Source: Cellulomonas palmilytica
GTDB taxonomy: Bacteria > Actinomycetota > Actinomycetes > Actinomycetales > Cellulomonadaceae
Reading direction: 5' to 3'
Assembly: GCF_021590045.1 (NCBI RefSeq)
Contig: NZ_CP062221.1
Span: 2,294,001 to 2,358,000 of the forward strand
Length of the DNA: 64,000 nt
Every line of letters begins with the position of its first letter. Positions within the stretch are counted from its first letter, which is position 1. The position numbers and the translations under genes were made by a program. The notes beneath the pieces are model-generated. The model was not told where the DNA came from, made no database searches, and was given only the letters and a program-made list of their open reading frames with translations. Of the stretch, positions 1 through 64,000 are shown one piece after another.

Positions 1-67
1 CGGGCTGGGCGACCGGCTGACGGTGGAGCCCGTGCCCGCCGACGAGCGTGTCGGGGCCCCCGCGTGA
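1..67 (+). CDS. 3' end of an unidentified gene (partial)
   Basis: An open frame enters from the left edge and ends at TGA 65-67, giving about 21 residues (GLGDRLTVEP to VGAPA). The stop overlaps the GTG start of thiE in a GTGA tetranucleotide, so it is probably the preceding gene of a thiamin operon. Too little is present to name it; a thiamin gene such as thiM is only a guess from position. Confidence 0.5.
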   Translation, partial: GLGDRLTVEPVPADERVGAPA

Positions 68-804
68 GCCGCGTGGCGGGCGTGCCGGGAGCCACGAGCG
101 TGACCGGGACGGTGCGGCGCCCCGCGTTCCCCGGCGGGCCGTACCTGGTGCTCGACGCCGACGTGTGCGCGGCGGCGGGGCGCGCCCCGGCGGACGTCGC
201 GGCCGACGCGGTGCGGGCGGGCGTCGGGGTCGTGCAGGTGCGCGCGACGCGCACGGGCGTGCGTGACCTCGTCGCGCTCACGGTCGCCGTGGCGGACGCG
301 GTCCGCATCGCCGGGCCCGCCCGCCTCGTGGTCGACGACCGCGTGGACGTGGTGCTCGCGGCGCGGGCCCGCGGCGCCGTCGTCGACGGTGTGCACGTGG
401 GCCAGCGGGACCTCGAGGCCGCCGACGCGCGCGCCCTGCTCGGGCCGGACGCGGTCGTCGGGGTCTCGGCGGCTCGGCCGCAGGACGTGCGCGCGGTCCC
501 GGCCGACCTCATCGACTACATCGGCGCCGGCCCGGTGCGCCTCACGCCCACCAAACCGGAGGCCGCCGTCGCACTCGGCCTCGACGGGCTCGCCGCGGCG
601 GTGGCGTGCACCGACCTGCCGGTCGTGGCCATCGGCGGGCTCGACGTGCACGACGTCGACGCGGTGCGCGCTGCGGGGGCGCGAGGGCTCGCGGTGGTCT
701 CCGCGGTCTGCTCCGCCCCCGACCCGTCCGCCGCGGCCGCGGCGCTCGTCGCGGCGTGGAACGCGAGCCCGGTGGTCGTGTCGGCGTCGGCGGGTGCACG
801 GTGA
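64..804 (+). CDS. thiE: Thiamine-phosphate synthase
   Basis: This 246-aa TIM-barrel enzyme joins the hydroxymethylpyrimidine diphosphate and thiazole phosphate moieties to make thiamin monophosphate in the cytoplasm. Visible family motifs are VDDRVD, DGVHVGQRDL, VGVSA, the YIGAGPV stretch with TPTK, and the phosphate loop AIGG. The GTG start at 64 overlaps the previous stop, and the gene ends in a GTGA overlap with thiD, so translation is probably coupled. One oddity is the diphosphate-binding segment: many homologues read QxRxK, whereas this one reads QVRATR, so the usual lysine is not in place. Identification is firm from the overall pattern; whether activity is normal is less certain. Confidence 0.9.
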   Translation: MSRVAGVPGATSVTGTVRRPAFPGGPYLVLDADVCAAAGRAPADVAADAVRAGVGVVQVRATRTGVRDLVALTVAVADAVRIAGPARLVVDDRVDVVLAARARGAVVDGVHVGQRDLEAADARALLGPDAVVGVSAARPQDVRAVPADLIDYIGAGPVRLTPTKPEAAVALGLDGLAAAVACTDLPVVAIGGLDVHDVDAVRAAGARGLAVVSAVCSAPDPSAAAAALVAAWNASPVVVSASAGAR

Positions 805-2372
805 CCGCCTCGCGCGTGCGTGCGCTGTCGATCGCCGGCACGGACCCGACCGGCGGCGCCGGGATCCAGGCCGACCTCAAGTCGTTCGCCGCGCACGGGG
901 CCTACGGCATGGCCGTCGTGACGGCGCTCGTCGCGCAGAACACGCGGGGCGTGCGCGCGGTCCACGTACCGGAGCCGGACTTCCTGCGCGCGCAGCTCGA
1001 CGCCGTGAGCGACGACGTGTCGGTGGACGCGGTGAAGATCGGCATGCTCGCGACGCCGCAGGTCGCGGCAGAGGTGACGGCGTGGCTCGACCGGCAGCGC
1101 GCCGCGGGCCGTCGGCCCGTCGTCGTGCTGGACCCGGTCATGGTCGCGACGAGCGGGGACCGGCTGCTCGAGCCGGAGGCCGAGGCCGCGGTGCGCGCGC
1201 TGGTGGCGCGTGCGGACCTGGTCACGCCGAACCTGCCCGAGCTGGCGGTGCTGGTGGACGAGCCGACCGCGGGCACGTGGGCGCACGCGCTCGACCAGGC
1301 CCACCGGCTCGCGAGCGGGTCCGGGACCACGGTGCTGCTCAAGGGCGGGCACCTGGGCGGGTCGACGAGCCCGGACGCGCTGGTCGGCCCGGACGGCCAG
1401 GTCGTCGAGATCGCGGCGCAGCGCGTCGTCTCGACGAGCACGCACGGCACGGGCTGCTCGCTGTCGGCCGCGGTCGCGGCGCTGCGGCCCGTGCGTGACG
1501 GCTGGCCCGAGACGGTCCGCGAGGCGAAGCGGTGGCTCACGGGTGCGATCGCCGCGGGCGAGGGCCTGCAGGTCGGCTCGGGGCACGGCCCGGTCGACCA
1601 CCTGCACCACGCGCCCGGTCTGGGTGCGCGCGCCTTCACGGCGGACGTCGCGGGTCGCGTCGCCGACGCGACGCGCCGGTCGGCCGAGCTGCCGTTCGTG
1701 CGGGCGCTCGTCGAGGGCACGCTGCCTGCCGAGCGGTTCGAGGACTACGTGCGGCAGGACGCGCTGTACCTCACGGACTACTCGCGCGTCCTGGCGCGTG
1801 CGAGCCAGCTAGCGCCCGACGGGGAGGGCCAGGCGTTCTTCGCGCGCGGGGCCGCCGCGTGCCTCGACGTCGAGCGACGGCTGCACGACGAGCGCCTCGC
1901 GCGGGCCGGACGGCGCGCGGTCCGCGTCGCGGGGCCGTCGCGGGTGACGACCGCGTACGTCGACCACCTGCTCGCCGTCGCGGCGACGGGGTCGTACGCC
2001 GACGTCGTCGCGGCGGTGCTCCCGTGCTACTGGGTGTACGCCGACCTCGGGGCGCAGCTGCGTGCCCGGGTCACACACCTGTCGGCGGATCTCGCGACCC
2101 ACCCGTACGGCGACTGGCTCGGGACGTACGGCGACACCGAGTTCGCCCAACTGGCGGTACGGGCACGCGAGCTGGCCGACGCCGCCGCCCGCCCGCTGGA
2201 CGCCGCGGGCCGTGCCCGGATGCGGCACGTGCTCGCCGTCTCCTGCGAGCACGAGGTCGCGTTCTTCGCCCAGGTCGGCACCGCGCCGCATCCGGCTACC
2301 CAGGTGCAGGACGACCCCGCGGTGCCGGGCACGCTCGCACGCTCGTCGGCGGACGCCGTGCCCGTGGCGTGA
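801..2372 (+). CDS. thiD: ThiD-TenA fusion: HMP(-P) kinase / thiaminase II-like protein
   Basis: A 523-aa bifunctional protein. Residues 1 to about 262 are the hydroxymethylpyrimidine (phosphate) kinase ThiD, seen from the opening SIAGTDPTGGAG, the VKIGML and LDPVM motifs and the C-terminal STHGTGCS anion hole. Residues about 285-505 are TenA, the aminopyrimidine salvage hydrolase, with the conserved LPCYWVY motif (Cys409 the likely nucleophile) and the F.DYV.QD opening. The pair would recover degraded pyrimidine and phosphorylate it for ThiE, encoded just upstream with a 4-bp overlap. Fusions of these two domains are known in actinobacteria. An open frame continues upstream of 801, but GTG 801 fits the start of the kinase fold. 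Confidence 0.92.
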   Translation: MTASRVRALSIAGTDPTGGAGIQADLKSFAAHGAYGMAVVTALVAQNTRGVRAVHVPEPDFLRAQLDAVSDDVSVDAVKIGMLATPQVAAEVTAWLDRQRAAGRRPVVVLDPVMVATSGDRLLEPEAEAAVRALVARADLVTPNLPELAVLVDEPTAGTWAHALDQAHRLASGSGTTVLLKGGHLGGSTSPDALVGPDGQVVEIAAQRVVSTSTHGTGCSLSAAVAALRPVRDGWPETVREAKRWLTGAIAAGEGLQVGSGHGPVDHLHHAPGLGARAFTADVAGRVADATRRSAELPFVRALVEGTLPAERFEDYVRQDALYLTDYSRVLARASQLAPDGEGQAFFARGAAACLDVERRLHDERLARAGRRAVRVAGPSRVTTAYVDHLLAVAATGSYADVVAAVLPCYWVYADLGAQLRARVTHLSADLATHPYGDWLGTYGDTEFAQLAVRARELADAAARPLDAAGRARMRHVLAVSCEHEVAFFAQVGTAPHPATQVQDDPAVPGTLARSSADAVPVA

Positions 2373-2374
2373 CA

Positions 2375-2413
2375 CGACGAGCGGCCCGGCCGCAGGACCC
2401 GGGCCGCTCGTCG
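2375..2413. terminator. Bidirectional terminator between thiD and trpB-like gene
   Basis: A perfect 15-bp inverted repeat (2375-2389 with 2399-2413) with a 9-nt loop lies between two converging genes. There is no clear T-tract, as is common in high-GC actinobacteria. Confidence 0.75.
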
Positions 2414-2438
2414 TCGAGGCGTCGACGGCGCGAGAGCG

Positions 2439-3752
2439 TCAGAGGAAGTCGTGGTACGCGGGCAGGTCGAGCACGCCGTTGCCCGAGAGCCCGATGACGA
2501 TCGTCTCGTCGGTCGTCGCGGCCCGCGCGTGCGCGATCGCCCCGGCGACCGCGTGCGTCGACTCGGGGGCCGGGATGATGCCCTCGGCCCGCGCGAACTC
2601 GAGGCCCGCCGCGAACGCGGTCTCCTGGTCGACGGCGATCGCCTCGAGGAGCCCGAGCTCGAGCGCGTGCGACACCATCGGCGCCATGCCGTGGTAGCGC
2701 AGACCTCCCGCGTGGATGGGCGGCGGCACGAAGTCCTTGCCGAGCGTGTGCATCTTGAGCAGCGGCGTCAGGCCGGCGACGTCGCCGAAGTCGTACCGGT
2801 ACTCGCCCTGCGTGAGCGAGGGGCACGCGGCGGGCTCGCACGCGACGACGCGCGTCGACGTGCCCTCGCGCAGGTTGCGGCCGATGAACGGGAAGCTGAG
2901 GCCCGCGAGGTTCGACCCGCCGCCCGCGCACCCGAACACGACGTCGGCGCTCGCGCCGATCTCGTCGAGCTGGGCGAGCGCCTCCTGACCGATCACGGAC
3001 TGGTGCAGCAGCACGTGGTTGAGCACCGAGCCGAGCGCGTAGTGCGCGTCCGGGTCCTGCGCGGCGACCTCGACGGCCTCCGAGATGGCCATGCCGAGCG
3101 ACCCGGTGGTGTCCGGGTCGGCCGCGAGCATCGCGCGCCCCGCCTCGGTGAGGTCCGACGGCGACGGGTGGCACACGCCCCCGTACGTCTCCATCTGCAT
3201 GCGGCGGTACGGCTTCGCGTCGTACGACGCGCGCACCTGCCACACCTCGCACTGCAGGCCGAGCAGCGAGCACGCGAACGACAGCGACGCGCCCCACTGG
3301 CCGGCGCCCGTCTCGGTCGTGAGCTTCGTCGTGCCCTCGATCGCGTTGTAGTACGCCTGCGCGACCGCGGTGTTCGGCTTGTGCGAGCCCGCCGGGGAGA
3401 CGCCCTCGTACTTGTAGTAGATCGTCGCGGGCGTGCCGAGGGCGCGCTCGAGGCGCAGCGCGCGGATCAGCGGCGACGGTCGCCACAGCGCGTAGATCTC
3501 CCGGACGGTCTGCGGGATCTCGACGTACCGCTCGGTGCTGACCTCCTGCGCGATGAGCGCCATCGGGAACAGCGGCGCGAGGTCGTCGGGTCCGAGCGGC
3601 TCACGCGTGCCGGGGTGCAGCGCGGGCGGTGCGGGCTCGGGCAGGTCCGCCGCGAGGTTGTACCAGTGCGTCGGGACCTGCGACGGCACGACGGTGCCGA
3701 CGGGTTCCGTGAGCGGACGGGATGCGGGGCGGACGTCCGGGGATGTCGTCAT
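2439..3752 (-). CDS. TrpB-like PLP-dependent enzyme (TrpB2 family)
   Basis: A 437-aa protein of the TrpB2 branch of tryptophan synthase beta-like enzymes. The PLP lysine sits in GSHKPN (Lys125), the phosphate-binding glycine run is GCAGGGSN, and the inserted N-terminal segment ([13 protein letters not shown]) and the motif RPSPLIRA are typical of TrpB2 rather than TrpB1. TrpB2 proteins can make tryptophan from indole and serine; their role in genomes that also carry trpAB is uncertain. The ATG at 3752 follows a strong AGGAGG ribosome-binding site. No trpA is nearby. Confidence 0.88.
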
Positions 3753-3841
3753 GCGGGGGCCTCCTGGGCGCGTCGTGGTGCGGTGCGGGCCGCCGACGCG
3801 CGGAGCGAGAGACCACGACGCCGTGGGTCCGCAGGGCGAGC

Positions 3842-4402
3842 CTAGGGGAGAGCCCCGCTGCTCAGGCCCCGATCCAGCGTGCGCTCGAGCAGCTCGACCC
3901 GCACCGTGCCGTCCTTGGTGTCGAGCTCCCCGACGCGCCGGAACCCGAGCCGCGCGTGGAACGCCGACGAGCCGGGGTTGGGCGGGTCGAGGTTGACCTC
4001 GCACGTCACGCGCCCGAGCCCGAGCGCCCGGGCGCGGGCGTCGACGGCGGCGTAGAGGGCGCGCCCGACACCGCGGCCGTGCGCGTGGGGCGCGACGACG
4101 ATGCGGTCGACGTACAGCGAGCCGGGCCGGTGCTGCGCGAACCACCGGTAGTTCTCGCTCGCGTACGCCGCGCCGGGCGCGAGCGCGAGCAGGAACCCGA
4201 GCACCTCGTCGTCCGTGTGCGCGACGACCGCGACGTCGCACCCCGGCACGTGCGCGGCCAGCCCGTCGAGCCCGAGCGCGTTGACGGCGGGCACCGCCGC
4301 GTCGTTGAGCGCGGCGAGCAGCGGCAGGTCGTCGGCCCGGACGTCCCGCACGACGACCACGCCCGTGACCTCGCCCGTGAGGTTGCCCGTGACGTCGCCC
4401 AT
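3842..4402 (-). CDS. GNAT-family N-acetyltransferase
   Basis: A 186-aa GNAT acyltransferase that would transfer an acetyl group from acetyl-CoA to an unknown amine. The acetyl-CoA pyrophosphate loop (R/Q-x-x-G-x-G/A) is visible as HGRGVGRAL after the VDRIVV strand, followed by [20 protein letters not shown], typical of motifs A and B. The ATG at 4402 is chosen because it lies just outside the preceding oxidoreductase gene; a start at 4453 would overlap that gene by 28 bp. The first residues form a short repeat (VTG-LTG-VTG) and may not be part of the fold. Substrate unknown. Confidence 0.8.
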
Positions 4403-4425
4403 GACGTCTTTCGTGGGGACCGGGG

Positions 4426-5208
4426 TCAGATCGCGCACGAGTCGTCGGTGCACGCGTCGGCGGCCGGGTCCCCGGCCAGGACCTGGAGCGGGTTCGCCTC
4501 ACGCCAGCCCGCGTCGAGCAGCTGGGTGAACACCGGCGCGGGTTGGGCACCCGAGACCGCGTACCGGCGGTCGACGACGAAGAACGGCACGCCGCTCACG
4601 CCGAGCTCGCGCGCCGCGGCGATGTCCGCGTCGACGGCGGAGGACTGCGCGTCGCCCGCGAGGAACGCGGCGACGGCGTCGTCGTCGAGCCCGGCGAGCG
4701 CGAACCCGGCCTCGCGCGCGACCGCGACGAGCGCGTCGGTGACGCCGAGGTCCGCGCCGCGCTCGAAGTGCGCGGAGAACAGCGCCTCGAGCGTGCGCTC
4801 GACGAGCGCCTCGCCGCCGGTCTCGCGCGCGAGGTGCACGAGGCGGTGCGCGTCGTACGTGTTGAACGTCAGCACCGTGTCGAAGTCGTACGCGAGGCCC
4901 TCGCCCGCGGCGACGGCGGTGACGTGCTCGAACATCCGCTGCACCTGGTCGAGCGGGAGCCCCTTCAGCTCGGCGAGCGCCTCGGCCTCGGGGCGGCCCG
5001 GGCCGCGCGGGGTGTCCGGGGAGAGCTGGTAGGCGCGCCACACCACCTCGACGTGCGCGCGGTGCGGGAACGCCGCGAGGGCGGTCGCGAACCGGCGCTT
5101 GCCGATGTAGCACCACGGGCAGGCGACGTCGGACCACACCTCGACCGTGATCGTGCGGACGGGGCTCGGGGTGGACGTGCCCAGGTCAGGGCTCACAGCA
5201 GGGCTCAC
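4426..5208 (-). CDS. DsbA-family (FrnE-like) dithiol oxidoreductase
   Basis: A 260-aa thioredoxin-fold protein of the FrnE/DsbA type. The redox motif CPWC is at residues 30-33 in [11 protein letters not shown], and the cis-proline loop is GVSGVPFFV. No signal peptide is seen, as expected for the cytosolic FrnE branch, which includes disulfide isomerases linked to stress tolerance. The C-terminus carries two more cysteines (ACTDDSCAI). GTG 5208 overlaps the stop of the quinone reductase gene in a GTGA, pointing to translational coupling; GTG 5196 is an alternative. Confidence 0.88.
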
Positions 5209-6188
5209 GGCAGGAGGAGGACCTTTCCGGTCGTGGCGCGCGACTCGAGCGCGCGGTGGGCGTCGGCCGCGGCCGACAGGGGGAAGCGGGCACCGACGCG
5301 CACGTCGAGGCGACCGTCGGCGACCGCGCCGAACAGCTCGGCGGCACGCCACTCGAGCTCGGAGCGGTCGGCGACGTAGTCCCCGAGCGTCGGACGCGTG
5401 AGGAACACGGACCCCGCGGCGTTGAGCCGCTGCGGGTCGATGGGCGGGACCGGACCGGAGGACGCGCCGTACAGCACGAGCGTGCCGCGGCGGGCGAGCG
5501 ACGCGAGCGACGCGTCGAACGTGTCGCGGCCGACGCCGTCGTACACCGTGTCGACCCCGCGCCCGTCGGTCAGCTCACGCACGCGCGCGGGCAGGTCGGT
5601 GGTCAGGTCGTCGAGCTCGCGGTAGCGGATCACGTCGGCGGCGCCCGCTGCGCGCGCGAGCGCCTCCTTCTCGACCGACCCGACGGTCGCGATCACGTGC
5701 CCGCCGCGCTGGGTCGCGAGCTGCGTGAGCAGCAGGCCGACGCCGCCGGCGGCCGCGTGCACGAGCACCCGGGTGCCCGGCTCGACGGGGGCCGTGGAGG
5801 TGACGAGGTAGTGCGCGGTCATGCCCTGCAGCGGCAGCGCGGCCGCGACCTCGTCGTCCACGCCGTCCGGGACGTGCAGCAGCTCGCGCTGCGGGACGAC
5901 GACGAGCTCGGCGTACGAGCCGGGAGCGGCGGACCACGCGACGCGGTCACCGGCGGTGAACCCGGTGACCTGCGCGCCGGTCGCGACGACCGTCCCGGCG
6001 CCCTCGGAGCCGGGGACGTGCGGGAACGGCGCGGGGTACACCCCGCCGCGACGGTAGGTGTCGATGAAGTTGACGCCGGCCGCGGCGACCCGCACGAGCA
6101 CCTCGTGCGGCCCCGGCGTCGGGTCGGGTCGGGTGACGGACGACAGGACCTCGGGTCCACCGGCGCGGGTGGCTTCGACGGCGTGCAC
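5205..6188 (-). CDS. Quinone oxidoreductase, zinc-free medium-chain dehydrogenase family
   Basis: About 327 residues of an NADPH:quinone reductase of the zeta-crystallin/Qor type. The N-terminal GroES-like domain contains GVNFIDTYRRGGVYP and PGSEGAGTV; the Rossmann domain carries AAAGGVGLLLTQLA. The residues that bind catalytic zinc in alcohol dehydrogenases are absent. It probably reduces quinones by one- or two-electron transfer using NADPH. GTG 6188 aligns with the usual N-terminus (xHAVEAxxxGGPEVL); an ATG at 6221 would add 11 residues. It leads the minus-strand pair with the FrnE-like gene, which suggests a shared redox-stress role (inference). Confidence 0.86.
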   Translation of the reverse strand: MHAVEATRAGGPEVLSSVTRPDPTPGPHEVLVRVAAAGVNFIDTYRRGGVYPAPFPHVPGSEGAGTVVATGAQVTGFTAGDRVAWSAAPGSYAELVVVPQRELLHVPDGVDDEVAAALPLQGMTAHYLVTSTAPVEPGTRVLVHAAAGGVGLLLTQLATQRGGHVIATVGSVEKEALARAAGAADVIRYRELDDLTTDLPARVRELTDGRGVDTVYDGVGRDTFDASLASLARRGTLVLYGASSGPVPPIDPQRLNAAGSVFLTRPTLGDYVADRSELEWRAAELFGAVADGRLDVRVGARFPLSAAADAHRALESRATTGKVLLLP

Positions 6189-6288
6189 GTCGAGCCGAAC
6201 ACCCGGGGCGCGGCTTTTCATCCCGAGTCGTCATCCCGAGCCGGTGCGATCCTCGTCCTCGGCGGCATGAACCCCGCAGCGCGGCACC

Positions 6289-6360
6289 ACTGCAGCACGG
6301 CACAATCCCGCAGCACGGCACAACCCCGCAGCACGGCACAACCCCGCGGCACGGCACAAC
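6289..6360. repeat. 18-bp tandem repeat array upstream of the sigma-factor gene
   Basis: Four direct copies of an 18-bp unit (CCCGCAGCACGGCACAAC): 6289-6306 is degenerate, 6307-6324 and 6325-6342 are identical, and 6343-6360 differs by one base. A weaker copy precedes at 6271. A 9-bp inverted repeat (CACCACTGC 6285-6293, GCAGTGGTG 6364-6372) flanks the array. It occupies the gap between the divergent quinone-reductase and sigma-factor genes. It may be an operator cluster or recent slippage. Confidence 0.85.
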
Positions 6361-6410
6361 CCCGCAGTGGTGTCCCGACGCTCTGGTGGTGAGGGAGCCG
6401 AGGAGGGGTC

Positions 6411-6944
6411 GTGGGGCGCAGCTGGGAACCGTTGCTGGAGCACGTCGTGCGGGAGCGCTATGCACGCCTGCTCTCGTACGCGGTGCTGTTGGTGGGCGCC
6501 GACGACGCGCCCGACGTGGTGCAGGACGCGCTGGTGTCGGCGTTCTCCGGCCGGGCGCGGTTCACGGTCGCCGCCGAGGCCGAGCAGTACGTGCGACGGG
6601 CGATCGCGATGCGTTCGATCGACACCGCGCGTCGGCGTCGTCGGGGGCGCGCGCTCGCGGACCGGCTCGCGAGCCTGCGCCAGGAGGTCGCGCACCTCGA
6701 GCCGACGACGCTGGCGACCCAGGTCTCCGAGGCGCTCGCGGAGCTGCCGCCCCGGATGCGGGCGTGCGTGGTGCTGCGGCACCTCGAGGACCTGTCGGTG
6801 CGCGACACCGCCACCGCGCTCGGCATCGGCGAGGGCTCGGTCAAGCGGTACACGGCCGACGGCGTCGCGCGCCTCGCGGCGCGCCTCGGCACGGCTCCCC
6901 CCGACGAGCAGATCCGCGTCATCCCCGCAGGAGGTGCGTCATGA
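6411..6944 (+). CDS. ECF sigma factor, SigE-like family
   Basis: A 177-aa group IV sigma factor that would direct RNA polymerase to a small regulon. Region 2 is visible as YARLLSYAVLLVGADDAPDVVQDALV and following basic residues (about 18-85). Region 4 is a helix-turn-helix in SVRDTATALGIGEGSVKRY (about 130-155) after the LPPRMRACVVLR helix. The GTG start at 6411 has a strong AGGAGGGG site. The stop overlaps the ATG of the next gene, a membrane protein that may be its regulator. The upstream 18-bp repeat array may bear on its control. Confidence 0.88.
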   Translation: MGRSWEPLLEHVVRERYARLLSYAVLLVGADDAPDVVQDALVSAFSGRARFTVAAEAEQYVRRAIAMRSIDTARRRRRGRALADRLASLRQEVAHLEPTTLATQVSEALAELPPRMRACVVLRHLEDLSVRDTATALGIGEGSVKRYTADGVARLAARLGTAPPDEQIRVIPAGGAS

Positions 6945-8395
6945 CCGACCTCGACGAGCTGCTGAACCGCGCGTGGGACGAGCACGCGCGCACCGCCGCG
7001 GACCTCGACACGTCGGCCGTGCTCGACGACGCGCGCGCGCAGGTGCGCCACCGCCGCGCCGTGCGGCACTCGGTGCTGTCCGTCGGGGGAGCCGCCGCTG
7101 TGGGCGTCCTCGTGTGGGGCGCGCTCGCGGTGCCGTCGCCGCGGCACGACGCCCCGCCGGCGTCCCCCACGCCCACGGTCACGACGACCCCGCCGACGAC
7201 CCCGCCGACGTCGCCCACGCCGACGCCGGACCGCACGAGCGAGGCGACGTCGGCCCCGACGGTGAACGGGGTCGCCGGCGACCTCCCGCCGTACCGGCCC
7301 GCGCCCGAGGGTCTCCTGCGGTCCGCGGGTCGCGGCTGGGTGCTGTCGCTGTTCCCGGTGCTCGACGCGCCCGAGCCCGAACGTGCCGAGCCGGGCGACG
7401 AGGTCGGGTCCGACGAGCCCGTGTGGGTGCTGCGCGACGTGCTGGTCACGTCGCCGCAGGGCCAGACCTACCTGGTGCACCGGTACGACGAGCCCGTCCA
7501 CCGGGTCCAGCTCGCTGCGTGGTCCGCGGGGTCGCCAACGGCGGTCGTCGTGGTCGACGACAACGACGGCCAGGCGAGGGCGGACCTGGACCTCACGACG
7601 GGCGGGGTCGAGCGCCGCGGCCCGGTGGGTTCGGGCCTGCGCCTGCTCGGCACGCGCGCCGACGGCACGGAGGTGTGGCAGGACTTCTCGGGCGACACGG
7701 GCGAGGTGCGGGTCCACACGTACCGTCCGGCCGACGGGGCGACGACGTCGGTCGAGGCGCCGCGTCGGGTACCGATGCTGGGGGTCGACGCCGAGCTCCG
7801 GCAGGCGGTGTCGCTCGACGGGGACGGCGAGGACGCGCTGCCCGTCGTGGACCTCGCGAGCGGTGCGCGGCGCGACGTCGCGATCGGCGACGGGCTCGGC
7901 TCGTGCCACCACTCCGGGGTCCTGGAACCCGGGACGGTGCTCGTGCGGTGCTACGACGGCAAGGAGGGGACCTCGGTGACCGTGTGGCGGGTCCCGCTCG
8001 ACGGGGCCGGGGCGCAGCGGCTCGATCCCGAGGTCGTCGCCGGTCAGGAGTGGCTCGAGCGGGCGGTCGCCGTCTCGGCGATGGACGGGTCCGGGGGCTC
8101 GGCCCTCGTCGTGTCGGCGTTCCATGACCGTCCCACGCGCGTGTGGCGGTGGGACGGCGACGAGGCGGTGGCGCTGGACAGCCCGGCGCTGGCGGCGATG
8201 CTCACCGAGCGGACGATGTTCCGCAGCGAGGTCGTGCGGGACGGAGCGCTGTACCTGGCGCTGGGGGAGTTCGGCAACGGACCCTCGACCGAGCGTGTCG
8301 TCCGCATCTCGCTCGCGGACGGCGGGGCGAGCGAGCTGGTGGGGAGGTACGCGACGACCGTCGGCCTGGCACCCCAGCACACGGTGGCGAGGTGA
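6941..8395 (+). CDS. One-pass membrane protein coupled to the sigma factor (putative anti-sigma or sensor)
   Basis: A 484-aa protein starting at an ATGA overlap with the sigma-factor stop. Residues 1-43 are a charged cytoplasmic segment, about 44-66 a single hydrophobic helix (SVLSVGGAAAVGVLVWGALAV), about 70-105 a Pro/Thr-rich linker, and the remainder a large extracellular region with repeated short beta motifs (LLGTRADGTEVW, WRVPLDGAGAQRLD), suggesting a beta-propeller. No zinc-binding HxxxCxxC anti-sigma motif is visible. Position and topology suggest it holds or modulates the sigma factor; this is inference, since SigE-family partners vary. Confidence 0.75.
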   Translation: MTDLDELLNRAWDEHARTAADLDTSAVLDDARAQVRHRRAVRHSVLSVGGAAAVGVLVWGALAVPSPRHDAPPASPTPTVTTTPPTTPPTSPTPTPDRTSEATSAPTVNGVAGDLPPYRPAPEGLLRSAGRGWVLSLFPVLDAPEPERAEPGDEVGSDEPVWVLRDVLVTSPQGQTYLVHRYDEPVHRVQLAAWSAGSPTAVVVVDDNDGQARADLDLTTGGVERRGPVGSGLRLLGTRADGTEVWQDFSGDTGEVRVHTYRPADGATTSVEAPRRVPMLGVDAELRQAVSLDGDGEDALPVVDLASGARRDVAIGDGLGSCHHSGVLEPGTVLVRCYDGKEGTSVTVWRVPLDGAGAQRLDPEVVAGQEWLERAVAVSAMDGSGGSALVVSAFHDRPTRVWRWDGDEAVALDSPALAAMLTERTMFRSEVVRDGALYLALGEFGNGPSTERVVRISLADGGASELVGRYATTVGLAPQHTVAR

Positions 8396-14591
<6,196 letters not shown>

Positions 14592-14630
14592 CGGCCGCGA
14601 CCTCTCGTACGCCCCACCCACCCCAGCTCG

Positions 14631-14636
14631 TAGAAA
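14631..14636 (+). promoter_or_regulatory. Candidate -10 element for argG
   Basis: TAGAAA sits 10 nt before the argG ATG, in the only real gap (55 bp) of the arginine cluster. A separate promoter for argGH is plausible, but no good -35 is visible. Confidence 0.35.
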
Positions 14637-14646
14637 GTGAACTCTC

Positions 14647-17933
<3,287 letters not shown>

Positions 17934-17937
<4 letters not shown>

Positions 17938-18779
17938 CGCCCGCGGCGGACGCCCCCCGCGAACCGGTCCTCGAGGACCGGGAGCTCGCGCACGCCGCGA
18001 TCCCGTCCGTCGTCCCGTCGGGTTCGTCGTCGGTCGCACCCTCGTCGGACGTGCCGCGCTCGCCGGACGCCGCGGACCCGCTGCGCTTCGTCGCGATCCC
18101 CGCCCGCACCTGGTACGCGCGGGACGTGCACACCGTGGCGCGCGACCTCCTGGGCGCGTACCTGACGTCGCGCACGCCCGAGGGCGAGGTGACGGTCCGG
18201 CTGACCGAGGTCGAGGCGTACGCGGGCTCCGACGACCCCGGCTCGCACGCGTTCCGCGGCCGCACCGCGCGCAACGCGGTGATGTTCGCCGAGCCCGGCA
18301 GGCTCTACGTGTACCGGCACCTCGGGCTGCACCACTGCGTCAACGTGGTCACCGAGCCGACGGGACGCGCGGCGGCGGTCCTGCTGCGCGCGGGCGAGGT
18401 CGTCTCCGGGGCCGAGCTCGCCTGGGCGCGGCGCGAGCACGTGGGCGTCGTCGACTCCCACCGCCAGCTCGCACGCGGCCCCGCACGGCTCGCCGTCTGC
18501 CTCGGGATCGACCGGTCCTGGAACGGCGACGACGTGACCGAGGCCGGCGGACGCGTCGTGCTGCACCGGCACGAGGGACCCGTCCTCTCGACGCAGGCGA
18601 GCGGCCCACGCGTGGGCGTGTCCGGCCCGGGCGGGGACGTGTCCCGGCACCCGTGGCGCTACTGGCTCGTCGGCGAGCCGAGCGTGTCGGCCTACCGCCC
18701 GGCGTACCGCTCCTCGGCCTCGCGCTCGCGCGGCTCGTCGGACGGGTATCGCCCGCCGGCGTCGGAAGACGTCCCGTGA
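17934..18779 (+). CDS. mpg: DNA-3-methyladenine glycosylase, AAG/MPG family
   Basis: A 281-aa base-excision glycosylase that would remove alkylated purines such as 3-methyladenine and hypoxanthine. Family motifs are RDLLGAYL, the catalytic region LTEVEAYAGSDDPGSHAFRG, RNAVMF and the YVYRHLGLHHCVNVV strand. An unstructured N-terminal stretch of about 40 residues precedes the domain and a Ser/Arg-rich tail follows it. ATG 17934 overlaps the preceding stop (ATGA). Confidence 0.9.
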
Positions 18780-18800
18780 CGGGACGACGACGTCGGCCGC

Positions 18801-18819
18801 GCCGCGGATCCCCCGCGGC
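18801..18819 (+). terminator. Small hairpin after mpg
   Basis: GCCGCGG (18801-18807) pairs with CCGCGGC (18813-18819) around a 5-nt loop in the 96-bp gap before tyrS. It could be a weak terminator; there is no T-run. Confidence 0.35.
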
Positions 18820-18875
18820 CCCTCTCGACCGTGACCTCGCCGCACGCCGTGCGGCCCCCTGACCGGAGACCAGAC

Positions 18876-20138
18876 GTGACCCACATCCTCGACGAGCTCG
18901 CGTGGCGCGGGCTCATCGCCCACACGACCGACGTCGACGCGCTGCGCGAGGCGCTGTCCGGCGGGCCCGTGACGCTCTACTGCGGCTTCGACCCGACCGC
19001 GCCGAGCCTGCACATCGGCAACCTCGTCCAGATCCTCACCGTGCGCCGGCTCCAGGACGCCGGCCACCGTCCGATCGCGCTCGTCGGCGGCGCGACGGGC
19101 CTGATCGGCGACCCGAAGATGACGGGGGAGCGCACGCTCAACTCGCGTGACGTCGTCGCGGGCTGGGTCGAGCGGATCCGCGCCCAGATCGCACCGCTGC
19201 TGCGGTTCGACGGCGACAACGCCGCGACGCTGGTGAACAACCTGGACTGGACGGCGCCGCTGTCCGCCATCGACTTCCTGCGCGACGTCGGCCAGCACTT
19301 CCGGCTCGGCACGATGATCGCCAAGGACACGGTGGCCCGCCGCCTCGCGAGCGAGCAGGGGATCTCGTTCACGGAGTTCAGCTACCAGGTGCTCCAGGGC
19401 ATGGACTTCCTCGAGCTGTACCGCCGGCACGGCGTCACGCTCCAGACAGGCGGGTCGGACCAGTGGGGCAACCTGCTGTCGGGCGTCGAGCTGATCCGCA
19501 AGGTCGAGGGCGCCGCGGTGCACGCGCTGACCACCCCGCTCATCACCAAGGCCGACGGCACCAAGTTCGGCAAGACGGAGTCGGGCACCGTGTGGCTCGA
19601 CCCGCAGATGACGACGCCGTACGCCTTCTACCAGTTCTGGCTCAACGCGGACGACGCGGACGTGCTCGGGTACCTCAAGGTGTTCACGTTCCGCACGCGA
19701 GAGGAGATCGACGAGCTCGCCGAGGCCGTCGCGAGCCGGCCGGCAGCGCGTGAGGCGCAGCGCGCGCTGGCGTACGACGTGACGGCGCTCGTGCACGGGG
19801 CGGCGGCGGCCGACGCGGTCGTCGCCGCGTCGCAGGCGCTCTTCGGGCGCGGGTCGCTCGCCGACCTCGACGCCGGGACGCTCGGTGCCGCGGTGGCCGA
19901 GCTGCCCACGGCCTCGGGCAAGGTCGGCGACCTCGTCGTCGACCTGCTCGCGGCGACCGGCGTCGTCAAGAGCAAGTCCGAGGCGCGTCGCGCCGTCGCG
20001 GAGGGCGGGGCGTCGGTCAACAACGTCCGCGTCGCCGACGAGGACGCGACGCTCGGTGAGCAGGACCTGCTGCACGGCCGGTGGGCCGTGCTCCGCCGGG
20101 GCAAGCGCACGCTCGCGGTCGTCGACACCGCGGTCTGA
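18876..20138 (+). CDS. tyrS: Tyrosyl-tRNA synthetase
   Basis: A 420-aa class I aminoacyl-tRNA synthetase that charges tRNA-Tyr. The HIGH-type motif is HIGN at residues 46-49 in the run FDPTAPSLHIGN, and the KMSKS counterpart is KFGKT at 230-234. The S4 RNA-binding domain closes the protein (SEARRAVAEGGASVNN). GTG 18876 follows a GGAGA site; an in-frame GTG at 18831 lacks one. In M. tuberculosis tyrS is next to the gene matching 26375-28690; here an rRNA operon sits between. Confidence 0.95.
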   Translation: MTHILDELAWRGLIAHTTDVDALREALSGGPVTLYCGFDPTAPSLHIGNLVQILTVRRLQDAGHRPIALVGGATGLIGDPKMTGERTLNSRDVVAGWVERIRAQIAPLLRFDGDNAATLVNNLDWTAPLSAIDFLRDVGQHFRLGTMIAKDTVARRLASEQGISFTEFSYQVLQGMDFLELYRRHGVTLQTGGSDQWGNLLSGVELIRKVEGAAVHALTTPLITKADGTKFGKTESGTVWLDPQMTTPYAFYQFWLNADDADVLGYLKVFTFRTREEIDELAEAVASRPAAREAQRALAYDVTALVHGAAAADAVVAASQALFGRGSLADLDAGTLGAAVAELPTASGKVGDLVVDLLAATGVVKSKSEARRAVAEGGASVNNVRVADEDATLGEQDLLHGRWAVLRRGKRTLAVVDTAV

Positions 20139-20139
20139 C

Positions 20140-20242
20140 CCGGCACCACCCGCGGTGCCGGCCGTCGCCCGTCCCGCCCACCGTGATCGGCCGAAGGCCG
20201 GGTCCGTACGCCCCGTGAGGGGGTCGGCGGACCCGGCCTTCG
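20140..20242 (+). terminator. Double terminator after tyrS
   Basis: Two hairpins follow the tyrS stop: an 8-bp stem CCGGCACC/GGTGCCGG (20140-20147, 20154-20161) and a perfect 15-bp stem (20192-20206 with 20228-20242, 21-nt loop). Together they would insulate tyrS from the rRNA operon promoters that follow. Confidence 0.7.
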
Positions 20243-20336
20243 CCGTCCGGGGCCTCCGCCGACGGCCCCCGGGTGGGCGTTCGCGCAGGTCAGGCGCCAG
20301 ATCGAGCCTGGTGAGCGGCGTCACGCCGCCGGCGAT

Positions 20337-20366
20337 TTGGCGTTCGCCGCAACATCCGCGTAATGT
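20337..20366 (+). promoter_or_regulatory. rRNA operon promoter P1 candidate
   Basis: TTGGCG (20337-20342) and TAATGT (20361-20366) are separated by 18 bp, a good vegetative promoter shape, about 480 bp upstream of 16S. Confidence 0.6.
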
Positions 20367-20532
20367 TCTCGAGGTCGCCCGGCAGGGAGGAACGGACACG
20401 GAGCCGGATCCGCAAGGATCTGGATGTGGCTGGTCCCGCAGGCGAACAACCCCGACCAGATCGCAGGACGCTTCGTGCGCCCTCGGCCCGGTCGGGCCCA
20501 GGACCCTGGTCCAGGGCCGCTCGACAAGGCGG

Positions 20533-20561
20533 TTCCGAACGGCCGGGAGATAGGGTAGAAT
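20533..20561 (+). promoter_or_regulatory. rRNA operon promoter P2 candidate
   Basis: TTCCGA (20533-20538), 17-bp spacer, TAGAAT (20556-20561). The -10 is very close to consensus and the surroundings are unusually AT-rich for this genome. Confidence 0.65.
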
Positions 20562-20644
20562 GGTGAAGCCCCGAGTGCGGAAAGCACGAGGGGAAACAAC
20601 AAGCCTCTCGTCCAGGATCGCAAGATCCTGAGGAGATGCGCGTC

Positions 20645-20849
20645 TGTTCCTTGAGAACTCAACAGTGTGCCAAGTAGTCGATGCCATATGGCTCGCTTCG
20701 CGTTTGCGGGGTGGGTTGATGGTTGAGATCTGGATTCCTGCGTCCACCCCGTGGATGTGGGGTCCTTTTTGAAGCCGAATCTACGCGGCCTTTCGGGGTC
20801 GTTCGTAATGTTTGTTGCTGGTGCTTTCGGGTGCTGGTGGCGTTGAACA
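20645..20849 (+). promoter_or_regulatory. 16S rRNA leader with conserved box and terminator-like hairpin
   Basis: The leader contains TTGAGAACTCAACAGTG (from 20651), a motif repeated before the 23S gene. Further on, ACCCC/GGGGT (20746-20750, 20759-20763) forms a short hairpin followed by TTTTT at 20766-20770, which looks like an intrinsic terminator inside the leader. The region from about 20574 to 20849 has no gene. Confidence 0.6.
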
Positions 20850-25906
<5,057 letters not shown>

Positions 25907-26000
25907 ACTTACTTGCTACGCGTCCACTGTGCGGTTCCCGAGAAACGAACGACACCCGTTCGACCACGGTCGAACCGGTTCCCGTTCACAACTCGACAAA

Positions 26001-26118
26001 GTTACGGCGGTCATAGCGAAGGGGAAACGCCCGGTCCCATTCCGAACCCGGAAGCTAAGCCCTTCAGCGCCGATGGTACTGCACTCGCCAGGGTGTGGGA
26101 GAGTAGGACGCCGCCGGA
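26001..26118 (+). rRNA. rrf: 5S ribosomal RNA
   Basis: Typical actinobacterial 5S: 5' GTTACGGCGGTCATAGCG, internal CCCATTCCGAACCCGGAAG, TAAGCCCTTCAGCGCCGATG, and 3' GGACGCCGCCGGA, with the closing helix CGGCGG/CCGCCG. About 118 nt; ends approximate by one or two bases. Confidence 0.95.
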
Positions 26119-26126
26119 CACCATTC

Positions 26127-26165
26127 AGAAGAAGCCACCCCACACGGGGTGGCTTCTTCTGTTTC
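26127..26165 (+). terminator. rRNA operon terminator
   Basis: A perfect 15-bp stem (26127-26141 with 26146-26160), ACAC loop, then TGTTTC, directly after 5S. The strongest intrinsic terminator in the window. From here to 26374 I see no gene; the last 40 bases hold the ribosome-binding site for the next gene. Confidence 0.93.
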
Positions 26166-26374
26166 CCCTGCATTCTGGTCGTGGCTGTTCGGGCCGCATC
26201 CAGAGCAGCAGCCGAGGGCGGCGCGCCGGGGGTCGAGTGGCACGAGATGGCGAGGGCAGGAGCAGTTCCGGACCGCGTCACGCGTGCGCCACGCACGTGC
26301 GGGGCCGGCGTGAGCGGTTCGGCGGGGCGACCTTGCGGATGAGACGATGGCCGCTGAGACGAGGAGAGCATCAG

Positions 26375-28690
26375 ATGAACAGCGACGGAACGGGTCGGCG
26401 CGACACGCGCGGCTCGAGCGAGCCGTACGGCTCGCGCAGCGGCGCCGGCGACCGGGGCGGCCGTCAGGGCGGCCAGGGTCAAGGCCGCGGCGGACGAGGT
26501 GCGAGCGGGGGCACGTCGAGCGATCGCCGCGCGGGCGGGCAGCGCGACTCTCGCCCCTCGCGTGACGGCCAGGGGTCGCGGGGCACGTCGGGCTACGACC
26601 GTTCGTCGGCGTACGACCGCTCGACGTCCGGGCGGTCGTCCGGTCGTCCGTCGTCGGGGCGTCCTTCCTACGACCGTTCCGCGTCCGAGGGCTCGTCGGG
26701 TGGCGAGCGCGGCGGGCAGCGCTGGAGCTCCTCCGGCGGACCGCGTCGCGGCACGGGCGGTCCTGGTGCGGCGTCGCGGGACGACGCGGGCGAGCGGCGG
26801 AGCCGTCCCTTCGTCGCGGGCGAGCGTTCGCGACGGGCCGACTGGAACGAGGGCGGTCGACGTGAGCAGGGCGGGCGCGACGACTCCCGTGGGCGCGAGA
26901 CGGGCCGCCCGGCTCGCAGTGGTTCCGCGCCCGCTCGTCGGTACGGGCGCCCCGAGGGCGTCGGTCCGACGGGTGACGCGTTCGAGCGGCCGTCGTGGTC
27001 GCGCGGGACGGGGCGCAGCGACGACTCGTCGTCCTCGCGTCGTCCGACCGGTGGGCGACCCGACTCCGGGGAGCGCGGTGCCTACGGCGGCCGCGGCGGT
27101 CGACCGGACCGCGGTGAGCGCCCCGCGTACGGCGGCCGCCCCCAGCAGGGCGACCGCCGAGGTGTCGGCCGGCCCGAGTCGGGCGCGCGTGGCGGGTACG
27201 GCGACCGGCCTCAGGGCGGGGAGCGTCGTGGCGGGTACGGCGACCGGCCCGAGCCTGGTAGGCAGGGTGCGTCCGGTGGGCGCGGGGACTCCCGCGGACG
27301 GTATGGGCGCGGCGAGAGCCATGGGGGGTACCGCTCGGACGAGCGGTCCGGACGCGGCGGCTACGAGCAGCGCGCGGTCGAGGGCGGTCGCCGCCCGGCC
27401 GGCGACCGGTCCGAGCGTGGTGACCGGGCGCGCGGCTCGTACGGTCGGGACCGTGACGAGAGCCGTGGGGAGGCCGGCACGTACGGTCGTCCCGCCGGCG
27501 GTCGTCCGGAGCGTGGCGCCAGGCCGCGGCGCGGCGACGGACCCGGGCGTGGGTACGGTCGGTCGTACGGAGCCGGTGACGCGAGCGGTGACCGCGCCTC
27601 GCGGGGCCCGTCGCGCGGCGGCGAACGGTCGTTCGGCGGCCGTCCCGACCGTGACGCCGACACGCGCCGGCCGACGCGGCCGCCGCAGGACCAGCGCGTC
27701 GCGGGGCCCGAGATCCCGGAGGACGTGGTCTTCGGCGACCTCGACAGGGCCGCGCGGGCACCGCTTCGGACCCTCTCGAAGGACAACGCGAACCTCGTCG
27801 GCCGCCACCTGGTGATGGTCGGTCGACTCCTCGACGCGGACCCCGAGCTCGCGTACGAGCACGCGCAGGCGGCGGTGCGTCGTGGTGGGCGCGTGGACAT
27901 CGTCCGTGAGGCCGCCGGTCTGGCCGCCTACCGCACGGGTCGCTTCGCGGAGGCGCTGCGTGAGCTGCGCACCGTGCGGCGGCTCAACGGCTCCTCGGAG
28001 CACCTGCCCGTGATGGCGGACTGCGAGCGTGGTCTCGGGCGGCCCGAGCGGGCGATCGCGCTCGCGCAGTCGCCCGAGGCGGAGACGCTCGACGCCGAGG
28101 CGCGGGTCGAGCTCGCGATCGTCGTGAGCGGCGCGCGCCTGGACCTCGACGAGGCCGAGGCGGCGGTCGCCGTCCTCGGCACGGCCGAGGTGCGGGCCGC
28201 GTCCGGCCCGCAGGCGGTGCGGGTCGCGGTCGCGCGGTCCGCGGCGCTCGAGGCGGCAGGGCGGGCGGACGAGGCGCAGGCCGAGCTCGCCCGGTTCAGC
28301 GCGGAGCAGGTCGCCGAGGTGACCGAGGGACCGTCCGAGGAGGACGACGACATCGTCGTGTTCGACGTCGAGGAGGACCTCGACGACGTCCCGGCCGACG
28401 AGGACGCGCGCGACGAGGGCGTGGTCAGCGGGGGCGCGGTCACCGAGGGCGCGGACACTCCGGGCGCGGGCGCCCGACCGGGTCACGAGACCGAGGACGA
28501 CGTCCCGGGTGACGAGGACGCGGCGCTCGTCGTCGCTCCGTCGGCGCAGGGCACGTCCGCGCCGCATGTCGACGACACCGAGGTCGACGAGACCGACGTC
28601 GACGAGGCCGACGTCGACGAGACCGATGTCGACGGCACCGGTGCGGACGAGAGCGTGGAGGTCGACGACGAGGAGGACGCGCGCGCATGA
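26375..28690 (+). CDS. RG-rich disordered protein with a TPR-like domain and acidic tail
   Basis: A 771-aa three-part protein. Residues 1 to about 436 are almost wholly Arg, Gly, Ser, Asp, Tyr and Pro with RGG-like and GGYGDRP/AYGGRP repeats and no predicted fold. Residues about 450-647 are helical and TPR-like (VVFGDLDRAARAPLRTLS, then repeated AYEHAQAAVRRGG-type helices) and resemble the conserved actinobacterial protein next to tlyA in M. tuberculosis (Rv1691). From about 648 the tail is very acidic with DETDVDEADVDETDVD repeats. GAGGAGA precedes ATG 26375. Function unknown; RNA or ribosome binding by the RG part is an inference from composition and from its place after the rRNA operon. 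Confidence 0.8.
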   Translation: MNSDGTGRRDTRGSSEPYGSRSGAGDRGGRQGGQGQGRGGRGASGGTSSDRRAGGQRDSRPSRDGQGSRGTSGYDRSSAYDRSTSGRSSGRPSSGRPSYDRSASEGSSGGERGGQRWSSSGGPRRGTGGPGAASRDDAGERRSRPFVAGERSRRADWNEGGRREQGGRDDSRGRETGRPARSGSAPARRYGRPEGVGPTGDAFERPSWSRGTGRSDDSSSSRRPTGGRPDSGERGAYGGRGGRPDRGERPAYGGRPQQGDRRGVGRPESGARGGYGDRPQGGERRGGYGDRPEPGRQGASGGRGDSRGRYGRGESHGGYRSDERSGRGGYEQRAVEGGRRPAGDRSERGDRARGSYGRDRDESRGEAGTYGRPAGGRPERGARPRRGDGPGRGYGRSYGAGDASGDRASRGPSRGGERSFGGRPDRDADTRRPTRPPQDQRVAGPEIPEDVVFGDLDRAARAPLRTLSKDNANLVGRHLVMVGRLLDADPELAYEHAQAAVRRGGRVDIVREAAGLAAYRTGRFAEALRELRTVRRLNGSSEHLPVMADCERGLGRPERAIALAQSPEAETLDAEARVELAIVVSGARLDLDEAEAAVAVLGTAEVRAASGPQAVRVAVARSAALEAAGRADEAQAELARFSAEQVAEVTEGPSEEDDDIVVFDVEEDLDDVPADEDARDEGVVSGGAVTEGADTPGAGARPGHETEDDVPGDEDAALVVAPSAQGTSAPHVDDTEVDETDVDEADVDETDVDGTGADESVEVDDEEDARA

Positions 28691-29721
28691 GCGCACGGTT
28701 GATCGCGGCCCCGGTGCCGCCCGCGCAGGCGTACGACCTGGCGCTCGTCGACCTCGACGGCGTCGCGTACCGGGGGCACGAGCCGATCGAGCACGCGTCC
28801 GACGGGCTCACCGGCGCCCGCGAGGCGGGGATGCGGCTCGTGTTCGTGACGAACAACGCGTCGCGCGAGCCCGAGTCGGTCGCCGACCAGCTGACCGGGC
28901 TCGGCATCCCGACGACGCCCGGCGAGGTCATGACCGCGGCCCAGGCGTGCGCCCAGCTGTTGCGCACGCGCCTCGAGCGTGGGGCCCGGGTGCTCGTCGT
29001 CGGTGGTGCGGGTCTGCGCACGGCCGTGCGGCAGGCCGGGTTCGAGATCGTGGAGTCGGCCGACGACGAGCCGGTCGCGGTCGCTCAGGGCTTCGCTCCC
29101 GAGGTGGGGTGGACACAGCTCGCGGAGGCCGCGTACGCGATCGAGCGCGGCGCGTGGCACGTCGCGTCGAACCTGGACCTGAGCCTGCCGACCGCGCGCG
29201 GGTTCGCGCCGGGCAACGGCTCGCTCGTGGGCGCCGTGCGGGCCGCGACGGGCGTGCAGCCCGACAGCGCGGGCAAGCCGTCGCCGACCATGTACCACAT
29301 GGCCGTCGAGCGGGCGAGGGCCCGCCAGGCGCTCGTCGTCGGCGACCGGCTCGACACGGACCTCGCGGGTGCGCGCTCCGGCGGGTTCGTCGGGCTGCAC
29401 GTGCTCACGGGGGTGAGCTCGGCGCGCGACGACGTGCTGGCGCACCCGGGGGAGCGGCCGCACCTCATCGGTGCGGACCTGCGATCGCTGCACGAGACGC
29501 ACCCGGAGCCCGAGCCGGGCGCCGACGGGTGGTGGACCTGCCGCGAGGCGGCTGCCCGCGTGGTCGACGGACGGCTCGAGCTGGGGCGTGGCGGGCAGGA
29601 CTCGGACGCGCACCGGCTCGACCAGGTGCGCGCGGCGTGCGCCGCGGCCTGGGCGGCGGTCGACGGTGGTGACGAGCTCGAGGCGTCGTCGGTGCCCGAG
29701 CTCGGACCGTCTGCGGTCTAG
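28687..29721 (+). CDS. HAD-superfamily class IIA phosphatase
   Basis: A 344-aa hydrolase. Motif I is VDLDGV (Asp22, Asp24), motif II follows at LVFVTNNASR, and the C-terminal motif appears as GDRLDTDLAGARSGGF. This matches the NagD/PGP-like IIA family that dephosphorylates small phosphates such as 4-nitrophenyl phosphate, 2-phosphoglycolate or glycerol phosphate; M. tuberculosis Rv1692, in the same position, is a glycerol-3-phosphate phosphatase in the literature I recall. ATG 28687 overlaps the previous stop. The last 80 residues extend past the usual fold. Confidence 0.88.
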   Translation: MSARLIAAPVPPAQAYDLALVDLDGVAYRGHEPIEHASDGLTGAREAGMRLVFVTNNASREPESVADQLTGLGIPTTPGEVMTAAQACAQLLRTRLERGARVLVVGGAGLRTAVRQAGFEIVESADDEPVAVAQGFAPEVGWTQLAEAAYAIERGAWHVASNLDLSLPTARGFAPGNGSLVGAVRAATGVQPDSAGKPSPTMYHMAVERARARQALVVGDRLDTDLAGARSGGFVGLHVLTGVSSARDDVLAHPGERPHLIGADLRSLHETHPEPEPGADGWWTCREAAARVVDGRLELGRGGQDSDAHRLDQVRAACAAAWAAVDGGDELEASSVPELGPSAV

Positions 29722-29827
29722 CACCGGGACGTCGCGCGCCCTGCGGCCGGCTCCGCCCGCGCGCCTGTCGGCGGACGGGGCGTGCACCGACCTGTGGGTC
29801 ACGCCGTGTCGCGTGGGCACGGGCGGG

Positions 29828-29833
29828 TAGCGT
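29828..29833 (+). promoter_or_regulatory. Candidate -10 for the tlyA-nadK-recN-ste operon
   Basis: TAGCGT lies in the 177-bp gap after the HAD gene, 65 bp before the next start, which has its own GGAGG site. No clear -35. The rest of the gap (29722-29898) shows nothing else. Confidence 0.35.
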
Positions 29834-29898
29834 GGTGCAGCGGCCCGGGGCGGGTCGACGTGCCGGTGGGTAGTGACGACGAGCGGACGGAGGTCGAC

Positions 29899-30222
29899 GT
29901 GAGCGACGACGAGCGTGAGGCACCGACGCCCGCCGGACTGGCGGCGCGCACTCAGTCGCGCACCGTCGTCCCGACCGCCCCGCAGGCCGTCCCGGCCGCC
30001 CCGCAGTCCGCCCCGAGCACCGAGCCGGTCGCCGAGCGGGCCGGCCTCGAACCGGCGCCGGTCGAGGACGCCTCTGCGGCCCGCGTCACGGGCGACGCCG
30101 CGGTCGACGAGGCGCTCAGCGTGCTCGACGGCCTCGCCGATCGGCCGCTCACCGAGCACGTCGCGGCGTTCGACGCGGTCCACTCCGCGCTGCAGGACCG
30201 GCTGGCCGAGGCGCAGGGCTGA
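29899..30222 (+). CDS. Small conserved hypothetical protein (Rv1693-like position)
   Basis: A 107-aa protein. The first 60 residues are Ala/Pro/Thr-rich and likely disordered; residues about 65-107 form a helical segment (AVDEALSVLDGLADRPLTEHVAAFDAVHSALQDRLAE). GTG 29899 is chosen for its GGAGG site five bases upstream. A small acidic protein occupies the same position before tlyA in other actinobacteria. No function can be assigned. Confidence 0.7.
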   Translation: MSDDEREAPTPAGLAARTQSRTVVPTAPQAVPAAPQSAPSTEPVAERAGLEPAPVEDASAARVTGDAAVDEALSVLDGLADRPLTEHVAAFDAVHSALQDRLAEAQG

Positions 30223-30226
30223 CCGC

Positions 30227-31033
30227 GTGACCACCCGACTCGACACGGAGCTGGTGCGTCGCGGCCTGGCCCGGTCGCGCCGCCACGCCGGTGAGCTCAT
30301 CGCCGCCGGGCGCGTCAGCGTCGACGGGCGCCCCGTGCACCGCAGCGCGACGCAGGTCGACCCGGAGCGCGGCGTCACGGTCGCGCAGCACGACGACCCG
30401 GGGTACGCGTCGCGCGCCGGGCACAAGCTCGCGGGCGCGCTCGATGCGCTCGGCGACCTCGACGTCGCAGGTCGGCGCTGCCTGGACGCGGGCGCGAGCA
30501 CGGGCGGCTTCACGGACGTCCTGCTGCGCCGCGGTGCGCTGTCGGTGTGCGCGGTCGACGTGGGGCACGACCAGCTCGTCGCCCGGCTGCGGGACGACCC
30601 GCGCGTCGAGGTGCGTGAGGGCGTCAACGTCCGCACGCTCGCGGCGGGCGACGTGGACCCCGCGCCGAGCCTCGTCGTCGCGGACCTGTCCTTCATCTCG
30701 CTGCCGCTGGTCCTGCCCGCTCTCGCCGCGGTCGCCGCGCCGGACGCGGACCTGCTCGCGATGGTCAAGCCGCAGTTCGAGGTCGGCCGGGGGCGGCTCG
30801 GCTCGGGCGGCGTGGTACGCGACCCGCGGCTGCGCGCGGAGGCTGTCGTGACCGTGGCGCGCGCCGCGGCCGACCTCGGGCTCGGGGTCCTCGGGGTCGT
30901 CCCGAGCCCGCTGCCGGGACCGAGCGGCAACGTCGAGTACTTCCTGTGGCTGCGGGCCGTGCCCGCGCCGCAGGTTCCCGTCGAGCGGATCGAGCGCGTC
31001 GTGAGCGGCGCGCTCCCCGGAGGTGTCCTGTGA
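30227..31033 (+). CDS. tlyA: TlyA family 16S/23S rRNA 2'-O-methyltransferase
   Basis: A 268-aa protein with an N-terminal S4 domain (about 1-62, ELVRRGLARSRRHAGELI) and an FtsJ-like methyltransferase domain with the SAM loop DAGASTGGFTD at 87-97. TlyA in mycobacteria methylates C1409 of 16S and C1920 of 23S rRNA; the modification is required for capreomycin to bind, and some homologues have been called hemolysins. GTG 30227 is 4 bp after the previous stop; the end overlaps nadK. Confidence 0.92.
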   Translation: MTTRLDTELVRRGLARSRRHAGELIAAGRVSVDGRPVHRSATQVDPERGVTVAQHDDPGYASRAGHKLAGALDALGDLDVAGRRCLDAGASTGGFTDVLLRRGALSVCAVDVGHDQLVARLRDDPRVEVREGVNVRTLAAGDVDPAPSLVVADLSFISLPLVLPALAAVAAPDADLLAMVKPQFEVGRGRLGSGGVVRDPRLRAEAVVTVARAAADLGLGVLGVVPSPLPGPSGNVEYFLWLRAVPAPQVPVERIERVVSGALPGGVL

Positions 31034-31944
31034 CGCGTCGTGCCCTGATCGTCACCCACCGCGGGCGGCTCGAGGCGGTGAGCGCCACGCGCGAGGCCGT
31101 GCGGGTGCTCCAAGGCGCCGGCATCGAGCCGGTCCTCGCCTCCGAGGAGACCGTGGCGGGGGACCTGCCCGACTTCGAGCTCGCGATCGTGCTCGGCGGG
31201 GACGGAACGATCCTGCGGGCGGCGGAGCTCACGCGTGGCACGGGCGTCCCGCTGCTGGGTGTGAACCTCGGGCACGTCGGGTTCCTCGCGGAGAGCGAGC
31301 GCGACGACGTGGGTGAGGCGGTCCGACGGCTGACGGAGGGCGACTTCGAGGTCGAGGAGCGTGTCACGCTGCGTGTGCGCGTGCTGCTCCCCGGCGGGGA
31401 CGTCGTGGAGGACTGGGCGCTCAACGAGGCGGCGCTCGAGAAGGCGGAGCGCTCGCGTATCCTCGAGGTCGCGGTCGAGGTCGACGGACGGCCGCTGTCG
31501 AGCTTCGGCTGCGACGGCGTGGTCGCCGCGACGGCCACGGGCTCCACGGCGCACGCGTTCTCCGCGGGCGGTCCGGTCGTGTGGCCGGACGTGGACGGCA
31601 TGATCCTGGTGCCGATCTCGGCGCACGCGCTGTTCGCGCGGCCGCTCGTCGTCGGCCCGGGCAGCCGCCTCGCGCTCGAGGTGCTGGAGCGCTCGCCCGC
31701 ACCGGGACAGCTCACGTGCGACGGGCGCCGGGTGGTGGACGTGCCGCAGGGCGCGCGGGTCGAGGTGACGCGCAGCGACGTGCCGGTGCGGCTCGCGCGG
31801 CTGAGCCCCGCACCGTTCACCACGCGGCTCGTGCAGAAGTTCGCGCTGCCGGTCACGGGGTGGCGTGGTCTCGCTGCCGCGCGTCGCAACGGCGCGGGTG
31901 CGCCCGGAGTCGGCACCGACGAGGGCGACGGTGGTGCGCGGTGA
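31030..31944 (+). CDS. nadK: NAD kinase
   Basis: A 304-aa kinase producing NADP from NAD with ATP or polyphosphate. The GGDGT motif is at residues 56-60, and the NAD-binding segment with CDGVVAATATGSTAH follows. GTG 31030 overlaps the tlyA stop; the gene ends in an overlap with recN. The order tlyA-nadK-recN is the same in M. tuberculosis. A short Gly-rich tail follows the fold. Confidence 0.94.
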   Translation: MTRRALIVTHRGRLEAVSATREAVRVLQGAGIEPVLASEETVAGDLPDFELAIVLGGDGTILRAAELTRGTGVPLLGVNLGHVGFLAESERDDVGEAVRRLTEGDFEVEERVTLRVRVLLPGGDVVEDWALNEAALEKAERSRILEVAVEVDGRPLSSFGCDGVVAATATGSTAHAFSAGGPVVWPDVDGMILVPISAHALFARPLVVGPGSRLALEVLERSPAPGQLTCDGRRVVDVPQGARVEVTRSDVPVRLARLSPAPFTTRLVQKFALPVTGWRGLAAARRNGAGAPGVGTDEGDGGAR

Positions 31945-33674
31945 TCGAGGAGATCCGGATCAACGACCTGGGCGTGATCGGGGCCGCGGACGTGCGGCTC
32001 GGTCGCGGCCTGACGGTGCTCACGGGCGAGACCGGCGCCGGCAAGACGATGGTGCTCACCGCGTTGTCGCTGCTGCTCGGCGGCAAGGCCGACCCGGCGA
32101 CCGTGCGCACGGGCGCGGGTTCGGCAGCCGTCGAGGGACGTGTCGTGCTCGCGCCGGGGCACCCCGCGCTCGAGCGTGCGGCCGAGGCCGGTGGTGCGGT
32201 GGACGACGACGGCAGCCTGCTGCTGGTGCGGACCGTCGGCGCCGCGGGGGAGGCCGGCTCGGGTCGCTCGCGCGCCTTCGTCGGGGGGCGGTCGGTGCCC
32301 CAGGCCGTGCTGGCCGAGCTCGCGGAGTCGCTCGTGACGGTGCACGGGCAGGCGGACCAGGCGCGGCTGCGCTCACCCGCGCACCAGCGCGCCGCTCTCG
32401 ACGAGTTCGCGGGGCCGGACCACGCGCAGACGCTGCGCGCCTACCGCGACGCGTGGACCGAGCGCGTGCGGGTGCGCGCCGAGCGCGGGGAGCTCGTCGA
32501 GCGTGCGCAGGACCGCTCGCGCGAGGCCGAGCTGCTGCGGCTCGGGCTCGCTGAGGTCGAGCGCGTCGACCCGCAGCCCGGTGAGGACGTCGAGCTCGCG
32601 GCTGAGGAGGCGCGGCTGGCGCACGCGGAGGAGCTGCGGGTCGCGGCGGTCACGGCGCACGACGCGCTCGCGGGCGACACCGAGTCCGGCAGCGGGCTCG
32701 TGAGCGCCGCGGACCTCGTCGAGCAGGCGCGGCGTGCGCTCGAGCACGTCGGGACGCACGACCCCGCGCTGGCCGACCTCGCGACGCGTGTCGGCGAGGC
32801 GGGGTACGTCCTCGCGGACGCCGCCGCGGAGCTCTCGTCGTACGCGTCCGACCTGCAGGCCGACCCGCGCCGGCTCGAGGTCGTCAACCAGCGGCGCGCC
32901 GAGCTCGCGACGCTCACGCGCGCGTACGGCAAGGACGTCGCCGAGGTGCTCGAGTGGTCGCGCACCGCGAGCCTGCGGCTGCTCGAGCTCGAGGGCGGGG
33001 ACCAGCGGATCGAGGAGCTGGACGCGCGGCTGGCCGAGCTCGACGCGCGGCTCGCCGAGCTCGCGGGCACCGTCTCGGCGGCGCGCACGGCCGCGGCGGA
33101 GCGGCTCGCGAAGGCGGTGTCCGCCGAGCTCGCGGGGCTCGCGATGGCCGGCGCGCGGGTCGAGGTCGTCGTGCGGCCCGCCGACGAGCCGGGCCCGCAC
33201 GGGGCCGACGACGTCGAGATGCTGCTCGTGCCGCACGCGGGCGCGCCCGCCCGGCCGCTGGGCAAGGGCGCCTCCGGCGGCGAGCTGTCGCGCGTGATGC
33301 TCGCGCTCGAGGTGGCGCTGGCCGAGCGCGCGGGCGCCGAGCGGCCGGGTACGTTCGTGTTCGACGAGGTCGACGCCGGCGTCGGCGGCAAGGCCGCGGT
33401 CGAGGTCGGGCGGCGGCTCGCGGCGCTCGCGCGCGACGCGCAGGTGCTCGTCGTGACGCACCTCGCTCAGGTCGCGGCGTTCGCCGACCACCACCTCGTC
33501 GTGTCGAAGTCGAGCCACGGCGGGGTCGACGTCGTCACCGCATCGGACGTGAGGTCCGTCACGGACGACGAGCGTGTGCGCGAGCTCGCACGCATGCTGA
33601 GCGGTCAGGACGACTCGGACTCGGCACGCGCGCACGCGGCGGAGCTTCTGGAGCTGTCGGGCATGGGACGATGA
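31941..33674 (+). CDS. recN: DNA repair protein RecN
   Basis: A 577-aa SMC-like ATPase used in double-strand break repair. Walker A is GETGAGKT at 29-36; long coiled-coil stretches with leucine-rich heptads occupy about 150-430 (notably the direct repeat ELDARLAELDARLAELA); the ABC signature is KGASGGELSRVMLA and Walker B is TFVFDEVDAGVGG, with VVTHLAQVA as switch. GTG 31941 overlaps the nadK stop. Confidence 0.94.
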   Translation: MIEEIRINDLGVIGAADVRLGRGLTVLTGETGAGKTMVLTALSLLLGGKADPATVRTGAGSAAVEGRVVLAPGHPALERAAEAGGAVDDDGSLLLVRTVGAAGEAGSGRSRAFVGGRSVPQAVLAELAESLVTVHGQADQARLRSPAHQRAALDEFAGPDHAQTLRAYRDAWTERVRVRAERGELVERAQDRSREAELLRLGLAEVERVDPQPGEDVELAAEEARLAHAEELRVAAVTAHDALAGDTESGSGLVSAADLVEQARRALEHVGTHDPALADLATRVGEAGYVLADAAAELSSYASDLQADPRRLEVVNQRRAELATLTRAYGKDVAEVLEWSRTASLRLLELEGGDQRIEELDARLAELDARLAELAGTVSAARTAAAERLAKAVSAELAGLAMAGARVEVVVRPADEPGPHGADDVEMLLVPHAGAPARPLGKGASGGELSRVMLALEVALAERAGAERPGTFVFDEVDAGVGGKAAVEVGRRLAALARDAQVLVVTHLAQVAAFADHHLVVSKSSHGGVDVVTASDVRSVTDDERVRELARMLSGQDDSDSARAHAAELLELSGMGR

Positions 33675-33680
33675 ACCACG

Positions 33681-34868
33681 ATGAGAGCCACTCTGCGTCG
33701 TCGTCGTCCGCCCGCGCCTGAACCCGGGGTCGCCGGACCCGCCCGTGTCGACCGTCGGACCAAGTCGCTGACCAAGCGCCTGCGCCCCGGCGACATCGCC
33801 GTCATCGACCACGAGGACCTGGACCGCGTGTCGGCCGAGGCCCTCGTCGCGTGCCAGCCCGCGGCCGTGCTCAACGCGGCGCGCTCGACGTCCGGCCGGT
33901 ACCCGAACCTCGGCCCCGAGATCCTCGTCGAGGCGGGCATCCCGCTGATCGACGACCTCGGTCCCGACGTCATGGGCATCACCGAGGGGCACCACGTCCG
34001 GGTCCTCGACGGTGCCGTGCACGACGGCGCGACCCTCGTCGCGGAGGGGGTCGAGCAGACCGAGGCGAGCGTCGCGCTCGCGATGGAGGAGGCGCGCGCC
34101 GGCCTCTCGGTGCAGCTCGAGTCGTTCGCCGCGAACACGATGGACTACCTGCGCCGCGAGCGGGACCTGCTGCTCGACGGCGTGGGCGTCCCCGACATCG
34201 ACACGCGCATCGACGGCCGCCAGGTGCTCATCGTGGTGCGCGGGTACCACTACAAGGAGGACCTCGTCACGCTGCGCCCGTACATCCGTGAGTACCGCCC
34301 GGTGCTCATCGGCGTCGACGGCGGAGCGGACGCGATCCTCGAGGCCGGCTGGCGGCCCGACATGATCGTCGGCGACATGGACTCCGTCTCCGACCGGGCG
34401 CTGTCGTGCGGTGCGGAGGTCGTCGTGCACGCCTACCGCGACGGCCGCGCGCCCGGCATCGCGCGCGTCGAGCAGCTCGGCGTCCCGCACGTCGTGTTCC
34501 CGGCGACGGGCACGAGCGAGGACGTCGCGATGCTTCTCGCCGACGACAAGGGCGCCGAGCTGATCGTCGCGGTCGGCACGCACGCCACGCTCGTCGAGTT
34601 CCTCGACAAGGGCCGATCGGGCATGGCGAGCACGTTCCTCACGCGCCTGCGCGTCGGCGGCAAGCTCGTCGACGCCAAGGGCGTCTCGCGCCTGTACCGC
34701 CAGCGGATCTCGAACCTGCAGCTCACGCTCCTCGTGCTCGCCGGCCTGCTCGCTCTGGGCGTCGCGCTCGCCTCCACCGAGGCCGGGCAGACGTTCTTCG
34801 GGCTCGTGGGCGCGCGCGTCGACGACTTCACCTCGTGGGTCCGCGGCCTCTTCGGAGGCGCCGCATGA
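33681..34868 (+). CDS. steA: Cytokinetic ring-associated protein SteA
   Basis: A 395-aa protein with a thiamin-pyrophosphokinase-like fold and a C-terminal membrane anchor at about 346-366 (LQLTLLVLAGLLALGVALAS). The segment IGVDGGADAILEAGWRPDMIVGDMDSV matches the pyrophosphokinase-like motif, though here it lacks a thiamin role. In Corynebacterium SteA and SteB form a complex at the division septum and affect cell-wall cleavage. The next gene is steB. ATG 33681 lies 6 bp after recN. Confidence 0.87.
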   Translation: MRATLRRRRPPAPEPGVAGPARVDRRTKSLTKRLRPGDIAVIDHEDLDRVSAEALVACQPAAVLNAARSTSGRYPNLGPEILVEAGIPLIDDLGPDVMGITEGHHVRVLDGAVHDGATLVAEGVEQTEASVALAMEEARAGLSVQLESFAANTMDYLRRERDLLLDGVGVPDIDTRIDGRQVLIVVRGYHYKEDLVTLRPYIREYRPVLIGVDGGADAILEAGWRPDMIVGDMDSVSDRALSCGAEVVVHAYRDGRAPGIARVEQLGVPHVVFPATGTSEDVAMLLADDKGAELIVAVGTHATLVEFLDKGRSGMASTFLTRLRVGGKLVDAKGVSRLYRQRISNLQLTLLVLAGLLALGVALASTEAGQTFFGLVGARVDDFTSWVRGLFGGAA

Positions 34869-34915
34869 GCACCCACGCCGCCCCGGGCACGACCCACGGA
34901 GAGACCGCCTCGTGA
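34865..34915 (+). CDS. 16-codon mini-ORF bridging steA and steB
   Basis: ATG 34865 overlaps the steA stop (ATGA) and the TGA 34913-34915 overlaps the steB GTG start (GTGA). The peptide is MSTHAAPGTTHGETAS. The GGAGAG that serves steB lies inside it. It may only be a translational relay, or it may be chance; no homologue is known to me. Confidence 0.35.
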   Translation: MSTHAAPGTTHGETAS

Positions 34916-35985
34916 TCGACTTCCGCTACCACCTCGTCTCGCTCATCTCGGTGTTCCTCGCCCTCGCGGTGGGCATCGCGCTGGGCGCCGGCCCGCTCAA
35001 GGAGACGATCGGTGACACCCTCACCGGTCAGGTCGACCAGCTGCGCACCGAGAAGGACGAGCTGCGCGCACAGCTCGACGCGACCACGGGCGACCTCGCG
35101 GACGCGCGGACGTTCGTCGACGCGTCCGGCCCGGCGCTGCTCGACGGTGCGCTCGAGGAGCGCCGCATCGCGGTCGTCGCGCTGGGCGACGTGCCCGAGG
35201 CCGAGCGCACCGCGGTCGACCAGCGCCTCGCCGAGTCGGGTGCCGACGTCACCGCGCACGTGACGCTCACGGACGCCTGGTTCGACCCGGACCTGCGCTC
35301 GTACCGCAACGCGCTCGTCGGCCTCGTGCTCGAGAACCTCGACCCCGCGCCCGCCGACGACGCGACGCTCGACGAGCAGCTCGCGCAGGCGCTCGTGCAG
35401 GGCCTCACGGGCGCGGACCCGGCCTCGCCGGACACCCTGACGGCGGACGCCGGGAACGTCCTCGCGATCCTGTCTGAGGGCGACAACCCGATGATCTCGC
35501 TCGCGGACCCCGTCACGACCGGCGCGGACGCGATCGTCGTCCTCGCGGTCCCGGTCGAGCCCGCCGCCGACGACGCGGCGGCGACCCCGACGAACGAGGC
35601 GGACGCCGAGGCCTCGACCGACGCGCACGTCGCGGTGCTCCGTGCGGCACAGGACCTGTCGGAGGGCTCCGTGCTCGTCGACGGCCCGCGCGGCCCCGGC
35701 AGCCTCGTGGACGTCGTGCTCGCGGACGAGGCGCTCGCGTCGCGCCTGGCGACGGTCTCGGGCGCCGAGCTCGTCACCGGCCAGGTCACGGTGCCGCTCG
35801 CGCTCGCGGCGCGCATCGCGGGCGCCAACGGGCACTACGGGTTCGGCGACGGTGAGACGCCACTGCCCGTCCCGGTGCTCCTGCCGCCCGTCGACCGCAC
35901 GCCCGTCACGGTCGACCCCGAGCAGGAGGGTGGACAGCCGCAGGGCGAGGCGACGGCGACCGCGACCGCAGGTGCCGGCGGATGA
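34912..35985 (+). CDS. steB: SteB / MctB-like membrane protein (copper transporter family)
   Basis: A 357-aa protein with one N-terminal membrane helix (about 7-27, SLISVFLALAVGIALGAG) after the conserved start MIDFRYH, a coiled coil at about 33-62 (VDQLRTEKDELRAQLDATT), and a large external domain. M. tuberculosis MctB (Rv1698) of this family is a copper-efflux-related outer membrane protein, while the corynebacterial member SteB works with SteA in division. Position beside steA favours the second role. The C-terminus is Ala/Thr/Gly-rich. Confidence 0.87.
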   Translation: MIDFRYHLVSLISVFLALAVGIALGAGPLKETIGDTLTGQVDQLRTEKDELRAQLDATTGDLADARTFVDASGPALLDGALEERRIAVVALGDVPEAERTAVDQRLAESGADVTAHVTLTDAWFDPDLRSYRNALVGLVLENLDPAPADDATLDEQLAQALVQGLTGADPASPDTLTADAGNVLAILSEGDNPMISLADPVTTGADAIVVLAVPVEPAADDAAATPTNEADAEASTDAHVAVLRAAQDLSEGSVLVDGPRGPGSLVDVVLADEALASRLATVSGAELVTGQVTVPLALAARIAGANGHYGFGDGETPLPVPVLLPPVDRTPVTVDPEQEGGQPQGEATATATAGAGG

Positions 35986-36865
35986 GCGTGACGCGACGGT
36001 TCGTCGCAGCGGCGACGGCGCGGACCGTCACCGCGGTCGTGCGGGCCGTGCTCGAGGAGCACGCACCCGGCGGGCAGCAGCGCTGGCTGCGCACGAACCA
36101 CCGCGGTGAGCCCGTCAGCATGCTCGAGGGGCCGTCCGTCGCGGCGGGCGTGCTCGCGGGCGCGCTCGTCGCACCCGGACGTGCCGCGGCGGCGACCGCG
36201 GTCGCGACCGCGACGGGCGCGGCGTTCGGCATCGTCGACGACCTCGCGGAGGACACCGAGGACCGGCGCAAGGGTCTGCGCGGCCACCTCGGTGCGCTCG
36301 CGCAGGGGCGCGTCACGACGGGCGGGCTCAAGGTCCTCGGCATCGGCGCGGGCGCGCTGCTGGCCGCCGCGATCGCCACGCCGCGCACGTCGTCGACCGG
36401 CGAGCGCCGCGGGCTGCTCGGCTGGGGTGCGGACGTCGCGATGTCGGGCGCGCTCGTCGCGACGAGCGCGAACCTCGTCAACCTGCTCGACCTTCGCCCC
36501 GGGCGCGCGCTCAAGGCGAGCACGCTCACCGCGCTGCCGCTCGTCGCCGCACCCGGCGGGGGTGCCGTCGGCGCCGCGTCGGTGGTCGGCGCCTCGGCGG
36601 CGGCCGCGGGGGCGGACCTCGCGGAGACCGACATGCTCGGCGACGGGGGCGCGAACGCGCTCGGGGCAGCGCTCGGCGCGTCGCTCGTGCTGAGCGCACC
36701 CCGTCCGGTGCGGCTCGCCGCGCTCGCCGCGACGCTCGGCCTGACGCTCGCCAGCGAGAAGGTGAGCTTCACGACCGTCATCGAGTCGACGCCCGTGCTG
36801 CGCGACATCGACCGCTGGGGCCGGCGACCCGTGCACGTCCCGGCCGAGCCGCCGGGCGACGAGGG

Positions 36866-36869
<4 letters not shown>
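35982..36869 (+). CDS. Predicted MraY/WecA-like polyprenyl-phosphate glycosyltransferase relative
   Basis: A 295-aa polytopic membrane protein. Several short motifs recall the MraY/WecA superfamily in the right order: GIVDDLAEDTEDRRKGLRGHL with TTGGLK (compare the DD and K loop), then NLVNLLDLRPGRALK (compare NLLDG..G.A), then GDGGANALGAALG (compare GD.G...LG). It is shorter than MraY. It overlaps steB by 4 bp and murJ by 4 bp, so it is co-translated with a septal protein pair and a lipid II flippase. A role in lipid-linked sugar transfer is inferred; activity is unproven because the match is only partial. Confidence 0.6.
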
Positions 36870-40295
<3,426 letters not shown>

Positions 40296-40345
40296 GCACC
40301 CCGCGCGACCGTGCCCAGGACCGCCCGGTCCTGGAGCACGACGTC

Positions 40346-40891
40346 GTGTACCGCGGACGCGTCTGGGGCGTCGCGCGTGACGTCGTCGACCTGGGGGATT
40401 CCCAGGTCGTGCGGGAGTACGTCGCGCACACGGGTGCGGTCGCGGTGATCGCGCTCGACGACGAGGACCGCGTCCTGCTGCTGTCGCAGTACCGCCACCC
40501 CGTGCGGCACGTGCTGTGGGAGCCTCCCGCGGGTCTGCTGGACGTGCCGGGCGAGGACCCGGTCCGCGCGGCGGCCCGCGAGCTCGCCGAGGAGGCCGAC
40601 CTCGTGGCCGGCCGCTGGTGGCGGCTCGTGGACTTCTTCACCACGCCGGGCGGCTCGTCGGAGCGGATCACGGTGTTCCTGGCGCGTGAGCTGTCGCCCG
40701 TGCCGGACGCCGATCGGTTCGTCCGCGAGGACGAGGAGGCCGCCATGGTGCCCGAGTGGGTGCCGCTCGACGAGGCGGTCGCGGGCGTGCTGGGGGACCG
40801 GTTCGCGAGCCCGTCCACGGCGGTCGGCGTGCTCGCCGCGGCGGCGGCGCGCGCCCGCGGCTGGGACACCCTCGAGGCCGTCACCCTCTGA
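40346..40891 (+). CDS. NUDIX hydrolase, ADP-ribose pyrophosphatase type
   Basis: At least 181 residues. The Nudix box is GLLDVPGE followed by REL.EEA (about residues 63-85), preceded by LLLSQYRHPV, as in ADP-ribose pyrophosphatases. The GTG at 40346 cuts into the family's usual N-terminus: the upstream codons, in frame and open back to CTG 40292, read STPRDRAQDRPVLEHDVV, which looks like real Nudix sequence. CTG 40292 overlaps the pyrG stop (CTGA) as other starts here do, so the true start may be that CTG. Confidence 0.85.
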   Translation: MYRGRVWGVARDVVDLGDSQVVREYVAHTGAVAVIALDDEDRVLLLSQYRHPVRHVLWEPPAGLLDVPGEDPVRAAARELAEEADLVAGRWWRLVDFFTTPGGSSERITVFLARELSPVPDADRFVREDEEAAMVPEWVPLDEAVAGVLGDRFASPSTAVGVLAAAAARARGWDTLEAVTL

Positions 40892-40919
40892 GCGCCGGGG
40901 CTGACGAGGGCCGAGCGAG

Positions 40920-40951
40920 GGCCGGGTCGGGAGTCGCATCCCGACCCGGCC
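40920..40951. terminator. Bidirectional terminator
   Basis: A perfect 13-bp inverted repeat (40920-40932 with 40939-40951) and 6-nt loop between the converging NUDIX and ABC permease genes, with TT after the stem. Confidence 0.8.
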
Positions 40952-40969
40952 TTCGTCGTCCGTCCTGGT

Positions 40970-41782
40970 TCAGCGGCTCGTGCTGCGCCGGTACTGCGCG
41001 TTGGCGAGCGGGATGAACACCGCCAGGAAGATCACCGCCCAGATGAGCGTGTAGAGCGCGGCGTTCTGCAGCGGCCAGGACGTGGGCTCGGGGACCCCCG
41101 CGGGGATGTTCCCGAACAGCTCGCGCGACGCCTGCGTGACGGCCGAGACCGGGTTCCACTCGGCGAACGTCTGCAGCACCTTCGGGAGCGTCTCGAGCGG
41201 GACGAACGTGTTCGCGACGAACGTCAGCGGGAAGATCACGATGAACGTCGCGTTGTTGAACACCTCGACGCTGGGCACGAGCATCCCGAGCCACGCCATG
41301 ATCCAGGAGATCGCGTAGGCGAACACGATGAGCAGCGCGAAGCCGGCGATCGCCTCGAGCGGCGAGGAGTGGATGCTCCAGCCGACGAGCAGGCCGGTCA
41401 GCGACATCACGATCAGCACGAGCACGTTGTTGATGACGTCGGACAACGTGCGCCCCGTGAGCACCGCAGACGGTGCCATGGGCAGCGAGCGGAAGCGGTC
41501 GATGATGCCCTTCTTGACGTCCTCCGCGAGCCCCGCACCGGTGATCGTGGCGCCGAAGATGACCGTCTGGGCGAAGATGCCGGCCATGAGGAACTCGCGG
41601 TAGGCGCTCGGGTCCGTCCCGCCGGGCACCTGGATGGCCCCGCCGAACACGTACGCGAACAGCAGGACGAACATGATCGGCGAGAGCGTCGTGAAGACCA
41701 GCAGGTCCGGGACGCGCTTGATCTTGATGACGTTGCGGCGGGCGACGACGTTCGCGTCGCTCAGCACGGTGGGCAGTGCCAT
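40970..41782 (-). CDS. ABC-2 type transporter permease (DrrB-like)
   Basis: A 270-aa membrane protein with six hydrophobic segments and the DrrB-like sequence EDVKKGIIDRFRSLPMAPSAV, the short loop that docks on the ATPase. With the ATPase encoded just upstream it would form an exporter for lipids or drugs. ATG 41782 shares its A with the ATPase stop (TGATG) and has AAGGAGG upstream. Substrate unknown. Confidence 0.88.
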   Translation of the reverse strand: MALPTVLSDANVVARRNVIKIKRVPDLLVFTTLSPIMFVLLFAYVFGGAIQVPGGTDPSAYREFLMAGIFAQTVIFGATITGAGLAEDVKKGIIDRFRSLPMAPSAVLTGRTLSDVINNVLVLIVMSLTGLLVGWSIHSSPLEAIAGFALLIVFAYAISWIMAWLGMLVPSVEVFNNATFIVIFPLTFVANTFVPLETLPKVLQTFAEWNPVSAVTQASRELFGNIPAGVPEPTSWPLQNAALYTLIWAVIFLAVFIPLANAQYRRSTSR

Positions 41783-42831
41783 CACTCACCCTCCTTCGCG
41801 GGGTTCTCGTCGTCCTCCGCCGGGCGGCCGGTGAGAGCGAGGAACACGTCGTCGAGCGTCGGCCTGCGCAGGCCCACGTCGTCGAGCGCGATCTGCTCCG
41901 CGTCCAGCAGCCGCAGCGCCTCGGTCAGGGTGCGCGCACCGCCGGTCACCGGCATGAGGAACGTGCGCCGGTTCTCGTCCAGGGTCGGGTGGCCCACGCC
42001 CAGGGGGCCGAGCAGCTCGGCGGCGCGGTGCAGCGTCGTGGCGTCGGCGACGGACAGCTCGAGCCGCTCTCCGCCGACCTGGAGCTTGAGCTGGTCCGCC
42101 GTGCCCTGCGCGATCACCTTGCCGTGGTCGATGACCACGATCTCGTCGGCCAGCACGTCGGCCTCCTCGAGGTACTGCGTGGTGAGCAGGAGCGTCGTCC
42201 CGCCCGCGACCAGGGTCTGGATGACCTCCCACATGTCCGCGCGTCCGCGCGGGTCGAGGCCCGTGGTCGGCTCGTCGAGGAAGATCACGGGCGGGCTCGC
42301 GACGAGCGCGCCCGCGAGGTCGAGGCGGCGGCGCATGCCGCCCGAGTACGTGCGCGACGGCCGGTCCGCGGCGTCCTCGAGCCGGAACTGCGCGAGCAGC
42401 TCGCGCGCCCGCTCGCGGGACCGCTTCTTGCCGAGGTGGTAGAGGCGGCCGATCATCTCGAGGTTCTCGTACCCGGTGAGGTACTCGTCGACGGCCGCGT
42501 ACTGCCCCGACAGGCCGATGCGACGGCGGACCGCGCGCGGGTCGTGCAGCACGTCGATGCCCGTGACGTGCGCCGAGCCCTCGTCGGGCCGCAGGAGCGT
42601 CGCGAGGACGCGGACGGTGGTGGTCTTGCCCGCACCGTTCGGGCCGAGCAGGCCCAGGACGCTGCCCTGGGGGACGGTGAGGTCGACGCCGTCGAGCGCG
42701 ACGACCTCCTTGTACCGCTTCACGAGCCCCCGCGCGACGACGGCGGGCTGCGCCTGCGGTGCGACGTCCGGCGGGGCGGACCCCGCGGATGCGTGCCGGC
42801 CTGCGTGCCGGTCGATGGTGTCGTCGGTCAT
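41782..42831 (-). CDS. ABC transporter ATP-binding protein (DrrA-like)
   Basis: A 349-aa ATPase. Walker A is GPNGAGKT at 63-70, signature YSGGMRRRLDLAGAL, Walker B VIFLDEPTTGLD, and a C-terminal domain with RRPTLDDVFLALTG typical of DrrA-type daunorubicin/lipid exporters. A Pro/Ala-rich leader of about 30 residues precedes the domain. ATG 42831 follows a TAGAGT hexamer by 7 nt. Confidence 0.9.
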   Translation of the reverse strand: MTDDTIDRHAGRHASAGSAPPDVAPQAQPAVVARGLVKRYKEVVALDGVDLTVPQGSVLGLLGPNGAGKTTTVRVLATLLRPDEGSAHVTGIDVLHDPRAVRRRIGLSGQYAAVDEYLTGYENLEMIGRLYHLGKKRSRERARELLAQFRLEDAADRPSRTYSGGMRRRLDLAGALVASPPVIFLDEPTTGLDPRGRADMWEVIQTLVAGGTTLLLTTQYLEEADVLADEIVVIDHGKVIAQGTADQLKLQVGGERLELSVADATTLHRAAELLGPLGVGHPTLDENRRTFLMPVTGGARTLTEALRLLDAEQIALDDVGLRRPTLDDVFLALTGRPAEDDENPAKEGE

Positions 42832-42838
42832 GGTCGCG

Positions 42839-42844
42839 ACTCTA
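42839..42844 (-). promoter_or_regulatory. -10 element for the DrrAB-like pair, with TGAC repeats upstream
   Basis: TAGAGT on the minus strand, 7 nt before the ATG. Upstream at 42847-42862 the sequence GTGTGACGTCTGACAC has GTGT/ACAC ends and two TGAC repeats, a possible operator. The gap to ctaA (42862-42945) holds no gene. Confidence 0.45.
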
Positions 42845-42945
42845 GGTGTGACGTCTGACACGGAACACCCCGTTTTGCCCGGTGTGCTCCCGGCGCCGGT
42901 GCGTGGCCGCCGCGGGGGTGCGGTCGCCCGGCGCGCGACCGGACG

Positions 42946-43953
42946 TCAGGACGTGGGCGTGACCTGCGTCGTCGCCCCGGCGGTCGCCCGGGTACGCGTG
43001 CACAGCCACACGCGCGTCGTGCCGGCGGCCAGCAGCGCGGCGCCCACGAGGTGCAGGTTCACGAGCGCGATCGGCAGACCGGTCGCCGTCTGGACGTACC
43101 CGATCGCGCCCTGCGCGACCGACAGCGCGAGCAGCACGAGCGCCGCCCGGTGCACGGCGGGGGCCTCGGTGCCAGCCGGGCCGCCGCGGCGGGTGCGCCA
43201 GAGCAGCACGAGCAGCACGGCGACGAACGCCCACACGGCCGCGGCGTGCACGCGCGCCATGACCAGCGGGTCGGCGGCGAGGCGGTAGCCGACCTCGTCG
43301 TCGCCCGAGTGCGGGCCCGCGCCGGTCGTCAGCGTGCCGAGCACGAGCACGACGACCATGAGGCCCGCGGCGACGTGCGCGAGCAGCCGGGTCGTGCGGT
43401 CGACGAGCAGGGTGGGGGCGCCGTCGGCGCCCTCGTCGGCGCGGTGCAGCAGCACGAGCGACGCGGAGACCAGCGCCATCGAGAGCAGGAAGTGCATCGA
43501 GACGAGGATCGGCGGCAGCTCCAGGAGCACGAGCACGCCACCGACGACGGCCTGCGCGACGACGCCGGCGAGCGGCACCCAGCCGAGCAGGCGGAACGAG
43601 CGCGAGCGAGTCCGGTCCGGCCACACCACGTACGCGACGGCGACCGCCGCGAGCGTGAGCACGAACGTCATGAGCCGGTTCCCGAACTCGACGAACACGT
43701 GGTAAGTCGTCGCGTCGTGAAGCACGGGGACGAAGCTGCCCGGCTCGCACTGCGGCCACGTGGAGCAGCCGAGCCCCGACGCGGTCAGCCGCACCGCGCC
43801 TCCGGTCCCGACGATCGCGATCTGCAGCACGAGGTTCGCGACGAGGACCGAGCGCGCGTGCTCGCGCAGCCAGGCCAGCAGCGCCGTCCAGCGACCGCGC
43901 AGGCCGCGGGCGGCGCCGCGCTCGGGGACGACAGACGTGGGGCTCGCACTCAC
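42946..43953 (-). CDS. ctaA: Heme A synthase (COX15/CtaA)
   Basis: A 335-aa membrane enzyme that oxidises the C8 methyl of heme O to make heme A for cytochrome aa3. Eight hydrophobic helices are seen in two four-helix halves. The redox cysteine pair is present in GLGCSTWPQC (first external loop), and the histidines lie in YHVFVEFGNR, VSMHFLLSM, VMARVHAA and LVNLHLVGA. GTG 43953 follows TAGGCT by 6 nt (leaderless). A CtaA-like gene also lies beside the ABC pair and suf operon in M. tuberculosis. Confidence 0.9.
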   Translation of the reverse strand: MSASPTSVVPERGAARGLRGRWTALLAWLREHARSVLVANLVLQIAIVGTGGAVRLTASGLGCSTWPQCEPGSFVPVLHDATTYHVFVEFGNRLMTFVLTLAAVAVAYVVWPDRTRSRSFRLLGWVPLAGVVAQAVVGGVLVLLELPPILVSMHFLLSMALVSASLVLLHRADEGADGAPTLLVDRTTRLLAHVAAGLMVVVLVLGTLTTGAGPHSGDDEVGYRLAADPLVMARVHAAAVWAFVAVLLVLLWRTRRGGPAGTEAPAVHRAALVLLALSVAQGAIGYVQTATGLPIALVNLHLVGAALLAAGTTRVWLCTRTRATAGATTQVTPTS

Positions 43954-43959
43954 GGGACC

Positions 43960-43965
43960 AGCCTA
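43960..43965 (-). promoter_or_regulatory. -10 element of a leaderless ctaA transcript
   Basis: TAGGCT on the minus strand, 6 nt before the GTG start. The sequence TAGGCTGGTCCCGTG closely copies the pyrG arrangement. Confidence 0.6.
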
Positions 43966-44036
43966 GGCGGCGCCGTCCCGGCCCCGGCTCGCGGGCGGAC
44001 CGGTCCGGGTGTGACGTTGTGCGCGTCGACGAGAGG

Positions 44037-44816
44037 TCAGTGCCAGCGGAACAGGCGCGCGGCGCCCCACCCGAGCGCGGCGGTCCACGCGACGAGCACC
44101 ACCACGGACCACGCCGGGAGCGTGCCGTCCTGGAACGCCCCGCGCATGGCCTCGCCCAGCGCACCCGAGGGCAGCAGGAGCGCCAGGTGGGCGAGCGCAC
44201 CGGGCAGGCGGTCCGCGGGGACGATGACGCCACCGGCGACCGCGAGCAGCAGGAGCGCGAGGTTCGCGACCGCCAGCACGGCCTCGGCGCGCAGCGTGCC
44301 GGCGACCAGCAGCGCGAGCGACGTGAACGCCGCCGTCCCGAGCAGCACCGCCACGAGCGACAGGACGACACCGAGCGCGTCGGGCCGCCAGCCGAGCGCG
44401 ACCGCCGTGAGCCCGATGACGAGCACCTGCACGAGCTCGACGACGAGCACGCCGAGCACCTTCCCCGCGAGCAGCCCGCCGCGCCCGAGCGGTGTGGTGG
44501 ACAGCAGCCGCAGCACGCCGTTGCGCCGGTCGAACGCCGACGCGATCGCCTGCGACGTGAACGACGACGTCATGACGGCGAGCGCGAGGATGCCGGGGGT
44601 GAAGAAGTCGATGCGGCTCAGCCCGCCGGTGTCGACGTCGAGGACGTCGGCCTGCACGAGCCCGACGAGCGCGAGGACCGGGACGACGACCGTCACGAGC
44701 AGCTGCTCGCCGTTGCGCAGGATCGCGCGCGCCTCGAACGAGGTCTGCGCGACGACGCGGGAGCGGCGCGACGAGGCGCCGGCGTGCGCTGGCGAGCCGG
44801 TGGTGGGTCCGCTCAT
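44037..44816 (-). CDS. ABC-2 type transporter permease
   Basis: A 259-aa protein with about six hydrophobic segments and the docking-loop sequence FDRRNGVLRLLSTTPLGRGGLL. It overlaps the ATPase gene by 4 bp (ATGA) and forms an exporter with it. In M. tuberculosis the matching pair (Rv1457c-Rv1458c) is next to suf; the substrate is unknown. Confidence 0.87.
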   Translation of the reverse strand: MSGPTTGSPAHAGASSRRSRVVAQTSFEARAILRNGEQLLVTVVVPVLALVGLVQADVLDVDTGGLSRIDFFTPGILALAVMTSSFTSQAIASAFDRRNGVLRLLSTTPLGRGGLLAGKVLGVLVVELVQVLVIGLTAVALGWRPDALGVVLSLVAVLLGTAAFTSLALLVAGTLRAEAVLAVANLALLLLAVAGGVIVPADRLPGALAHLALLLPSGALGEAMRGAFQDGTLPAWSVVVLVAWTAALGWGAARLFRWH

Positions 44817-45760
44817 CGCAGGGTCCGTCCGGTGAGGTCGAGGAAGACGTCCTCGAGCGTGCGGCGGCCGACGGTGAGCCGCGTCGCGAGCACGTCCTGC
44901 TCGGCGAGCCACCGCGTCAGGGCGGCGACGGTCGTCGGGCCGACGGCCCCGACGACCGCGTACGAGCCGGGGGAGGTCTCCGTCGCCGTCACCGCGGGGG
45001 CGTCGCCGGCGGTGAGGGCCGCGGCGAGCGCGGCGAGGTCGAGCCCGGGTGCCGCGTCGAGGCGCAGCGTGCGGTCGTCGCCCGACGAGACGAGGTCGCG
45101 CACCGAGCCCTGCGCGATGACCCTGCCGTGGTCGACGACGACGACGTGGTCGGCGAGGTCCTCCGCCTCGTCCATGAGGTGCGTCGTGAGCACGACCGCC
45201 ACGCCCTCGTCGCGCAGCTCGCGCACGAGGTCCCACACGGCGCGGCGGGACTGCGGGTCCATGCCCGCGCTCGGCTCGTCGAGGAACGCGACCTGCGGGC
45301 GCCCGACGACGGCCGCGGCGAGCGCGAGGCGCTGGCGTTGCCCGCCTGACAGGCGACGCACGGTGGTGCGCGCGAAGGACGCGAGCCCGAGGCGTTCGGT
45401 GAGCTCGTCGAGCGGACGCGGGTCGGCGTACATGCGGGCGACGTGCTCGAGCATGTGCGCGGCGGGCACGCCCGTGGGCAGGCCGCCGTCCTGCAGCATG
45501 ACGCCGACGCGGGGGCGCAGCTCACGGGCGTCGTCGACCGGGTCCAGCCCGAGGACGCGCACCGTGCCCGCGTCGGGGCGGCGCAGCCCCTCGCAGCACT
45601 CGATCGTCGTCGTCTTGCCCGCGCCGTTCGGCCCGAGGACGGCGGTCACGGCACCGGGGCGCGCGACGAGGTCGAGACCGTCGACGACGGCGCGGTCGCC
45701 GTAGCGCTTGACGAGTGCGGAGATCTCGACGGCGTGCTCGGCGACGGGGGAGGCGGGCAC
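44813..45760 (-). CDS. ABC transporter ATP-binding protein
   Basis: A 315-aa ATPase: Walker A GPNGAGKT at 43-50, signature LSGGQRQRLALAAAV, Walker B VAFLDEPSAGMDP, H-loop TTHLMDEAE, and a C-terminal RRTLEDVFLDLTG tail. Translation from GTG 45760 is supported by TAGACT 8 nt upstream. It is divergent from sufR. The conserved place next to suf genes in actinobacteria suggests a link with iron-sulfur or heme metabolism, but this is inference. Confidence 0.9.
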   Translation of the reverse strand: MPASPVAEHAVEISALVKRYGDRAVVDGLDLVARPGAVTAVLGPNGAGKTTTIECCEGLRRPDAGTVRVLGLDPVDDARELRPRVGVMLQDGGLPTGVPAAHMLEHVARMYADPRPLDELTERLGLASFARTTVRRLSGGQRQRLALAAAVVGRPQVAFLDEPSAGMDPQSRRAVWDLVRELRDEGVAVVLTTHLMDEAEDLADHVVVVDHGRVIAQGSVRDLVSSGDDRTLRLDAAPGLDLAALAAALTAGDAPAVTATETSPGSYAVVGAVGPTTVAALTRWLAEQDVLATRLTVGRRTLEDVFLDLTGRTLR

Positions 45761-45768
45761 GGACGACG

Positions 45769-45774
45769 AGTCTA
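45769..45774 (-). promoter_or_regulatory. -10 element of a leaderless ABC ATPase transcript
   Basis: TAGACT on the minus strand, 8 nt before the GTG at 45760. Confidence 0.55.
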
Positions 45775-45870
45775 GGTGGCCACGGACGCCGCGCGCCCGC
45801 GGGTCCGTGCGCCGTCGCGTGGGGCACGTCACACCGTGGACGGGAAGGCGCGAAGGGTTGCCTTGCTTGC

Positions 45871-45909
45871 GGATACTGAATTTGGCAACAACCATGTTGT
45901 CGATATCCG
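45871..45909 (+). promoter_or_regulatory. suf operon promoter with nested palindrome (likely SufR operator)
   Basis: TTGGCA (45882-45887), 16-bp spacer and TATCCG (45904-45909) form a promoter. Its spacer contains ACAAC-CAT-GTTGT (45888-45900), and an outer GGATA/TATCC pair (45871-45875, 45904-45908) encloses it. The stretch is unusually AT-rich. SufR, encoded next, is the obvious binder. The rest of 45775-46043 is leader without a gene. Confidence 0.55.
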
Positions 45910-46043
45910 TCGTCGGGCTCGTCGTGCCTCGCATCGCCAACTCGGCACCCCGGCGGCTCTCGAACGGCCGTCCCCCGGGCCGACGCCCCGCACAGCGGGA
46001 GCGACGGACGCCGGGAACGGGCCGAACCGACCGGGGAGGTGGG

Positions 46044-46910
46044 ATGAGCAAGGTCACGCACGTCGCGCGCACCCCGGACGCCCACGCCCCGGCCGCGCAC
46101 GCCACCGCCCCGCACGCCACCGCCCCGCACGCCACCGCCCCGCACGCCACCGCCCCGCACGCCACGGCCCCGTACGCGGGCCACGGCGACGACACCGCCG
46201 ACGCCTCGACGCGTCAGCGGGTCCTGCAGCTCGTCGCGGGCGAGGGGCCCATCACGGCCGCCGACCTCGCGGCCCGGCTCGACCTGACGCCCGCCGCGAT
46301 CCGCCGTCACCTCGGCGTGCTCGAGGGCGTCGCGCAGATCGCGGTGCACGACGGCGTGGGTCTCGGCCCCGCACGGCGTGGCCGGCCCGCCAAGCGGTAC
46401 GTCGTGACGGCGCAGGGTCAGAGCGCGCTGTCGCACCGGTACGCCGAGATCGCGACCGACGCGCTGCGGTTCCTCGCCGACACGGTGGGGACCGAGGCCG
46501 TCGAGCGGTTCGCGGCGCAGCGCGTCGCCGAGCTCGAGGCACGGCTCGCGCCGCGGGTCGACGAGGCCGCGGGCGACGACGTCACGGGACGCGTGGAGCG
46601 CCTCGCGGACGCGTTGTCCGACGACGGCTACGCGGCCACGGCGCGCACGGTGCCCGGCCTGCACGCCGTCCAGCTGTGCCAGGGCCACTGCCCGGTGCAG
46701 GACGTCGCGCACGAGTTCCCGCAGCTGTGCGACGCCGAGACGCGCGCGTTCTCGCGCCTGCTCGGCGTCCACGTGCAGCGGCTCGCGACCCTCGCGGGCG
46801 GCGGGCACGTGTGCACCACGAACATCCCGGTCGCCCAGCCGCCACCCGCGGCGGGCACCGCCCCGACCAGCAACCCCCCTGTGCTCGCCCCGGAAGGAAC
46901 GAACGCATGA
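46044..46910 (+). CDS. sufR: Iron-sulfur cluster-sensing repressor SufR
   Basis: A 288-aa regulator of the suf operon. A winged-helix domain occupies about 52-120 ([20 protein letters not shown]). Four cysteines likely bind the sensing cluster: C212, C216, C229 and C257, in CQGHC, QLC and HVCTTN contexts. The N-terminus has five HATAP repeats from a 15-bp tandem repeat, probably disordered. GGGAGG precedes ATG 46044. It leads the operon and should repress it when clusters are plentiful. Confidence 0.9.
46098..46172 (+). repeat. 15-bp tandem repeat inside sufR
   Basis: Five tandem copies of CACGCCACCGCCCCG (last copy with one change) encode HATAP x5. A slippage-prone site near the start of a regulator. 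Confidence 0.9.
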
Positions 46911-48346
46911 GCGCACCCACGCAGGACCCGGCACAGCCGATGACGCAGGACGAGGCCATCGCCTCGATCGGCAACTACACCTACGGCTGGCACGACCCGG
47001 ACGTCGCGGGCGCGACCGCTCGGCGAGGGCTGGACGAGGACGTCGTCCGTGAGATCTCGCGGCTCAAGAACGAGCCCGAGTGGATGCTCAAGACGCGCCT
47101 GAAGGCGCTGCGCATGTTCGAGAAGAAGCCCATGCCCTGGTGGGGCGCGGACCTGTCGGGCATCGACTTCGACAACATCAAGTACTTCGTGCGGTCCACG
47201 GAGAAGCAGGCGGCCAGCTGGGACGACCTGCCCGAGGACATCAAGAGCACGTACGACCGGCTCGGCATCCCGGAGGCGGAGAAGCAGCGCCTCGTCGCGG
47301 GCGTCGCCGCGCAGTACGAGTCCGAGGTCGTCTACCACCAGATCCAGGAGTCGCTCGAGGAGCAGGGCGTCATCTTCCTCGACACCGACACGGGCCTGCG
47401 CGAGCACCCGGAGATCTTCGAGCAGTACTTCGGCTCCGTGATCCCCCCGGGCGACAACAAGTTCGCGTCGCTCAACACCGCCGTGTGGTCGGGCGGCTCG
47501 TTCGTCTACGTCCCGCCGGGCGTGCACGTCGAGATCCCGCTGCAGGCCTACTTCCGCATCAACACGGAGAACATGGGCCAGTTCGAGCGGACGCTGATCA
47601 TCGCGGACGAGGGCTCGTACGTGCACTACGTCGAGGGCTGCACCGCGCCGGTGTACTCCTCGGACTCGCTGCACTCGGCCGTCGTCGAGATCATCGTCAA
47701 GAAGAACGCCCGCGTGCGGTACACGACGATCCAGAACTGGTCGAACAACGTGTACAACCTCGTGACCAAGCGGGCGACCGCCGCCGAGGGCGCGACCATG
47801 GAGTGGGTCGACGGCAACATCGGCTCGAAGGTCACCATGAAGTACCCGGCGATCTACCTCATGGGCGAGCACGCGCGCGGCGAGACGCTGTCGATCGCGT
47901 TCGCCGGCGAGGGCCAGCACCAGGACGCGGGCTCGAAGATGGTGCACGCCGCGCCGCACACCTCGAGCTCGATCGTCTCGAAGTCGGTCGCGCGCGGCGG
48001 TGGCCGCACGTCGTACCGCGGCCTCGTGCAGATCCTCGAGGGCGCCTCGCACTCCGCGTCCAACGTGCTGTGCGACGCGCTGCTCGTCGACCAGATCTCC
48101 CGCTCGGACACCTACCCGTACGTCGACGTCCGCGAGGACGACGTGTCGATGGGCCACGAGGCCACGGTGTCCCGCGTGAGCGAGGACCAGCTGTTCTACC
48201 TGATGTCCCGAGGCATGCCGGAGACGGAGGCCATGGCGATGATCGTGCGCGGGTTCGTCGAGCCCATCGCGCGTGAGCTGCCCATGGAGTACGCCCTCGA
48301 GCTGAACCGCCTCATCGAGCTGCAGATGGAAGGGGCCGTCGGCTGA
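46907..48346 (+). CDS. sufB: Fe-S cluster assembly scaffold SufB
   Basis: A 479-aa scaffold of the SufBC2D complex on which clusters are built. The conserved opening is [19 protein letters not shown], with a beta-helix core and the late [12 protein letters not shown] motif. There is no intein, unlike M. tuberculosis SufB. ATG 46907 overlaps sufR's stop and has GGAAGGA upstream. Confidence 0.95.
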
Positions 48347-49641
48347 TGACGACCACCACGAACGAGTCGGGGCTGTCGACCGACCACTCCCGCGCGGTCG
48401 CGGACGGCGCGCACACCCACGGCGTGGGCGGCGTGCCCGAGGCGTCGCGCGCCGAGCGCCGTACCTCCTTCGACGTCACGGACTTCCCGGTCCCGAACGG
48501 TCGCGAGGAGGAGTGGCGGTTCACCCCGGTCGACCGCCTCGCGCCGCTGTTCGCGGCCGCGACCGACGGCGTGCTCGCCGGTCACGGCGTGCTGACCACG
48601 GTCGTCGAGTCGCCCGAGGCGGGCGTCGAGATCGTCGACCGCGGCGACGCGCGCCTCGGCACGGTCGGCAAGCCCGGTGACCGGGCCGCCGCCGTCGCGT
48701 GGGCCTCCGCGCCGCGCGCGACGCTCGTGACGATCCCGCGCGAGGCCGTGGCGTCCAAGGTCACGTCCGTGCGCATCGAGGGCGTCGAGGGCGCCGGCAG
48801 TAACGAGGCGCCGCTCGAGCCGAGCGCCGCGCACCTCGTCGTGAAGGCCGAGGCGCTGTCGCAGGGCACGGTCGTCATCGACCACGTCGGTCACGCCGCG
48901 CTCACCGAGACGGTCGAGATCGTCGCGGAGGACGGCGCGCACCTCACGGTCGTGTCCGTGCACGACTGGGCCGACGGCTCGGTGCACAACGCGTCGCACC
49001 GCCTCAAGGTCGGCCGCGACGCGACGGTCAAGCACATCGTCGTGACGCTCGGCGGCGACGTCGTGCGCGTGACGCCCGACGCGGAGTTCTCCGGCGAGGG
49101 CGGCTCGGTCACGATGCTCGGCCTGTACTTCGCCGACGCGTCGCAGCACCAGGAGCACCGCCTGTTCGTCGACCACGCGGTGCCGAACTGCGTCAGCCGC
49201 GTGACCTACAAGGGCGCGCTGCAGGGCGAGGGCGCGCACACCGTGTGGGTCGGCGACGTGCTGATCCGCGCCGAGGCCGAGGGCACCGACACGTACGAGC
49301 TCAACCGCAACCTCGTCCTCACGGACGGCGCGCGCGCGGACTCGGTGCCGAACCTCGAGATCGAGACCGGTGTCATCGAGGGCGCGGGTCACGCGTCCGC
49401 GACCGGACGGTTCGACGACGAGCAGCTGTTCTACCTGCGGGCCCGCGGCATCCCCGAGCCCGACGCACGTCGCCTCGTCGTGCGCGGGTTCTTCGCCGAG
49501 CTCGTGCACGAGATCGGCGTGCCGGAGGTCGAGGAGCGCCTCATCGCCGCGATCGAGGCCGAGCTCGAGGAGTCGATGTCCGTGCTCGACCAGGTCGCCG
49601 TCGAGGGCAGCGAGACGGGCGCCGTCGTGGAGCAGGCATGA
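48346..49641 (+). CDS. sufD: Fe-S cluster assembly protein SufD
   Basis: A 431-aa partner of SufB with the same beta-helix fold; FPVPNGREEEWRFTPVDRLAPL is the conserved start and GRFDDEQLFYLRARGIPEPDARRL the conserved end. ATG 48346 shares a base with the sufB stop. The first 35 residues are variable. Confidence 0.94.
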   Translation: MTTTTNESGLSTDHSRAVADGAHTHGVGGVPEASRAERRTSFDVTDFPVPNGREEEWRFTPVDRLAPLFAAATDGVLAGHGVLTTVVESPEAGVEIVDRGDARLGTVGKPGDRAAAVAWASAPRATLVTIPREAVASKVTSVRIEGVEGAGSNEAPLEPSAAHLVVKAEALSQGTVVIDHVGHAALTETVEIVAEDGAHLTVVSVHDWADGSVHNASHRLKVGRDATVKHIVVTLGGDVVRVTPDAEFSGEGGSVTMLGLYFADASQHQEHRLFVDHAVPNCVSRVTYKGALQGEGAHTVWVGDVLIRAEAEGTDTYELNRNLVLTDGARADSVPNLEIETGVIEGAGHASATGRFDDEQLFYLRARGIPEPDARRLVVRGFFAELVHEIGVPEVEERLIAAIEAELEESMSVLDQVAVEGSETGAVVEQA

Positions 49642-49970
49642 CCGCACAGCTCGCGTGCTACGCGTCCGACGTGCCCGTCGGCGGCACGCTGCGCGTCGAG
49701 CTCGAGGCCGAGACCGGGACGGTCGAGGTCGCGATCGTGCGCGACGACGACGGCGAGCTGCACGCGATCAGCGACATCTGCTCGCACGGCGCCGTCTCTC
49801 TGTCCGACGGCGAGGTCGAGGGCTGCACGATCGAGTGCTGGCTGCACGGCTCGCGGTTCGACCTGCGCTCCGGCAAGCCGCTCGGCCCGCCCGCCGTCAC
49901 CCCCGTCCCCGTCTACCCGGTCACGCTGGACGGCGAGCGCGTGCTCGTCGACGTGGACCGGACTCTCTGA
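49638..49970 (+). CDS. Rieske-type [2Fe-2S] ferredoxin
   Basis: A 110-aa protein with the Rieske pattern C-x-H (ICSHG) and C-x-x-H (CWLHG), about 17 residues apart. Such ferredoxins sit between sufD and sufC in many actinobacteria and may deliver electrons to cluster assembly. ATG 49638 overlaps the sufD stop. Confidence 0.9.
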   Translation: MTAQLACYASDVPVGGTLRVELEAETGTVEVAIVRDDDGELHAISDICSHGAVSLSDGEVEGCTIECWLHGSRFDLRSGKPLGPPAVTPVPVYPVTLDGERVLVDVDRTL

Positions 49971-49995
49971 CCTTTTCACTGAGGAGCAACCCCGC

Positions 49996-52120
<2,125 letters not shown>

Positions 52121-52137
52121 CGGCGGAGAGGTCGCAC

Positions 52138-52614
52138 ATGAGCAGCTCGATGGAGCAGCTGTACCAGCAGGTGATCCTGGACCACGCGAAGTTCCCGCAC
52201 GGGCGGGGGCTGGGCGACGCGGTCTCGGGCGCCCACTCGGCGCAGTCGCACCAGGTGAACCCCACGTGCGGCGACGAGGTGACGCTGCAGGTCGACGTCG
52301 ACGACTCCGGTGTGGTCCGCGGGCTGCGCTGGGAGGGCCAGGGGTGCTCGATCTCGCAGGCCTCGGTCTCCGTCCTGCACGACCTGGTCCTCGACCAGCC
52401 GCTCACGACCGTCGACACCCTCGCCGCGTCGTTCCGTGACCTCATGCAGTCCAAGGGCCAGGGGCTCGACGACGACGACGCCGAGGAGGCGCTCGGCGAC
52501 GCCGCCGCCTTCACGGGCGTCGGCAAGTACTCCGCACGCGTGAAGTGCGCCCTGCTCGGCTGGGTCGCCCTGAACGACGCACTCATCAAGACCGGCTCCC
52601 GGGAGGACGCATGA
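52138..52614 (+). CDS. sufU: SufU sulfur-transfer protein
   Basis: A 158-aa zinc-dependent partner of SufS that accepts persulfide sulfur. Conserved ligands are Cys44 and Asp46 (PTCGDEV), the cysteine in GQGCSIS and the one in RVKCALLGW. GGAGAGG precedes ATG 52138. Follows sufS by 17 bp and overlaps the next gene by 4 bp. Confidence 0.93.
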   Translation: MSSSMEQLYQQVILDHAKFPHGRGLGDAVSGAHSAQSHQVNPTCGDEVTLQVDVDDSGVVRGLRWEGQGCSISQASVSVLHDLVLDQPLTTVDTLAASFRDLMQSKGQGLDDDDAEEALGDAAAFTGVGKYSARVKCALLGWVALNDALIKTGSREDA

Positions 52615-52940
52615 CCAGCCCCACCACGGGCTCCCCGACGACCGTCGCCGACGTCGAGGAGGCGATGCGCGACGTGATCGACCCCGAGCTCGGGATCAAC
52701 GTCGTGGACCTCGGCCTCGTGTACGGCATCGCGCTCGAGCAGAACACCGCCGTCATCGACATGACGCTCACCTCGGCGGCCTGCCCGCTGACGGACGTCA
52801 TCGAGGACCAGTCCGCGCAGGCGCTCGACGGCATCGTCGACGGCTTCCGCATCAACTGGGTGTGGATGCCGCCGTGGGGCCCGGAGAAGATCACGGACGA
52901 CGGCCGCGAGCAGATGCGGGCGCTCGGCTTCAACATCTGA
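52611..52940 (+). CDS. sufT: SufT, MIP18 family metal-sulfur assembly factor
   Basis: A 109-aa protein of the DUF59/MIP18 family, with DPELGINVVDLGLVYG and the conserved cysteine in TSAACPLTD. SufT homologues help mature iron-sulfur proteins. Last gene of the suf operon; a 10-bp-stem terminator follows. Confidence 0.92.
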   Translation: MTSPTTGSPTTVADVEEAMRDVIDPELGINVVDLGLVYGIALEQNTAVIDMTLTSAACPLTDVIEDQSAQALDGIVDGFRINWVWMPPWGPEKITDDGREQMRALGFNI

Positions 52941-52956
52941 CACACCTCGCGCACAG

Positions 52957-52986
52957 GCGGTGGACGGCGGACTCGTCGTCCACCGC
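52957..52986 (+). terminator. suf operon terminator
   Basis: GCGGTGGACG (52957-52966) pairs with CGTCCACCGC (52977-52986) around a 10-nt loop, 16 nt after the sufT stop. Confidence 0.7.
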
Positions 52987-53006
52987 ATCCGTTCGTGTGA
53001 CGCTCC

Positions 53007-53036
53007 TTGCTCGGGCGAGCCCGCCCGCGTTAGCGT
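53007..53036 (+). promoter_or_regulatory. Promoter of the riboswitch-CxxC transcript
   Basis: TTGCTC (53007-53012), 18-bp spacer, TAGCGT (53031-53036). The expected start, about 53043, coincides with the 5' end of the riboswitch fold. Confidence 0.6.
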
Positions 53037-53042
53037 CTCGGC

Positions 53043-53128
53043 AGGTCAAGAGTGACCAGCGACACGCCCTCCGCGTGCTGGTCCGGCAACCGCGCAACCT
53101 CGCGCACGGTGCCCCGGGGGAAGACCGG
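53043..53128 (+). promoter_or_regulatory. SAM riboswitch candidate (SAM-I clan, SAM-IV or SAM-I/IV type)
   Basis: The leader reads GGTCAAGAGTGACCAGC then GACA and continues to GTCCGGCAACC, CGGTGCCCCGGGG and GACC. P1 is GGTC (53044-53047) with GACC (53123-53126). P2 is a perfect GACCAGC (53054-53060) with GCTGGTC (53077-53083), with an inner ACGC/GCGT stem and a GAC bulge. P3 pairs GGCA (53085-53088) with TGCC (53110-53113), with a CGCG/CGCG tip. A CCCC/GGGG P4 follows. This is the arrangement I recall for actinobacterial SAM-IV leaders. The remaining 43 nt hold a GC-rich hairpin and the GGGAG site of the next gene. Confidence 0.7.
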
Positions 53129-53171
53129 CCCGACGGCGACCGCCGCCGGGAAGTGCGAAGGGAGTACACCC

Positions 53172-53930
53172 ATGTCCGAGACGTACCTGCGCGCCGACGG
53201 TCTCGTCGAGCTGCGCCCCGACCCCGCGACCCTCGCGCAGGCCGCGCGCACCGGGGTCACCGTCATCACCCGCGGGGAGCTGTGCACCGCGTGCCTCGTC
53301 GGCGACTGGGGACAGTCGCTGCTCAAGGTCACCAAGACGCTGTGCGACGACTGCACGTGGCTCGAGTCCGAGGTCGCGCGCCGTGCCGGGACCGCGCGGT
53401 CGCGTGCGGGCCGGCCGGCCGGCGGCGGGGTCCTGCAGGTCGCCGGGAGGACGGACCCGTACGACGAGGCGTGGGCGCCGGTCCGGGCCGCGTACGGGGT
53501 GCGCACGCGGCGGCTGGTCGAGGTGTTCGACCGGGCCGTGGCGCTCGGCGTCCCGCTCGTCGACATCGACACGGGCGACGGTGACGGGCGCACCGTCCGC
53601 GCCGTCGCGCGGGAGGACCTGCGCCGGCACGAGCTGCTGGACGAGTCCGCGCCGGTGCGGGTGCGCCGGTTCGCCGCGTGGCTGCGCGTCCTGGCTCCCG
53701 AGGACCACGCCGCGCGCGCGGACGTGCTCGCGGACGTCCGGGGGCTCGCCCGCGCCCTGTGCGCGCACCAGGACGAGGTCCGTGCGGCGCGGGCGCGGGC
53801 GGACCTGGAACGCGCCACGCGCGAGGCGGTCCAGGGGCTCACGGCGGTCGGGCGCGCCCCCGTCGCGCTGGGAGCGGCGGCGGGACGGGTGGTCCGCACG
53901 CGGCTGACTCGGTCCGGCTCCCGGGCATGA
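53172..53930 (+). CDS. Hypothetical protein with a CxxC-x16-CxxC knuckle, under the SAM-type leader
   Basis: A 252-aa soluble protein I do not recognise. Cysteines C38, C41, C58 and C61 form two CxxC pairs (CTAC, CDDC) that likely hold a zinc or iron atom. The remainder is rich in Arg and Ala and probably helical, with a long charged helix near 195-220. No membrane helix or signal peptide is seen. GGGAG precedes ATG 53172. Its own promoter and leader make it a one-gene unit: it is flanked by terminators. Control by SAM would suggest a link with methionine, SAM or sulfur metabolism; the suf operon upstream makes the sulfur link attractive, but this is inference. Confidence 0.75.
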   Translation: MSETYLRADGLVELRPDPATLAQAARTGVTVITRGELCTACLVGDWGQSLLKVTKTLCDDCTWLESEVARRAGTARSRAGRPAGGGVLQVAGRTDPYDEAWAPVRAAYGVRTRRLVEVFDRAVALGVPLVDIDTGDGDGRTVRAVAREDLRRHELLDESAPVRVRRFAAWLRVLAPEDHAARADVLADVRGLARALCAHQDEVRAARARADLERATREAVQGLTAVGRAPVALGAAAGRVVRTRLTRSGSRA

Positions 53931-53960
53931 GGCGGCCGCCCCACACCTGACCCCAAGCGA

Positions 53961-54002
53961 GGGACGGCGGTGCGACCCTCTGCGGGCGCGCACCGCCGTC
54001 CC
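53961..54002. terminator. Bidirectional terminator
   Basis: A perfect 14-bp inverted repeat (53961-53974 with 53989-54002) between the converging CxxC and NYN genes. Confidence 0.8.
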
Positions 54003-54010
54003 CGCCGCCG

Positions 54011-54946
54011 TCAGCGGTAGCTGGGGCGCAGGCGCACGCGCTGCTGGTGCTTCGAGGTCTCCTTGGCGATCTCGACGATGCTCGAGCGCGAGGCGATGAA
54101 GTCGCTGAACGACGTGAACCCCAGCGGGCGCTCGGCGAACGCCGGGTCGAGGCGCATCATCTGGCTCTTGACCTCGCCGTACGAGAGCCAGGGCTCGTCG
54201 TCCTTCTTCGCGTGGATGAGGCGCATGGCGCGCATGAGCAGCTGCGTGGCGCGGCGCTGCGCGGCGCGGTCGCCGTTCGGCGCGGGCTGCGCGGCGCGTT
54301 CGTCGGACGTGTCGGCCGCGGGGGAGGGCTCGGGTGCGGCGGTGGCCGGCTCGTCGGGCTCGTCGTCCTCGGGCGGTGCGCTCGTGTCGAGGATCGCGTC
54401 GTAGTCCGCGTACTCGTCGCACGCGGACATCAGGGAGCGGCTCGTCGAGCCCGCGACGCCCACGCCGATGACGGTGCGGCCGAGGCGCTTGGCGCGCTGC
54501 GCGAGCGCGATGTAGTCGGAGTCGCCCGCGATGATCACGACGTGCGTGAGGTCCTCGAGGCGGAACAGGTCCTCGATGACGTCGACCGCGAGCCGGATGT
54601 CCGCGCCGTTCTTCATGCGCGGGCCGACGGGGAACAGCTGCGTGAGGTCGACCGCGCGGTCGATGAGCTGCTGGTGGTAGCCGGCGTTCACGGGCTGCGA
54701 CCAGTCGGCGTACGCGCGGCTGACGACGACGCGGCCGAACGACGACGCGTAGTCGATGATCGCGTCCACGTCGACCCGCGCGGCGCGCAGCCTCGTGGCG
54801 ACCTCGCCGTCGCCGTCGGGTCGGTGGCGGCGCGCGTCGTCGGACTGGAACGCGCCGCGGCGGTGCACCTGGTCGTACCGGGAGATGACGATGTTGTCGA
54901 AGTCGATGTAGACGCCCACGCGGGCGGAGCTGTCGTCGGTGCTCAT
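54011..54946 (-). CDS. NYN-domain ribonuclease with C-terminal LOTUS/OST-HTH domain
   Basis: A 311-aa protein. The NYN (PIN-like) nuclease domain shows its acidic residues in VYIDFDN (Asp15, Asp17), the KNGADIRLAVD helix and GDSDY (Asp142, Asp144). After a Pro/Ala/Asp linker (about 185-225) comes a LOTUS-type winged helix (about 228-300, LMRAMRLIHAKKDDEPWLSYGEVKSQM) of a kind that binds RNA, often G-rich or structured. It is probably an RNA-processing or RNA-decay enzyme. CAGACT lies 6 nt before the ATG (leaderless) and a repeat array lies upstream. Confidence 0.87.
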   Translation of the reverse strand: MSTDDSSARVGVYIDFDNIVISRYDQVHRRGAFQSDDARRHRPDGDGEVATRLRAARVDVDAIIDYASSFGRVVVSRAYADWSQPVNAGYHQQLIDRAVDLTQLFPVGPRMKNGADIRLAVDVIEDLFRLEDLTHVVIIAGDSDYIALAQRAKRLGRTVIGVGVAGSTSRSLMSACDEYADYDAILDTSAPPEDDEPDEPATAAPEPSPAADTSDERAAQPAPNGDRAAQRRATQLLMRAMRLIHAKKDDEPWLSYGEVKSQMMRLDPAFAERPLGFTSFSDFIASRSSIVEIAKETSKHQQRVRLRPSYR

Positions 54947-54952
54947 GCCCGG

Positions 54953-54958
54953 AGTCTG
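54953..54958 (-). promoter_or_regulatory. -10-like hexamer before the NYN gene
   Basis: CAGACT on the minus strand 6 nt before the ATG, matching the spacing seen for other leaderless genes in this window, although its first base is not T. Confidence 0.35.
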
Positions 54959-54970
54959 CCGGACGCGAGA

Positions 54971-55033
54971 GTCACAGGCGTGACAGATGGTGTCACACGC
55001 GGTGTCACAGGCCGCGTCACAGGCGGCGTCACA
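54971..55033. repeat. 12-bp GTCAC direct repeats upstream of the NYN gene
   Basis: GTCAC recurs at 54971, 54992, 55004, 55016 and 55028, the last four exactly 12 bp apart, in units such as GCGTCACAGGCC. The array fills the gap behind the metallopeptidase stop, which lies within the last unit. It might be an operator for the NYN gene or a simple slipped repeat. Confidence 0.75.
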
Positions 55034-55910
55034 GGTCGGTGGCGGCGAAGGTGTCGCACGCCGCGAGGTCGCGCTGCTGGTAGCCGGTGGTGAACCAGCG
55101 CTGGCGCTGCTCGCTCGAGCCGTGCGTCCAGGAGTCGGGGTTCACGCCGCCGCCGGACTGCTGCTGGATGTGGTCGTCGCCGACGGCCTCGGCCGCGTCG
55201 ATGGCCTGCGCGAGCTCGTCGGCGGTGATGGGCTTGAGGTAGGTGACGCCGGTGTCCGGGTCCTTCGTCGTCGCGGCGGTGCCCGCCCACATGCCCGCGT
55301 AGCAGTCGGCCTGCAGCTCGACACGCACGGAGTCCGACTCCGCGCCGGAACCGCGCCGGTCGGAGGAGTCGAACACGCCCGTGACGTTCTGGATGTGGTG
55401 GCCGTACTCGTGCGCGTACACGTACATCTCCGCCAGCGGGCCGCCCTGTGCGCCGAACTGGCTGGTCAGCAGGTCGAAGAAGCCGAGGTCGAGGTAGATG
55501 CTCTGGTCGCCGGGGCAGTAGAACGGCCCGGACGACGAGGACGCGTTCCCGCACGCGGTGCTCACGGCGGACGTGAACTCGACGGCCTCGGGGATGGTCG
55601 CGTCGGCCTTGCGGAGCGTGGGTGCCCAGTACGTGTCGAGCGAGTCGAGCGTCGCGGACAGGCGGCACGCGCGGTCGGTGTTCGCCTGCTCGGCGGTGCA
55701 CGCGCCGATCGTGCCGTCGTCGCCGGGCTCGCCGCCTCCGCCGAGCAGTGCGCCCGGGTCGACGTTGCCGCCCGACAGCAGCGTGATCGCGAGGATCACG
55801 AGCAGGCCGAGCCCGCCGACGCCGCCGCCGATCGCCATACCCTTGCCGCCCGCCGAGCGGCGCGACTGCACGCGCCCGCCGCCGAAGTTGCCACCCTCCT
55901 GGAACGTCAC
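55029..55910 (-). CDS. Neutral zinc metallopeptidase (YpfJ family)
   Basis: A 293-aa membrane-anchored peptidase. A helix at about 26-46 (IGGGVGGLGLLVILAITLLS) anchors it; the zinc motif HEYGHH begins at His167, and the third ligand is likely in VRVELQADCYAG. Cysteines at FYCPG, STACG and ACDTF suggest disulfides outside the cell. GTG 55910 follows TACCGT by 7 nt. Substrates are unknown. Confidence 0.88.
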   Translation of the reverse strand: MTFQEGGNFGGGRVQSRRSAGGKGMAIGGGVGGLGLLVILAITLLSGGNVDPGALLGGGGEPGDDGTIGACTAEQANTDRACRLSATLDSLDTYWAPTLRKADATIPEAVEFTSAVSTACGNASSSSGPFYCPGDQSIYLDLGFFDLLTSQFGAQGGPLAEMYVYAHEYGHHIQNVTGVFDSSDRRGSGAESDSVRVELQADCYAGMWAGTAATTKDPDTGVTYLKPITADELAQAIDAAEAVGDDHIQQQSGGGVNPDSWTHGSSEQRQRWFTTGYQQRDLAACDTFAATDL

Positions 55911-55917
55911 ATCCGGG

Positions 55918-55923
55918 ACGGTA
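55918..55923 (-). promoter_or_regulatory. -10 element of a leaderless metallopeptidase transcript
   Basis: TACCGT on the minus strand, 7 nt before GTG 55910. Confidence 0.5.
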
Positions 55924-55989
55924 GTCCGCGCACGCGCGCAACGCGATTCAGCCCGGCGTGATTCAGCCTGTCGGTGACGTCCGGCGCGT

Positions 55990-56631
55990 TCATCCCTCGC
56001 CCAGGCCGCGCGCGGCGAGAGCCTCGCCCGTGGCGCGCGCGTGCCCGACGATCCGCACGGCCGCGGGCACGACGACCGCTCGCGGCGAACGCTCGAGCCC
56101 GCGGGCACGCGCGGCGTCGCGGGACTCGCCCGCGGCCTGCAGGAGCAGCGGGACCGAGCGCAGCATGAGGCTCACCGCGAGCGCGACGGTCTCCGGCGCG
56201 AGGCCCACGTGGCGCAGGGGAGCGGCGGCCCGGCGCAGCGCGTCGAGCAGGTCGTCGGCGCGCGTGGTGGCGGTGACGACCGTGGCGAGCAGCACGAGCG
56301 CGACGAGGTCGGCCGCGGTCTCGACGCCCGACTCCCACCCGCGTGACCAGGTCTGGTACCCGCCGACGAGCAGCGCGACGACCCCGACACGTGCGAGCCC
56401 GGCGCGCGTGCGGTGCCAGGAGAGCCCCGCGACGACGTGGCACGCGAGCGCGACGGCGAGCGCGACGAGCGCGGACGCCGGCCCGCGGACCACGAGGACG
56501 ACGACGCCCGCCACGGCGAGCGCGGCGAGCTTGGCGAGCGCCGGGGCGCGGTGCAGCACCGAGGTGCCCGGCTGGTGCAGCCCGAGCGGGCCGGTCCACG
56601 CGGGGCGCAGGGGTGCGCCGGCGCGCGTCAC
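55990..56631 (-). CDS. ecfT: Energy-coupling factor transporter transmembrane protein EcfT (BioN-like)
   Basis: A 213-aa membrane protein with four to five hydrophobic segments and the two conserved Ala-Arg-Gly signature helices (SRDAARARGLERS and ATGEALAARGLG) that couple to the ATPases. It forms, with the ATPase and BioY encoded upstream, an ECF biotin uptake system. GTG 56631 overlaps the ATPase stop. Confidence 0.88.
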   Translation of the reverse strand: MTRAGAPLRPAWTGPLGLHQPGTSVLHRAPALAKLAALAVAGVVVLVVRGPASALVALAVALACHVVAGLSWHRTRAGLARVGVVALLVGGYQTWSRGWESGVETAADLVALVLLATVVTATTRADDLLDALRRAAAPLRHVGLAPETVALAVSLMLRSVPLLLQAAGESRDAARARGLERSPRAVVVPAAVRIVGHARATGEALAARGLGEG

Positions 56632-57362
56632 CGGCCCTCCGTCGCAGGCAGGCGCGGGCCCGCCATGAGCTCCCGGTACGCGGTGACGGCCGCGGCGGGC
56701 TCGCCGTCGTGCACGACGCGGCCGTCGTCGACGACGAGCACGCGGTCGGCCCGCAGCGCAGCGTCGAGGTCGTGCGTCACGACGACGACCTGCTGCGGCA
56801 GGCTCGCGAGCAGGTCGTCGACCGCGGACCGCCAGCGCAGGTCGAGCAGCGTCGTCGGCTCGTCGCACACCAGGACGTCCGGGTCGGTCGCGAGCACGGA
56901 GGTGAGCGCGAGGAGCTGGCGCTGGCCGCCGGACAGCGCGTGCACGGGCAGGTCGGCGCGGTCTGCGAGCCCGACGCGCGCGAGCGCCGCACGCGCCCGC
57001 GCGTCGCGCTCTCCCGCGTCGGGCACGGTGCGCCGCAGCGACAGCGCGACGTCCTCGACGGGCGTGGGCATGACGATCTGCGCGTCGGGGTCGGTGAACA
57101 CGAACCCGACCCGCCGCCGGACGGCGGGGCCGTCGGACCGCGTGTCGAGGCCGTCGACGCGCACGGTCCCGGACGACGGCAGCACGAGCCCGTTGAGCAG
57201 GCGCGCGAGCGTCGACTTGCCCGAGCCGTTCGCGCCGACGACCGCGACGCGGCGCTCGGTGAGCCGCAGGGTGACCGGGCCGAGCAGGCGCGTCACGGTG
57301 TCCGGGCCGCCCGACGGGTCGGGGGTCCAAGCCGTGACGAGCGCCTCGCTCAGCTCGATCAT
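56628..57362 (-). CDS. ECF transporter ATP-binding protein (BioM-like)
   Basis: A 244-aa ATPase: Walker A GANGSGKS, signature LSGGQRQLLALTSV, Walker B VLVCDEPTTLLD. The FTDPDAQIV Q-loop is characteristic of ECF/cobalt-type ATPases. A single ATPase in the operon suggests a homodimer. ATG 57362 shares one base with the bioY stop. Confidence 0.9.
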   Translation of the reverse strand: MIELSEALVTAWTPDPSGGPDTVTRLLGPVTLRLTERRVAVVGANGSGKSTLARLLNGLVLPSSGTVRVDGLDTRSDGPAVRRRVGFVFTDPDAQIVMPTPVEDVALSLRRTVPDAGERDARARAALARVGLADRADLPVHALSGGQRQLLALTSVLATDPDVLVCDEPTTLLDLRWRSAVDDLLASLPQQVVVVTHDLDAALRADRVLVVDDGRVVHDGEPAAAVTAYRELMAGPRLPATEGR

Positions 57363-58120
57363 CAGCGGCGCCGGCGCAGCAGGTCGGGGTAGCTCGCGAA
57401 CACCGCGAGCGCGACCGCGGCCGCCAGGAGGTTCTTGACGGTGTCGCCCGGGAAGAACACCGAGCCCGCCGCGAACGCCTCGCCGGCCGTGAGGTCGGTG
57501 CGCGCGACGATGCCCGCGATGCCGAGCGGGTGGATCGTCAGCGCGGTGGCCGTCAGGCCGCTCGCCACGAGGACGAGGTAGCGCGCGGCGCCCGTCGCCT
57601 TGCGCGCGGCGCCCGCGAGCAGGCCGGCGAGCGCGGCCGCGAGCGGGAAGCCGACCAGGTAGCCGACGCTCGGCCCCGCGAGCACCGCGAGCCCGCCCGT
57701 GCCGCCGGAGAACACCGGGACGCCCGCGAGGCCCACCGCGAGGTAGAGGAGCACCGCGAGCGCGCCGCGGCGCCAGCCGAGCACGAGGCCCGCGAGGACG
57801 ACGCCGAACGTCTGCAGCGTGACGGGCACCCCTGTGCCGGTCGGGATGCCCGGGATGATCGCGCACACGGTGATGAACGCCGCGAAGACCGCGACGAGGG
57901 CGACGTCGGTCGTGACGGGGGTGGCCCGCTCGGCGGGCTCCGGCAGCGCGGCGTCCAGGACGGCGGCGGGGTTGCCGGCCGTCGGGTCCGCGGCCTCGGC
58001 CGCGAGCACGGTCCCGGGCGCGCCTCCGGGCGCACCTCCGGACGCACCTCCGGACGCACCTCTGGGGGCGGTCGCGTGCGGTGCTCCGGGCGGTGCGGCG
58101 TTCTGGCGTGCGTCGGTCAC
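57362..58120 (-). CDS. bioY: Biotin transporter substrate-binding subunit BioY
   Basis: A 252-aa integral membrane protein; six hydrophobic segments cover about 75-250, with BioY landmarks PGIPTGTGVPVTLQTFGVVLAGL and GPSVGYLVGFPLAA. The first 70 residues contain Gly/Ala/Ser/Pro repeats (GGASGGAPGGAPG) encoded by 12-bp direct repeats near 58020-58070. GTG 58120 has a GAGGGGG site; the frame stays open to a GTG at 58189. Confidence 0.9.
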   Translation of the reverse strand: MTDARQNAAPPGAPHATAPRGASGGASGGAPGGAPGTVLAAEAADPTAGNPAAVLDAALPEPAERATPVTTDVALVAVFAAFITVCAIIPGIPTGTGVPVTLQTFGVVLAGLVLGWRRGALAVLLYLAVGLAGVPVFSGGTGGLAVLAGPSVGYLVGFPLAAALAGLLAGAARKATGAARYLVLVASGLTATALTIHPLGIAGIVARTDLTAGEAFAAGSVFFPGDTVKNLLAAAVALAVFASYPDLLRRRR

Positions 58121-58276
58121 GGGTGGCCCCCTCGGGTCGGTGTGTGCTCCGGTGCGTCGTCGTGCGGGTCGGTACGGGTCGTCGTCCACGCTCGTGCGCT
58201 CGTGCTCGTCGTCGGGCGGCTGCGGGACGCGCTGCCGGGTGCCCGCCGGTGGGCGGGGGAAAGGACGACGGTCGTC

Positions 58277-58296
58277 ACGCTAGTGCTCGTTAGGAT
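58277..58296. promoter_or_regulatory. Divergent -10 elements between bioY and the ABC-F gene
   Basis: TAGCGT on the minus strand (58277-58282) and TAGGAT on the plus strand (58291-58296) lie within 20 bp and would fire bioY and the ABC-F gene in opposite directions. The remainder of 58121-58354 holds the two leaders. Confidence 0.45.
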
Positions 58297-58311
58297 GGTC
58301 GGCGTTTGTGC

Positions 58312-58337
58312 GCCCGCCCAGAACGAGTGCGGGCTTT
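58312..58337 (+). promoter_or_regulatory. Leader hairpin before the ABC-F gene
   Basis: GCCCGC (58312-58317) pairs with GCGGGC (58329-58334), followed by TTT, ending a few bases ahead of the GGAGGA ribosome-binding site. It looks like a small attenuator or terminator in the short 5' leader. Confidence 0.45.
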
Positions 58338-58354
58338 CCGGAGGAAACCACCAC

Positions 58355-59950
58355 GTGATCACCGCCCACGGCGTCGGCCTGCGCATCGGCGCACGCGAGC
58401 TGCTCGCCGAGACCTCGTTCCGCATCGCTGCGGGCGACCGTATCGGTCTCGTCGGCCGCAACGGCGCCGGCAAGACGACGCTCACCAAGACGCTCGCGGG
58501 CCAGTCCCAGCCGACGAGCGGCACGATCACGCGCGGGGAGGTCGGCTACCTGCCGCAGGACCCCGCGACCGGCGACCTCGACGTGCTCGCCCTGGATCGC
58601 GTGCTGTCGGCGCGCGGCCTCGACGAGATCGTGCGCAACATGCGCGCGACCGAGCACCTCATGGCCGACGGCAGCGACGACGAGCGCGAGAAGGCCATGG
58701 CGCGCTACTCGCGCCTGGAGGCGCGGTTCACCGCGGCCGGCGGTTACGCGGCCGAGTCGGAGGCGCACCGGATCACCGCGAACCTCGGGCTGGACGACCG
58801 CGTGCTCGCCCAGACGCTCGGGACGCTCTCGGGCGGCCAGCGCCGCCGCGTGGAGCTCGCGCGCATCCTGTTCTCGGGCGTCGAGACGCTCCTGCTCGAC
58901 GAGCCGACCAACCACCTGGACGCCGACTCGATCGCGTGGCTGCGGGACTACCTCAAGACGTACTCCGGCGGGTTCGTCGTGATCTCCCACGACGTCGAGC
59001 TGCTGCGCGCGACCGTGAACAAGGTGTTCCACCTCGACGCGAACCGGGCCGCGCTCGACCAGTACAACCTCGGCTGGGACGCGTACCTGCTGCAGCGCGA
59101 GACGGACGAGAAGCGCCGCCGCCGCGAGCGAGCCAACGCCGAGAAGAAGGCCGCGGCGCTCCTGGCGCAGGCCGACAAGATGCGCGCGAAGGCCACCAAG
59201 GCCGTCGCGGCGCAGAACATGGCGCGCCGCGCGGAGAAGATGCTCTCGGGCCTCGAGGAGGTCCGTGCGAGCGACAAGGTCGCCAAGCTGCGGTTCCCGG
59301 ACCCGGCGCCGTGCGGGCGCACGCCGCTCACGGCGTCCGACCTGTCGAAGTCGTACGGGTCGCAGGAGGTCTTCACGGGCGTCGACCTCGCGATCGACCG
59401 CGGCTCGCGCGTCGTCGTGCTGGGCCTCAACGGCGCGGGCAAGACGACGCTGCTGCGACTGCTGGCCGGCATCGAGGCGCCGGACACCGGTGAGGTGCAC
59501 CCGGGCCACGGGCTCAAGCTCGGGTACTACGCGCAGGAGCACGAGACGCTCGACCTCGAGCGCACCGTCGTGGAGAACCTGCGCTCCGCGGCACCCGACC
59601 TCACCGACACGCAGGTGCGCTCGGTGCTCGGGTCGTTCCTGTTCTCTGGCGACGACGCCGACAAGCCCGCGCGCGTGCTCTCGGGCGGCGAGAAGACGCG
59701 CCTCGCGCTCGCGGCGCTCGTCGTGTCGTCGGCGAACGTGCTGCTGCTCGACGAGCCCACGAACAACCTGGACCCCGCGAGCCGTGAGGAGATCCTGGCG
59801 GCGCTGCGCGGCTACCAGGGCGCGGTGGTGCTCGTGAGCCACGACGAGGGTGCCGTCGCGGCGCTCGACCCGGAGCGCGTCCTGCTGCTGCCGGACGGCG
59901 ACGAGGACCTGTGGAGCGCGGACTACCTGGACCTCATCACGCTCGCCTGA
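58355..59950 (+). CDS. ABC-F family ribosome-associated ATPase
   Basis: A 531-aa soluble protein with two ABC domains and no membrane segment. Domain 1: Walker A GRNGAGKT, signature LSGGQRRRVEL, DEPTNHLD. The linker (about 235-300) is a charged helix pair rich in KRRRERANAEKKAAALLAQ. Domain 2: GLNGAGKT, LSGGEKTRLAL, DEPTNNLD. ABC-F proteins act at the ribosomal E site as translation factors or antibiotic protectors; which kind this is cannot be told. GTG 58355 has a strong GGAGGA site. Confidence 0.9.
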   Translation: MITAHGVGLRIGARELLAETSFRIAAGDRIGLVGRNGAGKTTLTKTLAGQSQPTSGTITRGEVGYLPQDPATGDLDVLALDRVLSARGLDEIVRNMRATEHLMADGSDDEREKAMARYSRLEARFTAAGGYAAESEAHRITANLGLDDRVLAQTLGTLSGGQRRRVELARILFSGVETLLLDEPTNHLDADSIAWLRDYLKTYSGGFVVISHDVELLRATVNKVFHLDANRAALDQYNLGWDAYLLQRETDEKRRRRERANAEKKAAALLAQADKMRAKATKAVAAQNMARRAEKMLSGLEEVRASDKVAKLRFPDPAPCGRTPLTASDLSKSYGSQEVFTGVDLAIDRGSRVVVLGLNGAGKTTLLRLLAGIEAPDTGEVHPGHGLKLGYYAQEHETLDLERTVVENLRSAAPDLTDTQVRSVLGSFLFSGDDADKPARVLSGGEKTRLALAALVVSSANVLLLDEPTNNLDPASREEILAALRGYQGAVVLVSHDEGAVAALDPERVLLLPDGDEDLWSADYLDLITLA

Positions 59951-59972
59951 CCGCTCGCGGTCCGTGCGGCGG

Positions 59973-60863
59973 TCAGCCCGCCGTGCGGCTCGCGTCGTCG
60001 GACGTCTGCGCGTCGATGAGCGCGTCCTCCTCGGCCTCCGCGCGGCCCTCGCGCCGCCGCGGCCGGGCCGGGCGGACGGGCGCCGCGGGGGCGGTCCCCG
60101 GCCCGGGGGCGAACGGTGCGCCCGTCCCGTCGCGCTCCTCGACCAGCTCGCGGCGCGCGAGCCACGTGAAGCCGACGAGCCCGCCGAGTGCGAAGGCCCA
60201 CCACTGGAACGCGTACGACAGGTGCGAGCCCGGGTCGAGGTCGGGCGCGGGCAGCGCGCCGAGCGTGCTCGTCGCAGCCGGCTCCTCGGTCACCGACTGC
60301 CCGAACGCGCCCGTGAACACGGGCTCGTCGGCCAGGCCCGCCGCCGTCATGACCTGCGCGGGGTGGATCGCCTGCACCGAGCCGGCGGGCGCGCCGCGGT
60401 CGGTCGCCGACTCGGCCTGCCGCACGCGCGCGACCAGCACGACCTCGCCCGCGGGCGGCGGCGGGACGTCGACGTCCGCGCTCGCGTCCGCACCGGTCGG
60501 CACCCAGCCGCGGTCGACGACGAGGACGCCGCCCGTCGGCGCGACCCGGAACGGCACGAGCACGTGGTACGCCGGGGTGCCGCCGACCGGGCGGTTGCGC
60601 AGCAGGACGGTCGCGTCCGGCAGGTACGTCCCGACGACGCGCACCTGCGACCACTCGTCGTCGTCGGCGAGCGCGGCGTCCGTCGACGGCAGCACGTCGG
60701 CCAGCGGGACCGGCGTCGCGTCGTAGTTGCGCTCCACGGTCGCGATCCGGGCGTCGCGCCACTCGTGCCGGTGCCACTGCCAGCGGCCCAGGAACGTGCA
60801 CGCGACCGCGACGAGCACCCCGACGAGCACGAGCACGACCGCCCGGCGTCGGGCGGGGCTCAC
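59973..60863 (-). CDS. SURF1 family cytochrome oxidase assembly protein
   Basis: A 296-aa protein with a helix at each end of a central domain: about 8-28 (AVVLVLVGVLVAVACTFLG) and about 215-233 (AFQWWAFALGGLVGFTWL). Family motifs are LGRWQWHRHEWRD, VLLRNRPVGGTPAYHVLVP and VVDRGWVP. SURF1 inserts heme a into oxidase subunit I, using the product of heme A synthase encoded at 42.9 kb. The tail is Pro/Ala/Arg-rich. GTG 60863 overlaps the previous stop. Confidence 0.88.
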   Translation of the reverse strand: MSPARRRAVVLVLVGVLVAVACTFLGRWQWHRHEWRDARIATVERNYDATPVPLADVLPSTDAALADDDEWSQVRVVGTYLPDATVLLRNRPVGGTPAYHVLVPFRVAPTGGVLVVDRGWVPTGADASADVDVPPPPAGEVVLVARVRQAESATDRGAPAGSVQAIHPAQVMTAAGLADEPVFTGAFGQSVTEEPAATSTLGALPAPDLDPGSHLSYAFQWWAFALGGLVGFTWLARRELVEERDGTGAPFAPGPGTAPAAPVRPARPRRREGRAEAEEDALIDAQTSDDASRTAG

Positions 60864-61096
60864 GGCGCGTCCGACGACGCGAGCTCGGTCACCGGGACGG
60901 TGTCCTTGAGGAAGCCGCGCACGTCGAGGAACTGCGTGAGGTGCTCGCGGTGCTCGTCGCACGCGAGCCACACCTTGCGGCGCTCGGGCACGTGCAGCTT
61001 GGGGTTGTTCCACAGCAGCGCCCAGGTCGCCTCGCTGCGGCAGCCGCGGGCGCTGCAGATCGGCTCGTCGACCGGGTCGGGCACGGGCAGGGTCAC
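60860..61096 (-). CDS. Small conserved actinobacterial protein with paired cysteines
   Basis: A 78-aa protein: CSARGCRSEATWALLWNN then CDEHREHL. The CxxxxC...C/H pattern suggests a zinc site. Similar short proteins next to a DUF3099 gene occur in many actinobacteria, sometimes mislabelled acetone carboxylase. GGAGG precedes GTG 61096. Function unknown. Confidence 0.78.
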   Translation of the reverse strand: MTLPVPDPVDEPICSARGCRSEATWALLWNNPKLHVPERRKVWLACDEHREHLTQFLDVRGFLKDTVPVTELASSDAP

Positions 61097-61440
61097 GGCC
61101 GGCCTCCGGCAGGGTCGTCGGGTGTGTCGCCGAGCTGCGCGGGCCGGCCGCCCGGGCCGATCTCGCGCGGGTCGACGAAGGGCTCCATCTCGTCGCGCCG
61201 CTCGCGTCCCGCGTTCGCGAAGATCACCGCGACGTAGGGCAGGACGACGGCGGCGACGACGAGCACCAGGGACACCCACGTCGGCACGTGCGACCACGTG
61301 ACGATCGCGAGCACGAAGCACACGATGCGGATGCCCATCTGGGCGAGGTAGCGGCGCTGGCGCCGCGCGACGTCCTCGCCCAGGGGCTCGGGGGCAGCGG
61401 TGATCCGCTGGACCGGCTCCTCGCGACGACGTGACCTCAC
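61093..61440 (-). CDS. DUF3099 membrane protein
   Basis: A 115-aa protein with two hydrophobic helices (about 35-52 and 55-75: IRIVCFVLAIVTW and VSLVLVVAAVVLPYVAVIF) and the conserved start ITAAPEPLGEDVARRQRRYL. Actinobacterial family without known function. GTG 61440 is preceded by TACGAT at 61447-61452 (6 nt away). Confidence 0.82.
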   Translation of the reverse strand: MRSRRREEPVQRITAAPEPLGEDVARRQRRYLAQMGIRIVCFVLAIVTWSHVPTWVSLVLVVAAVVLPYVAVIFANAGRERRDEMEPFVDPREIGPGGRPAQLGDTPDDPAGGRP

Positions 61441-61446
61441 CGGTCG

Positions 61447-61452
61447 ATCGTA
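61447..61452 (-). promoter_or_regulatory. -10 element of the DUF3099-SURF1 operon
   Basis: TACGAT on the minus strand, 6 nt before GTG 61440, giving a leaderless message. Confidence 0.5.
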
Positions 61453-61570
61453 CGTTCCCCCACCGGACGACCTGCCCGCCGTCCACCTGCGTCGCCGCTT
61501 GTGGGGCTCCCACAACTGGCGGGCGACAACCTGTGCCGCGCCGGAACCGCGACGAGCGCACCCGCTCGGA

Positions 61571-61576
61571 TACCGT
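61571..61576 (+). promoter_or_regulatory. -10 element of a leaderless fabG transcript
   Basis: TACCGT 8 nt before GTG 61585. The rest of 61453-61570 shows no gene. Confidence 0.5.
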
Positions 61577-61584
61577 CGTGACTC

Positions 61585-62340
61585 GTGCCTGAGACTTCCG
61601 ACAACTCCAGCGTCCCGTCCGGCGACGAGCGACCCGCACCCCGGGTCGTGCTCGTCACGGGCGCCAACCGCGGCATCGGCCGGGCGATCGCGCAGCGGTT
61701 CGTCGCGGCGGGGGACCGGGTCGCGACGATCTACCGCTCCGGCGAGCTGCCCGAGGGCGTCTTCGGCGTGGTCGGCGACGTGCGCGACACCGCGTCGGTC
61801 GACGCCGCGTTCACGGCGATCGAGGCCGAGCTCGGCCCGGTCGAGGTGCTCGTCGCGAACGCGGGCGTGACCCGCGACCAGCTCCTCATGCGGATGACCG
61901 ACGAGGAGTTCGACGAGGTCCTCGACGTCAACCTCAAGGGCGCGTTCCGCTGCGTGCGCCGCGCGAGCAAGCCCATGATCCGCCTGCGTCGCGGGCGCAT
62001 CGTGCTCATCTCGTCGGTCGTCGGCCTGTACGGCGGGCCCGGCCAGGTGAACTACTCGTCGTCGAAGGCCGCGCTCGTCGGCATGGCCCGCTCGATCACG
62101 CGCGAGCTCGGCGGGCGCGGGATCACCGCGAACGTCGTCGCGCCCGGCTTCATCGACACCGACATGACGCGCGCGCTGCCCGAGGCGACGCAGGCGTCCT
62201 ACAAGGCCGCGATCCCTGCGGGCCGGTTCGCCGCGCCCGACGAGGTCGCCGCGGCCGTCGAGTACCTCGCGTCCCCCGCCGCCGCGTACGTCAGCGGCGC
62301 CGTGCTGCCCGTCGACGGCGGCCTCGGCATGGGCCACTGA
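61585..62340 (+). CDS. fabG: 3-oxoacyl-[acyl-carrier-protein] reductase (FabG/MabA)
   Basis: A 251-aa short-chain dehydrogenase that reduces beta-ketoacyl-ACP with NADPH. Cofactor loop TGANRGIG, NAG motif VANAGVTRD, catalytic Ser-Tyr-Lys with YSSSKAALVG. Adjacent to the enoyl reductase gene as mabA-inhA are in mycobacteria. The first 18 residues are a disordered leader. Confidence 0.93.
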   Translation: MPETSDNSSVPSGDERPAPRVVLVTGANRGIGRAIAQRFVAAGDRVATIYRSGELPEGVFGVVGDVRDTASVDAAFTAIEAELGPVEVLVANAGVTRDQLLMRMTDEEFDEVLDVNLKGAFRCVRRASKPMIRLRRGRIVLISSVVGLYGGPGQVNYSSSKAALVGMARSITRELGGRGITANVVAPGFIDTDMTRALPEATQASYKAAIPAGRFAAPDEVAAAVEYLASPAAAYVSGAVLPVDGGLGMGH

Positions 62341-62377
62341 CGCACCCCGAACCCGCACCACCGAGGAGAGACACACC

Positions 62378-63148
62378 ATGGGCCTGCTCACCGGCAAGAA
62401 GCTCCTGATCACCGGCGTCCTGACGGACGGATCCATCGCGTTCCACGTCGCGCGCCTCGCGCAGGAGGAGGGTGCCGAGGTCGTCCTGACGTCCTTCGGC
62501 CGGCAGTTCCGGCTCACGCAGGTCATCGCGCGCCGCCTGCCCGTCGAGGCCCCCGTGGTGCAGCTCGACGTCACCGACGCCGACGACCTCGCGGCGCTCC
62601 CGGACCGCGTGCGCGAGGCCGGCTTCGACCGCCTCGACGGCGTCGTGCACTCGATCGGCTTCGCGCCGCAGTCCGTCATGGGCGGCAACTTCCTCGCGGG
62701 CGAGTGGGCGGACGTCGCCACCGCGCTCGAGGTGTCGGCGTACTCGCTGAAGTCCCTCGCGGTCGCCGCGCAGCCGCTGCTCACCGACGGCGGGTCGGTC
62801 GTCGGCCTGACGTTCGACGCGAAGTTCGCGTGGCCGGTCTACGACTGGATGGGCGTCGCCAAGGCGGCGTTCGAGGCCACGTCCCGCTACCTCGCGCGCG
62901 ACCTCGGCCCGTCGGGCGTGCGCGTGAACCTCGTGTCCGCCGGCCCGATCCGCACGACGGCGGCCAAGTCGATCCCCGGCTTCGAGACCATGGAGTCGCG
63001 CTGGTCCGACCGCGCGCCCCTCGGCTGGGACGTCACGAACCCCGAGCCGGCCGCGCGCGCCGTGGCGGCGCTCCTGTCCGACTGGTTCCCCGCGACCACG
63101 GGCGAGATCGTGCACGTCGACGGCGGCGTGCACGCGATGGGTCAGTGA
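62378..63148 (+). CDS. fabI: Enoyl-[acyl-carrier-protein] reductase (FabI/InhA)
   Basis: A 256-aa NADH-dependent enoyl-ACP reductase, last step of the elongation cycle. The cofactor loop GVLTDGSIAFHVA and the Y-x6-K pair in YDWMGVAKAAF follow the InhA pattern (YNWMTVAK). GAGGAGAG precedes ATG 62378. It is the family targeted by isoniazid and triclosan; sensitivity here is not known. Confidence 0.94.
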   Translation: MGLLTGKKLLITGVLTDGSIAFHVARLAQEEGAEVVLTSFGRQFRLTQVIARRLPVEAPVVQLDVTDADDLAALPDRVREAGFDRLDGVVHSIGFAPQSVMGGNFLAGEWADVATALEVSAYSLKSLAVAAQPLLTDGGSVVGLTFDAKFAWPVYDWMGVAKAAFEATSRYLARDLGPSGVRVNLVSAGPIRTTAAKSIPGFETMESRWSDRAPLGWDVTNPEPAARAVAALLSDWFPATTGEIVHVDGGVHAMGQ

Positions 63149-63204
63149 CCACGGAGAGTGACGCGATGGGTGCGGCGGACGCCTCCGGGTGGCACGCTGG
63201 CCCC

Positions 63205-63714
63205 GTGAGCACGCGACGGCTCGTGCTGCTGCGCCACGCGAAGGCGGAGCACCCCGACGGCATCCCCGACCACGAACGACCGCTCGCCCTCGCCGGCCGT
63301 CGGCAGTGCCCGCTCGTCGGGGCGGCGATGGCGGAGTCCGGGATCTCGCCCGACCTCGTGTGGTGCTCGTCCGCGCTGCGCACGCGCCAGACGTGGGAGC
63401 TCGTGCGGGGCGCGCTCGGGCTCGAGCCGCCTGTCGAGTACCGCGGCGAGGTCTACGACGCCGGGGTGCGTTCGCTCGTCTCGCTCGTGGCGAGCGCGCC
63501 CGCCACCGTGCGCACCCTCGTCGTCGTGGGGCACGAGCCGACCATGTCGCACGCGGCGGCGACGCTCGCGGGTCCGGGTTCCGACGAGGCCGCGGTCGCG
63601 CGCGTGCAGGTCGGCGTGCCCACCGCGTCCTGGTCGTGGCTCGAGCTCGACGGCGCGTGGAGCGACCTGCAGCCGCGCACGGCGCGCCTGATGCGGCTCG
63701 TCACCGCGTCCTGA
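63205..63714 (+). CDS. SixA-type phosphohistidine phosphatase
   Basis: A 169-aa histidine phosphatase. The RHG motif is LLRHAKAEH (His11) and the second histidine is in VVGHEPTMSH. Members remove phosphate from phosphohistidine or small molecules. Start choice: GTG 63205 gives the standard N-terminus and has CACGCT six bases upstream; GTG 63145 (overlapping fabI) and ATG 63166 are open alternatives. Confidence 0.82.
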   Translation: MSTRRLVLLRHAKAEHPDGIPDHERPLALAGRRQCPLVGAAMAESGISPDLVWCSSALRTRQTWELVRGALGLEPPVEYRGEVYDAGVRSLVSLVASAPATVRTLVVVGHEPTMSHAAATLAGPGSDEAAVARVQVGVPTASWSWLELDGAWSDLQPRTARLMRLVTAS

Positions 63715-63756
63715 CGCGGCTCACCGCGCGGCGGGCGTCGCGTGCGACCGACCTGC

Positions 63757-64000
<244 letters not shown>

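Follow-up and report, generated by a model that had tools for sequence, protein, structure and literature searches.

SAM riboswitches are thought of as feedback control of methionine and SAM supply. The closest described relative of the locus studied here is SAM-IV (Rfam RF00634), which the cryo-EM structure paper (PMC6890682) describes with the helices P1, P2a, P2b, P3 and P5 and the pseudoknots PK-1 and PK-2. SAM-I/IV (RF01725) belongs to the same clan and, as described in PMC2864571, has no internal loop in P2. We analyzed a 64,000-nt stretch of Cellulomonas palmilytica DNA (hereafter the window), in which a leader in front of an orphan gene matches RF00634 over the full length of the model, with 77.3 bits against a gathering cut-off of 38 (E 5.1e-12, cmscan). 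The first-pass annotation had taken this leader for a SAM-type switch. The Rfam search bears this out and places it in SAM-IV, not SAM-I/IV, as the clan relatives overlapping the same positions (53044-53161, forward strand) score lower.

The sequence elements named in that annotation are all present, including a perfect 7-bp P2a helix, and their order agrees with that in PMC6890682: P1, P2a, P2b, P3 and P5 follow one another without a P4 between P3 and P1. P2 contains the internal loop that SAM-I/IV lacks. The two pseudoknots can be drawn in the window, PK-1 with five of five pairs (one of them U-G) between the P2b loop and the strand after P3, and PK-2 as UCGC/GCGA between the P3 loop and the strand after P5 (Table 1). 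The ligand core of SAM-IV is kept, with GCAACC and GGUGCC in P3 and a G in J1/2. The equivalent P3 core holds the ligand in SAM-I, whose SAM contacts are G11, A45, A46, U57 and G58; the bases touching SAM here are assigned by analogy with SAM-I. The leader differs from RF00634 in that PK-1 is of a CCUCC/GGAGG type, P2 carries single-base insertions, the J segment before P1 reads AA rather than the UGAA of the Rfam consensus, and PK-2 touches the Shine-Dalgarno sequence, ending one base before it (the Shine-Dalgarno sequence starts at 53159, the ATG at 53172). It also differs in its target: a methionine or sulfur gene, which is usual for SAM-IV without defining it, is not what follows in the window.

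Table 1. Features of the orphan locus (window positions; variant leaders are those of the SAM-IV subtype described in the text).
Feature	Position	Strand	Observation
13-nt inverted repeat between sufT and promoter	52957..52986	+	12/13 nt match
Putative -35 TTGCTC, 18 nt before -10	53007..53012	+	from sequence; exact word recurs only in C. uda orthologue
Putative -10 TAGCGT	53031..53036	+	TANNNT conserved in position
SAM-IV riboswitch aptamer (RF00634)	53044..53161	+	cmscan 77.3 bits, 1-116/116
P1 5' strand, partner 53123-53126	53044..53047	+	second pair A-U in 18, G-C in 12 of 30 variant leaders
P2a 5' strand, partner 53077-53083, 7 bp	53054..53060	+	
P2b 5' strand, partner 53073-53076	53064..53067	+	
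PK-1 5' strand CCUCC, partner GGGGG 53116-53120, one U-G	53068..53072	+	
P3 with GCAACC / GGUGCC core	53085..53113	+	core kept in 30 variant leaders
PK-2 5' strand UCGC, in P3 loop, partner GCGA 53155-53158	53100..53103	+	
P5 hairpin, one A-C mismatch in window	53129..53150	+	both-side changes at 3/8 pairs, nine relatives
PK-2 3' strand GCGA, directly 5' of Shine-Dalgarno	53155..53158	+	
Shine-Dalgarno AGGGAG	53159..53164	+	GGAG invariant in 13-leader alignment
Orphan gene, 252 aa, two CxxC pairs	53172..53930	+	ATG 53172, 7 nt after Shine-Dalgarno
14-nt perfect inverted repeat 3' of gene, possible terminator without T run	53961..54002	+	14/14 nt

Folded as a single sequence, the leader is no more stable than its shuffles (z 0.17), and the structure of lowest energy differs from the SAM-IV fold. 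The evidence for the fold is therefore the covariance model and the comparison of relatives, not folding energy. The minimum-energy fold contains a GGUCA/UGACC hairpin (53044-53048 with 53053-53057) incompatible with P1 as well as with P2a; speculatively, it might be the unbound form of the switch. Of the five SAM-IV matches in the window genome, the four besides this leader precede genes that we identified by eye: a class V aminotransferase, a very short ORF, an NADPH-FMN-reductase-like protein and a PLP aminotransferase. At one locus of this genome (L002), a SAM-IV (1501-1614, minus strand) and a SAM-I riboswitch (1734-1832, plus strand) occupy opposite strands with about 120 nt between them, followed by a class V aminotransferase ORF and a rhodanese-like protein, respectively (named by eye).

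The proposed promoter stands in part. The two hexamers with their 18-nt spacer exist, and a TANNNT hexamer starts 13-16 nt 5' of the switch in 12 of 13 family loci, but each hexamer matches only three of six positions of the E. coli consensus (counted by hand), and a consensus promoter scan of the window locus found none. Likewise, the gene had been placed between terminators: inverted repeats do flank it, yet a terminator scan found no hairpin with a T run on either side. Its position directly after the suf operon holds, with sufD, sufC, sufS and sufU all above their curated cut-offs and the last gene before the orphan locus matching SufT-type models below the cut-off. Elsewhere in the window, positions 20850-26119 carry a complete 16S-23S-5S rRNA operon.

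As had been proposed, the switch precedes a CxxC protein that matches no methionine gene: the 252-aa product contains two CxxC pairs and matches nothing in Pfam, NCBIfam, PHROGs or PADLOC. Among known zinc-ribbon and zinc-knuckle families there is no Pfam or NCBIfam match and no significant fold match. C38, C41, C58 and C61 are invariant across 18 aligned proteins (alignment A3), with a single cut-down copy lacking the first. An AlphaFold2 model built from 13 sequences (pLDDT 77.6, pTM 0.71) is confident at residues ~100-220 and of low confidence at 49-54, 80-94 and the C-terminal end; it has no significant structural relatives. From the cysteine pattern and the genes found behind the leader subtype (see below), we infer that the conserved cysteines may bind zinc and that the protein may be a small regulator, binding nucleic acid or protein, rather than an enzyme of sulfur metabolism.

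We searched for relatives protein-first, with a profile of seven proteins against the family's 221 genomes. It detected relatives in 13, two of which belong to the same genus as the window, and in 13 of 13 Rfam places a SAM-IV riboswitch directly 5' of the gene (the window, C. uda [L001, also L008] and the 11 loci L009-L019), so that homologues do keep the leader. Start codons lie 7-14 nt after the end of the Rfam match. Across the same 78 pairs, the proteins share a mean identity of 0.33 (minimum 0.18) and the aptamers one of 0.93 (minimum 0.84). The gene is a one-gene unit whose neighbors differ between genomes. In G130 (L035, 1501-1998), one P1 pair is broken in a copy of the window family whose protein is cut to 122 aa and lacks the first cysteine; this copy is apparently decaying. 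In L021, ORFs that by eye resemble an excisionase and an integrase (144-380 and 9291-10508, both minus strand) lie near the gene.

The suf genes stand beside the gene in the window and in C. uda; tblastn found none beside it in the other 11 stretches (L021-L031), of which L023 is a 4.7-kb contig with little visible. A close orthologue of the NYN gene that borders the window locus is present in only two of 23 genomes searched, G029 and G036. In G029, which belongs to the same genus, sufT and the NYN gene are ~290 bp apart, without leader or orphan gene, compared with ~1,070 bp in the window; in G036, sufT was not seen in the stretch around the NYN gene.

The window leader is, by its sequence, a member of a subtype of SAM-IV with a PK-1 of the CCUCC/GGAGG type, a point that is new here. 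A covariance model from nine family leaders (R1) had matches in 103 of the 396 genomes searched in the order and, with E no higher than 1e-9, in 52 of the family's 221 genomes; a second model from 30 variant (subtype) leaders (R2) had matches in 41 of the 394 genomes searched in the class. We examined 143 loci (the 90 best R1 places in the order, 29 from R2 in the class and 24 from R1 in the family, one site being counted twice), which a script split into 69 variant, 59 canonical and 15 unclear. Target genes were labeled with motif expressions checked by reading, not with profiles. Four orphan kinds of protein account for the targets of 57 variant leaders: a GHxxHxIQ family (22), CxxC proteins (19, of which 14 are the window family itself), repressor-like proteins (8) and an LWxDRLxAG family (6), with two further leaders before a CxxC protein joined to a repressor-like motif. 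None of the 69 is followed by metY, metX or a methionine-transporter gene. Among the 12 unlabeled loci, L188 precedes a methionine-synthase-like gene, a weak match (43.9 bits against a cut-off of 406), no clear gene follows at three (L038, L063 and L142), and the rest precede further unrecognized proteins. By contrast, 44 of the 59 canonical leaders precede metY (22), a MetQ-like gene (14) or metX (8); the remainder precede LLM monooxygenases (3), peptide-binding proteins (2), an aminotransferase (1) and nine unlabeled genes, which on reading proved to be six class V aminotransferases, one LLM-type gene, one unrecognized gene (L071) and one locus that is really a variant (L145). The 15 unclear loci are, by eye, mostly further variants before other orphans. 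Eleven more R1 sites in the family, all variant by sequence, precede five CxxC, three repressor-like, two GHxxHxIQ-type and one other protein, again with no methionine gene.

Several of the repressor-like proteins are relatives of phage immunity repressors. Five match phrog_3929 (transcriptional repressor) with E from 3.6e-31 to 1.5e-11, and L037 does so with 6.4e-19; L041 reaches only 0.23 and L067 does not match. The L185 protein matches 172 phage records, all of Streptomyces phages, and the 12 records listed are annotated as immunity or transcriptional repressors. The window protein itself matches no PHROGs family, phrog_3929 included, at E up to 1, and three other protein sets behind subtype leaders have no detectable relation to it. 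A remote relation does exist to 200-aa proteins of L178, L180, L182 and L186 (hhalign probability 94.9, E 4.2e-8), which share the double CxxC and the leader subtype with the window but have an extra N-terminal Cys/His stretch, a shorter C-terminus and a gene start 99-108 nt after P1. At ten loci (L177-L180, L182, L183, L185, L186, L188 and L037) the distance from P1 to the gene start is 93-124 nt, compared with 46 nt in the window, so the switching part there must differ. Other variants of SAM-IV precede further short orphan families in other families of the class (L140, L148, L152; L139, L144, L145, L147). Behind one such variant, in which P3 base pairs are changed around a kept AA-U core, lie cysteine-rich proteins with four CxxC or CxC pairs (L149, 920-1471, and L150, 902-1471, both minus strand), whose relation to the window family is not significant.

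Leaders of ten window-type proteins and those of six repressor-like proteins share a mean identity of 90%, while the proteins are not alike. Because canonical leaders before metY are also 88% identical on average, the argument rests on the unrelated genes and not on conservation alone. In L174 (G210, 1501-1920), a subtype leader is followed by nine residues like the N-terminus of the window family and then by an unrelated orphan, which looks like a gene swap behind the leader. The closely similar leaders before unlike proteins, together with this junction, suggest that the leader is the constant part and that the gene behind it is exchangeable.

These observations bear on what the protein does. 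It had been suggested that it takes part in the homeostasis of sulfur, SAM or metal, in which case the position behind suf would be meaningful. The cysteine pairs, the suf genes in the window and C. uda, and the methionine genes that canonical SAM-IV mostly controls all agree with a real part in sulfur, Fe-S or SAM homeostasis. Still, we consider this unlikely: among 12 other loci only C. uda has suf beside the gene, none of the 11 remaining relatives having it within the stretch read, and a gene present in 13 of 221 genomes is dispensable. The reading is also weakened because subtype leaders precede unrelated orphans and relatives of phage repressors, which it does not predict.

Another ligand, such as SAH or a SAM derivative, would account for the different genes, and the split of targets between subtype and canonical leaders, as well as the differing J and P2b-loop sequences, fits such a change. 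The bases that match the SAM-I contacts are nevertheless conserved both in the window and across the variant alignment, and all 20 variant loci given to Rfam exceed the SAM-IV cut-off (43.5-74.5 bits), making a change of ligand quite improbable.

Comparison of relatives also speaks to whether the leader is maintained. Across 30 variant leaders, 99.8% of the cells for P1, PK-1 and P3 are paired, and five of the 15 pairs have changed on both sides; versions of the pairing slid along the sequence reach at most 59.5%. None of 500 shuffles, which take no account of relatedness, reaches the covariation score of these helices, so that covariation in homologous leaders is present. Of five measures, one does not exceed the shuffles: the count of further pair types, which 58 of 500 reach. 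PK-1 keeps all five pairs, counting G-U, in 39 of 41 variant leaders and has both-side changes at three of five (alignment A6). For PK-2 we measured the longest Watson-Crick run between P3 loop and tail, counting any register and leaving relatedness uncorrected: the mean is 4.90 in 69 variant leaders against 4.14 with partners swapped (sd 0.11, highest 4.43), and 4.88 against 4.57 (sd 0.09) in 58 canonical leaders. The nine-leader family alignment taken alone is less informative, as 31 of its 40 pairs never vary and two of five measures are not above shuffles; in it, the first (U-A) of the four PK-2 pairs fails in four of nine relatives. On these sequence comparisons, both pseudoknots can form and co-vary among relatives. 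The idea that the leader is a remnant in decay, left over from a methionine gene and kept in sequence by chance, is thus hardly credible: the G130 copy with its lost P1 pair and protein cut to 122 aa has this appearance, but PK-1, P1 and P3 co-vary across the 30 variant leaders, and GGAG and the -10 are conserved.

We therefore favor, as the likely explanation, a one-gene cassette that has its own promoter and joins a SAM-IV riboswitch belonging to a distinct subtype to a small lineage-specific protein, exchangeable behind the leader. Because the PK-2 strand lies directly before the Shine-Dalgarno sequence, we infer a translational OFF switch: at high SAM, PK-2 would close over the Shine-Dalgarno sequence and translation of the orphan gene would probably be shut off, and as SAM runs low the protein would be made. 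The leader would serve as a conserved platform behind which genes are swapped. The phage-repressor relatives suggest an element-related role worth testing. A bolder version, in our view a long shot, sees the subtype as an alarm for SAM depletion that triggers interchangeable, phage-related effectors: SAM would be drained by a phage or mobile element, PK-2 would open, and a small regulator (the CxxC protein in the window, a relative of phage immunity repressors elsewhere) would be made and act on the invader.

In the cassette reading, the locus is an example of a riboswitch that stays constant while the gene downstream changes. The shared leader gives a handle by which to group genes that no protein profile connects. 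In our sample of Actinomycetes, the subtype does not precede the usual methionine genes and stands before several unrelated orphan families and relatives of phage repressors, which would point to a second use of SAM sensing.
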